The translations under genes and the position numbers were made by a program. From Geminicoccaceae bacterium (GTDB lineage: Bacteria; Pseudomonadota; Alphaproteobacteria; Geminicoccales; Geminicoccaceae): DNA of 39,901 nt. Each line of letters opens with the position of its first letter. Within the stretch, counting starts at the first letter, position 1. The DNA lies in NCBI GenBank assembly GCA_007694015.1, contig RECO01000311.1, positions 1 through 39,901 of the forward strand, given 5' to 3'. The notes below the pieces were generated by a model. That model did not search any database and had not been told where the DNA came from. It saw only the letters and a list, made by a program, of their open reading frames with translations. Below, piece after piece: positions 1 to 39,901 of this stretch.

Positions 1-125
1 ACGGTTCGGTGGGCCAGCCTGCGTCGAGACGCGGCCGCGGAGCAGCCTCTTCGGCAGCGCTGAGGCGCAGACCTCTTGGTCAAACGACCTTCGGGTCAGG
101 GGCCGTCCCACCGGCCCGCTCACGG
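1..125 (+). other. Left-edge stretch, possible 3' end of an upstream gene
   Basis: One forward frame is open from the window edge to a TGA at 61-63, giving a basic 20-residue tail. A second frame stays open through the terminator that follows at 126. The terminator implies that a transcript enters from the left, so this is probably the 3' end of a gene that starts outside the window. No domain is recognisable in so short a piece. The stretch does not carry the conserved SRP RNA, tmRNA or RNase P signatures. Confidence 0.2.
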
Positions 126-150
126 AAAGGCCGCCCTCGTGGCGGCCTTT
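126..150 (+). terminator. Rho-independent terminator
   Basis: A perfect 10-bp stem (AAAGGCCGCC / GGCGGCCTTT) with a 5-nt loop is followed by a T-rich run (CTTCGTTT). It lies 33 bp before the SOUL lipoprotein gene and most likely ends the transcript entering from the left edge. Confidence 0.75.
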
Positions 151-182
151 CTTCGTTTGGTGAACCACGTTTGGATCGGCCC

Positions 183-821
183 ATGCGCCAACGGCTTCTC
201 GTGATTTCGGTGGCCCTGCTGCTCGCCGGTTGCACCGCCTTTGGGGTGCGCTCCGGCACCGAAGAGCCGCCGTTCGAAGTGTTGGCGGCCCTGGACGGGT
301 CGACCGAGATTCGCCGCTATGGCCCAAGGCTCGCCGCCGAGACGGCGGTCGCGGCCGAGCCCGGTGCGCGCAACGCCGCCTTTCGCGTGCTCGCCGGCTA
401 CATCTTCGGCGGCAACCAGGGCGAGCGCCGGATCGCCATGACGGTGCCGGTCGAAACCCAAGAGCCCGGCCAGCGCATCGCCATGACGGTGCCGGTCGAG
501 GTGGACGAGGCGACGGGCGAGTTGCGCATGCGCTTTTTCCTGCCGAGCGAGTTCACCCTCGACACGGCTCCTTTGCCCAACGATCCGCGCGTGACGCTGG
601 TCGAGCTGGAGCCCACCACGGTCGCCGTCCGCCGCTTTACCGGCTCCACCGCCAACACCGCCGTCGCTCTCGAAACCACAGCACTTCTGGCGGCGCTCGA
701 CGGCAGCCCCTGGGTCGCCCTTGGCGAGCCCGTCGCCTATTTCTACGACCCGCCCTGGACCCTGCCGCCGGCCCGCCGCAACGAGGTGGTGGTGCCGGTT
801 ACCCGACGCGACGAAAGCTGA
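183..821 (+). CDS. SOUL family haem-binding-like lipoprotein
   Basis: This 212-residue protein belongs to the SOUL/HBP family, whose members bind haem or hydrophobic ligands. The N-terminus is a clear lipoprotein signal: a basic MRQR start, a hydrophobic run, then the lipobox LAGC with the lipidated Cys at residue 17, so the protein should be anchored in the envelope. The family hallmark IAMTVPV occurs twice, about 18 residues apart, followed by MRFFLPSEF, which is typical of SOUL domains. The frame stays open further upstream, but ATG 183 is chosen because the signal peptide begins there and it lies past the terminator at 126-150. It is a single gene that converges on the DMT transporter across a bidirectional terminator. 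The family call is strong. Haem binding itself is not shown by the sequence. Confidence 0.85.
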   Translation: MRQRLLVISVALLLAGCTAFGVRSGTEEPPFEVLAALDGSTEIRRYGPRLAAETAVAAEPGARNAAFRVLAGYIFGGNQGERRIAMTVPVETQEPGQRIAMTVPVEVDEATGELRMRFFLPSEFTLDTAPLPNDPRVTLVELEPTTVAVRRFTGSTANTAVALETTALLAALDGSPWVALGEPVAYFYDPPWTLPPARRNEVVVPVTRRDES

Positions 822-836
822 ACGCCTCCGAAAGTA

Positions 837-887
837 GCACCGGCGGAGCCGGTGCCGGGGGTTGCGAAGGGGGCCAAAAGCCCCCTT
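837..887. terminator. Two hairpins between convergent genes
   Basis: Two perfect 8-bp stems lie side by side: GCACCGGC/GCCGGTGC (837-855, 3-nt loop) and AAGGGGGC/GCCCCCTT (867-887, 5-nt loop). The second has A and T runs on either side, as expected of a bidirectional terminator. It would serve the SOUL gene on the plus strand and the DMT/bta operon on the minus strand. Confidence 0.7.
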
Positions 888-902
888 CCCCTACCTCGTC
901 CC

Positions 903-1808
903 TCAAACCCCCTGCAGCACCAGGATCAGCCCGACGACCAGGAGGGCGAGGCCTGCCAGTTCGCAGATCGTCGGGGTTTCGCGGAAGATGCGGCGGGCGA
1001 GGAGTTGGGCGAAGAAGATTTCGACGAGGCCCAGGGTGCGGACGGCGGCGACGTCGGTGAGGGCGAAGGCGAAGAACCAGAGCTGGGAGGCCAAGGCCCC
1101 CATGAAGCCTGCCAGGAGCGACGGCCGCCAGCGGACGCAGACGGCTTGGACGACGCCCGGCTGGCTTTGCCAGAGCACGAGGGTCATGACCACCGCTTGC
1201 AGGGTTTGCGCAACGACCAGGGCGGTGCTGGCCTCCAGGAAGCCGGGCGTCTCGGCGAGGGTGACGATGCCGCCCTTGTAGCCGACGGCGGCAAGCGCGA
1301 AGAGGGCGGCGGCACCGGTGCCGAGCAGCGCGGGCATGGTGGTGTCGCGGCGCACCAAGGAGGCCGTGGGGGGCGGCCAGGCGAGCACGGCGACACCCCA
1401 GGTCGCCGCCACGACGCCCGCCACCATGACCAGCGTCGGCACTTCGGCGAGAAAGGCGACGGCGAACAGCAGCACCAGGACGGGCTCGGTCTTGGTGAAG
1501 GCGGTGGCGACGACGAAGGAGCGCAGTCGCATTGCCTGCAGCATGAGCGCGGTCGCCAACACCTGGGCCAGAGCGCCGAGCCCGATCCACAGGATGGCCC
1601 AAAAGCCCGGCAGGGGCGGCAGGCGGCCGAAGACGAGCGATGCCAGGAGCAGGAAGAGGACGGCGAAGGGCAGGCCGAAGAGGAAGCGGACGAGCGTTGC
1701 CCCCCAGGTGCCGACCTCGGCGGTGAGGCCCTTTTGCGCGGCGTTGCGGATGGTCTGGGCGGCCGCCGCACCGACGGTAACGAAGGCCCACAGATACGCG
1801 CCGATCAA
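903..1808 (-). CDS. DMT (EamA) family transporter, last gene of the bta operon
   Basis: This 301-residue integral membrane protein has about ten hydrophobic helices in two EamA-like repeats, as usual for the drug/metabolite transporter superfamily. Substrates in this family range from amino acids and nucleotide sugars to lipid-linked sugars (the ArnE/ArnF type), so the substrate cannot be read from sequence. The start is a TTG at 1808 (TTG ATC GGC), with only a weak Shine-Dalgarno sequence. It lies 13 nt after the btaB stop, which suggests translational coupling and transcription with plcP-btaA-btaB. The context allows a role in moving a lipid-synthesis precursor or a lipid intermediate, but that is inference. 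The two hairpins at 837-887 would end the transcript. Confidence 0.8.
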   Translation of the reverse strand: MIGAYLWAFVTVGAAAAQTIRNAAQKGLTAEVGTWGATLVRFLFGLPFAVLFLLLASLVFGRLPPLPGFWAILWIGLGALAQVLATALMLQAMRLRSFVVATAFTKTEPVLVLLFAVAFLAEVPTLVMVAGVVAATWGVAVLAWPPPTASLVRRDTTMPALLGTGAAALFALAAVGYKGGIVTLAETPGFLEASTALVVAQTLQAVVMTLVLWQSQPGVVQAVCVRWRPSLLAGFMGALASQLWFFAFALTDVAAVRTLGLVEIFFAQLLARRIFRETPTICELAGLALLVVGLILVLQGV

Positions 1809-1821
1809 GGGTGGCGGCCGA

Positions 1822-2490
1822 TCATTGCGCCACGCGGTCGGGGGGCAGGCGGTAGGTCATCAGCTGGGCGTAGCCACCCGCCAGTTCCTGGAAGTCGAGC
1901 GCTGCACCATCGGCGGCACGCCGCTCGGCGAGGCGATCGTGGGCCGCGCTCGAGGGATGGACGTGAAAGCTTTCGAGCCACCGCACGAGCAGCCAACGCA
2001 GGGGTGCCGGCAAGCCTTGCATGACCCCGAAATCGACCACGTGCAGCCGGCCGCCCGGTGCGAGGGCGGCCACGGCGCTGTCGATCGCGCCTGTTGGATC
2101 GTCGAACATCGACAGGGAGTAGGAGAAGACGATGCGATCGTAGCCCTCGGGCCGGTCGAACAGGACCCGCTCGATGCCGGTGCCGGCGAGGCCGAAGGCG
2201 AGGCGGATGCGGTCGTCCAGCCCCGCCTTCGCCACCTTGGCGCGGCCCACCTCGAGCATGGCGTCGGCGGCGTCGAAGCCGTAGAGCCGGGCCTCGGGGT
2301 AACGCTCGGCGATGACGATCAGGTTGCGGGCCGTGCCGCAACCGATCTCCAACAGATGCTCCTCGGGGCCGAGGTCGAGTTCGCTGATCAGCCGGTCGCG
2401 GCCCCAGAGGTAGTATTTGCGGCTGGCGTCGTAGATGTGCCGCTGCCAGCGGTACATCCGCTCCATCCGCACCGCAGCATCGGCGGTCAT
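1822..2490 (-). CDS. btaB: BtaB-like SAM-dependent N-methyltransferase (betaine lipid synthesis)
   Basis: This is a 222-residue class I methyltransferase. Motif I is LLEIGCGTARNL, an acidic residue follows in GFDAADAML, and SLSMFDD and APGGRLHVVDFG match later motifs of the fold. The N-terminal stretch MYRWQRHIYDASRKYYLWGRD is typical of BtaB and related lipid methyltransferases. BtaB trimethylates the homoserine nitrogen of diacylglyceryl-homoserine (DGHS) to give DGTS. The start at 2490 lies 4 nt after the btaA stop, so the two genes are translationally coupled. A longer open frame upstream overlaps btaA and is not used. The family assignment rests on both the sequence and the btaA neighbour. 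On its own it could be mistaken for a phosphatidylethanolamine methyltransferase (PmtA-like). Confidence 0.88.
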   Translation of the reverse strand: MTADAAVRMERMYRWQRHIYDASRKYYLWGRDRLISELDLGPEEHLLEIGCGTARNLIVIAERYPEARLYGFDAADAMLEVGRAKVAKAGLDDRIRLAFGLAGTGIERVLFDRPEGYDRIVFSYSLSMFDDPTGAIDSAVAALAPGGRLHVVDFGVMQGLPAPLRWLLVRWLESFHVHPSSAAHDRLAERRAADGAALDFQELAGGYAQLMTYRLPPDRVAQ

Positions 2491-2494
2491 CGGC

Positions 2495-3703
2495 TCAGGC
2501 CAGCTCGTAGAGGTGGAAGCCGCCGTAGATCGCCGAGCGGTCGGCCCGGAAATAGGCCTTGCTGTCGGCTTCGTGGTAGTGCCACCGCGCCAGGAGTTCG
2601 GGTGGCAGGTTGCCATCCAGGCACGAAGCGGCACCCGCGGTGCGGAAGATCACCTTCGCTCCCGGCCGCGCCGTCCGGGTGACTTCCTGCCAGAGCGCGG
2701 TCATCTGGGCCGAAGTCATCCAGTCCTGGGCGTCGAGGAAGACGTAGCGGTCGTAGCTCGCGTCCGGCTCGCCTTGGAGGTGGGTGACGAGGAGCGTGTG
2801 CAGGATTTGGACGCGACCGGCGCGCGGCTTGATCCGCTCGTAGACCGGCTCCTTCAGATAAGGCGGCACCGCCTTGCGCCGTTCGAGGTCGTAGCGGCGG
2901 CCGAAGGCCTGCCAGGCGAAGTAGTTGTCGTCGAGGTCGAAGTCGCAGGCGAGCCGGCGCACCCGCTCGCGGATTTCCTTGGCCGGGTCTTCGCTCTCGG
3001 CGTGCAGGGCGCGGTACTGGGCCGGCGGGATGCCGAGGCCGTAATAGGCGGCGCGCGACTTGGCCAGCTTGCGGATGGTCCGCTTTTCGAAGATCGGCGC
3101 GACGTGGCGGTCGAACAGATGGTGCTGCTCTTCGCGGCTCTTCGCCTTCAGGATCGACTTGGGCCGCCCGCCAAGCAGCCGTGCCGTGACGTGGCCCGCC
3201 TTGATGGTGCGGCCCAACAGCGAGCGGCGATAGAGACCGCGGCGGAACAGGTTGATGCGCCGGCCCTGCAACAGGTCGCGCTCGTCCCAATGCGCCCGTG
3301 TCTCGGCGTCCAGGTGCGGCCGCAGATGGCGGTCATAGGCCCTGACATTGGCCTCGTCGGCGCCGTGGCCGAAGAAGCGGAAGAAGGTCTCGTGGTCCGG
3401 CAGGTGCTGCAGCCCCGCCAGCTTCAGGCGGCTGAGGGCGACGTGCGCGGGGTTGAGGTCGACCGCGGTGATCCCGGCCGGATCGCCGTCCAGATAGTTG
3501 AGCACGTTGCAGCCGGCCGACGCGATGGTGAGGATGCGCTTGCCCTCGAGCGGGGCCATCGCCGCCATGTCGACGACCGGGTCCTCCCAAATCTGGTTGT
3601 AGACGAACCCGTCGAACGACCAGGTGAATAGCCGCTCGGCCAAGCGGTCGCGGCGCCGCGCCGGCTTGGTCAGCGCCGCGTCGCGCAACAAGCTGTTCCC
3701 CAT
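2495..3703 (-). CDS. btaA: BtaA, diacylglyceryl homoserine synthase (DUF3419)
   Basis: This 402-residue protein matches the DUF3419/BtaA family, which transfers the 3-amino-3-carboxypropyl group of SAM to diacylglycerol to form DGHS. Visible features are the N-terminal FVYNQIWEDP, the SAM-binding segment ILTIASAGCNVLNYL followed by AVDLNPAHVAL, the central Arg/Lys-rich region, and a C-terminal LDAQDWM block of a second Rossmann-like region. The start is ATG 3703, with GAGGA 7 nt upstream. An open frame continues upstream across plcP, but that extension is only overlap. The gene begins 38 nt after the plcP stop and ends 4 nt before btaB. The order plcP-btaA-btaB places the diacylglycerol-producing step directly before the diacylglycerol-consuming one. 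Confidence 0.93.
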   Translation of the reverse strand: MGNSLLRDAALTKPARRRDRLAERLFTWSFDGFVYNQIWEDPVVDMAAMAPLEGKRILTIASAGCNVLNYLDGDPAGITAVDLNPAHVALSRLKLAGLQHLPDHETFFRFFGHGADEANVRAYDRHLRPHLDAETRAHWDERDLLQGRRINLFRRGLYRRSLLGRTIKAGHVTARLLGGRPKSILKAKSREEQHHLFDRHVAPIFEKRTIRKLAKSRAAYYGLGIPPAQYRALHAESEDPAKEIRERVRRLACDFDLDDNYFAWQAFGRRYDLERRKAVPPYLKEPVYERIKPRAGRVQILHTLLVTHLQGEPDASYDRYVFLDAQDWMTSAQMTALWQEVTRTARPGAKVIFRTAGAASCLDGNLPPELLARWHYHEADSKAYFRADRSAIYGGFHLYELA

Positions 3704-3741
3704 CCTCGATCCTCGATAGCGCCGCGGGCGAGCCGGGCAGG

Positions 3742-4497
3742 TCAGCGATAGGCGTGGAGATGCACCCCGCTCGCGTCGACCGTGGCGAGGTGCGACGGCG
3801 TGCGGGTCCAGCATCCGGTGTTCACGTACTCGATCGTCGTGCTGTCGACCACCGCCCGCTCGTGCAACGCCTCGTGGGTGTGGCCGCAGAAGATCACGTC
3901 GACCCGTTCCTCGGCGGCAAGTGCCAGGGCTCCGGCGCGGACGGTGCTCGTCAGGCGGCGGCGCGGGTTGCGTTTGCCGACCCATTTGCGGCCCTTGTGC
4001 CCGACCCGGAGAAAGCGTTGCGACACGCCCAGCAGGCGGCCACCGAGGTCGGAGAGGACCGGGTGGCGGGTCAGCAAGCGGTCGAAGCCGTCGCCGTGGA
4101 TGGCCAAGTACTCTCGCCCATGTTGCTGCCAGGCGTAGCGCTCGTGGACCTCGACCCCCATCAGATGCGAGGCGACCTGGGCGGCCTTGCGGTCGTGATT
4201 GCCGAGCACCCAGATCAGTTCCACGCCCAGCTTGGGGTGCGACAGCTTGCGGATGTGGGACAGAAAGTCCCAATGGTCGGCGCGGAGGCGACGAAAATCC
4301 AGATCGTGGAAGATGTCACCCAGGAGGACGAGCCGGTCGAACTGCCAAGTCTCCAGCGTGCGCAACAAGGCCCCGGCGCGGCAGGCCGGCAGACCCAGGT
4401 GAACGTCGGAGAGAAGGAGGGTTTCGGTCTGGTGGACCGGGGGACGCTCGAAGCGATCCACGTTGGATCGCTCGGTGTCCAGGCTGATGTCGTTCAC
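3742..4497 (-). CDS. plcP: PlcP-like metallophosphoesterase (phospholipase C) of the bta operon
   Basis: This 251-residue calcineurin-like metallophosphoesterase belongs to COG2908, the family that holds LpxH and the phosphate-stress phospholipase C PlcP of Sinorhizobium. Motifs run in order: SDVHLG (30-35), GDIFHD (60-65), GNHD (99-102), HGDGFD (134-139), CGHTH (204-208) and NTGCW (226-230), so the two-metal site is complete. The GTG at 4497 is chosen because GGGAGG lies 6 nt upstream. An ATG at 4557 would add 20 residues but has a poorer site. Known PlcP proteins split phosphatidylcholine into diacylglycerol and phosphocholine under phosphate limitation. Placement directly before btaA-btaB supports PlcP over LpxH, which normally sits with lipid A genes. 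The substrate is inferred. Confidence 0.82.
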   Translation of the reverse strand: MNDISLDTERSNVDRFERPPVHQTETLLLSDVHLGLPACRAGALLRTLETWQFDRLVLLGDIFHDLDFRRLRADHWDFLSHIRKLSHPKLGVELIWVLGNHDRKAAQVASHLMGVEVHERYAWQQHGREYLAIHGDGFDRLLTRHPVLSDLGGRLLGVSQRFLRVGHKGRKWVGKRNPRRRLTSTVRAGALALAAEERVDVIFCGHTHEALHERAVVDSTTIEYVNTGCWTRTPSHLATVDASGVHLHAYR

Positions 4498-4579
4498 CGC
4501 GAACCTCCCGCGGGCAAGGCCAACGAGGTGCGTTAGCGCCGCGACGACGCACTGCATAGCCCTTTTCGGTGAAGGATCG

Positions 4580-4597
4580 ATGACAACCTCAAGGCAG
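4580..4597 (-). promoter_or_regulatory. Candidate Pho box upstream of plcP-btaA-btaB
   Basis: Read on the minus strand, the site is CTGCCTT-GAGG-TTGTCAT. The PhoB consensus is CTGTCAT-N4-CTGTCAT. The half-sites match at 5/7 and 6/7 positions with exact 7-4-7 spacing, and the site is oriented towards plcP, about 80 bp before its start. A -10 element is not obvious. PhoB control of plcP and btaAB is known in other alphaproteobacteria. Confidence 0.5.
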
Positions 4598-4624
4598 AGG
4601 AACCAAAGCCGCACTGGACAAATT

Positions 4625-4639
4625 TTGGAATGATTCCAA
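4625..4639. promoter_or_regulatory. Perfect 7-1-7 dyad upstream of the ZIP transporter, Fur-family-like
   Basis: TTGGAAT-G-ATTCCAA is a perfect 7-bp inverted repeat around one base, ending 30 bp before the GTG start of the ZIP gene. The AAT-N-ATT core and 7-1-7 spacing resemble operators of Fur-family metal regulators (Fur, Mur, Zur), though the outer bases differ from the published consensus. It sits in the divergent space shared with plcP. Confidence 0.4.
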
Positions 4640-4669
4640 CTTTCGACGGCATCGGAAGGATGCTCGCTC

Positions 4670-5410
4670 GTGACCGAACCCACCGTCCTCCTCGTTTTCA
4701 TCGCCGCCCTGATCACCGCCATCGCCACGGGCTTCGGCGCGCTGCCCTTGTTGTGGGCGCGCGCGGTCGAGGGGCGCTGGCTGGCGCTCGGCAACGCGGT
4801 GGCGGCGGGGCTGATGTTGGCCGCGTGCTACAGCCTGATCGTCGAAGGCTTCGCGTTCGACGCGCCGCGCACGCTCGCCGGTCTGGTCTTGGGCGTGGTG
4901 CTGATCGTCGTCGCCAGCCGCTACCTGCACGCCCATGACGGCATGACCATCGCCCAGGTGCAGGGGGCGGACGCCAAGAAGATCCTGCTCATCGTCGGCA
5001 TCATGACGGCGCATTCGGCGGCCGAGGGCGTCGGCGTGGGCGTTGCCTATGGCGGCGGGCGCGAGCTCGGCGACTTCATCACCATCGCCATCGCCCTGCA
5101 CAACGTGCCCGAGGGGCTGGCGATTGCGCTCATCATGGTGCCGCGGGGTGCTTCGGTCTTGGCCGCTGCCGGCTGGAGCGTTTTTTCCAGCCTGCCGCAG
5201 CCGCTGTTGGCGGTGCCGGCGTTCTTGTTCGTGCTCGCCTTCGAGCCGTGGCTGCCGGTGGGCTTGGGCCTTGCTGCCGGGGCCATGCTCTGGATGGTGT
5301 TCTCGGAGCTGCTGCCCGAAGCGAGCGAAGCGGTGAAGTCCGAGACCGTCGGCGTGGTCGTTACGCTCGCCTTCACGGCGATGCTCGCCGTGACCCTGCT
5401 GCTGCATTGA
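4670..5410 (+). CDS. ZIP family divalent metal transporter
   Basis: This 246-residue inner-membrane protein has about eight hydrophobic helices. It carries both ZIP signatures: HSAAEGVGVGVAYG in one central helix and LHNVPEGLAIAL in the next, whose His, Asn and Glu residues form the metal path. ZIP proteins import zinc, iron or manganese; the exact metal is not evident. The start is GTG 4670 with GGAAGGA about 9 nt upstream; an ATG at 4660 is out of frame. The gene diverges from plcP, with the dyad at 4625-4639 in the space between them. Its last 38 nt overlap the convergent acetyltransferase gene. Confidence 0.85.
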   Translation: MTEPTVLLVFIAALITAIATGFGALPLLWARAVEGRWLALGNAVAAGLMLAACYSLIVEGFAFDAPRTLAGLVLGVVLIVVASRYLHAHDGMTIAQVQGADAKKILLIVGIMTAHSAAEGVGVGVAYGGGRELGDFITIAIALHNVPEGLAIALIMVPRGASVLAAAGWSVFSSLPQPLLAVPAFLFVLAFEPWLPVGLGLAAGAMLWMVFSELLPEASEAVKSETVGVVVTLAFTAMLAVTLLLH

Positions 5411-5894
5411 GCGGGCGGACGAAGCGGGCTTCCCAGCTGTCGCTGATGTCGGCCAAAAAGCGCCGCTCGCCGGTCGGGCGGAAGCCATGCTTCGCGTAGA
5501 AGCGGTGTGCGCGCTCGAAGCGGGTGTCGCTCCAAAGCTCCAGCTGGTGGGCGGCCCGTTGGCTGGCCAGGCACTCCGCCTGGCCGAGCAGGCGCAAGGC
5601 CAAGCCGGTGCCGCGCCAGCGGGCGTCCACGTAGACCTTCAAGAGTTCCAAGCCGCCATCGGCGGTCGGCCGCGCCCCGAGCGAGCCGACGATCCGGCCA
5701 CGTTGCTCGGCCAGCCAGATCACCCCGTCCTGGTCCGCGAAGTGGGTGGCGATCGCGTCGAGTTCCGGAAATTCCAGGGCACGGTCGAAGAGACAGCCCG
5801 GATATTCGGCGAAGCAGGCAGCGATCAGGTCGGCCAAGCCATCGCCGTCGTCGTCGCGGGCGGGGCGGAGCTGTGGCGCGTCGGTTGCAGACAT
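5373..5894 (-). CDS. GNAT family N-acetyltransferase
   Basis: This is a 173-residue single-domain GNAT protein. The acetyl-CoA-binding motif A appears as LLKVYVDARWRGTGLALRLL (the family pattern is V-x-x-x-x-R-G-x-G-x-A). A later segment, RAHRFYAKHGFRPTGER, is the usual motif B. The acyl acceptor is unknown. It lies 10 nt after the short-chain dehydrogenase stop, so the two probably form a small operon. The 3' end overlaps the convergent ZIP gene by 38 nt, so the last dozen residues share DNA with the transporter's C-terminus. Confidence 0.82.
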   Translation of the reverse strand: MSATDAPQLRPARDDDGDGLADLIAACFAEYPGCLFDRALEFPELDAIATHFADQDGVIWLAEQRGRIVGSLGARPTADGGLELLKVYVDARWRGTGLALRLLGQAECLASQRAAHQLELWSDTRFERAHRFYAKHGFRPTGERRFLADISDSWEARFVRPLNAAAGSRRASP

Positions 5895-5904
5895 CCGAGG
5901 GGTC

Positions 5905-6645
5905 TCAAAAGGGAAGGCGCTGGCCGTCCCACGCGAAGAGGCCGCCGGTGTCCGCGGCCGTCAATCCGTCGAGTACGGACAAAAGGCGTGCGGCCGCGAA
6001 GCTCGGCTCGAACAGCTTGTCGGCGGCGACGCCGCTGCGGAACGGTGCCGAGAGGTTGGTCTCGACCGTGCCCGGATGCAAGCCCACGCAGACCGCCTCG
6101 GGTGCCCGCCTTGCCAGTTCGATCGAGAGGGTGCGCAGCAACTGGTTCAAGGCGGCCTTCGAGGCGCGATAGGCGTACCAGCCGCCCAGTTGGTTGTCCT
6201 CGATGCTGCCCACCCGTGCGGAGAGGGCGGCGAACACGGCTTTGCCGTCGCGGCGCAGGAGCGGCAGCACGCGCTTGGCCACGAGGGCCGGGCCGACCGC
6301 GTTGACCGCGAAGGAGCGCAAGAGCCGCTCGCGCTCCAACTGCCGCCAGGTCTTTTCGGGGGCGAAGCCGTCGGGCCCGTGCAACAGGCCGGTCGCGACG
6401 ATGACGAGGTCGAGCGGTTCCCCCTCGCCGAGGACCGCGGCCATGGCGTCCAGGCTCGCCTCGTCGTCGAGGTCGAGGTGGTGGGCGCGCAGCTTGGCCG
6501 CCTCGACCTGGATCGGACCGCGCGCGAAGGCATCGAGGCGGCCGACCGCCGGATCGCCGGCCAAAATCTCCGTAAACGCGCCGCCGATGCCGCCACCGGC
6601 GCCCACGACCGCCGCGCGAAGGGGTACGCGATAACTTTCGAGCAA
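5905..6645 (-). CDS. SDR family NAD(P)-dependent oxidoreductase
   Basis: This 246-residue classical short-chain dehydrogenase has the cofactor motif GAGGGIGG near residues 16-23, an NAG-like segment VATGLLH, the catalytic Ser in ALSARVGS, and Tyr/Lys in YAYRASK. It ends with LHPGTVETNLSAPF, which resembles the C-factor/YP_ type of SDR that acts on small carbonyl substrates. The start is TTG 6645, supported by AAGGAGA 7 nt upstream; no in-frame ATG is better placed. The gene diverges from the fasciclin gene and leads the acetyltransferase by 10 nt. The substrate is not predictable from sequence. Confidence 0.85.
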   Translation of the reverse strand: MLESYRVPLRAAVVGAGGGIGGAFTEILAGDPAVGRLDAFARGPIQVEAAKLRAHHLDLDDEASLDAMAAVLGEGEPLDLVIVATGLLHGPDGFAPEKTWRQLERERLLRSFAVNAVGPALVAKRVLPLLRRDGKAVFAALSARVGSIEDNQLGGWYAYRASKAALNQLLRTLSIELARRAPEAVCVGLHPGTVETNLSAPFRSGVAADKLFEPSFAAARLLSVLDGLTAADTGGLFAWDGQRLPF

Positions 6646-6755
6646 TCACCATCTCCTTGACCGACGGCACCGAACACGGCACCACGACCACACTTGAACC
6701 ATGATCTGAGATGGACGCGCCAAATGCGTCTGCCAGAGGGCTGGAGGCATCAACG

Positions 6756-7283
6756 ATGGGCTTGACCACGCGCTTACGCCGTTCCGCTTGCCGCCTCTTG
6801 ATGGTTTCGGCTCTCGCCCTCGGTGTCGCCGGTGCCGCACCCGACGCCGCCGCGCGTGACAGCGCCTACAACCTGCTCGACCAGGTCAAGGCGCACAGCC
6901 AGTTCACCGTGTTCGCCCGCGCGCTGGAGGCCACCGAATACGGTGCCAGGCTCGCCGACGGCGGCACCTACACCGTCTTCGCCTTCACCGACCACGCCTT
7001 CGAGCGCCTGCCCCTGAGCGTGCGCGAAGTCCTCTTCCAGCCGCAGGGCCGCGTCTGGCTCGACAAGCTGATGGCGCACCACGTCATCCCCGGGCGCGCC
7101 ACCAGCAGCGACATGTTCGGCCAAATCCAGACCGTGCAGAGCGTGCAGGGCTACCCGATCACCATCGAAGGCCACCTGAAATTCATCCGGGTCAACGGCT
7201 CGACCATCCTCCAGGCCGACATCCCCGCCGCGAACGGCGTCATCCATCTGCTCGACTACGTCATCATCCCGCCCAGTCTCTGA
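6756..7283 (+). CDS. Secreted fasciclin (FAS1) domain protein
   Basis: This 175-residue exported protein has an N-terminal signal peptide (basic start, hydrophobic run through residue 24, Ala-rich cleavage region DAAAR) and one FAS1 domain. The H1 motif reads TYTVFAFTDHAFERLP, the YH-type motif reads LMAHHVIPG, and H2 reads VNGSTILQADIPAANGVIHLLDYVIIPP. FAS1 domains act in adhesion or in cell-surface interactions, and some bacterial ones bind polymers. The start at 6756 is chosen over an upstream in-frame ATG at 6711 because GGAGG lies 8 nt before it and it gives a clean signal peptide. It stands alone, divergent from the SDR gene. Confidence 0.88.
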   Translation: MGLTTRLRRSACRLLMVSALALGVAGAAPDAAARDSAYNLLDQVKAHSQFTVFARALEATEYGARLADGGTYTVFAFTDHAFERLPLSVREVLFQPQGRVWLDKLMAHHVIPGRATSSDMFGQIQTVQSVQGYPITIEGHLKFIRVNGSTILQADIPAANGVIHLLDYVIIPPSL

Positions 7284-7301
7284 TCCGCCGACGACGCACC
7301 G

Positions 7302-7348
7302 AGGGGCCGGGGCCCGCCGCTGCATGGCAGCCAGTCGCTCCGGCCCCT
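7302..7348. terminator. Nested stem-loop after the fasciclin gene
   Basis: A perfect 9-bp outer stem (AGGGGCCGG / CCGGCCCCT) encloses a second 5-bp stem GCTGC-ATG-GCAGC at 7319-7331. No T run follows, so it is not a classical intrinsic terminator. It may stop or stabilise the fasciclin mRNA before the DMT gene begins at 7372. Confidence 0.45.
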
Positions 7349-7371
7349 AGGCGTGCCGTCTGCCGAGGCTA

Positions 7372-8340
7372 ATGCTCGCCGCATCGGATTGGCCGCCAGC
7401 CGCGCCTCGGAACCTGGATTTGAACGCGTCGCCCTCGCCGCCTGCCACGGCCTCGACCGCCTCGCCGGTGTTCCGCGCCGTGCTCTACATGGCCATTGCC
7501 TCGATCAGCATGGTCGTAATGCACGTCCTGGTGCGCCACCTCAGCCTGGCCATGCACCCCTTCCAGGTCGCGTTCTTCCGCAACGTCTTCGGCTTTCTGT
7601 TCCTGTTGCCGATCCTCTGGCGCCAGGGGGTGGCCCAATTGCGCCCGGAGCGGCCGGGATTGCTCCTGGTGCGCGGGATCAGCGACGCCGTCGCCATGCT
7701 CTGCTTCTTCACGGCCCTCGGCCTGACGCCGCTCGCCACGGTGACGGCGCTCTCCTTCACGGCACCGCTCTTCGCCACCGCCCTCGCCATCCCGATCCTG
7801 AAGGAGGTGGTCGGCATTCGCCGCGCCCTCTCGCTCGTGGTCGGCTTCGCGGGCGCCGTCGTCGTCGTGCGGCCGGGCGGTGAAACGCTGATCACGGCAG
7901 GCGCGGCCCTTACCCTCGTCTCCGCCTTCTTCTGGGGCTTGGCGCTGGTCTTCATCAAGCTCCTGTCACGCACCGAGAGCACGGTCTCGATCACCTTCTA
8001 CGCGGCCGTCGTGCTCATGCCGATCACCCTGGTGGCCGCCCTGCCCTTTTGGAGCTGGCCCAGCCTCGACCAGCTCGGCTGGCTCGTCGCCCTCGGCGCC
8101 ACCGGCACCCTCTCCCAGCTTTGCCTGTCCCAATCGCTGCGCCTCGCCGACACCAGCGTCGTGCTGCCCGTCGACTTCACCCGCCTGATCTGGTCGGCGC
8201 TGCTCGGCTTCGTCCTCTTTGCCGAAATCCCGGACCTCGCCACCTTCCTCGGCGGCACCATCATCTTCTCGAGCGTCGTCTACATCACCTACCGCGAGCG
8301 CCTCCGCGGCCGGCCGCCTTTGCCGTTGAAGGTGCCCTGA
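7372..8340 (+). CDS. DMT (EamA) family transporter
   Basis: This 322-residue membrane protein has an Ala/Pro/Ser-rich cytoplasmic leader of about 32 residues, then ten predicted helices in two EamA repeats. Conserved family features include FFRNVFGFLFLLP near helix 2, GLTPLATVTALSFTAPLF in helix 4, and the mirrored repeat LADTSVVLPVDFTRLIWSALLGF. The type resembles RhaT/S-adenosylmethionine or riboflavin-carrier-like alphaproteobacterial members, but the substrate cannot be called. A start further inside the leader is possible because no strong ribosome site marks 7372. The gene is single, bounded by hairpins on both sides. Confidence 0.82.
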   Translation: MLAASDWPPAAPRNLDLNASPSPPATASTASPVFRAVLYMAIASISMVVMHVLVRHLSLAMHPFQVAFFRNVFGFLFLLPILWRQGVAQLRPERPGLLLVRGISDAVAMLCFFTALGLTPLATVTALSFTAPLFATALAIPILKEVVGIRRALSLVVGFAGAVVVVRPGGETLITAGAALTLVSAFFWGLALVFIKLLSRTESTVSITFYAAVVLMPITLVAALPFWSWPSLDQLGWLVALGATGTLSQLCLSQSLRLADTSVVLPVDFTRLIWSALLGFVLFAEIPDLATFLGGTIIFSSVVYITYRERLRGRPPLPLKVP

Positions 8341-8441
8341 AGCCGGACGACGATCCGGCTGCCGCCGAAGATCGCCAGGCTGACACCGGACTATCCGATC
8401 CGGGTCGTCGAAGTGCGGGATCGCGTCAGCGGGCGCGATCC
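8341..8441 (+). terminator. Two hairpins in the eamA-dctP gap
   Basis: AGCCGGA-CGACGA-TCCGGCT (8341-8360) starts directly after the transporter stop. GGATCGCG-TCAGCGGG-CGCGATCC (8418-8441) is a second perfect 8-bp stem. Neither has a T run. They fill much of the 215-bp gap before dctP and probably separate the two transcripts. No convincing promoter is visible in the remainder. Confidence 0.4.
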
Positions 8442-8555
8442 AAGGCGCCGCAGCGAGCCGGCATTACAGTTGCCTTGGCCTTCGCTCCTGACCCTTGGCT
8501 TATTCCGCCGGCACGCTACGACTTGCGCGGGTGGCAAAAGGGGGAGGACGAAGCC

Positions 8556-9599
8556 ATGGGACGGTGGTCGAAGACAGGGGCGCTGGCGCTCGCCTTGGCG
8601 GTGGGATGGAGCGGCGCCGTGCGGGCGGACACGGTGACCTTGCGACTGCATCATTTCCTGCCGCCGCAGGCGACCATTCCGGCCAATGCGATCACGCCCT
8701 GGATCCAGGCGATCGAAGCGGCGTCGGACGGGCGGCTCAGGATCGAGCACTATCCGGCGATGCAGTTGGGCGGTGCGCCGCCGTCGCTCTACGACCAGGC
8801 GCGGGACGGGGTGGTCGACATTGCCTGGACGCTCCTCGGCTACACGCCCGGGCGTTTTCCGCGGGCGGAGGCGTTCGAACTGCCCTTCCTCGGCACCACC
8901 GGCGAGGCGACCAGCCGGGCCTTCTCGGCCTTCGTCGAAGCCCACGCCATGGCCGACTTCGACGGCGTGCGGCCGCTCGTCGTCCACACCCACGGGCCGG
9001 GCCTCCTGCACGTTCGCGGCAGCGGCGTGGAGCGCTTGGAGGACTTGCAGGGGCTGACCCTGCGCGGGCCGACCCGGGTGACCACGCAACTCCTCTCCAC
9101 CCTCGGCGCCAACGCCATCGGCATGCCGGTCCCGGCCGTGCCGGAGGCGCTGGCCCGCGGTGTCATCGACGGCGTCGCCGTGCCGTGGGAGGTGACGCCC
9201 TCGCTCAGGATCGCCGAACTGGTCGACACCCACACCGAGTTCACCGGCATCCACGGCCTCTACACCGCCACCTTCGTGCTGGCGATGAACCAGGGAAGCT
9301 ACGACCGCCTGCCCGATGACCTCCGGGCGATCATCGACGCGCATTCGGGCATCGAGCGGGCGGCGGCCTTCGGTCGCGCCATGGACGTGAACGACGTCGT
9401 CGGCCGCGACATCGCCCTTGCCGCCGGCAACCGGGTCGTGGTGCTCGATGCCGCCGAGACCGCCCGCTGGCAGGAGGCCGCCGCAGCCGTGGTCGAGAGC
9501 TGGATCGCCGAGGCCGAGGCGCGGGGGATCGAGGGCGGGGCGCTGGTCGAAGCCGCACGCGCGCTCGTCGCCGAGCACACCGCGCGCAGCACCGAGTGA
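8556..9599 (+). CDS. dctP: TRAP transporter substrate-binding protein (DctP family)
   Basis: This 347-residue periplasmic solute receptor has a signal peptide ending near residue 25 (AVRADT). The mature start VTLRLHHFLPPQATIP fits DctP-type TRAP receptors. Later family blocks are MQLGGAPPSLYDQARDGVVDI and LTLRGPTRVTTQLLSTLGANAIGMPVPAVPEAL, the second carrying the Arg expected to pair with a substrate carboxylate. The start is ATG 8556 with GGGGGAGG about 9 nt upstream. The stop overlaps the dctQ GTG (GTGA), so receptor and membrane parts are translated together. The ligand is likely an organic acid, and the convergent BKACE/PcaC genes hint at a keto or aromatic acid. Confidence 0.9.
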   Translation: MGRWSKTGALALALAVGWSGAVRADTVTLRLHHFLPPQATIPANAITPWIQAIEAASDGRLRIEHYPAMQLGGAPPSLYDQARDGVVDIAWTLLGYTPGRFPRAEAFELPFLGTTGEATSRAFSAFVEAHAMADFDGVRPLVVHTHGPGLLHVRGSGVERLEDLQGLTLRGPTRVTTQLLSTLGANAIGMPVPAVPEALARGVIDGVAVPWEVTPSLRIAELVDTHTEFTGIHGLYTATFVLAMNQGSYDRLPDDLRAIIDAHSGIERAAAFGRAMDVNDVVGRDIALAAGNRVVVLDAAETARWQEAAAAVVESWIAEAEARGIEGGALVEAARALVAEHTARSTE

Positions 9600-10114
9600 G
9601 CCGGGCTGCCCGCCAGCGCCTGGTCGAACGCGTCGACCTCGGGGTCGAGCGGCTGGCTGCGGCCACCGCACTCGCGGGCGGCGTCGTGCTCCTCGCCATC
9701 GTGGCACTCACCGTCACCACCATCGCCGGGCGCAACCTGCCGGGGCTCGGCCCGGTGCGCGGCGATTTCGAGCTGATCGAAATGGGGACGGCCTTCGCCG
9801 TCTTCGCGAGCCTCGGCTGGTGCCAGCTCCGCCGTGGCCACGTCACGGTCGACCTTCTCTGGCGGCGCACCTCGAGCCGGACAAAGGCGCGGATCGACGT
9901 CGTGGTCGACCTCGCCATGACGCTCGCGGCGGCCCTGCTCACCTGGCGGCTGGTCCTCGGCATGCTGGACCGTCAGCGCTTCAACGACACCACCTTCATC
10001 CTGCAACTGCCCCTCTGGTGGGGCTACGCCGCCTGCGTCGCCGCTTCGTCCGTTTTCGTCCTCTGCTGTGCCTGGTCCATCCATCGCAGCTGGCGGACGG
10101 CCAAGGGCGGCTGA
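9596..10114 (+). CDS. dctQ: TRAP transporter small permease (DctQ family)
   Basis: This 172-residue membrane protein has four predicted helices, the standard DctQ topology. Helix 1 is near residues 21-43. The segment TTIAGRNLPGLGPVRGDFELIEMG is a typical DctQ block, followed by GWCQLRRGHVTVDLLW before helix 3. DctQ bridges the receptor-bound substrate and the large DctM subunit. Translation starts at a GTG that overlaps the dctP stop by 4 nt. The gene ends 11 nt before dctM. Confidence 0.88.
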   Translation: MSRAARQRLVERVDLGVERLAAATALAGGVVLLAIVALTVTTIAGRNLPGLGPVRGDFELIEMGTAFAVFASLGWCQLRRGHVTVDLLWRRTSSRTKARIDVVVDLAMTLAAALLTWRLVLGMLDRQRFNDTTFILQLPLWWGYAACVAASSVFVLCCAWSIHRSWRTAKGG

Positions 10115-10125
10115 CAGGGCCGCCC

Positions 10126-11448
10126 ATGACCAACCTCGAAGCCGCACTCTGGTCGTTCCCGACCCTGCTCGGGCTGATCTTTCTGCGGGTGCCGATCGGC
10201 CTTGCCATGCTCACCCTCGGGGCGCTGGGCACCTGGTACGTGACCGGCAGCTGGACGCCGATCCTGGCGCAACTGAAGTCGCTGACCTACACCACCTTCG
10301 CCAGCTACACGCTCTCGATCATCCCGCTGTTTCTCCTCATGGGCCAGTTCGCCACCCGCGGCGGGCTGTCGGCTGCCCTGTTCCGTGCGGCCGCCACCCT
10401 CATCGGCCACCGGCGGGGCGGCGTCGCCATGGCCGCGGTGGGGGCCTGCGGCGGCTTCGGCGCCATCTGCGGCTCGTCGCTCGCCACGGCCGCCACGATG
10501 GGTCAAGTCGCCCTGCCGGAACTCCGCCGGCTCGGCTATTCGGGGGCGCTGAGCACGGGTGCGCTTGCCGCCGGCGGCACGCTCGGCATCCTCATCCCGC
10601 CCTCGATCGTCCTGGTGCTCTACGCCCTCTTGGCCGAGCAGAACATCGTCAAACTCTTCGTCGCCGCCCTCGTGCCGGGCCTCCTGGCCGCCCTCGGCTA
10701 CATGCTGGTGATCGCCCTCTACGTCCGGCTCAGCCCTGCTGCCGCGGGTGCCAGCCCCCCTGCCAGCATGGCCGAACGGCTGGACGCGCTCTGGCGCGTC
10801 TGGCCCGTGCTCGCCATCTTCCTTACCGTCATCGGCGGCATCTACGCCGGCTGGTTCACGCCGACCGAGGGGGCCGCCATCGGGGCGGCCGGCACGGGGC
10901 TCGCAGCACTCTGGAACGGCGGCCTCGACCGCCAAGGCCTCGCCGACGCGATCAAGGCGACCGCCACCTCCACCGGCATGATCTTCTTCGTGCTGTTGGG
11001 GGCGGCGGTGTTCAACGGCTTTCTCGCCTTCGCCCAACTGCCGCAAGCCGCCGCCGCAGCACTTGCCGCGTGGGACGCCAGCCCGTGGCTGATCCTCGGC
11101 CTGATCCTTCTGGTCTACCTCGTGCTCGGCTGCGTCATGGACAGCCTGTCCATGGTGCTGTTGACGGTGCCGATCTTCTTCCCGCTGGTCATGCTGCTCG
11201 ACTTCGGCCTGACGCCCGAGCAAACGGCACTCTGGTTCGGCATCCTCGTCCTGATCGTCGTCGAGGTCGGCCTCATCACCCCGCCGGTCGGCCTCAACCT
11301 CTTCGTCATCAACGGCCTCGCGCGCGACGTGCCGCTCGCCGCCACCTATCTGGGCGTCCTGCCCTTCGTCCTCAGCGACCTCGCCCGCGTCGCACTTCTC
11401 CTCGCCTTCCCAGGCGTGGCCCTCGGGCTGGTCGCCGTCATGTTTTGA
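10126..11448 (+). CDS. dctM: TRAP transporter large permease (DctM family)
   Basis: This 440-residue integral membrane protein has about twelve helices and catalyses Na+/H+-driven uptake. Family blocks are SIIPLFLLMGQFATRGGLS, GGFGAICGSSLATAATMGQVALPELRR, GGTLGILIPPSIVLVLYALLAEQ, GIYAGWFTPTEGAAIGA and GLITPPVGLNLFVINGLA, all in the usual order and spacing, so the transporter looks complete. ATG 10126 follows dctQ by 11 nt. The gene ends the dctPQM operon and faces the BKACE gene across a hairpin. Confidence 0.92.
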   Translation: MTNLEAALWSFPTLLGLIFLRVPIGLAMLTLGALGTWYVTGSWTPILAQLKSLTYTTFASYTLSIIPLFLLMGQFATRGGLSAALFRAAATLIGHRRGGVAMAAVGACGGFGAICGSSLATAATMGQVALPELRRLGYSGALSTGALAAGGTLGILIPPSIVLVLYALLAEQNIVKLFVAALVPGLLAALGYMLVIALYVRLSPAAAGASPPASMAERLDALWRVWPVLAIFLTVIGGIYAGWFTPTEGAAIGAAGTGLAALWNGGLDRQGLADAIKATATSTGMIFFVLLGAAVFNGFLAFAQLPQAAAAALAAWDASPWLILGLILLVYLVLGCVMDSLSMVLLTVPIFFPLVMLLDFGLTPEQTALWFGILVLIVVEVGLITPPVGLNLFVINGLARDVPLAATYLGVLPFVLSDLARVALLLAFPGVALGLVAVMF

Positions 11449-11494
11449 CGACAGGAGGGCGACGAAGAGGCTTCGGGGAATCTTTTGGGCCATG

Positions 11495-11513
11495 GCGACG
11501 GCAGCGCCGTCGC
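11495..11513. terminator. Hairpin between dctM and the BKACE gene
   Basis: GCGACGGC-AGC-GCCGTCGC is a perfect 8-bp stem with a 3-nt loop in the 109-bp space between two convergent operons. A G run follows instead of T, so if it terminates it is atypical. Confidence 0.4.
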
Positions 11514-11557
11514 TCGGGGGGGGCACGCACGGGTCCAAAGACCCTAGCCTTGCGCCT

Positions 11558-12388
11558 TCACTGCGGCGCCAGGCCGAGCAATGCGCGGGCTTCGGCGACC
11601 GTGGCGGGGCGGCGGTCGTAGTCGGCGCAGAGGTCGGCGACGCGGCGGACGAGGGCGGCGTTGGAGGGTGCCAGGGTGTGTTTGTCGAGGCGGACGTTGT
11701 CTTCGAGGCCGGTGCGGCAATGGCCGCCGAGTTCGAGCGACCAGCGGTTCAAGGTGAGTTGGTCCTTGCCGATGCCGGCCCCGGTCCAGGTGGCGTCGGG
11801 GGCAAGCCGGCGCAGTGTTTCGGCCATGAAGACGAAGGACGGGCGGTCGACCGGCATGGCGTTCTTGACGCCCATGACGAATTGGACGTGGAGCGGCCCG
11901 GCGATGCGGCCGTCCTTGGCCATTTCGACGGCTTTGAAGATCATCGAGAGGTCGAAGGCCTCGATTTCGGGCTTGACGCCGTAGGTCTTCATTTCGGCGG
12001 CGAGCCAGTCGACGAGCTCGGGGCTGTTTTCGTAGACGCGGGTGGGGAAGTTGCAGGAGCCGGTGGACAGCGACGCCATGTCGGGGCGGAGCGGCAACAT
12101 GCCGCCGCGCTCACGCCCGGCGCCGGAGCGGCCACCGGTGGAAAACTGCACGATCATGCCGGGGCAGTGCCGGCGCAGACCTTCGAGCAGGCGGGCGAAC
12201 CGCTCGGGGTCGGAGGTGGGTGTGCCGTCGTCGTTGCGGACGTGGCAATGCGCGAGGGTGGCGCCCGCCTCGAAGGCTGCTTGGGTGCTCTCGATCTGTT
12301 CGGCAACGCTGATCGGCACCGCCGGGTTGTCGGCTTTGGTCGGCAAGGACCCGGTGATGGCGACCGTGATGATGCAAGGCGTGGGCAT
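11558..12388 (-). CDS. Beta-keto acid cleavage enzyme family protein (BKACE, DUF849)
   Basis: This 276-residue TIM-barrel protein belongs to the family that condenses a beta-keto acid with acetyl-CoA to give acetoacetate and a new CoA ester; the founding member is the lysine-fermentation enzyme Kce. The N-terminus IITVAITGSLPTK, the zinc ligands in AHCHVR (His47, His49) and the late segment LELGGHCRTGLEDN holding the Glu ligand are all present, so the site looks intact. Family members differ widely in keto-acid side chain, and the substrate is not readable here. It lies 24 nt after the pcaC-like gene in a two-gene operon and converges on the TRAP transporter, which may import its precursor. 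Confidence 0.88.
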   Translation of the reverse strand: MPTPCIITVAITGSLPTKADNPAVPISVAEQIESTQAAFEAGATLAHCHVRNDDGTPTSDPERFARLLEGLRRHCPGMIVQFSTGGRSGAGRERGGMLPLRPDMASLSTGSCNFPTRVYENSPELVDWLAAEMKTYGVKPEIEAFDLSMIFKAVEMAKDGRIAGPLHVQFVMGVKNAMPVDRPSFVFMAETLRRLAPDATWTGAGIGKDQLTLNRWSLELGGHCRTGLEDNVRLDKHTLAPSNAALVRRVADLCADYDRRPATVAEARALLGLAPQ

Positions 12389-12412
12389 GAAACGATCCGG
12401 ACGGGCGTGGCC

Positions 12413-12799
12413 TCAGGCCGCACCCTCGACGAATTCGGCGAGCACCTTCTTCGCGATCCGGGTCGCGTGGTGGGCGGCGGGCAGCCCGGCATAGGCGGCC
12501 ACGTGCAAGAGCATTTCCTTGATTTCTTCCGCCGTCGCCCCGGTGTTCCTGGTGGCGCGGAGGTGCAGTTCGAGTTCCTCGTCGTGGCGCAGCGTGGCCA
12601 GAATGGCGATGGTGACGAGCGAGCGGGTGCGCAGGTCGAGGCCCTCGCGCGACCAGACCTGGCCCCAGCTGGATTCGATCAGGTAGCGTTGGAAGTCGGC
12701 GTCGAAGTCGTGGGTCTGCTCACGCTTGCGTTCGACGTAGCTGGGGCCCAGCACGGCCCGGCGCGTTGCTTGACCCCGTTGGTAGAGTTCGTCGGTCAT
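12413..12799 (-). CDS. Carboxymuconolactone decarboxylase family protein (PcaC-like)
   Basis: This 128-residue single-domain protein resembles PcaC, 4-carboxymuconolactone decarboxylase of the protocatechuate branch. Features are the N-terminal RGQATRRAVLGPSYV, the central WGQVWSREGLDLRTRSLVTIA and the helix HLRATRNTGATAEEIKEML. The Cys pair of peroxidase-type (AhpD) relatives is absent, which favours decarboxylase-like or other non-redox function. The other pca genes are not nearby, so a role in the protocatechuate pathway proper is doubtful. The pairing with BKACE suggests decarboxylation or lactone chemistry on a keto-acid route. It is the first gene of the minus-strand operon. Confidence 0.82.
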   Translation of the reverse strand: MTDELYQRGQATRRAVLGPSYVERKREQTHDFDADFQRYLIESSWGQVWSREGLDLRTRSLVTIAILATLRHDEELELHLRATRNTGATAEEIKEMLLHVAAYAGLPAAHHATRIAKKVLAEFVEGAA

Positions 12800-13020
12800 G
12801 TCCTGCTCCCTGCCCCCTCTGGTGAGCCCCGCAAGGACGGCCCTGCGTTGGTCGCGTCGGAGATTTCGTGGAACATAACAAGCCTTTGGCGCGCCGAACA
12901 GGCTGCGCGAACGCGGGTTGAACCAACGTGCCGGAGGCGCTCGGCGCGGGTCGTCGGTCTGGACGAAGCCGTCGTCCCGTGATGTTTACACGGGGTGGTC
13001 GAATGGCAGAGGGCATGGTG

Positions 13021-13308
13021 ATGGCGGCGCGGATTTACCGACCGGCCAAGCCGGCGGTTTCGTCGGGCAAGGCGAAAAGCCGGGTTTGGCTCTTGGAAAT
13101 GGAGCCGTGCGAACGGCGCGAGGCCGATTCGTTGATGGGCTGGGTCGGCTCCGGCGACACCACCGCTCAAGTGACGATGCGCTTTCCCACCAAGGAAGCC
13201 GCCATTGCCTTCGCCAAACGCGAGGGCATCGAATACACGGTCGAGGACCCGCACGAACGGCTGATCAAGCCCAAGTCCTACAGCGACAATTTCATTCGCC
13301 GGGTGTGA
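13021..13308 (+). CDS. ETC complex I accessory subunit, NDUFS4-like
   Basis: This 95-residue protein matches the ETC_C1_NDUFA4/NDUFS4 family, an accessory subunit of respiratory complex I found in alphaproteobacteria and mitochondria. The line starts ARIYRPAKPAVSSGKAKSRVW, then WLLEMEP, then GWVGSGDT, and ends with KPKSYSDNFIRRV, which is the standard C-terminus. ATG 13021 is chosen because the family begins M-x-A-R-I-Y and GAGGG lies about 8 nt upstream. An ATG at 13003 would add six residues. It is not beside the nuo operon, which is usual for this gene. The 3' end leads into the tRNA-Arg hairpin. Confidence 0.92.
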   Translation: MAARIYRPAKPAVSSGKAKSRVWLLEMEPCERREADSLMGWVGSGDTTAQVTMRFPTKEAAIAFAKREGIEYTVEDPHERLIKPKSYSDNFIRRV

Positions 13309-13337
13309 GCCGATGCCGGCATTTGGGGCTTGCGGGC

Positions 13338-13371
13338 GGAGCGGCAGCCGCTTTACCTGGGCTGCCGCTCC
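13338..13371 (+). repeat. 12-bp perfect hairpin overlapping the tRNA-Arg 5' end
   Basis: GGAGCGGCAGCC and GGCTGCCGCTCC form a perfect 12-bp stem with a 10-nt loop. The right arm runs five bases into the mature tRNA, covering GCTCC of its acceptor strand. In a precursor transcript this helix would compete with the acceptor stem. It may also end the upstream NDUFS4-like mRNA. Confidence 0.6.
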
Positions 13372-13443
13372 CGTAGCTCAGCTGGATAGAGCATCCGCCT
13401 TCTAAGCGGACGGTCGCAGGTTCGAGTCCTGCCGGGGGCGCCA
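13367..13443 (+). tRNA. tRNA-Arg (anticodon TCT)
   Basis: A full cloverleaf is visible: acceptor GCTCCCG / CGGGGGC, D arm GCTC-AGCTGGATA-GAGC, anticodon arm TCCGC-CTTCTAA-GCGGA with anticodon TCT, T arm GCAGG-TTCGAGT-CCTGC, discriminator G and an encoded CCA at 13441-13443. It decodes AGA, a rare codon in GC-rich genomes. Confidence 0.97.
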
Positions 13444-13456
13444 GGGGCTTGGCGGG

Positions 13457-13798
13457 TCAGGCTTCGCGGTAGCTGTCGGCTTCCCAGACCTCGACGAGGC
13501 CATCGACGCCACTTTCCACGGTGCGCACCGCGACGTGGGTCTCGCCCACGGCCCGGGGAAAGCAGTAGACGGCACCGGCCCGCAGTACCGGGTCGTTTTC
13601 CGCCGCCACGACGTTGCTCGCGCCGAGCCGCACGTGGCAGTTCGCGGCGGGGGCCACGTAGACCATGTGCCCGCTCAAGACCTGGCTGGTGCGCGATGAC
13701 GTTGCTGAAGAGGTGATGACCTGGCGGCTGCCCCACTTCCAGTGGGCCACGCCCACGCTGGCGCCGTTGTGGTCACGGGCAAATTTGGTCGGGTTCAT
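13457..13798 (-). CDS. Small protein of unknown function
   Basis: I do not recognise this 113-residue protein. It has no signal peptide or membrane segment. The sequence alternates short hydrophobic strands with Gly, Asn and Asp turns (VLSGHMVYVAPAANCHVRLG, then DPVLRAGAVYCFPRAVGETHVAVRTV), which suggests a small all-beta fold. The pattern recalls minor structural proteins of tailed phages, but only by general look. AGGA lies 7 nt before ATG 13798. The gene ends 13 bp from the 3' end of tRNA-Arg, a common phage integration site, yet no integrase or repeat of the tRNA end is seen. It could equally be an ordinary lineage-specific gene. Confidence 0.6.
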   Translation of the reverse strand: MNPTKFARDHNGASVGVAHWKWGSRQVITSSATSSRTSQVLSGHMVYVAPAANCHVRLGASNVVAAENDPVLRAGAVYCFPRAVGETHVAVRTVESGVDGLVEVWEADSYREA

Positions 13799-13827
13799 GA
13801 CGCGTTCCTACGCTGGTCGGGTGCGTC

Positions 13828-13859
13828 GATATAAGACCACATTCCTATTTTACTGGCAA
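13828..13859 (-). promoter_or_regulatory. AT-rich promoter-like segment for the small unknown gene
   Basis: On the minus strand the segment reads TTGCCA, about 19 bp, then TTATATCG, roughly 30 bp before the ATG of the small unknown gene. It is clearly richer in A and T than its surroundings. The spacer is longer than ideal. Confidence 0.3.
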
Positions 13860-13867
13860 GCTGCGCG

Positions 13868-15136
13868 TCAGAACCGCAACGTCGCGTGCAACGTCAGGAT
13901 GTCGACGCCGTTCTCGAAGCGGCCTTGGAGGTCGCCCCGCTGCGTGTCCTGCAGATCGATGCGGCCATCGGCGACGAAAATCCGCGAATAGGCGCCGCCC
14001 AGCCGAAGCCAGTCCCGAGGTGCCCAATCCAGCCCGACGGAGAGCCAGGTGCGGTCGGCATCCGGGATACGGGGGGTACGGAAGCCGTCGCGATTGGGAC
14101 TTTGATCGTAGGCGACGCTGGCTTGCAAGGCGAGGTCCGGCCGCGGGCGATACTCGCCGCCGAGCGCGAAGAACCAGGTATCGCGCCAGTTCTGCTCGGT
14201 GATGTTGGCGGGACTGCCGTCTTCGAAGGTGATCACCAGCCGCTCGAAGGTGCTCCAGCCGGTCCACTCCACGGTGCCGAGCACGCTCCAGCGTTCGCCG
14301 AGTTCCTGGCGCAGCCCGAGCGAGGCGATCTGCGGCGTTTGCAACGCCGCCCGGCCGCCGGTCACGGCCGGGGTCGGCACACCGGGCGGGCTCGTGACGC
14401 GGCGCGTCCCGGTCAGGCTGTGGTTGATCTGCGAGCGATAGCCGAGGCCCAGCCGCGTACCCGGCAGAGGCTCGGTCAACACCCCCAGGGTGTAGCCGAA
14501 ATCCCAATCCGAGCCCGTGATCTTCGACTGGAAGTCGGCCGGCACGCCGGGGACGCGGACGGCGTTGCCGAGCGTGGCGTCGGCGTATTGGGCGACGAAG
14601 CCCAAGGCGACCGTCAGCCGCTCGTCGAAGCGGTAGGCCACGACCGGGTTGACGTTGATCGTCACGAGTTCACTTTCGGTCGCATGGTAGCGGCCGATCC
14701 AGTCCTTGGGCTGTTCGGTGCGCAAGCCGAAGGGGGCGGTGACGCCGACCCCGAACCGCCAATTGCCGGCACTGACCATGCCGTAGACCGACGGTACCAC
14801 CGCGTCGTCGGCGACGTCGCCGCCGAGGGGGCCGCCGAGCGGTGCGCCCGTGAACGGCATGGTGCCGCTGCCGTCGTTGAACCGAGCGCTCGGCAGGATG
14901 TAGCTGGCGCCGACATGGACCTGTTGGCCCTCGTGCAGGCCCAAGGTCGCCGGGTTGAAATACATCGGGCTGATGTCGCGCCCGCCGGCAGCGACACCGG
15001 CAAAGGACAGGCCTTGAAAGCTGCTGCTCTGCTCGCGGATCGCGTAGCCGGAAGCGGTGGCGAGCGTCGGCGTCAAGATGAGGCAAGCGGCCGCCGCCAG
15101 CCACGGTTTGCCGCATCGTCGCAGTACCGTCGCCAT
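13868..15136 (-). CDS. OmpP1/FadL family outer membrane transporter
   Basis: This 422-residue outer membrane beta-barrel protein belongs to the FadL family, which takes up long-chain fatty acids or hydrophobic aromatics. The signal peptide runs to ATASG near residue 29. The mature N-terminus GYAIREQSSSFQGLSFAG is the plug segment typical of FadL, and SPMYFNPATLGLHEGQQVHVGASYILP is the next hallmark. The C-terminus ends in LTLHATLRF with a terminal Phe, as required for barrel assembly. ATG 15136 is chosen for the signal peptide; an upstream in-frame ATG would add 39 residues without one. No operon partner is visible. Confidence 0.9.
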   Translation of the reverse strand: MATVLRRCGKPWLAAAACLILTPTLATASGYAIREQSSSFQGLSFAGVAAGGRDISPMYFNPATLGLHEGQQVHVGASYILPSARFNDGSGTMPFTGAPLGGPLGGDVADDAVVPSVYGMVSAGNWRFGVGVTAPFGLRTEQPKDWIGRYHATESELVTINVNPVVAYRFDERLTVALGFVAQYADATLGNAVRVPGVPADFQSKITGSDWDFGYTLGVLTEPLPGTRLGLGYRSQINHSLTGTRRVTSPPGVPTPAVTGGRAALQTPQIASLGLRQELGERWSVLGTVEWTGWSTFERLVITFEDGSPANITEQNWRDTWFFALGGEYRPRPDLALQASVAYDQSPNRDGFRTPRIPDADRTWLSVGLDWAPRDWLRLGGAYSRIFVADGRIDLQDTQRGDLQGRFENGVDILTLHATLRF

Positions 15137-15268
15137 GCCGGGCCTCGGTTGGAAAGCTGACCTTGGCATCCATAAGCAGGGCCGGGCGGGCGAGAGCAAG
15201 GGGCGACGCGCAGCCTGGAGGTGAAATTTGCAACCCGAGGTCGCTGGAACCATCGCCCTTCGCTGCTA

Positions 15269-15392
15269 GAGCGTTTTCCGCAATGCTTCGCCCATCCCGC
15301 ACCCCCGCCCGGCCAGCCACGAGTGTACGATGCCATGGGTGGCCGGGCGGGGGTGCGGGATGGGCGAAGCTGAGCCTGAACGGAACACGCTC
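15269..15392. repeat. Long inverted repeat, 31-bp perfect arms plus outer arms
   Basis: Arms at 15285-15315 and 15340-15370 are exact reverse complements over 31 bp, separated by 24 bp. Outside them, GAGCGTTTTCCG (15269-15280) and CGGAACACGCTC (15381-15392) pair at 11 of 12 positions. No coding frame fits. The element ends 36 bp before the MBL-fold gene. It looks like a palindromic interspersed element (REP/BIME or MITE-like), but no second copy is visible here. Confidence 0.75.
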
Positions 15393-15427
15393 CAGCCTTC
15401 TGCAAAAGACCGTCGAGGGAGGGTTTT

Positions 15428-16207
15428 ATGGTTCGCATCGCCGCGGTCGTCGCCTGGTTCGTCTCGGCGAGCCTGCCGGCCTGGGCCGGCTGCTTTCCCA
15501 TCGCCCAAGGACCGGCCAGCCTGCACCTCGCTGCCTACACGCCGGAGCCCCTGCCCGAAGATGCCACCTTGCGCCTGAGCTTTCTGGGCCACGCCTCGTT
15601 CTTGATCGAGAGCCAGGGCGGGGTGAGTGCCGTCACCGACTACAACGCCGTCCACCGCGCCCCGTTCGCGCCGACCATCGTCACCATGAACAACGCGCAC
15701 CGCACGCATTGGACGGACCGGATCGAGCCCGGCGTCGAAGAGGTGTTGCGTGGCTGGGACCCGGCCGGCGGGCTCGCCGAACACGACGTCACCATCGACG
15801 ACATGCGGGTGCGCAACGTGGTGACGAGCGTGCGCGGCCGCGAGGGCTGGGGTGCGAACAGCAACTCGATTTTCGTGTTCGAGGTGGACGACCTCTGCGT
15901 GGCGCATCTGGGCCACCTCCACCACCCGCTGGAGGACTATCACCTGGCCGAACTCGGCATCATCGACGTGCTGCTCGTGCCGGTCGACGGCATGTGGACC
16001 ATGCCGCACCGGACCGCGGTCGAGGTGATCGAGCAGATCCGCCCTGCCGTGGTGGTGCCGATGCACTATTTCGGCCGCCACGTGCTCGACGCGTTCCTGG
16101 CCCAGATGGACCCGGCTTGGGGCGTGCGTTGGCTGGAGGAGCCGGTCTGGTCGCTGTCGCGCGCGAGTCTGCCCTTTCGTCAGATCGTCGTCATGCCGGG
16201 GTCTTGA
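15428..16207 (+). CDS. Exported MBL-fold hydrolase-like protein
   Basis: This 259-residue protein has a signal peptide (hydrophobic run ending ASLPAWAG near residue 21) followed by a metallo-beta-lactamase fold of the COG2220/UlaG-like type. The first strand FLGHASFLIES and the late VPMHYFG are typical. The usual HxHxDH motif is replaced by NNAHRTHWTD, and the central position reads AHLGHLHHPLED, so the metal site differs from textbook MBL enzymes. A variant family of secreted proteins with this pattern is likely. Substrate and activity are unknown. It follows the inverted repeat and converges with lysE, with only 3 nt between the stops. Confidence 0.75.
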   Translation: MVRIAAVVAWFVSASLPAWAGCFPIAQGPASLHLAAYTPEPLPEDATLRLSFLGHASFLIESQGGVSAVTDYNAVHRAPFAPTIVTMNNAHRTHWTDRIEPGVEEVLRGWDPAGGLAEHDVTIDDMRVRNVVTSVRGREGWGANSNSIFVFEVDDLCVAHLGHLHHPLEDYHLAELGIIDVLLVPVDGMWTMPHRTAVEVIEQIRPAVVVPMHYFGRHVLDAFLAQMDPAWGVRWLEEPVWSLSRASLPFRQIVVMPGS

Positions 16208-16210
16208 GGC

Positions 16211-16858
16211 TCAAAGCACGGCGTGGCCGACGACGCCGATCCCCAGCAAGATCAAGAGCACGCCGACACCCCGGTGGACCCGGTGCAGCCAGATGTCGGC
16301 GACGCGCCCGGAGACGTGCCCCACGACCCAAACGAAGGCGGCCCAGCAGAGGATGGCGCCCAGAAAAATGCCGGCCGTCAACGCCACCAGCGCCTCCGCC
16401 CAGAGCGCTTGCTCGATCCGGTTGTGGATACCGAGTGCCGTGAACATGGCCGCGAACGCGCCCGCGATCGCGGGGTTGCCGATGGTCACGAGGAACGCCT
16501 GCGTCGTCGAGGCCAAGAGACGGCCTTGGCTCGCGATCGGCACGATGCCGGGCTTGAGCTTGGGCTTCGCCTTCGCGCCGATCTCCAACACGGCGGCGAC
16601 ACCAACCGCGATCAAGACCAAACCGGCGCCGATCTCCAACTCACGGACGTGATCGTCGAACCAGGCCTTGAGCATGCCGACGCCGAGGCCGACGAAGCCG
16701 CCGATGATCGCATCGGCAACGGCCGTGCCGACGCCGCACGCCATGCCGCCGCGGAACCCCCAATGCAGCGTCTGCCTGAGGGCGAGTGCGCCGACGGGAC
16801 CGAAGGGCGCCGCCAGCAGCAACCCCGCCAAGGAACCGAGGAGAAAGAGTGCGATCAA
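16211..16858 (-). CDS. LysE family amino-acid exporter
   Basis: This 215-residue inner-membrane protein has six predicted helices in the LysE/RhtB arrangement. The N-terminus LLAAPFGPVGALALRQTLHWGFRGGMACGVGTAVADAII is the family signature region, with a conserved Pro-Gly pair in PFGPVG. The central loop is Lys-rich (AKAKPKLKPG), followed by TIGNPAIAGAFAAMF. Members export amino acids such as lysine, homoserine or threonine; the substrate is unknown. The start is a TTG at 16858 with only a weak ribosome site. It is a single gene, convergent with the MBL-fold gene. Confidence 0.85.
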   Translation of the reverse strand: MIALFLLGSLAGLLLAAPFGPVGALALRQTLHWGFRGGMACGVGTAVADAIIGGFVGLGVGMLKAWFDDHVRELEIGAGLVLIAVGVAAVLEIGAKAKPKLKPGIVPIASQGRLLASTTQAFLVTIGNPAIAGAFAAMFTALGIHNRIEQALWAEALVALTAGIFLGAILCWAAFVWVVGHVSGRVADIWLHRVHRGVGVLLILLGIGVVGHAVL

Positions 16859-16983
16859 AAGCGTCGAGGCCCGAACTCACCGCGCGCCGGCGCCGCGGCG
16901 TCCATCCGCCTCATAACCCGCGAGCCCGCCGCTCGGAACCGCGTCTCGCCTCCCGACATAGGTGGCAGCAGCCGAGCCCGCCC

Positions 16984-17532
16984 TCACCCGCCGTGCGGAA
17001 TGTCGTGCACGTGGACGTCGTGCGCGGCGTGGCGGGTGAGGATGGACAGGGCCGCCGCCGCCATGTCTTCGTCCTTCAGTTGGACCCAAAGCAGAATGCC
17101 GCCGGCGTCGAGCTGTTCCTGCAGCCAATCGGCATGGCGCCGGTCGATCACGTGCCCGAGCACGCTGGCCGCGAGCGTCCCCGCGACCGCGGCCCCGATG
17201 ACGAGGCCCGTGACGATGCCGGTGGACGCAACGACGCCACCGGCGGCGATCAACGGCGGCGCCCACGTCAGCGAGCCGATCATCCGCCCTTCGTTCGCAG
17301 CCGGATCGGCCGGCCGGCGATAGGCCAGGCGTGGTGTCGCCGGCTCGTCCACCAGGTCGTCGACCTTGGCATAGGTGTGGCCGAGCTTCCGTTCGACCGT
17401 GGCCCGGTCGGCCAGGAGGCTCAAATCGGCCTCCTCGAAGCCGGCATCGAGCAGCGCCTGCACCGCCTCGTCGAGGTCGACGACCTCCTCGAACACCGCC
17501 ACCGCTTCCTGCTTCGCCTTGCCGCCGGTCAT
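16984..17532 (-). CDS. Glycine-zipper membrane protein, stress-protein-like
   Basis: This 182-residue protein begins with an acidic domain, AVFEEVVDLDEAVQALLDAGFEEADLSLLA, similar to the N-terminal part of general stress proteins of the YflT/DUF1269 kind. A helical Gly/Ala-rich stretch follows (ITGLVIGAAVAGTLAASVLGHVIDRR is the tail of it), a glycine zipper that could span the membrane twice. The C-terminal domain resembles a second copy of the first and ends in His residues (HAAHDVHVHDIPHGG), a possible metal site. GGGAGG lies 6 nt before ATG 17532. No pathway can be inferred. Confidence 0.7.
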   Translation of the reverse strand: MTGGKAKQEAVAVFEEVVDLDEAVQALLDAGFEEADLSLLADRATVERKLGHTYAKVDDLVDEPATPRLAYRRPADPAANEGRMIGSLTWAPPLIAAGGVVASTGIVTGLVIGAAVAGTLAASVLGHVIDRRHADWLQEQLDAGGILLWVQLKDEDMAAAALSILTRHAAHDVHVHDIPHGG

Positions 17533-17664
17533 GGCCAGCCTCCCTGGTGCACGGGCGCAGGCGGCGCGTTCCGCCGAGCCTGCGCCGTTGATGCACGAAA
17601 TCTATCGAATTGTGCGGCTCCGGCCGAGTCGGACCTGGTGGACCCGCCTTCGCCAAAGCGGCAT

Positions 17665-17682
17665 GGGGGGATCGCCCCCTTT
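17665..17682. terminator. G5/C5 hairpin with T run
   Basis: GGGGGGATCGCCCCCTTT forms a 5-bp GC stem followed by TTT in the 218-bp space between two divergent genes. No gene obviously ends here on the plus strand, so it may be an attenuator for the flavin reductase gene or chance. The rest of the gap shows no clear promoter. Confidence 0.3.
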
Positions 17683-17750
17683 GACCCGTGCGCCCCGCTG
17701 GGCTACGGCCAAGCAGCGCGTGTGGCAAGCGAAGGAGTTTCCCCCAAGCC

Positions 17751-18383
17751 ATGTTCTACCGGACCGATCAGCCACACGGGCTGCCGCACAATCCCTTCAA
17801 CGCGCTGGTCGTCCCGCGCCCGATCGGCTGGATCTCGACCGTCGATCGCGACGGCCGCGCCAATCTCGCACCCTATTCGTTCTTCAACGCCGTCGCCTAC
17901 ACGCCGCCGCAGGTGGTGTTTTCGGGCACCGGGCCGCACGGAGCGGGTGGGGGGCTGAAGGACAGCATCCAGAACGTGATCGACACCGGGGAGTTCGTCT
18001 GCAACTTCGTTTCGGTCGCTCTGGACGAAGCGATGAACCAGAGTTCGTCCGCGGCCCCCCGCGGCGTCGACGAGTTCGAGGTCGCGGGTCTCACCAAGGC
18101 GCCGAGCGAACTGGTGAAGCCGCCGCGGGTCAAGGAAAGCCTCGCGCATTTGGAGTGTACGCTGTTGCAGGTGATCGAGCTTGCAACGCTGGATCCCGTG
18201 GCTGCCCCCAACCGCTTGGTCATCGGCAAGGTCGTGGGCGTGCACATCGACGACACCGTCCTGACCGACGGCCGGGTCGACATGGCGAAGCTGCGGCCCT
18301 TGGCGCGGCTCGGCTACATGGACTACGCCCCGATCACCGAGGTGTTCGAGATGCAGCGGCCGAGCTGGCCGCCTGGAGCCTGA
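17751..18383 (+). CDS. Flavin reductase-like, FMN-binding split-barrel protein
   Basis: This 210-residue protein belongs to the flavin_Reduct (DIM6/NTAB) family, whose members bind FMN and either reduce flavins for two-component monooxygenases or act as small oxidoreductases. The N-terminus carries NPFNALVVPRPIGWIST and the core reads ANLAPYSFFNAVAYTPPQVVFS, the standard FMN-binding region; DTGEFVCNFVS follows. The start is ATG 17751, after GAAGGAG at 17731. It is followed 3 nt later by the TTG of an acetyltransferase, so they share a transcript. The flavin monooxygenase at 34.1 kb is too far away to be assumed a partner. Confidence 0.85.
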   Translation: MFYRTDQPHGLPHNPFNALVVPRPIGWISTVDRDGRANLAPYSFFNAVAYTPPQVVFSGTGPHGAGGGLKDSIQNVIDTGEFVCNFVSVALDEAMNQSSSAAPRGVDEFEVAGLTKAPSELVKPPRVKESLAHLECTLLQVIELATLDPVAAPNRLVIGKVVGVHIDDTVLTDGRVDMAKLRPLARLGYMDYAPITEVFEMQRPSWPPGA

Positions 18384-18386
18384 GCC

Positions 18387-18956
18387 TTGGCGCCCTGCGA
18401 GCGCATCGAGACGGCACGGCTCCTGCTGCGCCCGCCGAGCGAGGCGGACATGCCCGCGTTCCTTGCGATGCACGCCGATCCCGAGGTGATGGCCTATTTC
18501 GCGCAAACCTTCGACGCGCTGGAGACCCGCGACTTCGTCGACCGGATGCTGGCGCACCGGGCCCGACACGGCTTCGGCATGTGGACGGTGGCCCGCCAAA
18601 GCGACGGCGAGGCGGTCGGCATGGTCGGCCTGCTGGTGCCAACCTTCCAGGCTCGTTTTACGCCCTGCGTCGAGATCAGCTGGCGCCTCGCCCGCGCCCA
18701 TTGGGGCAAGGGCTACGCCCTCGAAGCGGCGGCAGCCACCCTCGCCTTCGGCTTCGACGAGTTGGGCCTGGACGCAATCGTGGCCTTCACGGTCCCCGCC
18801 AACCAACGCTCCTGGCGGCTCATGGAGCAGCTCTGGATGCGGCGCGACCCCAAGGACGACTTCGACCACCCCAACCTGCCCGCGGGTCATCCGCTCAGGC
18901 GTCACGTCCTCTACCGCCGTAGCGCCGCTGCCTGGCGGCAACGGGCACCGGGCTGA
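18387..18956 (+). CDS. GNAT acetyltransferase, RimJ/RimL type
   Basis: This 189-residue protein begins with CERIETARLLLRPPSEADMPAF, the standard start of the RimJ/RimL subgroup that acetylates N-termini, antibiotics or small amines. The acetyl-CoA motif region is WRLARAHWGKGYALEAAAA and motif B is TVPANQRSWRLMEQLWM. The TTG at 18387 is the best start: it lies 3 nt after the upstream stop, with GGAG about 8 nt before it, and the next in-frame ATG would remove the conserved ETARL strand. The acceptor is unknown. It converges on cca. Confidence 0.83.
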   Translation: MAPCERIETARLLLRPPSEADMPAFLAMHADPEVMAYFAQTFDALETRDFVDRMLAHRARHGFGMWTVARQSDGEAVGMVGLLVPTFQARFTPCVEISWRLARAHWGKGYALEAAAATLAFGFDELGLDAIVAFTVPANQRSWRLMEQLWMRRDPKDDFDHPNLPAGHPLRRHVLYRRSAAAWRQRAPG

Positions 18957-19008
18957 GCCGGCCGATCGCCGGAGCAGGCACGGCCGAACGGGGTCCAGGG
19001 TCCGCCCT

Positions 19009-20241
19009 TCATGGCCGGTCGGGCGCTTCGAGGCGGCGGGCCAGTTCGGCGAGGCAGGCGGCCCGATCGGCCACGCAGCCCCCCTCCAGCCACCAGGCTT
19101 CGATCGCGGCCAATAGCCGGCCGACCGCCGGGCCCGGCGGCACGCCGCGGGCGAGCACATCGCGGCCCAAGAGCGGCAGGCGGGGCGTGGCAAGTGCGGC
19201 GAGCCGGTCGGCGAACCCCGGCAGCGGCCGGTCGACGGCGAAGAGCGTCGCCGCCAGGGCCGCGTCCTTGCCTTGGCGGTAGAGCCAGCGGCGGAGTTCG
19301 CCGTCGTCCTCGGCGCTCAGATCCCGTGCCGGCACCGCGATCAGGCGGGCCAACCGCTCGGCATCGGCCCTGGAAGGCTTGAGCCGCTGGACCAGGCCCG
19401 CGTGCGTGCGCGGCGGGTCGGCCGTGGCGCGCAACAGCGCGGCCAGCCGGCGCAACGCGTCCGGCGCCGGCTCGACCGTGACCAGCCGCTCGAACGGCAG
19501 GAGCTCGACCCTTGCCCCCAAGAGCCAAGCCAAGAGCCCGATCCCGTCCATGTGCCGCACCGCGGCGCGGGGGTCGGGTGCTGCCAAGAGCTTCCACAAC
19601 TCGTGCTGCAACCGCTCGCCCGAGAGGTGCGCCATGCCGGCGATGCCGGCCCCAAGCGCTGCCAGCGTCGCCGCATCCGGCGCCTCGCGGCCGAAGCCGG
19701 CATGGAAGCGAAAGAACCGCAATATCCTAAGATAGTCCTCGTGGATGCGCGTTGTCGGATCGCCGACGAAGCGCACCCGCCCGGCCATCAGGTCGGCCTC
19801 GCCGCCGAAGGGATCGAACAGATGGCCCGCGCGGTCGGCGCTCATGGCGTTGAAGGTGAAGTCGCGCCGCGCCGCATCCACGGTGAAGTCGTCGGTGAAG
19901 GCCACCGTCGCATGGCGGCCGAAGGTCGCCACGTCGCGGCGGAGCGTCGTGATCTCGAACGGCTGGTGGTCGACCACGGCCGTCACCGTGCCGTGCTGCA
20001 AGCCGGTCGGGATCGCCTTGATCCCGGCAGCGGCCACGAGCGCCAGCACCCGCTCGGGCGGCTCGGCCGTGGCCAGATCGAGGTCGAGCCCCGGCCGGGC
20101 ACGGCCCAACAGCGTGTCGCGCACGCAGCCGCCGACGAACCGCGCGGGCTTACCGCCGGCCTCCAGGGCGTCGAGCAGCCAGAGCGTCGCTCGGGCGGTG
20201 CGCCAGGGGGCGGCAACGAGGCGGGGATCGGGTGTTTGCAT
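19009..20241 (-). CDS. cca: CCA tRNA nucleotidyltransferase
   Basis: This 410-residue enzyme adds or repairs the 3' CCA of tRNA. It is a class II nucleotidyltransferase: the Gly-rich motif GGCVRD is at 37-42 and the catalytic Asp pair sits in DLDLAT at 53-58. RRDFTFNAMS, LFDPFGGEADL and the template segment RIHEDYLRILRFFRF follow in the usual order. The C-terminal helical tail is of normal length. tRNA-Arg in this window already encodes CCA, so here the enzyme may serve repair or other tRNAs. It is divergent from rluA, 45 bp apart. In many alphaproteobacteria cca follows the CoA pyrophosphatase gene directly; here rluA lies between them. Confidence 0.95.
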   Translation of the reverse strand: MQTPDPRLVAAPWRTARATLWLLDALEAGGKPARFVGGCVRDTLLGRARPGLDLDLATAEPPERVLALVAAAGIKAIPTGLQHGTVTAVVDHQPFEITTLRRDVATFGRHATVAFTDDFTVDAARRDFTFNAMSADRAGHLFDPFGGEADLMAGRVRFVGDPTTRIHEDYLRILRFFRFHAGFGREAPDAATLAALGAGIAGMAHLSGERLQHELWKLLAAPDPRAAVRHMDGIGLLAWLLGARVELLPFERLVTVEPAPDALRRLAALLRATADPPRTHAGLVQRLKPSRADAERLARLIAVPARDLSAEDDGELRRWLYRQGKDAALAATLFAVDRPLPGFADRLAALATPRLPLLGRDVLARGVPPGPAVGRLLAAIEAWWLEGGCVADRAACLAELARRLEAPDRP

Positions 20242-20286
20242 CGCTGCCTCTTAGGTGCTGCGCCCGATCCGTGCTAGGGGCAGCCG

Positions 20287-21078
20287 ATGTCCCGCATCGA
20301 CCGCCCGAGAGGCCCCAGGCGCCGCCAGCAGCTCACCGTGGCGCTCGAGCGTCTGCCCGCCGACGGCCGCGTCACGGCCGCGTTGAGCGAGGCCGATCTC
20401 TTGGCCCGCGTGCTCCACGTCGATCCATGGGTCATCGTCATCGACAAGCCCGCGGGGCTGCCGGTCCACGCCGGCCCGACCAGCCCCGACCACCTGGAGC
20501 GTTATCTGGGGGCGCTGGCGATGGGCTATGCCGGCCCGCCGCAACTCGCCCACCGGCTCGATCGCGACACCTCGGGCTGCCTGGCCCTCGGCCGCCACCG
20601 CCGTGCGCTGAGGCGGCTCGGCGCGCTGTTCGAGAGTGGCCGCGTCGCCAAGACCTATTGGGCCGTGGTCGACGGCGTGCCCGAGACGGACGCCGGCACC
20701 ATCGACCAGCCGATCTCGAAGGTGAGCGACCGGCGCGGCTGGCGCATGGTGGCCGACCCGGCAGGGCGCTCGGCGCTGACCGACTACCGGGTGCTGGCCT
20801 CGGGCGGTGGGCGGAGCTGGATCGAGTTTCGGCCGCGCACCGGCCGCACCCACCAGTTGCGCGTCCACGCCGCCATGATGGGCTGGCCGATCCTGGGCGA
20901 CGGCTTCTACGCCGAGGGTGACGCCCGCGAGGGCCCGCTGCTGCTCCACGCCCGCAGCCTCACCCTGCCGCTCGACCCTGCGGCCCCGATCCACGCCGAA
21001 GCCGCGGCGCCGCCGCATGTCCAGACGGCGCTGGACGCCCTCAAGGCGGCGGGTCCAACACCGCTTCCGCCCCGTTGA
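20287..21078 (+). CDS. RluA family pseudouridine synthase
   Basis: This 263-residue protein carries the catalytic motif HRLDRDTSG at 89-97, with Asp92 as the nucleophile. Other blocks are VIVIDKPAGLPVHAG at the N-terminus, AKTYWAVVDG and the C-terminal RTGRTHQLRVHAAMMGWPILGD. No S4 domain is visible, so it resembles the stand-alone RluA or TruC group acting on rRNA or tRNA. The start is ATG 20287. Its last 38 nt overlap the convergent CoA pyrophosphatase gene. It appears inserted between cca and the DUF1285/CoA pyrophosphatase pair, on the opposite strand. Confidence 0.9.
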   Translation: MSRIDRPRGPRRRQQLTVALERLPADGRVTAALSEADLLARVLHVDPWVIVIDKPAGLPVHAGPTSPDHLERYLGALAMGYAGPPQLAHRLDRDTSGCLALGRHRRALRRLGALFESGRVAKTYWAVVDGVPETDAGTIDQPISKVSDRRGWRMVADPAGRSALTDYRVLASGGGRSWIEFRPRTGRTHQLRVHAAMMGWPILGDGFYAEGDAREGPLLLHARSLTLPLDPAAPIHAEAAAPPHVQTALDALKAAGPTPLPPR

Positions 21079-21667
21079 GCAGGCGCGCGAAGTTGACGAG
21101 CATCGCCGCCGTTGCCCCCCAGATGTAGCGCTTTTGATAGGGCAGGACCCAATAATGCCGGGTCAGCCCGCCCTTGTCGTAGCTGTCGCGGCGGTGGTTC
21201 TGGGCATCGAGCACGAAGCCGAGCGGCACCTCGAACACCTCCGCCACCTCGAACGGGTCGGGGGCCAAACCGAAGGGCGGCTCGATCCAGGCGACCACCG
21301 GATGCACCCGGTAGCCGGTCACGGTGTCGTAGGGGTTCAGCTCGCCGAGGATGCGGCAATGCGCCGGGCTGAGGCCGATTTCCTCGGCCGTCTCGCGCAG
21401 GGCGGTGGCCGCCGGATCCGGGTCGTCCGGCTCCATCCGCCCGCCCGGAAAGCTGATCTGGCCCGCATGGTCGCGCAGATGCGCCGTGCGCTGCGTCAAG
21501 ATCACCGTCGGCTCGTCGTGACCGACCACGCCGATCAACACCGCCGCCGGGGTCTTTTGGGGCGAGATCGCGCGGTGGCCTTGATCGCCGGTGATCAGTT
21601 CCATGGGCGGGCGCTGACGAATGCGCTCGCGGATCGCACCGGGCGTCAGTGCCAAGGGCGTTCTCAT
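21041..21667 (-). CDS. CoA pyrophosphatase (Nudix hydrolase)
   Basis: This 208-residue Nudix enzyme hydrolyses CoA and its derivatives to phosphopantetheine and ADP. Both signatures are present: the CoA-specific ILTQRTAHLRDHAGQISFPGG block and the Nudix helix GGRMEPDDPDPAATALRETAEE. The ATG at 21667 overlaps the upstream DUF1285 stop (ATGA), showing coupling. An open frame continues far upstream across the MoxR region, but that is on the other strand's genes and is not used. DUF1285 and CoA pyrophosphatase together are a common alphaproteobacterial pair. Confidence 0.92.
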   Translation of the reverse strand: MRTPLALTPGAIRERIRQRPPMELITGDQGHRAISPQKTPAAVLIGVVGHDEPTVILTQRTAHLRDHAGQISFPGGRMEPDDPDPAATALRETAEEIGLSPAHCRILGELNPYDTVTGYRVHPVVAWIEPPFGLAPDPFEVAEVFEVPLGFVLDAQNHRRDSYDKGGLTRHYWVLPYQKRYIWGATAAMLVNFARLLNGAEAVLDPPP

Positions 21668-22200
21668 TGCGGCTCCAACGGGAAAAACATGCCGGCACTC
21701 CAAACCCCCAAGCCCGCCTCCCCCTCGACCGCCAACTCGACGAAGTCGTAGAACACGTTGCGGCCGATCCGCGCCTCCAGACCGTCGCGCACCATGACGT
21801 AGGGCGCCATGCTGCCGTCGGGCTGCCGGCCCAGCCGGAGCGGGTGCGCCGCATCCAGTGGCACCGTCTCGTCCAGATTGGTCGACCAGGCGATGCACTG
21901 GTCGGTGCCGCTGCCCTCGACCTGCATGCGCACCACCACGAACGGTACGTCCGCCACCTCGACCGTGCCGCGTTCGCCGGGTGTGACCAGCCAGTAGCGG
22001 CCATCCTTGGTCCGCCGCAGCACCGAGGCGAAGAGCTTGACCATGCCGGGACGCTGGATGGGCGAGCCGCGATAGGTCCAGGTGCCGTCCCGAGCGATGG
22101 CGATGCCCAAATCGCCGCAATCGGCATGGCCTCGGGCAACCTCGCGCTCCAACAGCGCGAAGGCTTTTTGCAATCGGGGGTTCGCCGTAGCCGTGGCCAT
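21664..22200 (-). CDS. DUF1285 family protein
   Basis: This 178-residue cytosolic protein is of the DUF1285 family, whose function is not established. Visible features are the N-terminal CGDLGIAIARDGTWTYRGSPIQRPGMVKLFASVLRR region and a C-terminal FYDFVELAVEGEAGLGVWSAG block, mainly beta structure. Translation starts at ATG 22200 and its stop overlaps the CoA pyrophosphatase start by 4 nt. It is divergent from moxR, with 82 bp between starts. Confidence 0.85.
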   Translation of the reverse strand: MATATANPRLQKAFALLEREVARGHADCGDLGIAIARDGTWTYRGSPIQRPGMVKLFASVLRRTKDGRYWLVTPGERGTVEVADVPFVVVRMQVEGSGTDQCIAWSTNLDETVPLDAAHPLRLGRQPDGSMAPYVMVRDGLEARIGRNVFYDFVELAVEGEAGLGVWSAGMFFPLEPQ

Positions 22201-22282
22201 GCACTACATGTGTGGGGGAAGGGGGCTCTCGGCAAGCACGATCGGTGTTTGCAACCGTACCCCGGAGCAGAGGGAGAAGGGC

Positions 22283-23278
22283 TTGGCGGCACCGGAAACC
22301 GACCTCCTGGACGACGTCGACCGCACCATCGAGCGGCTCGCTGCGGTCAAGGCCGAGGTGGGCCAGGCGATCTTCGGGCAGGAGAACGTCATCGAGCTCG
22401 GCCTGATCACCCTCCTCGCCGGCGGCCACGGGCTCCTGGTCGGCATGCCGGGCCTCGCCAAGACGCGGCTGGTGGAGACGCTCGCCGTGGTCCTCGGCCT
22501 CGCCCAAAAGCGTGTGCAGTTCACCCCCGATCTCATGCCCGCCGACATCCTGGGCTCCGAGGTGCTCGACGAGGGCGCCGACGGCAAGCGCCACTTCCGC
22601 TTCATCGAAGGCCCGATCTTCTGCCAGCTGTTGATGGCGGACGAGATCAACCGCGCCAGCCCGCGCACCCAAGCGGCCTTGTTGCAGGCGATGCAGGAGC
22701 ACCGTGTCACCATCGCCGGCGCCGACCGGCCGCTGCCGACGCCGTTCCACGTCCTCGCCACCCAAAACCCGATCGAGCAGGAGGGCACCTACCCACTGCC
22801 GGAAGCCCAGCTCGACCGCTTCCTGCTCGAGATCGACATCGATTACCCGGACATCGAGGCCGAACGCCGATTGATGGTCGCCACGACCGGCACGGCAACC
22901 ACCAAGCTGCGCACCGTCTTGGACCCGCCGGAACTCGCGGCGATGCAGCGGCTGGTCCGCTCGGTCCCCGTCGGCGAACAGGTGGTCGAGGCCATCCTCC
23001 AGCTCGTGCGCGCCGGCCGGCCGCAGACCAGCGACGACCCGGCGCTGGTCGAGCAGGTGGCCTATGGACCGGGCCCTCGCGCCAGCCAGGCCTTGATGCT
23101 GACGGCGCGCGCCCGTGCGCTTTTGGGCGGCCGCCTGGCGCCGTCGCTCGACGACGTCCGCGCGCTGGCCTACCCGGTGTTGAAGCATCGCATGGCGCTG
23201 ACCTTCGCCGCCCGGGCCGATGGGATCACGCTCGCCGACGTCGTCCGCCGCCTCGTCGACCGCAACGTCGCGGCATGA
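22283..23278 (+). CDS. MoxR family AAA+ ATPase
   Basis: This 331-residue AAA+ ATPase belongs to the MoxR family, chaperones that act with VWA-domain proteins to mature enzyme complexes or envelope structures. Walker A is GMPGLAKT (54-61), Walker B is LLMADE (116-121), then sensor 1 ATQNPIEQEGTYPLPEAQLDRF. The start is a TTG at 22283 with GGAG about 6 nt upstream; an open frame upstream overlaps the divergent DUF1285 gene. The stop overlaps DUF58 (ATGA), opening a four-gene coupled operon. The client of this system is unknown. Confidence 0.9.
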   Translation: MAAPETDLLDDVDRTIERLAAVKAEVGQAIFGQENVIELGLITLLAGGHGLLVGMPGLAKTRLVETLAVVLGLAQKRVQFTPDLMPADILGSEVLDEGADGKRHFRFIEGPIFCQLLMADEINRASPRTQAALLQAMQEHRVTIAGADRPLPTPFHVLATQNPIEQEGTYPLPEAQLDRFLLEIDIDYPDIEAERRLMVATTGTATTKLRTVLDPPELAAMQRLVRSVPVGEQVVEAILQLVRAGRPQTSDDPALVEQVAYGPGPRASQALMLTARARALLGGRLAPSLDDVRALAYPVLKHRMALTFAARADGITLADVVRRLVDRNVAA

Positions 23279-24147
23279 CGCCCCAGGCGCGCACCCTCCG
23301 CCGCCACGAAGCCGAAAAAATCGGCGCCAGCCTCCCGCCGCTCCTGGTCGCAGCGGAGCGGGTGGCGGCGACCGTGGCGCAGGGGGTGCATGGTCGGCGC
23401 CGGGTCGGCATGGGCGAGAGCTTCTGGCAATTCCGGCCCTATCAGGCCGGCGACAGCACGGCCGCCATCGACTGGCGCCAATCGGCCAAGGGCGACCGGG
23501 TGGTGCTGCGCGAATTGGAGTGGGAAGCGGCCCAGAGCGTCTGGCTTTGGGTCGATCCTTCGCCGTCGATGCGCTACGCCTCGAAGCCCGGACCGACCAA
23601 GCACGACCGCGCCCAGGTGCTGGCCCTGGCCCTGGCGTCGCTGTTGCTGCGGGCGGGTGAGCGGGTGGCCTCGCTCGCCGCCGGGACGCCGCCGATGGCC
23701 GGGCGAGCCGCACTCGCCCGCCTCGCCGACCAGCTGGATGGCGACCCGGGCCAACGCTTCCCCCGCCGGCCGCTGCCGCGCCACGCCCGCGCCGTCTTGA
23801 TCTCGGATTGGCTCGCCCCGCTGGATGCGACCGAACGCTGGCTGCGCGACATCCACGCCATGGGCGTCAAGGGCTTCGCCTTGCTCGTGCTCGATCCGGC
23901 CGAGATCGACCTGCCCTTCAGCGGCCGCGTGCGGTTCAAGGGTCTGGGCGACGAGGGGATGGCCTTGATCGGCAATGTCGACCGGGTGCGGGGCGATTAC
24001 GCCAAGCTGTTGGCGAACCACCGCGCCGCCCTGGCCGACACGACCCGTCGGCTCGGCTGGAGCCTCACCCTGCACCGCACCGATCATCCGCCGGAGCAGG
24101 CGCTGCTGCCGGCCTTCATGGCGCTCGGCGGTGGAGGGCGCAGCTGA
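23275..24147 (+). CDS. DUF58 domain protein
   Basis: This 290-residue protein belongs to the DUF58 family, VWA-like proteins that usually travel with MoxR. The DUF58 core RPYQAGDSTAAIDWRQSAKGD is followed by the MIDAS-like strand LWVDPSPSMRYA (D-x-S-x-S pattern with Pro), so metal binding is plausible. ATG 23275 overlaps the moxR stop and its own stop shares bases with the next ATG (TGATG), so all parts are probably made in fixed ratio. There is no membrane anchor, so it should be cytosolic, or recruited to the membrane by its partners. Confidence 0.88.
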   Translation: MTPQARTLRRHEAEKIGASLPPLLVAAERVAATVAQGVHGRRRVGMGESFWQFRPYQAGDSTAAIDWRQSAKGDRVVLRELEWEAAQSVWLWVDPSPSMRYASKPGPTKHDRAQVLALALASLLLRAGERVASLAAGTPPMAGRAALARLADQLDGDPGQRFPRRPLPRHARAVLISDWLAPLDATERWLRDIHAMGVKGFALLVLDPAEIDLPFSGRVRFKGLGDEGMALIGNVDRVRGDYAKLLANHRAALADTTRRLGWSLTLHRTDHPPEQALLPAFMALGGGGRS

Positions 24148-26867
24148 TGTTCGGTCTGGGCGCCCTCGCCTTCGCGCAGCCCTGGCTGCTGACCGCCTTG
24201 CTCGGTCTGCCAGCGCTCTGGCTGCTGTTGCGTCTGGTGCCGCCACCGCCGCGCGAGGTTGCGTTTCCGCCGATTCAATTCCTGTTGCAGCTCACCCGGC
24301 GCGAGACCACCGCCCAGCGCACGCCCTGGTGGCTGTTGCTGCTGCGCCTCGCCGCCATCGCCTGCCTGATCGTCGCCGCCGCCCGCCCGCTCTTGTTCCC
24401 CGCCGACCGCCTCGCCGGGGATGGGCCGTTGGTGGTGGTCGTGGACGACGGCTGGGCCTCGGCGCCGCATTGGGGAACCGTGCAGAGCCGCGCCGTCACC
24501 GAGATCGACCAAGCGGAGCGCGAGGGCCGCGAGGTGGTGTTGATCACCACGGCACCCACGGTCGACGGCATCGACGTGCGGACATTGGGTGCGGCCGCCG
24601 CCGCCGACCGCGTGCGCGCCATGCAACCGGTGCCGTGGTGGCCGGATCGGACGGCGACGGCCGAGGCCGTGGACGCGTTGGATGTGCGCCGGGCGCCCGT
24701 CCTGTGGTTGAGCGACGGTATCGCCCGCGATGCCGAGGCGCGCCGGGCGGCGACCGTCTTGGCCGACAGCCTGGAGCGGTTGGGGCCGCTGCGGGTGTTC
24801 GCGCCGGAAGCGAGCCGTCTTGCGGGCTTTCTCGTGCCGCTGCCGGATGCCGACGGTGGGCTGGCGCTGGGCTGGCGGCAGGTCGCCCCGAGCGATCGCC
24901 CCGCCCCCTCGGTGCGGGCGGTGGCCGGGGGCGAGGACGTACTGGCGCGCGTGCCGCTGGCGCTCGACGCGGCGGGGCTCGACGGGCTTGCCCGGTTCGC
25001 GTTGCCGCCGTCGGTCGCGGAACGGGTGCGGCGCTTCGAGCGCGAGCCCGTGGCAAGTGCGGGCGACGTCGTCTTGACCGATCAGGGCCTCGGCGCCCGA
25101 TCGATCGGCATCGTCACGGCCGGCGGGCCGCGCGAGGTACAACCCCTCCTGGCCGAACGCTTCTTCGTCGAGCGGGCCCTGGCCGGCCGTGCCCGCGTCA
25201 CGGTGGCGGGCCTGGAGGACCTCTTGGCCGCCGACGTGCCGAGCCTCGTGCTGCTCGACGGCGAGGAACTGAGCGGACCGCAGCAGGACCAGCTGCGCGG
25301 CTGGATCGAGGCGGGCGGCGTCTTGCTGCGGTTTGCGGGTCCGCATCTGGCGGATCGCCAAACGGACGCCCTGGTGCCGGTACGGCTCCGCTTCGGCGGG
25401 CGTCTCCTCGACGGCTCGCTTTCCTGGTCGGAACCCTTGCCGCTCGGCAATTTCAGCCCCGACGGCCCGCTCGCCGGCCTGCCGGTCGCAACCGACGTCC
25501 GCGTCCGCCAGCAGGTCTTGGCCGAGCCTTCGCCCGCGACCACCGAGGCCACCCTCGCCGTGCTGCGCGACGGCACGCCCTTGGTCACCGGCCAACCCCT
25601 GGGCGACGGCTGGCTGATGCTGGTGCACACCACCGCCAACACCCAATGGTCGGACCTCGCCCTCTCGGGCACCTTCGTGGCACTGTTGGAACGGGTGGCC
25701 GACATGGGGCGCGGCCGCCAGACCGTCACGGCCGACCTCATGCAGCCGACGACGGTGCTCGACGCGTTCGGCCGCCTGGTCGAGCCCGACGCCACCACGC
25801 GGCCGGTGCCGGCAGCGGCGTTGATCGACGGCAGCGTCGGGCCGACCCGCCCACCCGGTCTCTACAGCGATCCCACGACCGGTGCGCAGCGCGCCTTCAA
25901 CCTTGCCGCCACCGACGATCGCCCCCTGCCCTTGCGCGCGGTCGACGTCCGCAGCCCGCTCTCGCCGCTGGTGGCGGCCGGTGAGGTCGATCTGCGGCCC
26001 TGGCTCCTGCTCGCAGCACTCCTGCTGCTCTTCATCGACCTCGCCATCGTCGGTGCGATGCGCGGTCGCCGACCGGTGCTGCGCCCGCAACATGCCGCCC
26101 TGGCAGCGCTGGCGGCCGTGCTGCTCACCTCACCACCGGCCGCTGCCTTCGATCCGGTCGAGCTGACCGAAGCCACGCCGCTCGCCTTCGTGATCACCGG
26201 CGATCCCGAACTCGACCGGCTGGCCGCCGCGGGCCTGGAAGGGCTCGCCCGCCAGCTCTACCGCCGCACCTCGATCGAGCCGAGCCGCCCCGTCGGCGTC
26301 GACATCGCCCGCGACCCCTTGGAGCTGTTCCCGCTCCTCTTCTGGCCCATCCCCGACGCCGTCGCGCCCTTGCGCGCGGATGTGGCCGAACGGTTCGTCG
26401 CCTATCTGGAGAGCGGCGGCATGGTGGTGTTCGATACCCGCGACGCCAACATGGTGTTGCCGGGAACGGCAGCAACCACGCCCGGCATGGAGCGGCTGCG
26501 CACCCTCCTGCGCGACATCGAGCTGCCGCCCTTGGAGCCGGTCGGCGCCGACCACGCGCTGACCAAGAGCTTCTTTCTGCTGCAGGAATTCCCCGGCCGC
26601 TTCAGCGGCCAGCCGATCTGGGTCGACCGGGCGCAGCCCGGCGTCAACGACGGCGTCTCGTCGGTCTTGATCGGCGCCAATGACTGGCTCGGTGCGTGGG
26701 CGGTCGACGACTTCGACCGGCCGCTGTTGCCGGTGGTGCCGGGCGGTGAGCGGCAGCGCGAATGGGCCAGGCGCGCCGGCGTGAACATCGTGATGTACGC
26801 GCTCACCGGCAACTACAAGACCGACCAGGTGCACGTCCCCACCCTGCTGGAGCGCCTGGGCCAATGA
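24147..26867 (+). CDS. BatA-like and DUF4159 membrane protein
   Basis: This 906-residue protein joins two known pieces. The N-terminus has a BatA-type double membrane anchor (helix one LLTALLGLPALWLLLRLV, then a second near residues 60-80) and a degenerate VWA-like domain. A third helix near residue 620-640 (LLLAALLLLFIDLAIVGAM) separates it from the C-terminal DUF4159 domain (about 670-905; PLAFVITGDPELDRLAAAGLEGLARQLY at its start). DUF4159 resembles a GATase-like or Rossmann fold and is probably periplasmic. The gene starts in the DUF58 stop and ends in the next ATG (ATGA). Fusion of BatA-type and DUF4159 parts is common in alphaproteobacteria. Confidence 0.85.
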   Translation: MFGLGALAFAQPWLLTALLGLPALWLLLRLVPPPPREVAFPPIQFLLQLTRRETTAQRTPWWLLLLRLAAIACLIVAAARPLLFPADRLAGDGPLVVVVDDGWASAPHWGTVQSRAVTEIDQAEREGREVVLITTAPTVDGIDVRTLGAAAAADRVRAMQPVPWWPDRTATAEAVDALDVRRAPVLWLSDGIARDAEARRAATVLADSLERLGPLRVFAPEASRLAGFLVPLPDADGGLALGWRQVAPSDRPAPSVRAVAGGEDVLARVPLALDAAGLDGLARFALPPSVAERVRRFEREPVASAGDVVLTDQGLGARSIGIVTAGGPREVQPLLAERFFVERALAGRARVTVAGLEDLLAADVPSLVLLDGEELSGPQQDQLRGWIEAGGVLLRFAGPHLADRQTDALVPVRLRFGGRLLDGSLSWSEPLPLGNFSPDGPLAGLPVATDVRVRQQVLAEPSPATTEATLAVLRDGTPLVTGQPLGDGWLMLVHTTANTQWSDLALSGTFVALLERVADMGRGRQTVTADLMQPTTVLDAFGRLVEPDATTRPVPAAALIDGSVGPTRPPGLYSDPTTGAQRAFNLAATDDRPLPLRAVDVRSPLSPLVAAGEVDLRPWLLLAALLLLFIDLAIVGAMRGRRPVLRPQHAALAALAAVLLTSPPAAAFDPVELTEATPLAFVITGDPELDRLAAAGLEGLARQLYRRTSIEPSRPVGVDIARDPLELFPLLFWPIPDAVAPLRADVAERFVAYLESGGMVVFDTRDANMVLPGTAATTPGMERLRTLLRDIELPPLEPVGADHALTKSFFLLQEFPGRFSGQPIWVDRAQPGVNDGVSSVLIGANDWLGAWAVDDFDRPLLPVVPGGERQREWARRAGVNIVMYALTGNYKTDQVHVPTLLERLGQ

Positions 26868-28906
26868 CCGTTGCCGACGTCGTCTTTCGCCCGCTGGTGC
26901 CCGAGTGGCTGTTGACGGCGCTCGCCGTGCTGGTCGTGCTCGCCATCCTCGCCGCGTTGCTGGGGCGCCTGCCGGCCGCCGCCTGGCGGCTGCCGCCGCT
27001 CGCCCTTTTGCTCCTGGTCCTCGCCAATCCGACGCTGTTGCGTGAGGAGCGCGACCCGGTGCCCGACATCGTCGTCCTGGTCGAAGATGCGAGCCCGAGC
27101 ATGGCGGTGGCCGAGCGGCCGGCGACGACGGCGGCGGTGCTGGAGGCACTCCAAGGCGAGTTCACGCGCGAGCGCAATTTGGAGATCGTGCCGGTGACCG
27201 TCGGCGGGGGTGCGGGCGGCACCGAATTGATCGGTGCGGTCGAGCGGGCCATGGTCGATCTCGACCGGCGCCGCTTGGCGGGCGTCGTCATCGTCTCCGA
27301 TGGCCAGGTGCACGACGTGCCTCGAGAGGTCCCGGCCTGGGCGCGCGAACGGCCGGTCCATCTGATCCTGCCGGGGGCCCCCGACGAGACCGACCGCCGT
27401 CTCGCGTTGGCCGAGATGCCGACCTACGCCATGGTCGGCGAGCGCCAATCCTTCGTCGTGCGCTTCGACGACGAAGTGGCAGAGCCGGCACGCCTCACCA
27501 TCCGCCAGAACGGCGAGCCACTGGCCGCGCTGACGGCCCAACCCGGCCAATCGGTGCGCGTACCCTTCACCCTCGACCGGGCCGGCGAAACCGTGTTCGA
27601 GATCGAGGTGGAACCGCGCGAGGGCGAGATCAGTGACCTCAACAACACCGTGGTCGCCTTCGTCACCGGCGTGCGCGACCGACTGCGCGTGCTCCTGGTC
27701 TCGGGCGAGCCCTATCCGGGGCTGCGCGTCTGGCGCAACCTTTTGAAGGCCGACCCGGCGGTCGATCTCGTCCATTTCACCATTCTGCGCCCGCCGGAAA
27801 AGCAGGACGGCACGCCGGTGCGCGAGCTGGCGCTGATCGCCTTTCCGGTGCGCGAGCTGTTCGAGCTGAAGCTCAACGAGTTCGACCTCATCATCTTCGA
27901 CCGCTATGCCCGTCGCGGCCTCCTGCCGCTGGCCTATTTCGACAATGTGGCGCGCTACGTCGAACAGGGGGGGGCCCTCCTGATCGGCGCCGGCCCCGGT
28001 TTTGCCGCACCCTTGAGCCTCGCCCGTACGCCGTTGGAACGGGTGCTGCCGGCGCTGCCCAATGGCACGGTCCACCGCCAAGCGTTCGTGCCGACGGTCA
28101 CCGAACTCGGGCAACGCCATCCGGTGACCGAAGGATTGGCCCAAAACTGGCCGGGCGAGTGGGGTCCGTGGTTTCGCGCCGTCGGCGTCCAGGGCGCCAC
28201 CGGGCAGGTGGTGATGCGGGGGGTCGGCGACGAGCCGCTCCTGGTCCTGGACCGCGTCGGCGAGGGCCGCGTGGCCCAGCTCCTGTCGGATCAGGCTTGG
28301 CTCTGGGCGCGCGGCTTCGAGGGCGGCGGACCGCAAGCCACCCTCCTGCGGCGGCTGGTGCATTGGCTGATGGCCGAGCCGGAACTGGAGGAAGAGCGGC
28401 TCGTCGCGACACCGTTCGACGACCGGATCGAGCTGGTCCGGACCACGCTCGACAGCAGCGACGGTACCGTCCAGGTCGTGACCCCGTCGGGCGAGCGGTT
28501 CACGGTGCCCTTGGCCGTGGCCGAGGACGGCCGTCTCGTGGCGAGCGTCCCGGCGAGCGAGCCCGGGCTCTACCGCTTCGAAGACGGCGAAGTGCGGGCC
28601 TTCGCCGCCGTGCGGCCGATGTCGCCGCGGGAACTGGCCGATCTCCGTGCCAGCGCCGAGCCCCTCGCGCCGCTGCTGCAAGCCAGCGGCGGTCAGGCCT
28701 TTTGGACCGAGCGCACGGGCATCCCGCAGGTCCGGCGTGTGGCCGAGGACCGCAGCCGCTACGGTCGTGGCTGGATGGGGCTGGTCGAGAACGACCGCTA
28801 TCGCGTGGTCGGCAGCGCGGAGACCACGCTGTTCCCGGCTTGGCTGGCCCTCTTGATGCTGGTCGGCACGCAGGTTCTGGCCTGGTGGCGCGAAGGTCGC
28901 AGCTGA
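26864..28906 (+). CDS. VWA-like and GATase-like membrane protein of the MoxR operon
   Basis: This 680-residue protein has two N-terminal helices (about 14-34 and 43-60), then a VWA-like domain with the MIDAS-type strand VVLVEDASPSMAV, and DLDRRRLAGVVIVSDGQVHD near it. A CARDB-like beta region follows (ARLTIRQNGEPLAAL). Residues 300-500 look like a class I glutamine amidotransferase-like fold with no visible catalytic Cys triad (VLLVSGEPYPGLRVW at its start). A C-terminal helix (ALLMLVGTQVLAWW) anchors the end. It closes the four-gene operon, translated from ATG 26864 that overlaps the preceding stop. Its closest functional analogues are the Bat aerotolerance proteins. The role here is unknown. 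Confidence 0.75.
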   Translation: MTVADVVFRPLVPEWLLTALAVLVVLAILAALLGRLPAAAWRLPPLALLLLVLANPTLLREERDPVPDIVVLVEDASPSMAVAERPATTAAVLEALQGEFTRERNLEIVPVTVGGGAGGTELIGAVERAMVDLDRRRLAGVVIVSDGQVHDVPREVPAWARERPVHLILPGAPDETDRRLALAEMPTYAMVGERQSFVVRFDDEVAEPARLTIRQNGEPLAALTAQPGQSVRVPFTLDRAGETVFEIEVEPREGEISDLNNTVVAFVTGVRDRLRVLLVSGEPYPGLRVWRNLLKADPAVDLVHFTILRPPEKQDGTPVRELALIAFPVRELFELKLNEFDLIIFDRYARRGLLPLAYFDNVARYVEQGGALLIGAGPGFAAPLSLARTPLERVLPALPNGTVHRQAFVPTVTELGQRHPVTEGLAQNWPGEWGPWFRAVGVQGATGQVVMRGVGDEPLLVLDRVGEGRVAQLLSDQAWLWARGFEGGGPQATLLRRLVHWLMAEPELEEERLVATPFDDRIELVRTTLDSSDGTVQVVTPSGERFTVPLAVAEDGRLVASVPASEPGLYRFEDGEVRAFAAVRPMSPRELADLRASAEPLAPLLQASGGQAFWTERTGIPQVRRVAEDRSRYGRGWMGLVENDRYRVVGSAETTLFPAWLALLMLVGTQVLAWWREGRS

Positions 28907-29000
28907 CTGCGGCCAAAGTCGAATTCCTGCTGCGGCTTGGCAATCCTTAACCTTTTGCCGTTAGCCTAAGGGGGTCGTGCGCCTTTGGAGACCGCCGGTC

Positions 29001-29882
29001 ATGAGCCAGTGCTTCGCCCTCACCTTCGACCAGCCGAACGTGGCGGAACGGGCCTTTCGCCGGGCCCAGCGCTGCGTTGCCGAGCGGGTTCTCTGGCTGG
29101 ACGACGCCTGCATCGCCGTGCGGCCCGGGCCTGACGCCCGCGTGGTGTTGGCGCGGCCCCGTTTGCCGCACGCTGCATCGGCGCTCTCGCCGCGCTTTTT
29201 GGGCCAGCTTTTGGGACAGCTGGGCGTGCGTCCCGACGCACCGAAAACGGGCGGCCTCGACCCCTTGACGGTCGAGCGCTTCACCGCCCGCATGGCCGCC
29301 CGCAGCTCGGCGCTGATTCTCTGTGTCCGCAAGCTCGACGTCCCAGCACTCCGGCCGCAGCTCGGCCCGTTCCTGGAGGAGTATCGTGGCCGCGTTGCCC
29401 GGCTCTCGTCGTCCTTCGACCCGCGGGGCAACGAACTGGACGACGTGCCGAGCGCACAGGAACTGGCCATGGCGGCGCTGCACGAAATCGAGACACGCAG
29501 CCAAGCCAGACTGGCCAAGTCGCACCAGGCCGCGCACGCGTGGCAGGCTCGACTGGCGAAGTTCGAAGACCCGAGCCGCGCCGACGACGCCTTGCGCAGC
29601 ATCGTCCAGCGCTGCCGCGCCGCCGCCGGGCGCGGCCAAACCTGGAGCTTGGTTTATCAGTTTCCTTCGGCCATCCTGACCGATCGCGGCCGGGCGGTGC
29701 ATGCGGGCGATCCGGGCTGGCCGCGTACCCTCCGCGGCGAACCGCTGGCCGTCCACACCGGCATCGAACGACAGCTGGTGCCGAAGGGGTACCGCCTGGA
29801 AGCCGCCGTGCTCGACTACCCGGACGGGCTCCTGGGCGATGTCGGCCTCTACCTGCGCTGGGCGCACGAGGCCGGCGTCTGA
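29001..29882 (+). CDS. Conserved-looking protein of unknown function
   Basis: I cannot assign this 293-residue soluble protein. There is no signal peptide or membrane helix. It has an N-terminal segment SQCFALTFDQPNVAERAFRRA, a central helical region rich in Arg and Ala with KSHQAAHAWQARLAKFEDPSR, and a C-terminal region with many Gly and Leu residues (LEAAVLDYPDGLLGDVGLYL). The start is ATG 29001 with GGAG about 10 nt before; a GTG at 28977 would add eight residues. It stands alone between the MoxR operon and the arsR operon. The AT-richer upstream stretch includes CCTTAACC and CCTAAGG, an imperfect dyad. Confidence 0.65.
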   Translation: MSQCFALTFDQPNVAERAFRRAQRCVAERVLWLDDACIAVRPGPDARVVLARPRLPHAASALSPRFLGQLLGQLGVRPDAPKTGGLDPLTVERFTARMAARSSALILCVRKLDVPALRPQLGPFLEEYRGRVARLSSSFDPRGNELDDVPSAQELAMAALHEIETRSQARLAKSHQAAHAWQARLAKFEDPSRADDALRSIVQRCRAAAGRGQTWSLVYQFPSAILTDRGRAVHAGDPGWPRTLRGEPLAVHTGIERQLVPKGYRLEAAVLDYPDGLLGDVGLYLRWAHEAGV

Positions 29883-29898
29883 CCGCTTGCATCATTCT

Positions 29899-29914
29899 AT
29901 ATTTCTAGTTATAT
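29899..29914. promoter_or_regulatory. CTAG-centred dyad, candidate ArsR operator
   Basis: ATATTTCTAGTTATAT is symmetrical at 12 of 16 positions around CTAG (ATAT-nn-CTAG-nn-ATAT). It lies in an AT-rich patch 21 bp before the arsR-like start, close enough to overlap the promoter. ArsR/SmtB repressors bind short AT-rich inverted repeats like this and often repress their own gene. Confidence 0.5.
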
Positions 29915-29935
29915 CGAAGTCCAAGGAGGATCGCC

Positions 29936-30247
29936 TTGGACGAAATCGCTGCCGCCGACGCCCTGTCCGCGCTCGGTAATCGTACTCGATTGAGGCTGTT
30001 TCGGTTGCTGGTGCGGGCCGGCAGCGCAGGGCTGATCGTCGGTGAACTGCAGCGCCACCTCGAGGTGCCCGCCTCCACGCTTGCCCATCACCTGCAAGCC
30101 CTGAGCCGTGCCGGGCTGGTGGCCCAAGAGCGGCGCGGCCGGGAGGTCGTCTGCCGCGCCGACTTCGCCGCCATGCACGGTCTCCTGGGCTTTCTCACCC
30201 ACGCCTGCTGCACGGGCGTCCGGCTCGAAGACGACCATGCGGCGTGA
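29936..30247 (+). CDS. ArsR/SmtB family metalloregulator
   Basis: This 103-residue winged-helix repressor has the recognition-helix pattern ASTLAHHLQALSRAGLV and wing RGREVVCRADF. Candidate ligand residues are Cys73 and the pair Cys91-Cys92 near the C-terminus, similar to the C-terminal arsenite site of some ArsR proteins, so arsenite or a related thiophilic species is a plausible inducer. The start is TTG 29936 with a strong AAGGAGGA 5 nt upstream. The stop overlaps a GTG, but the permease more likely starts at 30292. The regulator leads an operon with a COG0701 permease and an MFS transporter. The dyad at 29899 is a likely operator. Confidence 0.85.
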   Translation: MDEIAAADALSALGNRTRLRLFRLLVRAGSAGLIVGELQRHLEVPASTLAHHLQALSRAGLVAQERRGREVVCRADFAAMHGLLGFLTHACCTGVRLEDDHAA

Positions 30248-30272
30248 TTTTTTCGGCGCGAAATTACCGTTT

Positions 30273-30280
30273 TTCTAGAA
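30273..30280. promoter_or_regulatory. Second CTAG-centred palindrome before the permease
   Basis: TTCTAGAA is an 8-bp perfect palindrome that shares TTCTAG with the dyad at 29899-29914 and lies 11 bp before the permease ATG. It could be a weaker operator for the same regulator. At eight bases it may also be chance. Confidence 0.25.
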
Positions 30281-30291
30281 GGATCGAAGCG

Positions 30292-31326
30292 ATGACGGTT
30301 GCCGGCGTAACCCTCGTTTGGCCGCGTTGGCGCGGGATCAGCGCCGATCCGGTTTGGCTCGGCTTGGCACTGGCGTTGCTGTTGCTTGCGTTGCTGGTGC
30401 CGGCGCAAGCGCCCGAAAGCCTGCGCTTCACCGCTGCCAGCCTGGTGTCGATCGCCCCGTTCCTGGCGGCCTCGATCCTGATTGCCGCCTATGCCAAGGC
30501 GAGCCGCGCCGATGCCTTGATCGCCAAGGCGTTCCAGGGACGTATGGGCGTGATGATCGTGGCAGCGGCCATCACCGGCGCGTTTTCGCCCTTCTGCTCC
30601 TGCGGCGTCATCCCGCTGATCGCAGCCCTGCTCGCCATGGGGGTGCCATTGGCCCCGGTGATGGCCTTTTGGCTGGCCTCGCCGCTGATGGACCCCTCGA
30701 TGTTCGTCCTCACCGCCGGCACGCTCGGTGTCGACTTCGCCGTCTTCAAGACGATTGCGGCCGTGGGCGTGGGTCTCCTCGGCGGTGCCGTCACCTTCAC
30801 CATCGGCCGGAGCGGCGCGTTCGACCAGGGTATTCGGCCAGAGATCGGCAATGGCGGCTGCGGCGGGGCGACGGTGCGCAACCCCAAGCCCGTCGTCTGG
30901 CGCTTTTGGCAGGAGCCGGGCCGCAGTCCGGTTTTCGCCAAGGACGCAAAGAACAACCTCCTGTTCCTCGGCAAGTGGCTGACCCTCGCCTTTTTCTTGG
31001 AAAGTTTGATGGTGGCGTACCTGCCGCCCGAATTGGTGGTCCGCGCCGTCGGTGGCGAGGGCGTCTGGCCGGTGCTGATGGCAACGCTGGTTGGCGTGCC
31101 GGCCTATCTGAACGGCTACGCGGCACTGCCGCTGGTGGGCCAACTCCTGCAACAAGGGATGGCTCCGGGTGCCGGCATGGCCTTTCTCTTGGCCGGCGGT
31201 GTCACCTCGATCCCGGCTGCCATCGCCGTTTGGGCCTTGGTCCGCCCGCCGGTCTTCCTGACCTATGTCGGTTTGGCGCTGATCGGCGCGCTCGGGTTCG
31301 GCCTCGTCTTCGGCATGGTCGCATGA
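30292..31326 (+). CDS. COG0701 permease (ArsP/DUF318 family)
   Basis: This 344-residue membrane protein has about eight to ten helices and the family core FSPFCSCGVIPLIAALLAMGVP, with a CxC pair, and later GVPAYLNGYAALPLVGQL. A central loop is Gly/Cys-rich (GNGGCGGATVRNPKP) before DAKNNLLFLGKWLTLAFFLE. COG0701 includes the organoarsenical exporter ArsP and other metal-linked permeases. ATG 30292 is chosen for its AAGGA site 8 nt upstream; a GTG at 30244 overlaps the arsR stop and would add 16 residues. The MFS gene overlaps its stop (ATGA). The ArsR neighbour supports a detoxification role, but the substrate is unproven. Confidence 0.85.
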   Translation: MTVAGVTLVWPRWRGISADPVWLGLALALLLLALLVPAQAPESLRFTAASLVSIAPFLAASILIAAYAKASRADALIAKAFQGRMGVMIVAAAITGAFSPFCSCGVIPLIAALLAMGVPLAPVMAFWLASPLMDPSMFVLTAGTLGVDFAVFKTIAAVGVGLLGGAVTFTIGRSGAFDQGIRPEIGNGGCGGATVRNPKPVVWRFWQEPGRSPVFAKDAKNNLLFLGKWLTLAFFLESLMVAYLPPELVVRAVGGEGVWPVLMATLVGVPAYLNGYAALPLVGQLLQQGMAPGAGMAFLLAGGVTSIPAAIAVWALVRPPVFLTYVGLALIGALGFGLVFGMVA

Positions 31327-32513
31327 AGCCAAGGGGGGTGGGCGGGCTTCGGCCCGTGCCCGCCCTCGGCCTGGCACAAACCGTTCTCTGGGCTGGCCTC
31401 TACTACGGTTTCCCGGCGCTGTTGCCGCATTGGCGGGCCGAACTCGGCTGGAGCGCGCCCGTGCTCGCCGGCGCCTTCACGCTGGCCCTCCTGGTCCAGG
31501 CTTTGGCTGCGCCCTTCGTCGGCCGGCACATCGACGCCGGCCATGGCCGTGCGGTGCTGTTGCTCGGCGCCGCCGGCGGCGCGCTCGGCCTGGTCGGGCT
31601 CGCCGCCCTGACCACGATCTGGCAGTTCTACCTGGTCTGGGCCTGGCTCGGCCTCGCCATGGCCGGTTGCCTCTACGACGCCTGTTTCAGCTACGTGACG
31701 CGCGCCTTTGCCGACGAGGCCCGGCGCATCATCACCCGCATCACGCTGTTCGCCGGCTTTGCCGGCACGGTCAGCTTTCCGCTGGCCCACCATGTCGCCC
31801 AGGCGTTCGGCTGGCGCGCCAGCGTCCTGGTCTTTGCCGCACTCATCCTGGCCATCGCGGTCCCCGCCCTGGTCGGTTTGCCCGCGACCGACGTCGCATC
31901 GCCGCGGCTGGCGAAGGCGCAGCATCGGGCCGCCGAGCGCGCCGCCGCACGCAGCCGTGCCTTTTGGCTGTTGGTCCTCGCATTCGGCGCCATCGCCCTG
32001 AACCACGGGATGCTGGTGACCCACCTGCTGCCCTTGTTGGCCAGCCGCGGGCTGGATCTCGGCACAGCGGTGATGGTGGCCGCCTGCCTCGGCCCGATGC
32101 AGGTCGTGGGCCGTCTCGCCTTGCTCGCCGTCGAGCACCGCCTGGCGATGGACCGGGTCTTGGTGGTGACCCTCCTCGCCTTGGCGGCCGCCGCCACGAG
32201 CCTGCTGCTCGCCACTTACTGGCTGCCTTTGGCCTTCGCCTTCGTGTTGTTGCAGGGGGCCGGCATCGGGATCGTTTCGATCGCTCGCCCGGTCCTGGTC
32301 GCCGATCGGCTCGGCCGCGACGCCTTCGGCGCCGTCAACGGCCGGCTGGCAGCGTGCTTCATCGGCTGCACGGCTGCAGCGCCAACGGTCGCCGCACTGC
32401 TCTCCAGCTGGTACGGCTACGATGTCGTGTTGTGGGCTGCCTTCGCGCTGGTCTTGATCGCGGCGGTCACCATCCTGCCGGCACCAACGACCGAGGCGCG
32501 GAAAATTGCCTGA
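31323..32513 (+). CDS. MFS transporter in the arsR operon
   Basis: This 396-residue protein has twelve predicted helices. It starts FGLAQTVLW-like (LGLAQTVLWAGLYYGFPALLPHW) and keeps the MFS loop between helices 2 and 3 in modified form, PFVGRHIDAGHGRAVLL. The second half repeats the layout (KAQHRAAERAAARSRAFWLLVLAFGAIALNH at the domain junction). It is translated from an ATG in the permease stop. ArsJ, an MFS exporter, occurs in some ars operons with a GAPDH gene, but no GAPDH is present here and the sequence is not clearly ArsJ. A general exporter under ArsR control is the safest reading. Confidence 0.85.
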   Translation: MKPRGVGGLRPVPALGLAQTVLWAGLYYGFPALLPHWRAELGWSAPVLAGAFTLALLVQALAAPFVGRHIDAGHGRAVLLLGAAGGALGLVGLAALTTIWQFYLVWAWLGLAMAGCLYDACFSYVTRAFADEARRIITRITLFAGFAGTVSFPLAHHVAQAFGWRASVLVFAALILAIAVPALVGLPATDVASPRLAKAQHRAAERAAARSRAFWLLVLAFGAIALNHGMLVTHLLPLLASRGLDLGTAVMVAACLGPMQVVGRLALLAVEHRLAMDRVLVVTLLALAAAATSLLLATYWLPLAFAFVLLQGAGIGIVSIARPVLVADRLGRDAFGAVNGRLAACFIGCTAAAPTVAALLSSWYGYDVVLWAAFALVLIAAVTILPAPTTEARKIA

Positions 32514-32550
32514 TCACCAAGGGATGGTTGCCTCCGCAAGGTCGCGTTCG

Positions 32551-32664
32551 TTGGTCGGCATTCACCAGGGCCGCTTGGCCCAATGGGAGCGCCTTGCCAG
32601 CGCCGACGTCCTGACCGGCCTCGCCAACCGAGCCGGTTTGGATCGGGTCCTACAGGCGCTGTGG
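32551..32664 (+). pseudogene. Remnant of a GGDEF-domain gene
   Basis: The plus-strand frame reads an amphipathic linker (LVGIHQGRLAQWERL) then ASADVLTGLANRAGLDRVL, close to the entry of diguanylate cyclase domains (ASTDPLTGLPNRRALD). After about 38 codons the match stops; the RYGGEEF-type catalytic core is absent in all frames. The 267-bp gap between the MFS gene and the chemoreceptor-like gene holds nothing else recognisable. It is probably a decayed fragment. Confidence 0.5.
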
Positions 32665-32780
32665 CTTGGGCGGCGGGGACGCCACGACGTGGCCGCGCGG
32701 CCCGCGAGGTTGGCCAAGGCCCGCGTATCGGCGATGCCCGGGCGCGGCAACGGCACCCCGGCGATCAACGGTGCGATCGG

Positions 32781-33836
32781 TCAACCATCGGCTCGGTCGC
32801 GCACGAGACAGCCATACCAACCAAGTCCGCGATAGGTCTCGTAGCCGGGCGTGCGGTGAAATCCGACCAGGCTCCCATCGGCGAGCCGACCCGTACCCCG
32901 TTCCCGGCCGGCGAGGTCGAAGGGGAGATGCTCGCCCAAGCCAACGCGTCCACGGCCATCGGCAAGCACGCGGCCCCTGTCGTCGACCAACAGGACGCGG
33001 CTCGCCGCCCGCTCGGCATCGGTCAAACGCACGCCCTCGACAACGGCCCGTGCCTGCGGTGCCCAATCGAAATGAATGCCGAGCACACCGACGACTTCGG
33101 CGTGAAGGCCGGCACCACGGCGAATGGCAGCGGAATAGGTCAAAGCCTGCGCGCCACCGAGCGCCGGGACCTCCACGATATCGCCGACGGCGTAGTCGTC
33201 GCCGCTTCGGGTCGCGAGCGCATCCTGGAACCACGGTGCCGCCGACACGTCGGTCCCGACCGCGGCAAAGCGCTCCGGCGCCGCGTTGGCGAGCACCCTG
33301 CCCTCGCGATCGGCGATCCAGAGGTCCAGATAGACGGTGTAGGCGCGGAGGATGACGGCAAGACGAGCCGAGGCGTGGCGCCGGGCCGGCTCGGTTGCCG
33401 CCTCCGCACAATCAACCACCGCACTGTCGGTGGCCCACCAGCGCACGTCGCACGTCCGCTCGTAGAGGTTGCGGTCGATGATTTCGATGGCGTTGCGGGC
33501 GAGATCGATCATGCGCTCACCGCGCACTTGGGCCACGAGGCCGGCACCGACGGCACCGAGCCGATCGAGGGCCTGGGTCAAGTCGCACCCCAAGGTCGCC
33601 GTCACGTCGTCGATCAAGCCACCGATCGCCTTGACCTCCTCCGCAACGACGGCAAAGCCACGCCCGCTTTCACCCGCATGGGCCGCTTCGATCAACGCGT
33701 TCAGGGCAAGCATTTTGGTCCGCGCGGCGATACTGCGGACTTCGTCGAGCCCACGAGCCGCAGCACCGCGCACTTCGTCCGACAAGGCCACCACGCGCTC
33801 GGGTGAAACCTCGTCGGCGGGGCGCGGCTGGGGCAT
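32781..33836 (-). CDS. Soluble receptor: chemoreceptor signalling tip followed by Cache-like domain
   Basis: This 351-residue protein has an unusual order. Residues about 40-70 match the hairpin tip of methyl-accepting chemotaxis proteins ([20 protein letters not shown], then AVVAEEVK), flanked by short helices. From about 115 on it is a double-Cache-like sensor: [50 protein letters not shown] and [10 protein letters not shown], ending [11 protein letters not shown]. There is no signal peptide or transmembrane helix, so the sensor would be cytosolic, whereas Cache domains are usually periplasmic. The signalling helices are far shorter than in a normal receptor. No che genes are in the window. 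ATG 33836 is used. Confidence 0.75.
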
Positions 33837-33929
33837 GACGGCGATCTCTACGCTGGTCCGGCGCGCGGCGGCGCTGGCAACTGGGGCAACGCTTTATCCT
33901 TCGCTGATAATGCTTAATTTTGGGTTCCC

Positions 33930-33946
33930 GTCGTCGTATCGACGAC
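33930..33946. promoter_or_regulatory. Inverted repeat between the receptor and the flavin monooxygenase gene
   Basis: GTCGTCG-TAT-CGACGAC is a perfect 7-bp inverted repeat with a 3-bp centre, in the middle of a 256-bp divergent gap. It may be an operator. An AT-rich stretch at 33900-33925 beside it could hold promoter elements for the minus-strand receptor. Confidence 0.35.
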
Positions 33947-34092
33947 CGGCCCGCCAAGCTCGGACCGCTGCCCGAGCGACGGTTCTGCCGCCGGTGCCGC
34001 GGCCGGATCGCGGCGGCGCCGGAGCGACGTCATGCCGGCTCGTCGTGCGGCACGCGCTTTGCTCGGAAGAGGCGGGTCGTAGGGAGACGAAA

Positions 34093-35523
34093 ATGGACGG
34101 CTTGACCATCACCGACGCGAGCCGCTCGCGGCTGGAAGCGCTGCGCCTGCGGGTGCAGAGCGACTTGGGCTACATCGATCACCCGGCCGCGACGTGGCGC
34201 CCGAACGGTGACGACGGGGTTTTGGACGTCTTGATCGTCGGCGCCGGGCAGTCGGGTCTTGCGACCGCGTTTCAGCTGATGCGTGACAAGGTCACCAACC
34301 TCTTGGTGGTGGACCGGGCAGAAGCGGGACGGGAGGGTCCCTGGCGGACCATCGCCCGGATGCGCACCTTGCGCAGCCCCAAGGAATTCACCGGCCCCGA
34401 TCTCGGCGTCCCCAGCCTCACCTACCGCGCCTATCACGAGGCCCGTTTCGGCCCCGCGGCCTGGCAGCAGTTGGGCCTCGTGCCGAAGGAGCATTGGGCC
34501 GACTACCTCGATTGGTATCGAGAAACCCTGCAACTACCGGTGGTCAACGGTTGGGAACTCATTAGCCTCAGGCTGGTCGAGGGGGTGGTCGAAGCAACGC
34601 TGCGCGACGCGGCCGGCACCGAGCGGGTCCGGCGCTGCCGGCGCGTGGTGCTGGCGACGGGCCTGGAGGGTCTGGGGCGCTGGTGGATGCCCGAATCCGT
34701 GGCCGCGCTGCCGGCGCATCTGCGCTCGCACACGGCCGACGACATCGACTTCGCCCGCCTCGCCGGGAAGACCGTCGGCGTGCTGGGTGCCGGCGCCTCG
34801 GCGGCCGACAATGCCGCAACCGCCCTCGAAGCCGGCGCCAAGGGGGTCAAGCTCTTCTGCCGGCGGCTGGAATTGCAGCGCGTGCAGCCCTATCGCTGGC
34901 TCACCTTTACCGGTTTTCTACGCCATCTGGGTGATCTGGACGACGCCTGGCGGTGGCGGTTCATGCACCACGTCATGGGTCTGCGCGAGGGTTTCCCCCC
35001 CGACACCTATCAGCGTTGCCTGGCGCATCCAGGCTTCGACATTGTCACCGGGGCGCCTTGGGACGACGTCCGCGCGATCGACGATCGAATCGAAGTCACG
35101 ACCCCCATCGGCCGCTTCACCTTCGACCACGTCATCGCCGGCACCGGGATCGACGTCGACTTCACCGCCCGCCCGGAACTGCGCGCACACGCCGACCACA
35201 TCGCCACCTGGGACGACCGCTACACCCCCGAGCCCCAACTGCGCGACGCGCGCCTCGCGCGCTATCCCTATCTCGGCCCCGACTTCACGCTGCAGGAAAA
35301 GACGCCTGGCAGTTGCCCGCTCCTGGCCCGCATCCACGTCTTCAACTTCGGCGCCACGATGAGCTTCGGGCCCTCAGGCTCCTCGATCAACGCGATGACC
35401 ACGGCCGTCCCCAAATTGGCCGCAGGGATCACGCGCGGGCTGTTCACGGCCGAACTCGAACAGTATTGGCAAGGGCTCGCGGCCTACGACGCGAAGCTGT
35501 TCGAACTGCAACGGAAAGCCTGA
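34093..35523 (+). CDS. FAD-dependent flavin monooxygenase-like oxidoreductase
   Basis: This 476-residue two-dinucleotide-domain flavoprotein has the FAD motif DVLIVGAGQSGLATA near residues 47-60 and a second Rossmann motif TVGVLGAGASAADNA near 228-242 for NAD(P)H. The RRVVLATGLEGLGRWWMP segment matches the ATG motif of class B monooxygenases (Baeyer-Villiger, N-hydroxylating and FMO groups). The fingerprint FxGxxxHxxxW is not obvious, so an N-hydroxylase or other FMO-like enzyme fits as well as a Baeyer-Villiger enzyme. ATG 34093 has AGGGAGA upstream. The next gene starts 2 nt after the stop, so it works with a hydroxyacid dehydrogenase. The substrate is unknown. Confidence 0.83.
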   Translation: MDGLTITDASRSRLEALRLRVQSDLGYIDHPAATWRPNGDDGVLDVLIVGAGQSGLATAFQLMRDKVTNLLVVDRAEAGREGPWRTIARMRTLRSPKEFTGPDLGVPSLTYRAYHEARFGPAAWQQLGLVPKEHWADYLDWYRETLQLPVVNGWELISLRLVEGVVEATLRDAAGTERVRRCRRVVLATGLEGLGRWWMPESVAALPAHLRSHTADDIDFARLAGKTVGVLGAGASAADNAATALEAGAKGVKLFCRRLELQRVQPYRWLTFTGFLRHLGDLDDAWRWRFMHHVMGLREGFPPDTYQRCLAHPGFDIVTGAPWDDVRAIDDRIEVTTPIGRFTFDHVIAGTGIDVDFTARPELRAHADHIATWDDRYTPEPQLRDARLARYPYLGPDFTLQEKTPGSCPLLARIHVFNFGATMSFGPSGSSINAMTTAVPKLAAGITRGLFTAELEQYWQGLAAYDAKLFELQRKA

Positions 35524-35525
35524 CC

Positions 35526-36464
35526 TTGCCCATCGTCCTCGTTTCGAATCTGGCACCCGACGCGGAACGGCGTTGGGTCGCCCTGCTCCAAGCGGCCATG
35601 CCCGAAGAAGAGATCCACCCCGCCGTCGACTTTACCGGCGACCCGGCCACGGTGGACGTCGTCATCGCCGCCAATCCGGCACCCGACAAGCTGGCGCCGT
35701 TCGGCAGCATCCGCTTCGTGCAGTCGCTTTGGGCGGGTGTCGAGCATCTGGTCCACAACCCGGCGCTGCCGCCTGCCGCACCGCTCGCCCGCCTGGTCGA
35801 TCCGAACATGAGCCAGGCGATGGCGGAAGGCGTCGCCGCGCACGTCCTGGCGCTGCACCGCGATCACGCACGCTTCGCCCGCAGCCAGCGTCAGCGCGTC
35901 TGGTCGAAGGACCCGCAGAAGCTGGCACGGGAGCGCACGGTCGGGTTTCTCGGCACAGGTGAGCTGGCCCGCGCCTGCATGCGCATGTTGCAACCGTTGG
36001 GCTTCTCCTTGCTCGGCTGGTCACGCCACCAACGCGCGATCGACGGTGTGGCCACCTTCGCCGGCTCGGATGGGCTGCAAACGATGCTCGGCGGGACGGA
36101 AATCCTGGTCAACCTGACGCCGCTGACGGCCGCAACGCGCGGCTTGATCGACGCCCGCCTGTTGGCCGCCTTGCCCAAAGGGGCGATGCTGATCAACGTC
36201 GCCCGTGGCGGTCACGTCGTCGAAGCGGATCTGATCGACGCGCTCGATCGTGGGCACTTGGCCGAGGCCGTGCTCGACGTGTTCGAGATCGAACCGCTGC
36301 CGGCCGACCACCCCTTCTGGGCGCATCCGCGCATTCAGGTGTTTCCGCACGTGGCAGCGCAGACCGACCCGGCCAGTGCGGCCAAAATCGCCGCCGCCAA
36401 CATCCGCCGGTTTCGTCGGGGCGAGACGCCACACGATCTGGTCGACCGCCAACGCGGCTATTGA
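35526..36464 (+). CDS. D-2-hydroxyacid dehydrogenase, GhrA (glyoxylate/hydroxypyruvate reductase A) type
   Basis: This 312-residue NAD(P)-dependent enzyme has the cofactor motif VGFLGTGELARACMRML near 140, and catalytic segments INVARGGHVVEADLIDAL (Arg), VLDVFEIEPLPADHPFW (Glu) and IQVFPHVAAQTDP (His). The length and layout match GhrA, which reduces glyoxylate and hydroxypyruvate. The start is TTG 35526, two bases after the monooxygenase stop; an open frame upstream overlaps that gene and is ignored. Close coupling with a flavin monooxygenase suggests a joint catabolic route. Confidence 0.87.
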   Translation: MPIVLVSNLAPDAERRWVALLQAAMPEEEIHPAVDFTGDPATVDVVIAANPAPDKLAPFGSIRFVQSLWAGVEHLVHNPALPPAAPLARLVDPNMSQAMAEGVAAHVLALHRDHARFARSQRQRVWSKDPQKLARERTVGFLGTGELARACMRMLQPLGFSLLGWSRHQRAIDGVATFAGSDGLQTMLGGTEILVNLTPLTAATRGLIDARLLAALPKGAMLINVARGGHVVEADLIDALDRGHLAEAVLDVFEIEPLPADHPFWAHPRIQVFPHVAAQTDPASAAKIAAANIRRFRRGETPHDLVDRQRGY

Positions 36465-36478
36465 GGATCGAGCCTCAA

Positions 36479-36500
36479 GGTCGGCGGTCCCCCGCCGACC
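36479..36500. terminator. Hairpin after the hydroxyacid dehydrogenase gene
   Basis: GGTCGGCGG-TCCC-CCGCCGACC is a perfect 9-bp stem with a 4-nt loop between two convergent genes, 15 bp after one stop and 28 bp before the other. There is no T run, yet its position fits a shared terminator. Confidence 0.55.
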
Positions 36501-36527
36501 GCACTCGACAAGGGGGCAAAGGCCGGC

Positions 36528-36800
36528 TCAACGGTAGCCGAAAACGGCCCAGAACTCGGGCATACGGAAGAGCCCGGCAATGCCGAGTGTGATCCCGAAC
36601 AGGCCGGTCCAACGCCGCCCCCCGTCGACCGCCGCAAGACCATAGAGGAAGGCGAGCGGTGACAGCACGACCGCAAGGCCGAACAGGCTGAGCGCACCGC
36701 AAACCACGCTGGTGGTGGCGGCACCGCCCGGAACGTCGTCGACCGCAAAGGGCGGCTCGATGGCGGGAGCGGCAAGGGGCTCTCTGCGCTCGATGGTCAT
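36528..36800 (-). CDS. Small membrane protein of unknown function
   Basis: This 90-residue protein has an acidic, Pro/Ala-rich cytoplasmic N-terminus, then two hydrophobic helices (SVVCGALSLFGLAVVLSPLAFLYGLAAV split by a short turn, and TGLFGITLGIAGLFRM). The pattern is like DUF4190-type proteins, but I cannot name it. AGGAG lies 8 nt before ATG 36800. It is divergent from metA, sharing a 197-bp upstream region. Confidence 0.6.
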   Translation of the reverse strand: MTIERREPLAAPAIEPPFAVDDVPGGAATTSVVCGALSLFGLAVVLSPLAFLYGLAAVDGGRRWTGLFGITLGIAGLFRMPEFWAVFGYR

Positions 36801-36922
36801 GGCTGGCTCCTGACGGCCGTGTTCCTGGCAGATCAGCCCTACGCCGGTTGGGTTGATACCTCGTTAACGCTGACCTGACAAAGGAATATATACTTATTCT
36901 TGGCAACGGCAAGCCGGCTGCG

Positions 36923-36951
36923 CTTGACAGTCCAAAGGTCGGTTTCTACCT
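36923..36951 (+). promoter_or_regulatory. Candidate sigma-70 promoter of metA
   Basis: CTTGAC, 17 bp, then CTACCT, resembles the alphaproteobacterial CTTGAC-N17-CTATAT pattern with two mismatches at -10. It would start transcription near 36958, about 40 bp before the metA ATG. Confidence 0.4.
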
Positions 36952-36991
36952 CGCGAGGCTCGGACGCGGATGGCCGCGTTTGCAGGCGAGG
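36949..36991 (+). promoter_or_regulatory. Potential ribosome-site-masking structure before metA
   Basis: CCTCGC (36949-36954) can pair with GCGAGG (36986-36991), which contains the metA Shine-Dalgarno GAGG. Inside it, ACGCGG-ATGG-CCGCGT (36964-36979) forms a second hairpin that extends by three pairs, two of them G-U. If transcription starts upstream of 36949, the pair would hide the ribosome site; if the promoter at 36923-36951 is used, only the inner hairpin is transcribed. The SAM-II riboswitch consensus is not seen. Confidence 0.35.
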
Positions 36992-36997
36992 ACGAGA

Positions 36998-37951
36998 ATG
37001 CCCATCAAGTTGCCGAGCGACCTGCCGGCCTTCCACCAACTCGCGGCCGAAGGCGTGCAGCTCATCGACGAACACGTCGCTGCGCGACAGGACATCCGTC
37101 CCATGCGAATCGCCCTGTTGAACCTGATGCCCGACAAGCCCAAGACCGAAACCCAGCTGGCACGGCTTTTGGGTGCAACGCCGCTGCAGATCGAACTGGT
37201 CCTGTTGATGACGGGAAGCTATCGACCGGCGCACGCCGCACCGAGCCATCTGGAGCGCTTTTACGTTACTTGGCAGGACGTGGCCCGCGAGAAATTCGAT
37301 GGCCTGATCGTCACCGGCGCCCCGGTCGAACTCATGGCCTTCGAGGACGTCAAATATTGGCAGGAGTTGAGCGCGATTTTCGAATGGACACAGACCAACG
37401 TCCATTCGACTTTCAACATCTGCTGGGGAGCGCAGGCAGCTCTCTATCATTTCCACAAAGTGCCGAAACATGCACTGCCGACGAAGCGCTTCGGCATTTT
37501 CTGGCATCGGGTGACGGCGAAGAATGGCGCTCGCTCACCCCTGCTGCGCGGCTTCGACGACGAGTTCCTGGTGCCGGTGTCGCGCCATACCGAGATCCGC
37601 GGCCACGACTTGCCAAAAAGCCCAGGGCTCGACGTGCTCGCCACCTCGCCCGTCGCCGGGCTGTGCTTGATGGAGGATCGCGTCCACCGGCAGGTGTTCA
37701 TGTTCAATCACCTGGAATACGACACCTACACCCTGGACGAGGAATATCGCCGCGACCTGGGCAGCCGGGAAGATGTGGAAGTCCCGCTGAACTATTATCC
37801 GAGCGACGAGCCCAGCCGCGAACCGGTCAACCGCTGGCGGGCCTACGCCCACTTGCTGTTCGGAAACTGGATCAACGAGATGTACCAGACGACACCCTAC
37901 GAGATGCACCACATCGGCACCGGCAACGTGGCCGATTGGCGCGCCCGCTGA
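36998..37951 (+). CDS. metA: Homoserine O-acyltransferase, MetA type
   Basis: This 317-residue enzyme activates homoserine as its O-succinyl or O-acetyl ester in methionine synthesis. Hallmarks in order are MRIALLNLMPDKPKTETQLARLLG, FDGLIVTGAPVE, the nucleophile Cys in STFNICWGAQAALYH, and the His/Glu pair region RVHRQVFMFNHLEYDTYTL. MetA proteins are annotated as succinyltransferases, but many from this group use acetyl-CoA, so the acyl donor is open. ATG 36998 has GAGGA 5-6 nt upstream; an earlier in-frame ATG at 36980 is less likely. The leader may be regulated. Confidence 0.95.
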   Translation: MPIKLPSDLPAFHQLAAEGVQLIDEHVAARQDIRPMRIALLNLMPDKPKTETQLARLLGATPLQIELVLLMTGSYRPAHAAPSHLERFYVTWQDVAREKFDGLIVTGAPVELMAFEDVKYWQELSAIFEWTQTNVHSTFNICWGAQAALYHFHKVPKHALPTKRFGIFWHRVTAKNGARSPLLRGFDDEFLVPVSRHTEIRGHDLPKSPGLDVLATSPVAGLCLMEDRVHRQVFMFNHLEYDTYTLDEEYRRDLGSREDVEVPLNYYPSDEPSREPVNRWRAYAHLLFGNWINEMYQTTPYEMHHIGTGNVADWRAR

Positions 37952-38270
37952 GCGCGACGACCTCGATCGTTACCCCTTGCTGCGCCCACCCCGTATCCGA
38001 TGGCCGGAGCCCTGAACCCGGCCGAGCGGTCGCGGCGCGCGGCATGACGCGCGCGTCCACCGAACTCTGGCCGTTGTCGAACAGACCAGTGCTTGGATAG
38101 TGGATCGCTCGTCAAGCGGGCTCACCCGGAGCCGCCGCGACGCACTTCAGCCAACGGCAGCGCGGCGCCTTCGCGCAAGCGGCGCGACGCGCTGCCGCGG
38201 CGGGCTTGGCGGGTGCGGCGAACTCGCGATCTCGGCGGACGGTGTCGCAGCCAACCATGACCGCGGGGCT
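37952..38270. other. 319-bp gap between metA and pepN
   Basis: No coding frame is supported. The gap holds GCGCGCG-GCATGA-CGCGCGC (38035-38054) and a long stem at 38156-38196: GGCAGCGCG plus GCGCC pairing with GGCGC plus CGCGCTGCC, 14 bp with a 2-nt bulge and an 11-nt loop. They lie between convergent genes and could serve as transcription ends, though without T runs. Confidence 0.5.
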
Positions 38271-39901
38271 TCAGCCCGGCGGGTTCGGGTTCGCCTGCAG
38301 CGACTTTTCGACGATCTCGTAGAGGTCGCGGGAGAGGCCTTCGGTGGCGGCGAGGCGTTCGAGTTCGGCGCACATGCGGCGTTGGCGGTGCGGATCGTAG
38401 CGGCGCCAGCGGTTGAAGGTGGTGGCGAGGCGGGCCGCGATCTGGGGGTTCTTGCGGTCGAGGGTGGCGACCATGTCGGCGACCAGCCGATAGCCGCGGC
38501 CATCCTGGCGGTGAAAGCCGAGCGGGTTCGCGGCGGCGAACACGCCGACCACGGCGCGCACCCGATTGGGGTTGCTGACGGTGAAGGCCGGATGGCGGAG
38601 CAGCGCCTCGACCTCTTCGACCACCGCGTCGCGCTCGGCCATGGCCTGGACCGAGAACCATTTGTTCACGACCAGCGGTTCGTGCTGCCACTGGGCGTAG
38701 AAGGCATCGAGCACCTCCTGCCGCTCCGGCCAATCGCGCCGCGCCACCATGGCGAGGGCGGCCAGCTGGTCGGTCATGTTGGTCGCATGCAGCGCCTGGT
38801 CGACGATGCGTGCCCGAACCGTGTCCGGCGCGCCGTGGGCCAGATAGGCGAGGCTCGTGTTCTTCAGCCGGCGCCGGCCCATGGCTTCGCTCGTGAGCTG
38901 GAAGTCGGCGTCGTCGTGGCTGGCGACCAGCTGGTGCCAACGCTCGGCGAGTGCCGCCCCGAGCGCTGCCTGGGCGCGCTCACGGGCGGCGCCGATCGCC
39001 TCGACGTCGATCACGGCCATCTGCTCGCCCAGATAGGTCGCAGACGGCAGGCCCACGAGCTGTGCCTTGAATGCCGGCTCCAGGCCGGCGTCGTCGAGCA
39101 CCGCGGCCAGGGCCTCCACCAGACGCGGCGAAAGGGTCGCCACCGCCCCCTGCCGGCCGGATTCGATGAGGCGCAAAAGCTCGCGAAGGGCCAAGCTTTG
39201 CCCGGCATCCCACTTCGCAAAGCCGTCGGTATCGAAGGCCAGAAGATGGGCCAGGTCGTCGTCCGTAAGGGCGGCCTCGATCCGCACCGGTGCGGAAAAG
39301 CCGCGAAACAGCGATGGCACCGGGCGGGCCGGCACGTTCTCGAAGGTGAAGGTCCGTTCGGCCTCGGTGAACTCCAGGACGCGTTCGCTGCCACCCGGCG
39401 CATTCTCGCCCTGGAGTTGCAGTGGCAGGGCCCTGCCGTCCGGGCCGATGAGCCCGAGGCGCAAGGGGATCACGAACGGCTCTTGGCTGGGCTGGCCCGG
39501 GGTTGGTGGGGTGGATTGCCTGAGCGTGAGGGTGTAGCGCTCCGTCGCCGCGTCGTGGTGGCTTTCGACCGTTACCCGCGGCGTGCCCGCTTGATGGTAC
39601 CAGCGAAAGAACTGGCCGAAGTCGCGCCCCGACGCGGTGGCCATGGCGGCAACGAAGTCTTCGCAGGTCACCGCCTCGCCGTCGTGGCGGTCGAAATAGA
39701 GCTGGAGCCCCTTGGCGAAGGCCGCCTTGCCGATCAAGGTCTCGATCATGCGGATGACTTCGGCACCCTTCTCGTAGACCGTGCGGGTGTAGAAGTTGTT
39801 GATCTCGACATAGGTGGCCGGGCGGATCGGGTGGGCGAGCGGGCCTGCGTCCTCGGTGAACTGGCCCTCGCGCAAGAGGGCGACGTCGCCGATGCGCTTG
39901 A
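38271..39901 (-). CDS. pepN: Aminopeptidase N, C-terminal part (5' end beyond the window)
   Basis: The reading frame enters from the right edge and covers the last 542 residues of an M1-family PepN, about 60 per cent of the usual 870-880. The first visible block, LLREGQFTEDAGPLAHPIRP, leads to NNFYTRTVYEKGAEVIRMIETLIG, which lies just after the HExxH zinc region in PepN. The metal-binding motif itself is outside the window. The C-terminal helical-repeat domain is intact, with NKWFSVQAMAER, HPAFTVSNPNRVRAVVGVFAAANPLGFHR, then FNRWRRYDPHRQ. PepN removes N-terminal amino acids in late protein turnover. Confidence 0.95.
   Translation of the reverse strand, partial: KRIGDVALLREGQFTEDAGPLAHPIRPATYVEINNFYTRTVYEKGAEVIRMIETLIGKAAFAKGLQLYFDRHDGEAVTCEDFVAAMATASGRDFGQFFRWYHQAGTPRVTVESHHDAATERYTLTLRQSTPPTPGQPSQEPFVIPLRLGLIGPDGRALPLQLQGENAPGGSERVLEFTEAERTFTFENVPARPVPSLFRGFSAPVRIEAALTDDDLAHLLAFDTDGFAKWDAGQSLALRELLRLIESGRQGAVATLSPRLVEALAAVLDDAGLEPAFKAQLVGLPSATYLGEQMAVIDVEAIGAARERAQAALGAALAERWHQLVASHDDADFQLTSEAMGRRRLKNTSLAYLAHGAPDTVRARIVDQALHATNMTDQLAALAMVARRDWPERQEVLDAFYAQWQHEPLVVNKWFSVQAMAERDAVVEEVEALLRHPAFTVSNPNRVRAVVGVFAAANPLGFHRQDGRGYRLVADMVATLDRKNPQIAARLATTFNRWRRYDPHRQRRMCAELERLAATEGLSRDLYEIVEKSLQANPNPPG

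Follow-up and report, generated by a model that had tools for sequence, protein, structure and literature searches.

Three adjacent genes on the minus strand of a 39,901-nucleotide stretch of DNA from a Geminicoccaceae bacterium (the window) very likely convert membrane phospholipid to a phosphorus-free betaine lipid. It is probable, in our judgement, that they constitute a compact operon in which phospholipid is replaced by DGTS through the action of a PlcP-like phosphoesterase of a distinct clade, BtaA and BtaB. Because a plcP-btaA-btaB cluster was published in 2016 (PMC4796936) the arrangement itself is not new, and the worthwhile result is the phosphoesterase clade represented in the window (the window type) and its exchange with canonical PlcP.

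Layout of the cassette and identity of BtaA and BtaB

The cassette and its surroundings contain the following features.

903..1808, minus strand: EamA-type permease (EamA, 48.5 bits); perhaps a fourth gene on the same transcript, but not conserved
1822..2490, minus strand: BtaB, N-methyltransferase, 222 aa (methyltransferase models; likeness to S. meliloti)
2495..3703, minus strand: BtaA, S-adenosylmethionine:diacylglycerol 3-amino-3-carboxypropyltransferase, 402 aa (DUF3419, 344 bits)
3742..4497, minus strand: calcineurin-like phosphoesterase, 251 aa (Metallophos, 36.7 bits); separate clade, probably PlcP-like in role
4580..4597, minus strand: Pho-box-like site CTGCCTTGAGGTTGTCAT (11/14 consensus positions, weak evidence)
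4670-5410, plus strand: ZIP-type transporter, divergent from the cassette

The phosphoesterase gene has a GTG start with GGGAGG just 5' of it, and is separated from btaA by 38 nt (3741-3704); btaA and btaB are 4 nt apart (2494-2491). The first-pass annotation had the coordinates, strand and spacing of these genes right, and the tight linkage that it described is upheld both by the two gaps and by recurrence of the order in related genomes. The three genes may share a single transcript, which the first-pass annotation took to allow a fixed stoichiometry; scans of positions 800-4800 for promoters and terminators found nothing. The EamA-type permease gene begins 13 nt past btaB, and related loci have no counterpart in the flanking sequence available, which in L024 extends 2.7 kb beyond btaB; it was therefore rejected as a fixed fourth gene of the cassette. 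The divergent ZIP-type metal transporter gene recurs at the three most closely related loci (L011, L018 and L024).

BtaA uses S-adenosylmethionine to convert diacylglycerol to DGHS, which is methylated by BtaB to DGTS. In the window, the metal-dependent phosphoesterase would strip the phosphorylated headgroup from a phospholipid to give diacylglycerol, BtaA would add to this the 3-amino-3-carboxypropyl group of S-adenosylmethionine, and BtaB would methylate the resulting DGHS. The first-pass assignments of the latter two genes hold, and the route from diacylglycerol through DGHS to DGTS is supported by what is known of the families. BtaA matches DUF3419 over nearly its full length (344 bits against a cut-off of 28.2; model positions 7-384 of 385) and is 50-55% identical to BtaA of many alphaproteobacteria. 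BtaB is matched by several methyltransferase models in a Pfam scan, and is 48% identical over 207 residues to the methyltransferase encoded directly after btaA in S. meliloti CP090106. The same adjacent order of btaA and btaB is found there, with BtaA about 51% identical, but plcP (near 2.07 Mb) and btaA (near 2.46 Mb) are about 390 kb apart, in line with the separate loci noted for Sinorhizobium, whereas the window phosphoesterase gene adjoins btaA.

A closer parallel in gene order is available. Sebastian et al. (2016; PMC4796936) described six plcP contexts in marine bacteria, and in their type 1 context, which includes Phaeobacter sp. MED193, btaA and btaB are downstream of plcP. MED193 produces betaine lipid under phosphate shortage, and work with mutants showed that this remodelling requires PlcP. 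MED193 and the window have in common the order phosphoesterase-btaA-btaB and the putative product, DGTS, but the MED193 phosphoesterase was identified by its homology to S. meliloti PlcP, whereas that of the window falls in a separate clade, a contrast that we draw from the published description (PMC4796936).

A phosphoesterase clade distinct from canonical PlcP

The window phosphoesterase scores above the cut-off for Pfam Metallophos (36.7 bits; cut-off 21.5) and also for Metallophos_2, and contains all of the motifs of the calcineurin-like superfamily (D.H, GD, GNH, H and GH.H). In the form SDxHLG, GD, GNHD, HGD and GHTH these metal motifs are invariant among 15 window-type sequences. Canonical PlcPs belong to the same superfamily, with the same metal motifs, a similar length and, in some genomes, a btaA partner (L066, L092). 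The window protein is only 27% identical to S. meliloti PlcP, which we take to be the product of the phosphoesterase gene beside sinI (L104), presumably SMc00171. A C-terminal GDW.ES motif that is invariant in eight PlcPs is absent from the window phosphoesterase, which has GCWTRTP at that position.

Two profiles, A2 from the 15 window-type sequences and A3 from the eight canonical PlcPs, separate the types cleanly. Window-type sequences score 315-372 bits on A2 and 60-83 bits on A3, and nearly all full-length canonical PlcPs score 84-112 bits on A2 and 298-480 bits on A3, the exceptions on the canonical side being L003 (75 and 168 bits), L134 (97 and 196 bits) and the partial L135 (77 and 235 bits). 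In a tree built without fragments (a 31-residue fragment, L113, was left out), all 16 window-type sequences lie on one side of a branch with 99% SH-aLRT support, with E. coli LpxH belonging to neither group. Judged by its sequence, the window phosphoesterase is thus a member of a separate clade and no orthologue of S. meliloti PlcP. The first-pass annotation had called it PlcP-type; that description survives for the likely role but not for orthology, and 'PlcP' names what the protein probably does rather than what it is. It is most likely a divergent PlcP-like enzyme tied to btaAB. A literature search, with subscription journals mostly outside its reach, found no description of the window-type clade.

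Distribution of the two phosphoesterase types

The first-pass annotation had proposed a search of other genomes for the same gene order, and we examined 31 genomes of the window's order, all of one family and some of them incomplete. BtaA is present in 17, and in 15 of these a window-type phosphoesterase gene is upstream of btaA on the same strand, a recurrence which indicates that the linkage is more than chance. The next gene is btaB in all 15 but G004, where the contig breaks off within btaA; the btaA of G013 is spread over two frames. None of the 15 has a match at canonical PlcP scores, the window's own genome having the weaker L003 (168 bits). The remaining two BtaA genomes, G019 (464 bits) and G027 (428 bits), have canonical PlcP and no window type, with btaA, btaB and plcP side by side in G019 and plcP elsewhere in G027. 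The BtaA of G027 groups with that of the window (95% in the BtaA tree) though it is accompanied by canonical PlcP. One phosphoesterase type or the other is therefore found in 17/17 genomes with BtaA and 1/14 without it (Fisher p 7e-8, for genomes that are related rather than independent and in some cases incomplete). Distances among the three proteins are also correlated (r 0.92-0.95), but we discount this because shared ancestry alone yields such correlations.

The sole genome with either phosphoesterase type and without BtaA is G024, in which a window-type gene (L167, 4415-5257, plus strand) is located between gapA and pgk and no btaA was found in the genome; the protein may have another role there, or btaAB may have been recently lost or missed. 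The cassette itself adjoins the ZIP gene in the window, G011 and G012, and is placed between gapA and pgk in G022, G023, G025 and G026 (loci L157, L158, L159 and L164), where it may be transcribed with the glycolytic genes. The same order in different settings suggests that the cassette moves, or is kept, as a unit.

Outside the family the picture is different. Across 385 alphaproteobacterial genomes, matches to the window type of more than 300 bits are confined to the window's family and all others score 110 bits or less, and a sample of 398 genomes of the phylum yielded no further window-type phosphoesterase. Canonical PlcP is present in 31 of 36 BtaA-bearing alphaproteobacteria outside the family, compared with 106 of 345 without BtaA (p 1e-10), and the window type in none of the BtaA-bearing ones sampled. 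We also surveyed 80 btaA loci from named genomes, which were picked by similarity and so are not a fair sample. A window-type gene is upstream of btaA in one (L024, on the same contig as G011), canonical PlcP is directly upstream in two (L066 and L092), and canonical PlcP and a glycosyltransferase are near btaA in three (L052, L076 and L080). These few cases suggest that tight linkage, though known, is uncommon outside the window's family.

Other PlcP-like genes were seen next to glycosyltransferase genes. At L003 in the window's genome (G000:C245, 707-1957 and 1765-3192, minus strand) a more PlcP-like phosphoesterase gene directly follows one for a family 4 glycosyltransferase, a pair similar to the plcP-glycosyltransferase context known from the literature. 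On plasmids of Fuscovulum, Pannonibacter and Gemmobacter (L168, L170 and L172), PlcP-like genes are directly before a 'ceramide glucosyltransferase' gene, and are annotated as UDP-2,3-diacylglucosamine diphosphatase.

Role of the phosphoesterase, phosphate control and implications

The simplest role for the window phosphoesterase is as a source of diacylglycerol, because it accompanies BtaA and because, where BtaA genomes of the order lack it, canonical PlcP is found instead; it would presumably act as a phospholipase C. Several observations run against this reading. One is the phosphoesterase without btaAB in G024, and another is structural: the solved structures closest to the predicted one (pLDDT 88) are those of LpxH, which is a pyrophosphate hydrolase and not a phospholipase C. 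A phmmer search of the PDB with the single window protein gave no match, and the window-type profile reached LpxH. The PDB search yielded no PlcP structure, so LpxH may come out closest simply because its structure is available.

According to another reading, which the first-pass annotation had itself raised, the protein serves the genome as its LpxH in lipid A synthesis, and its place beside btaAB has other reasons; we consider this highly improbable. The protein and LpxH have an overall fold and metal site in common, and relatives of the window protein carry the UDP-2,3-diacylglucosamine diphosphatase annotation in public records, but identity in the structural matches is 19-26%, and LpxH has GNRD where the window type has GNHD. 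On the LpxH equivalog model the protein scores 22.5 bits, where the cut-off is 134; LpxI, which covers the lipid A step, is encoded in the genome (148.9 bits; cut-off 25); and the gene is missing from 13 of the 14 related genomes without BtaA, which is unfitting for a lipid A gene. On these grounds – LpxI, the low score and the distribution – we set the LpxH reading aside. Less improbable, but still unlikely, is action on some other phosphorylated lipid, either as an LpxH-like pyrophosphatase (converting CDP-diacylglycerol to phosphatidate, for example) or as a lipid phosphate phosphatase, these two forms together being what we judge unlikely; the link to btaAB would then reflect general glycerolipid supply rather than phospholipase C. 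The distance of the clade from canonical PlcP, LpxH as the closest among both solved structures and profile matches, and G024 are all in accord with this, but the exchange with canonical PlcP among BtaA genomes, the GNHD that the window type shares with PlcP, and the possible bias in solved structures noted above argue against it. We therefore favour the phosphoesterase as a PlcP-like supplier of diacylglycerol, although it counts against this that the second phosphoesterase, L003, could be the supplier in the window's genome.

Whether the cassette responds to phosphate is a separate matter. The Pho-box-like site is on the same strand as the operon, about 100 bp upstream of it, and none of 200 shuffles of the 300-bp upstream region reached its score; PhoB is present above its cut-off, and the plcP-btaAB system already described reacts to phosphate deficiency (PMC4796936). 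All of this would fit a phosphate-starvation response. However, chance alone would produce about one such site in every 40 kb, and none is present upstream of the cassette in the window's two closest relatives. Phosphate control has no backing from conserved Pho boxes. Constitutive synthesis of the betaine lipid, or synthesis on a non-phosphate cue, in place of starvation-induced remodelling is a minority possibility that we take seriously, and the placement among genes of central metabolism (gapA and pgk) in four genomes is in its favour.

Within one alphaproteobacterial family, the window type would stand in for the canonical PlcP of other BtaA-bearing alphaproteobacteria. We tentatively suggest, at somewhat less than even odds, that a separate enzyme family came to feed BtaA independently of PlcP, became dedicated to betaine lipid in this one family and took over from canonical PlcP there, perhaps acting on another phospholipid. 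Environmental surveys rely on PlcP as an indicator of lipid remodelling, and strict canonical cut-offs (1e-40 in PMC4796936) probably miss the window type, such that makers of betaine lipid would be undercounted. The exchange of two phosphoesterase types beside related BtaA proteins in a single family also offers a natural comparison for the substrate determinants of these enzymes.
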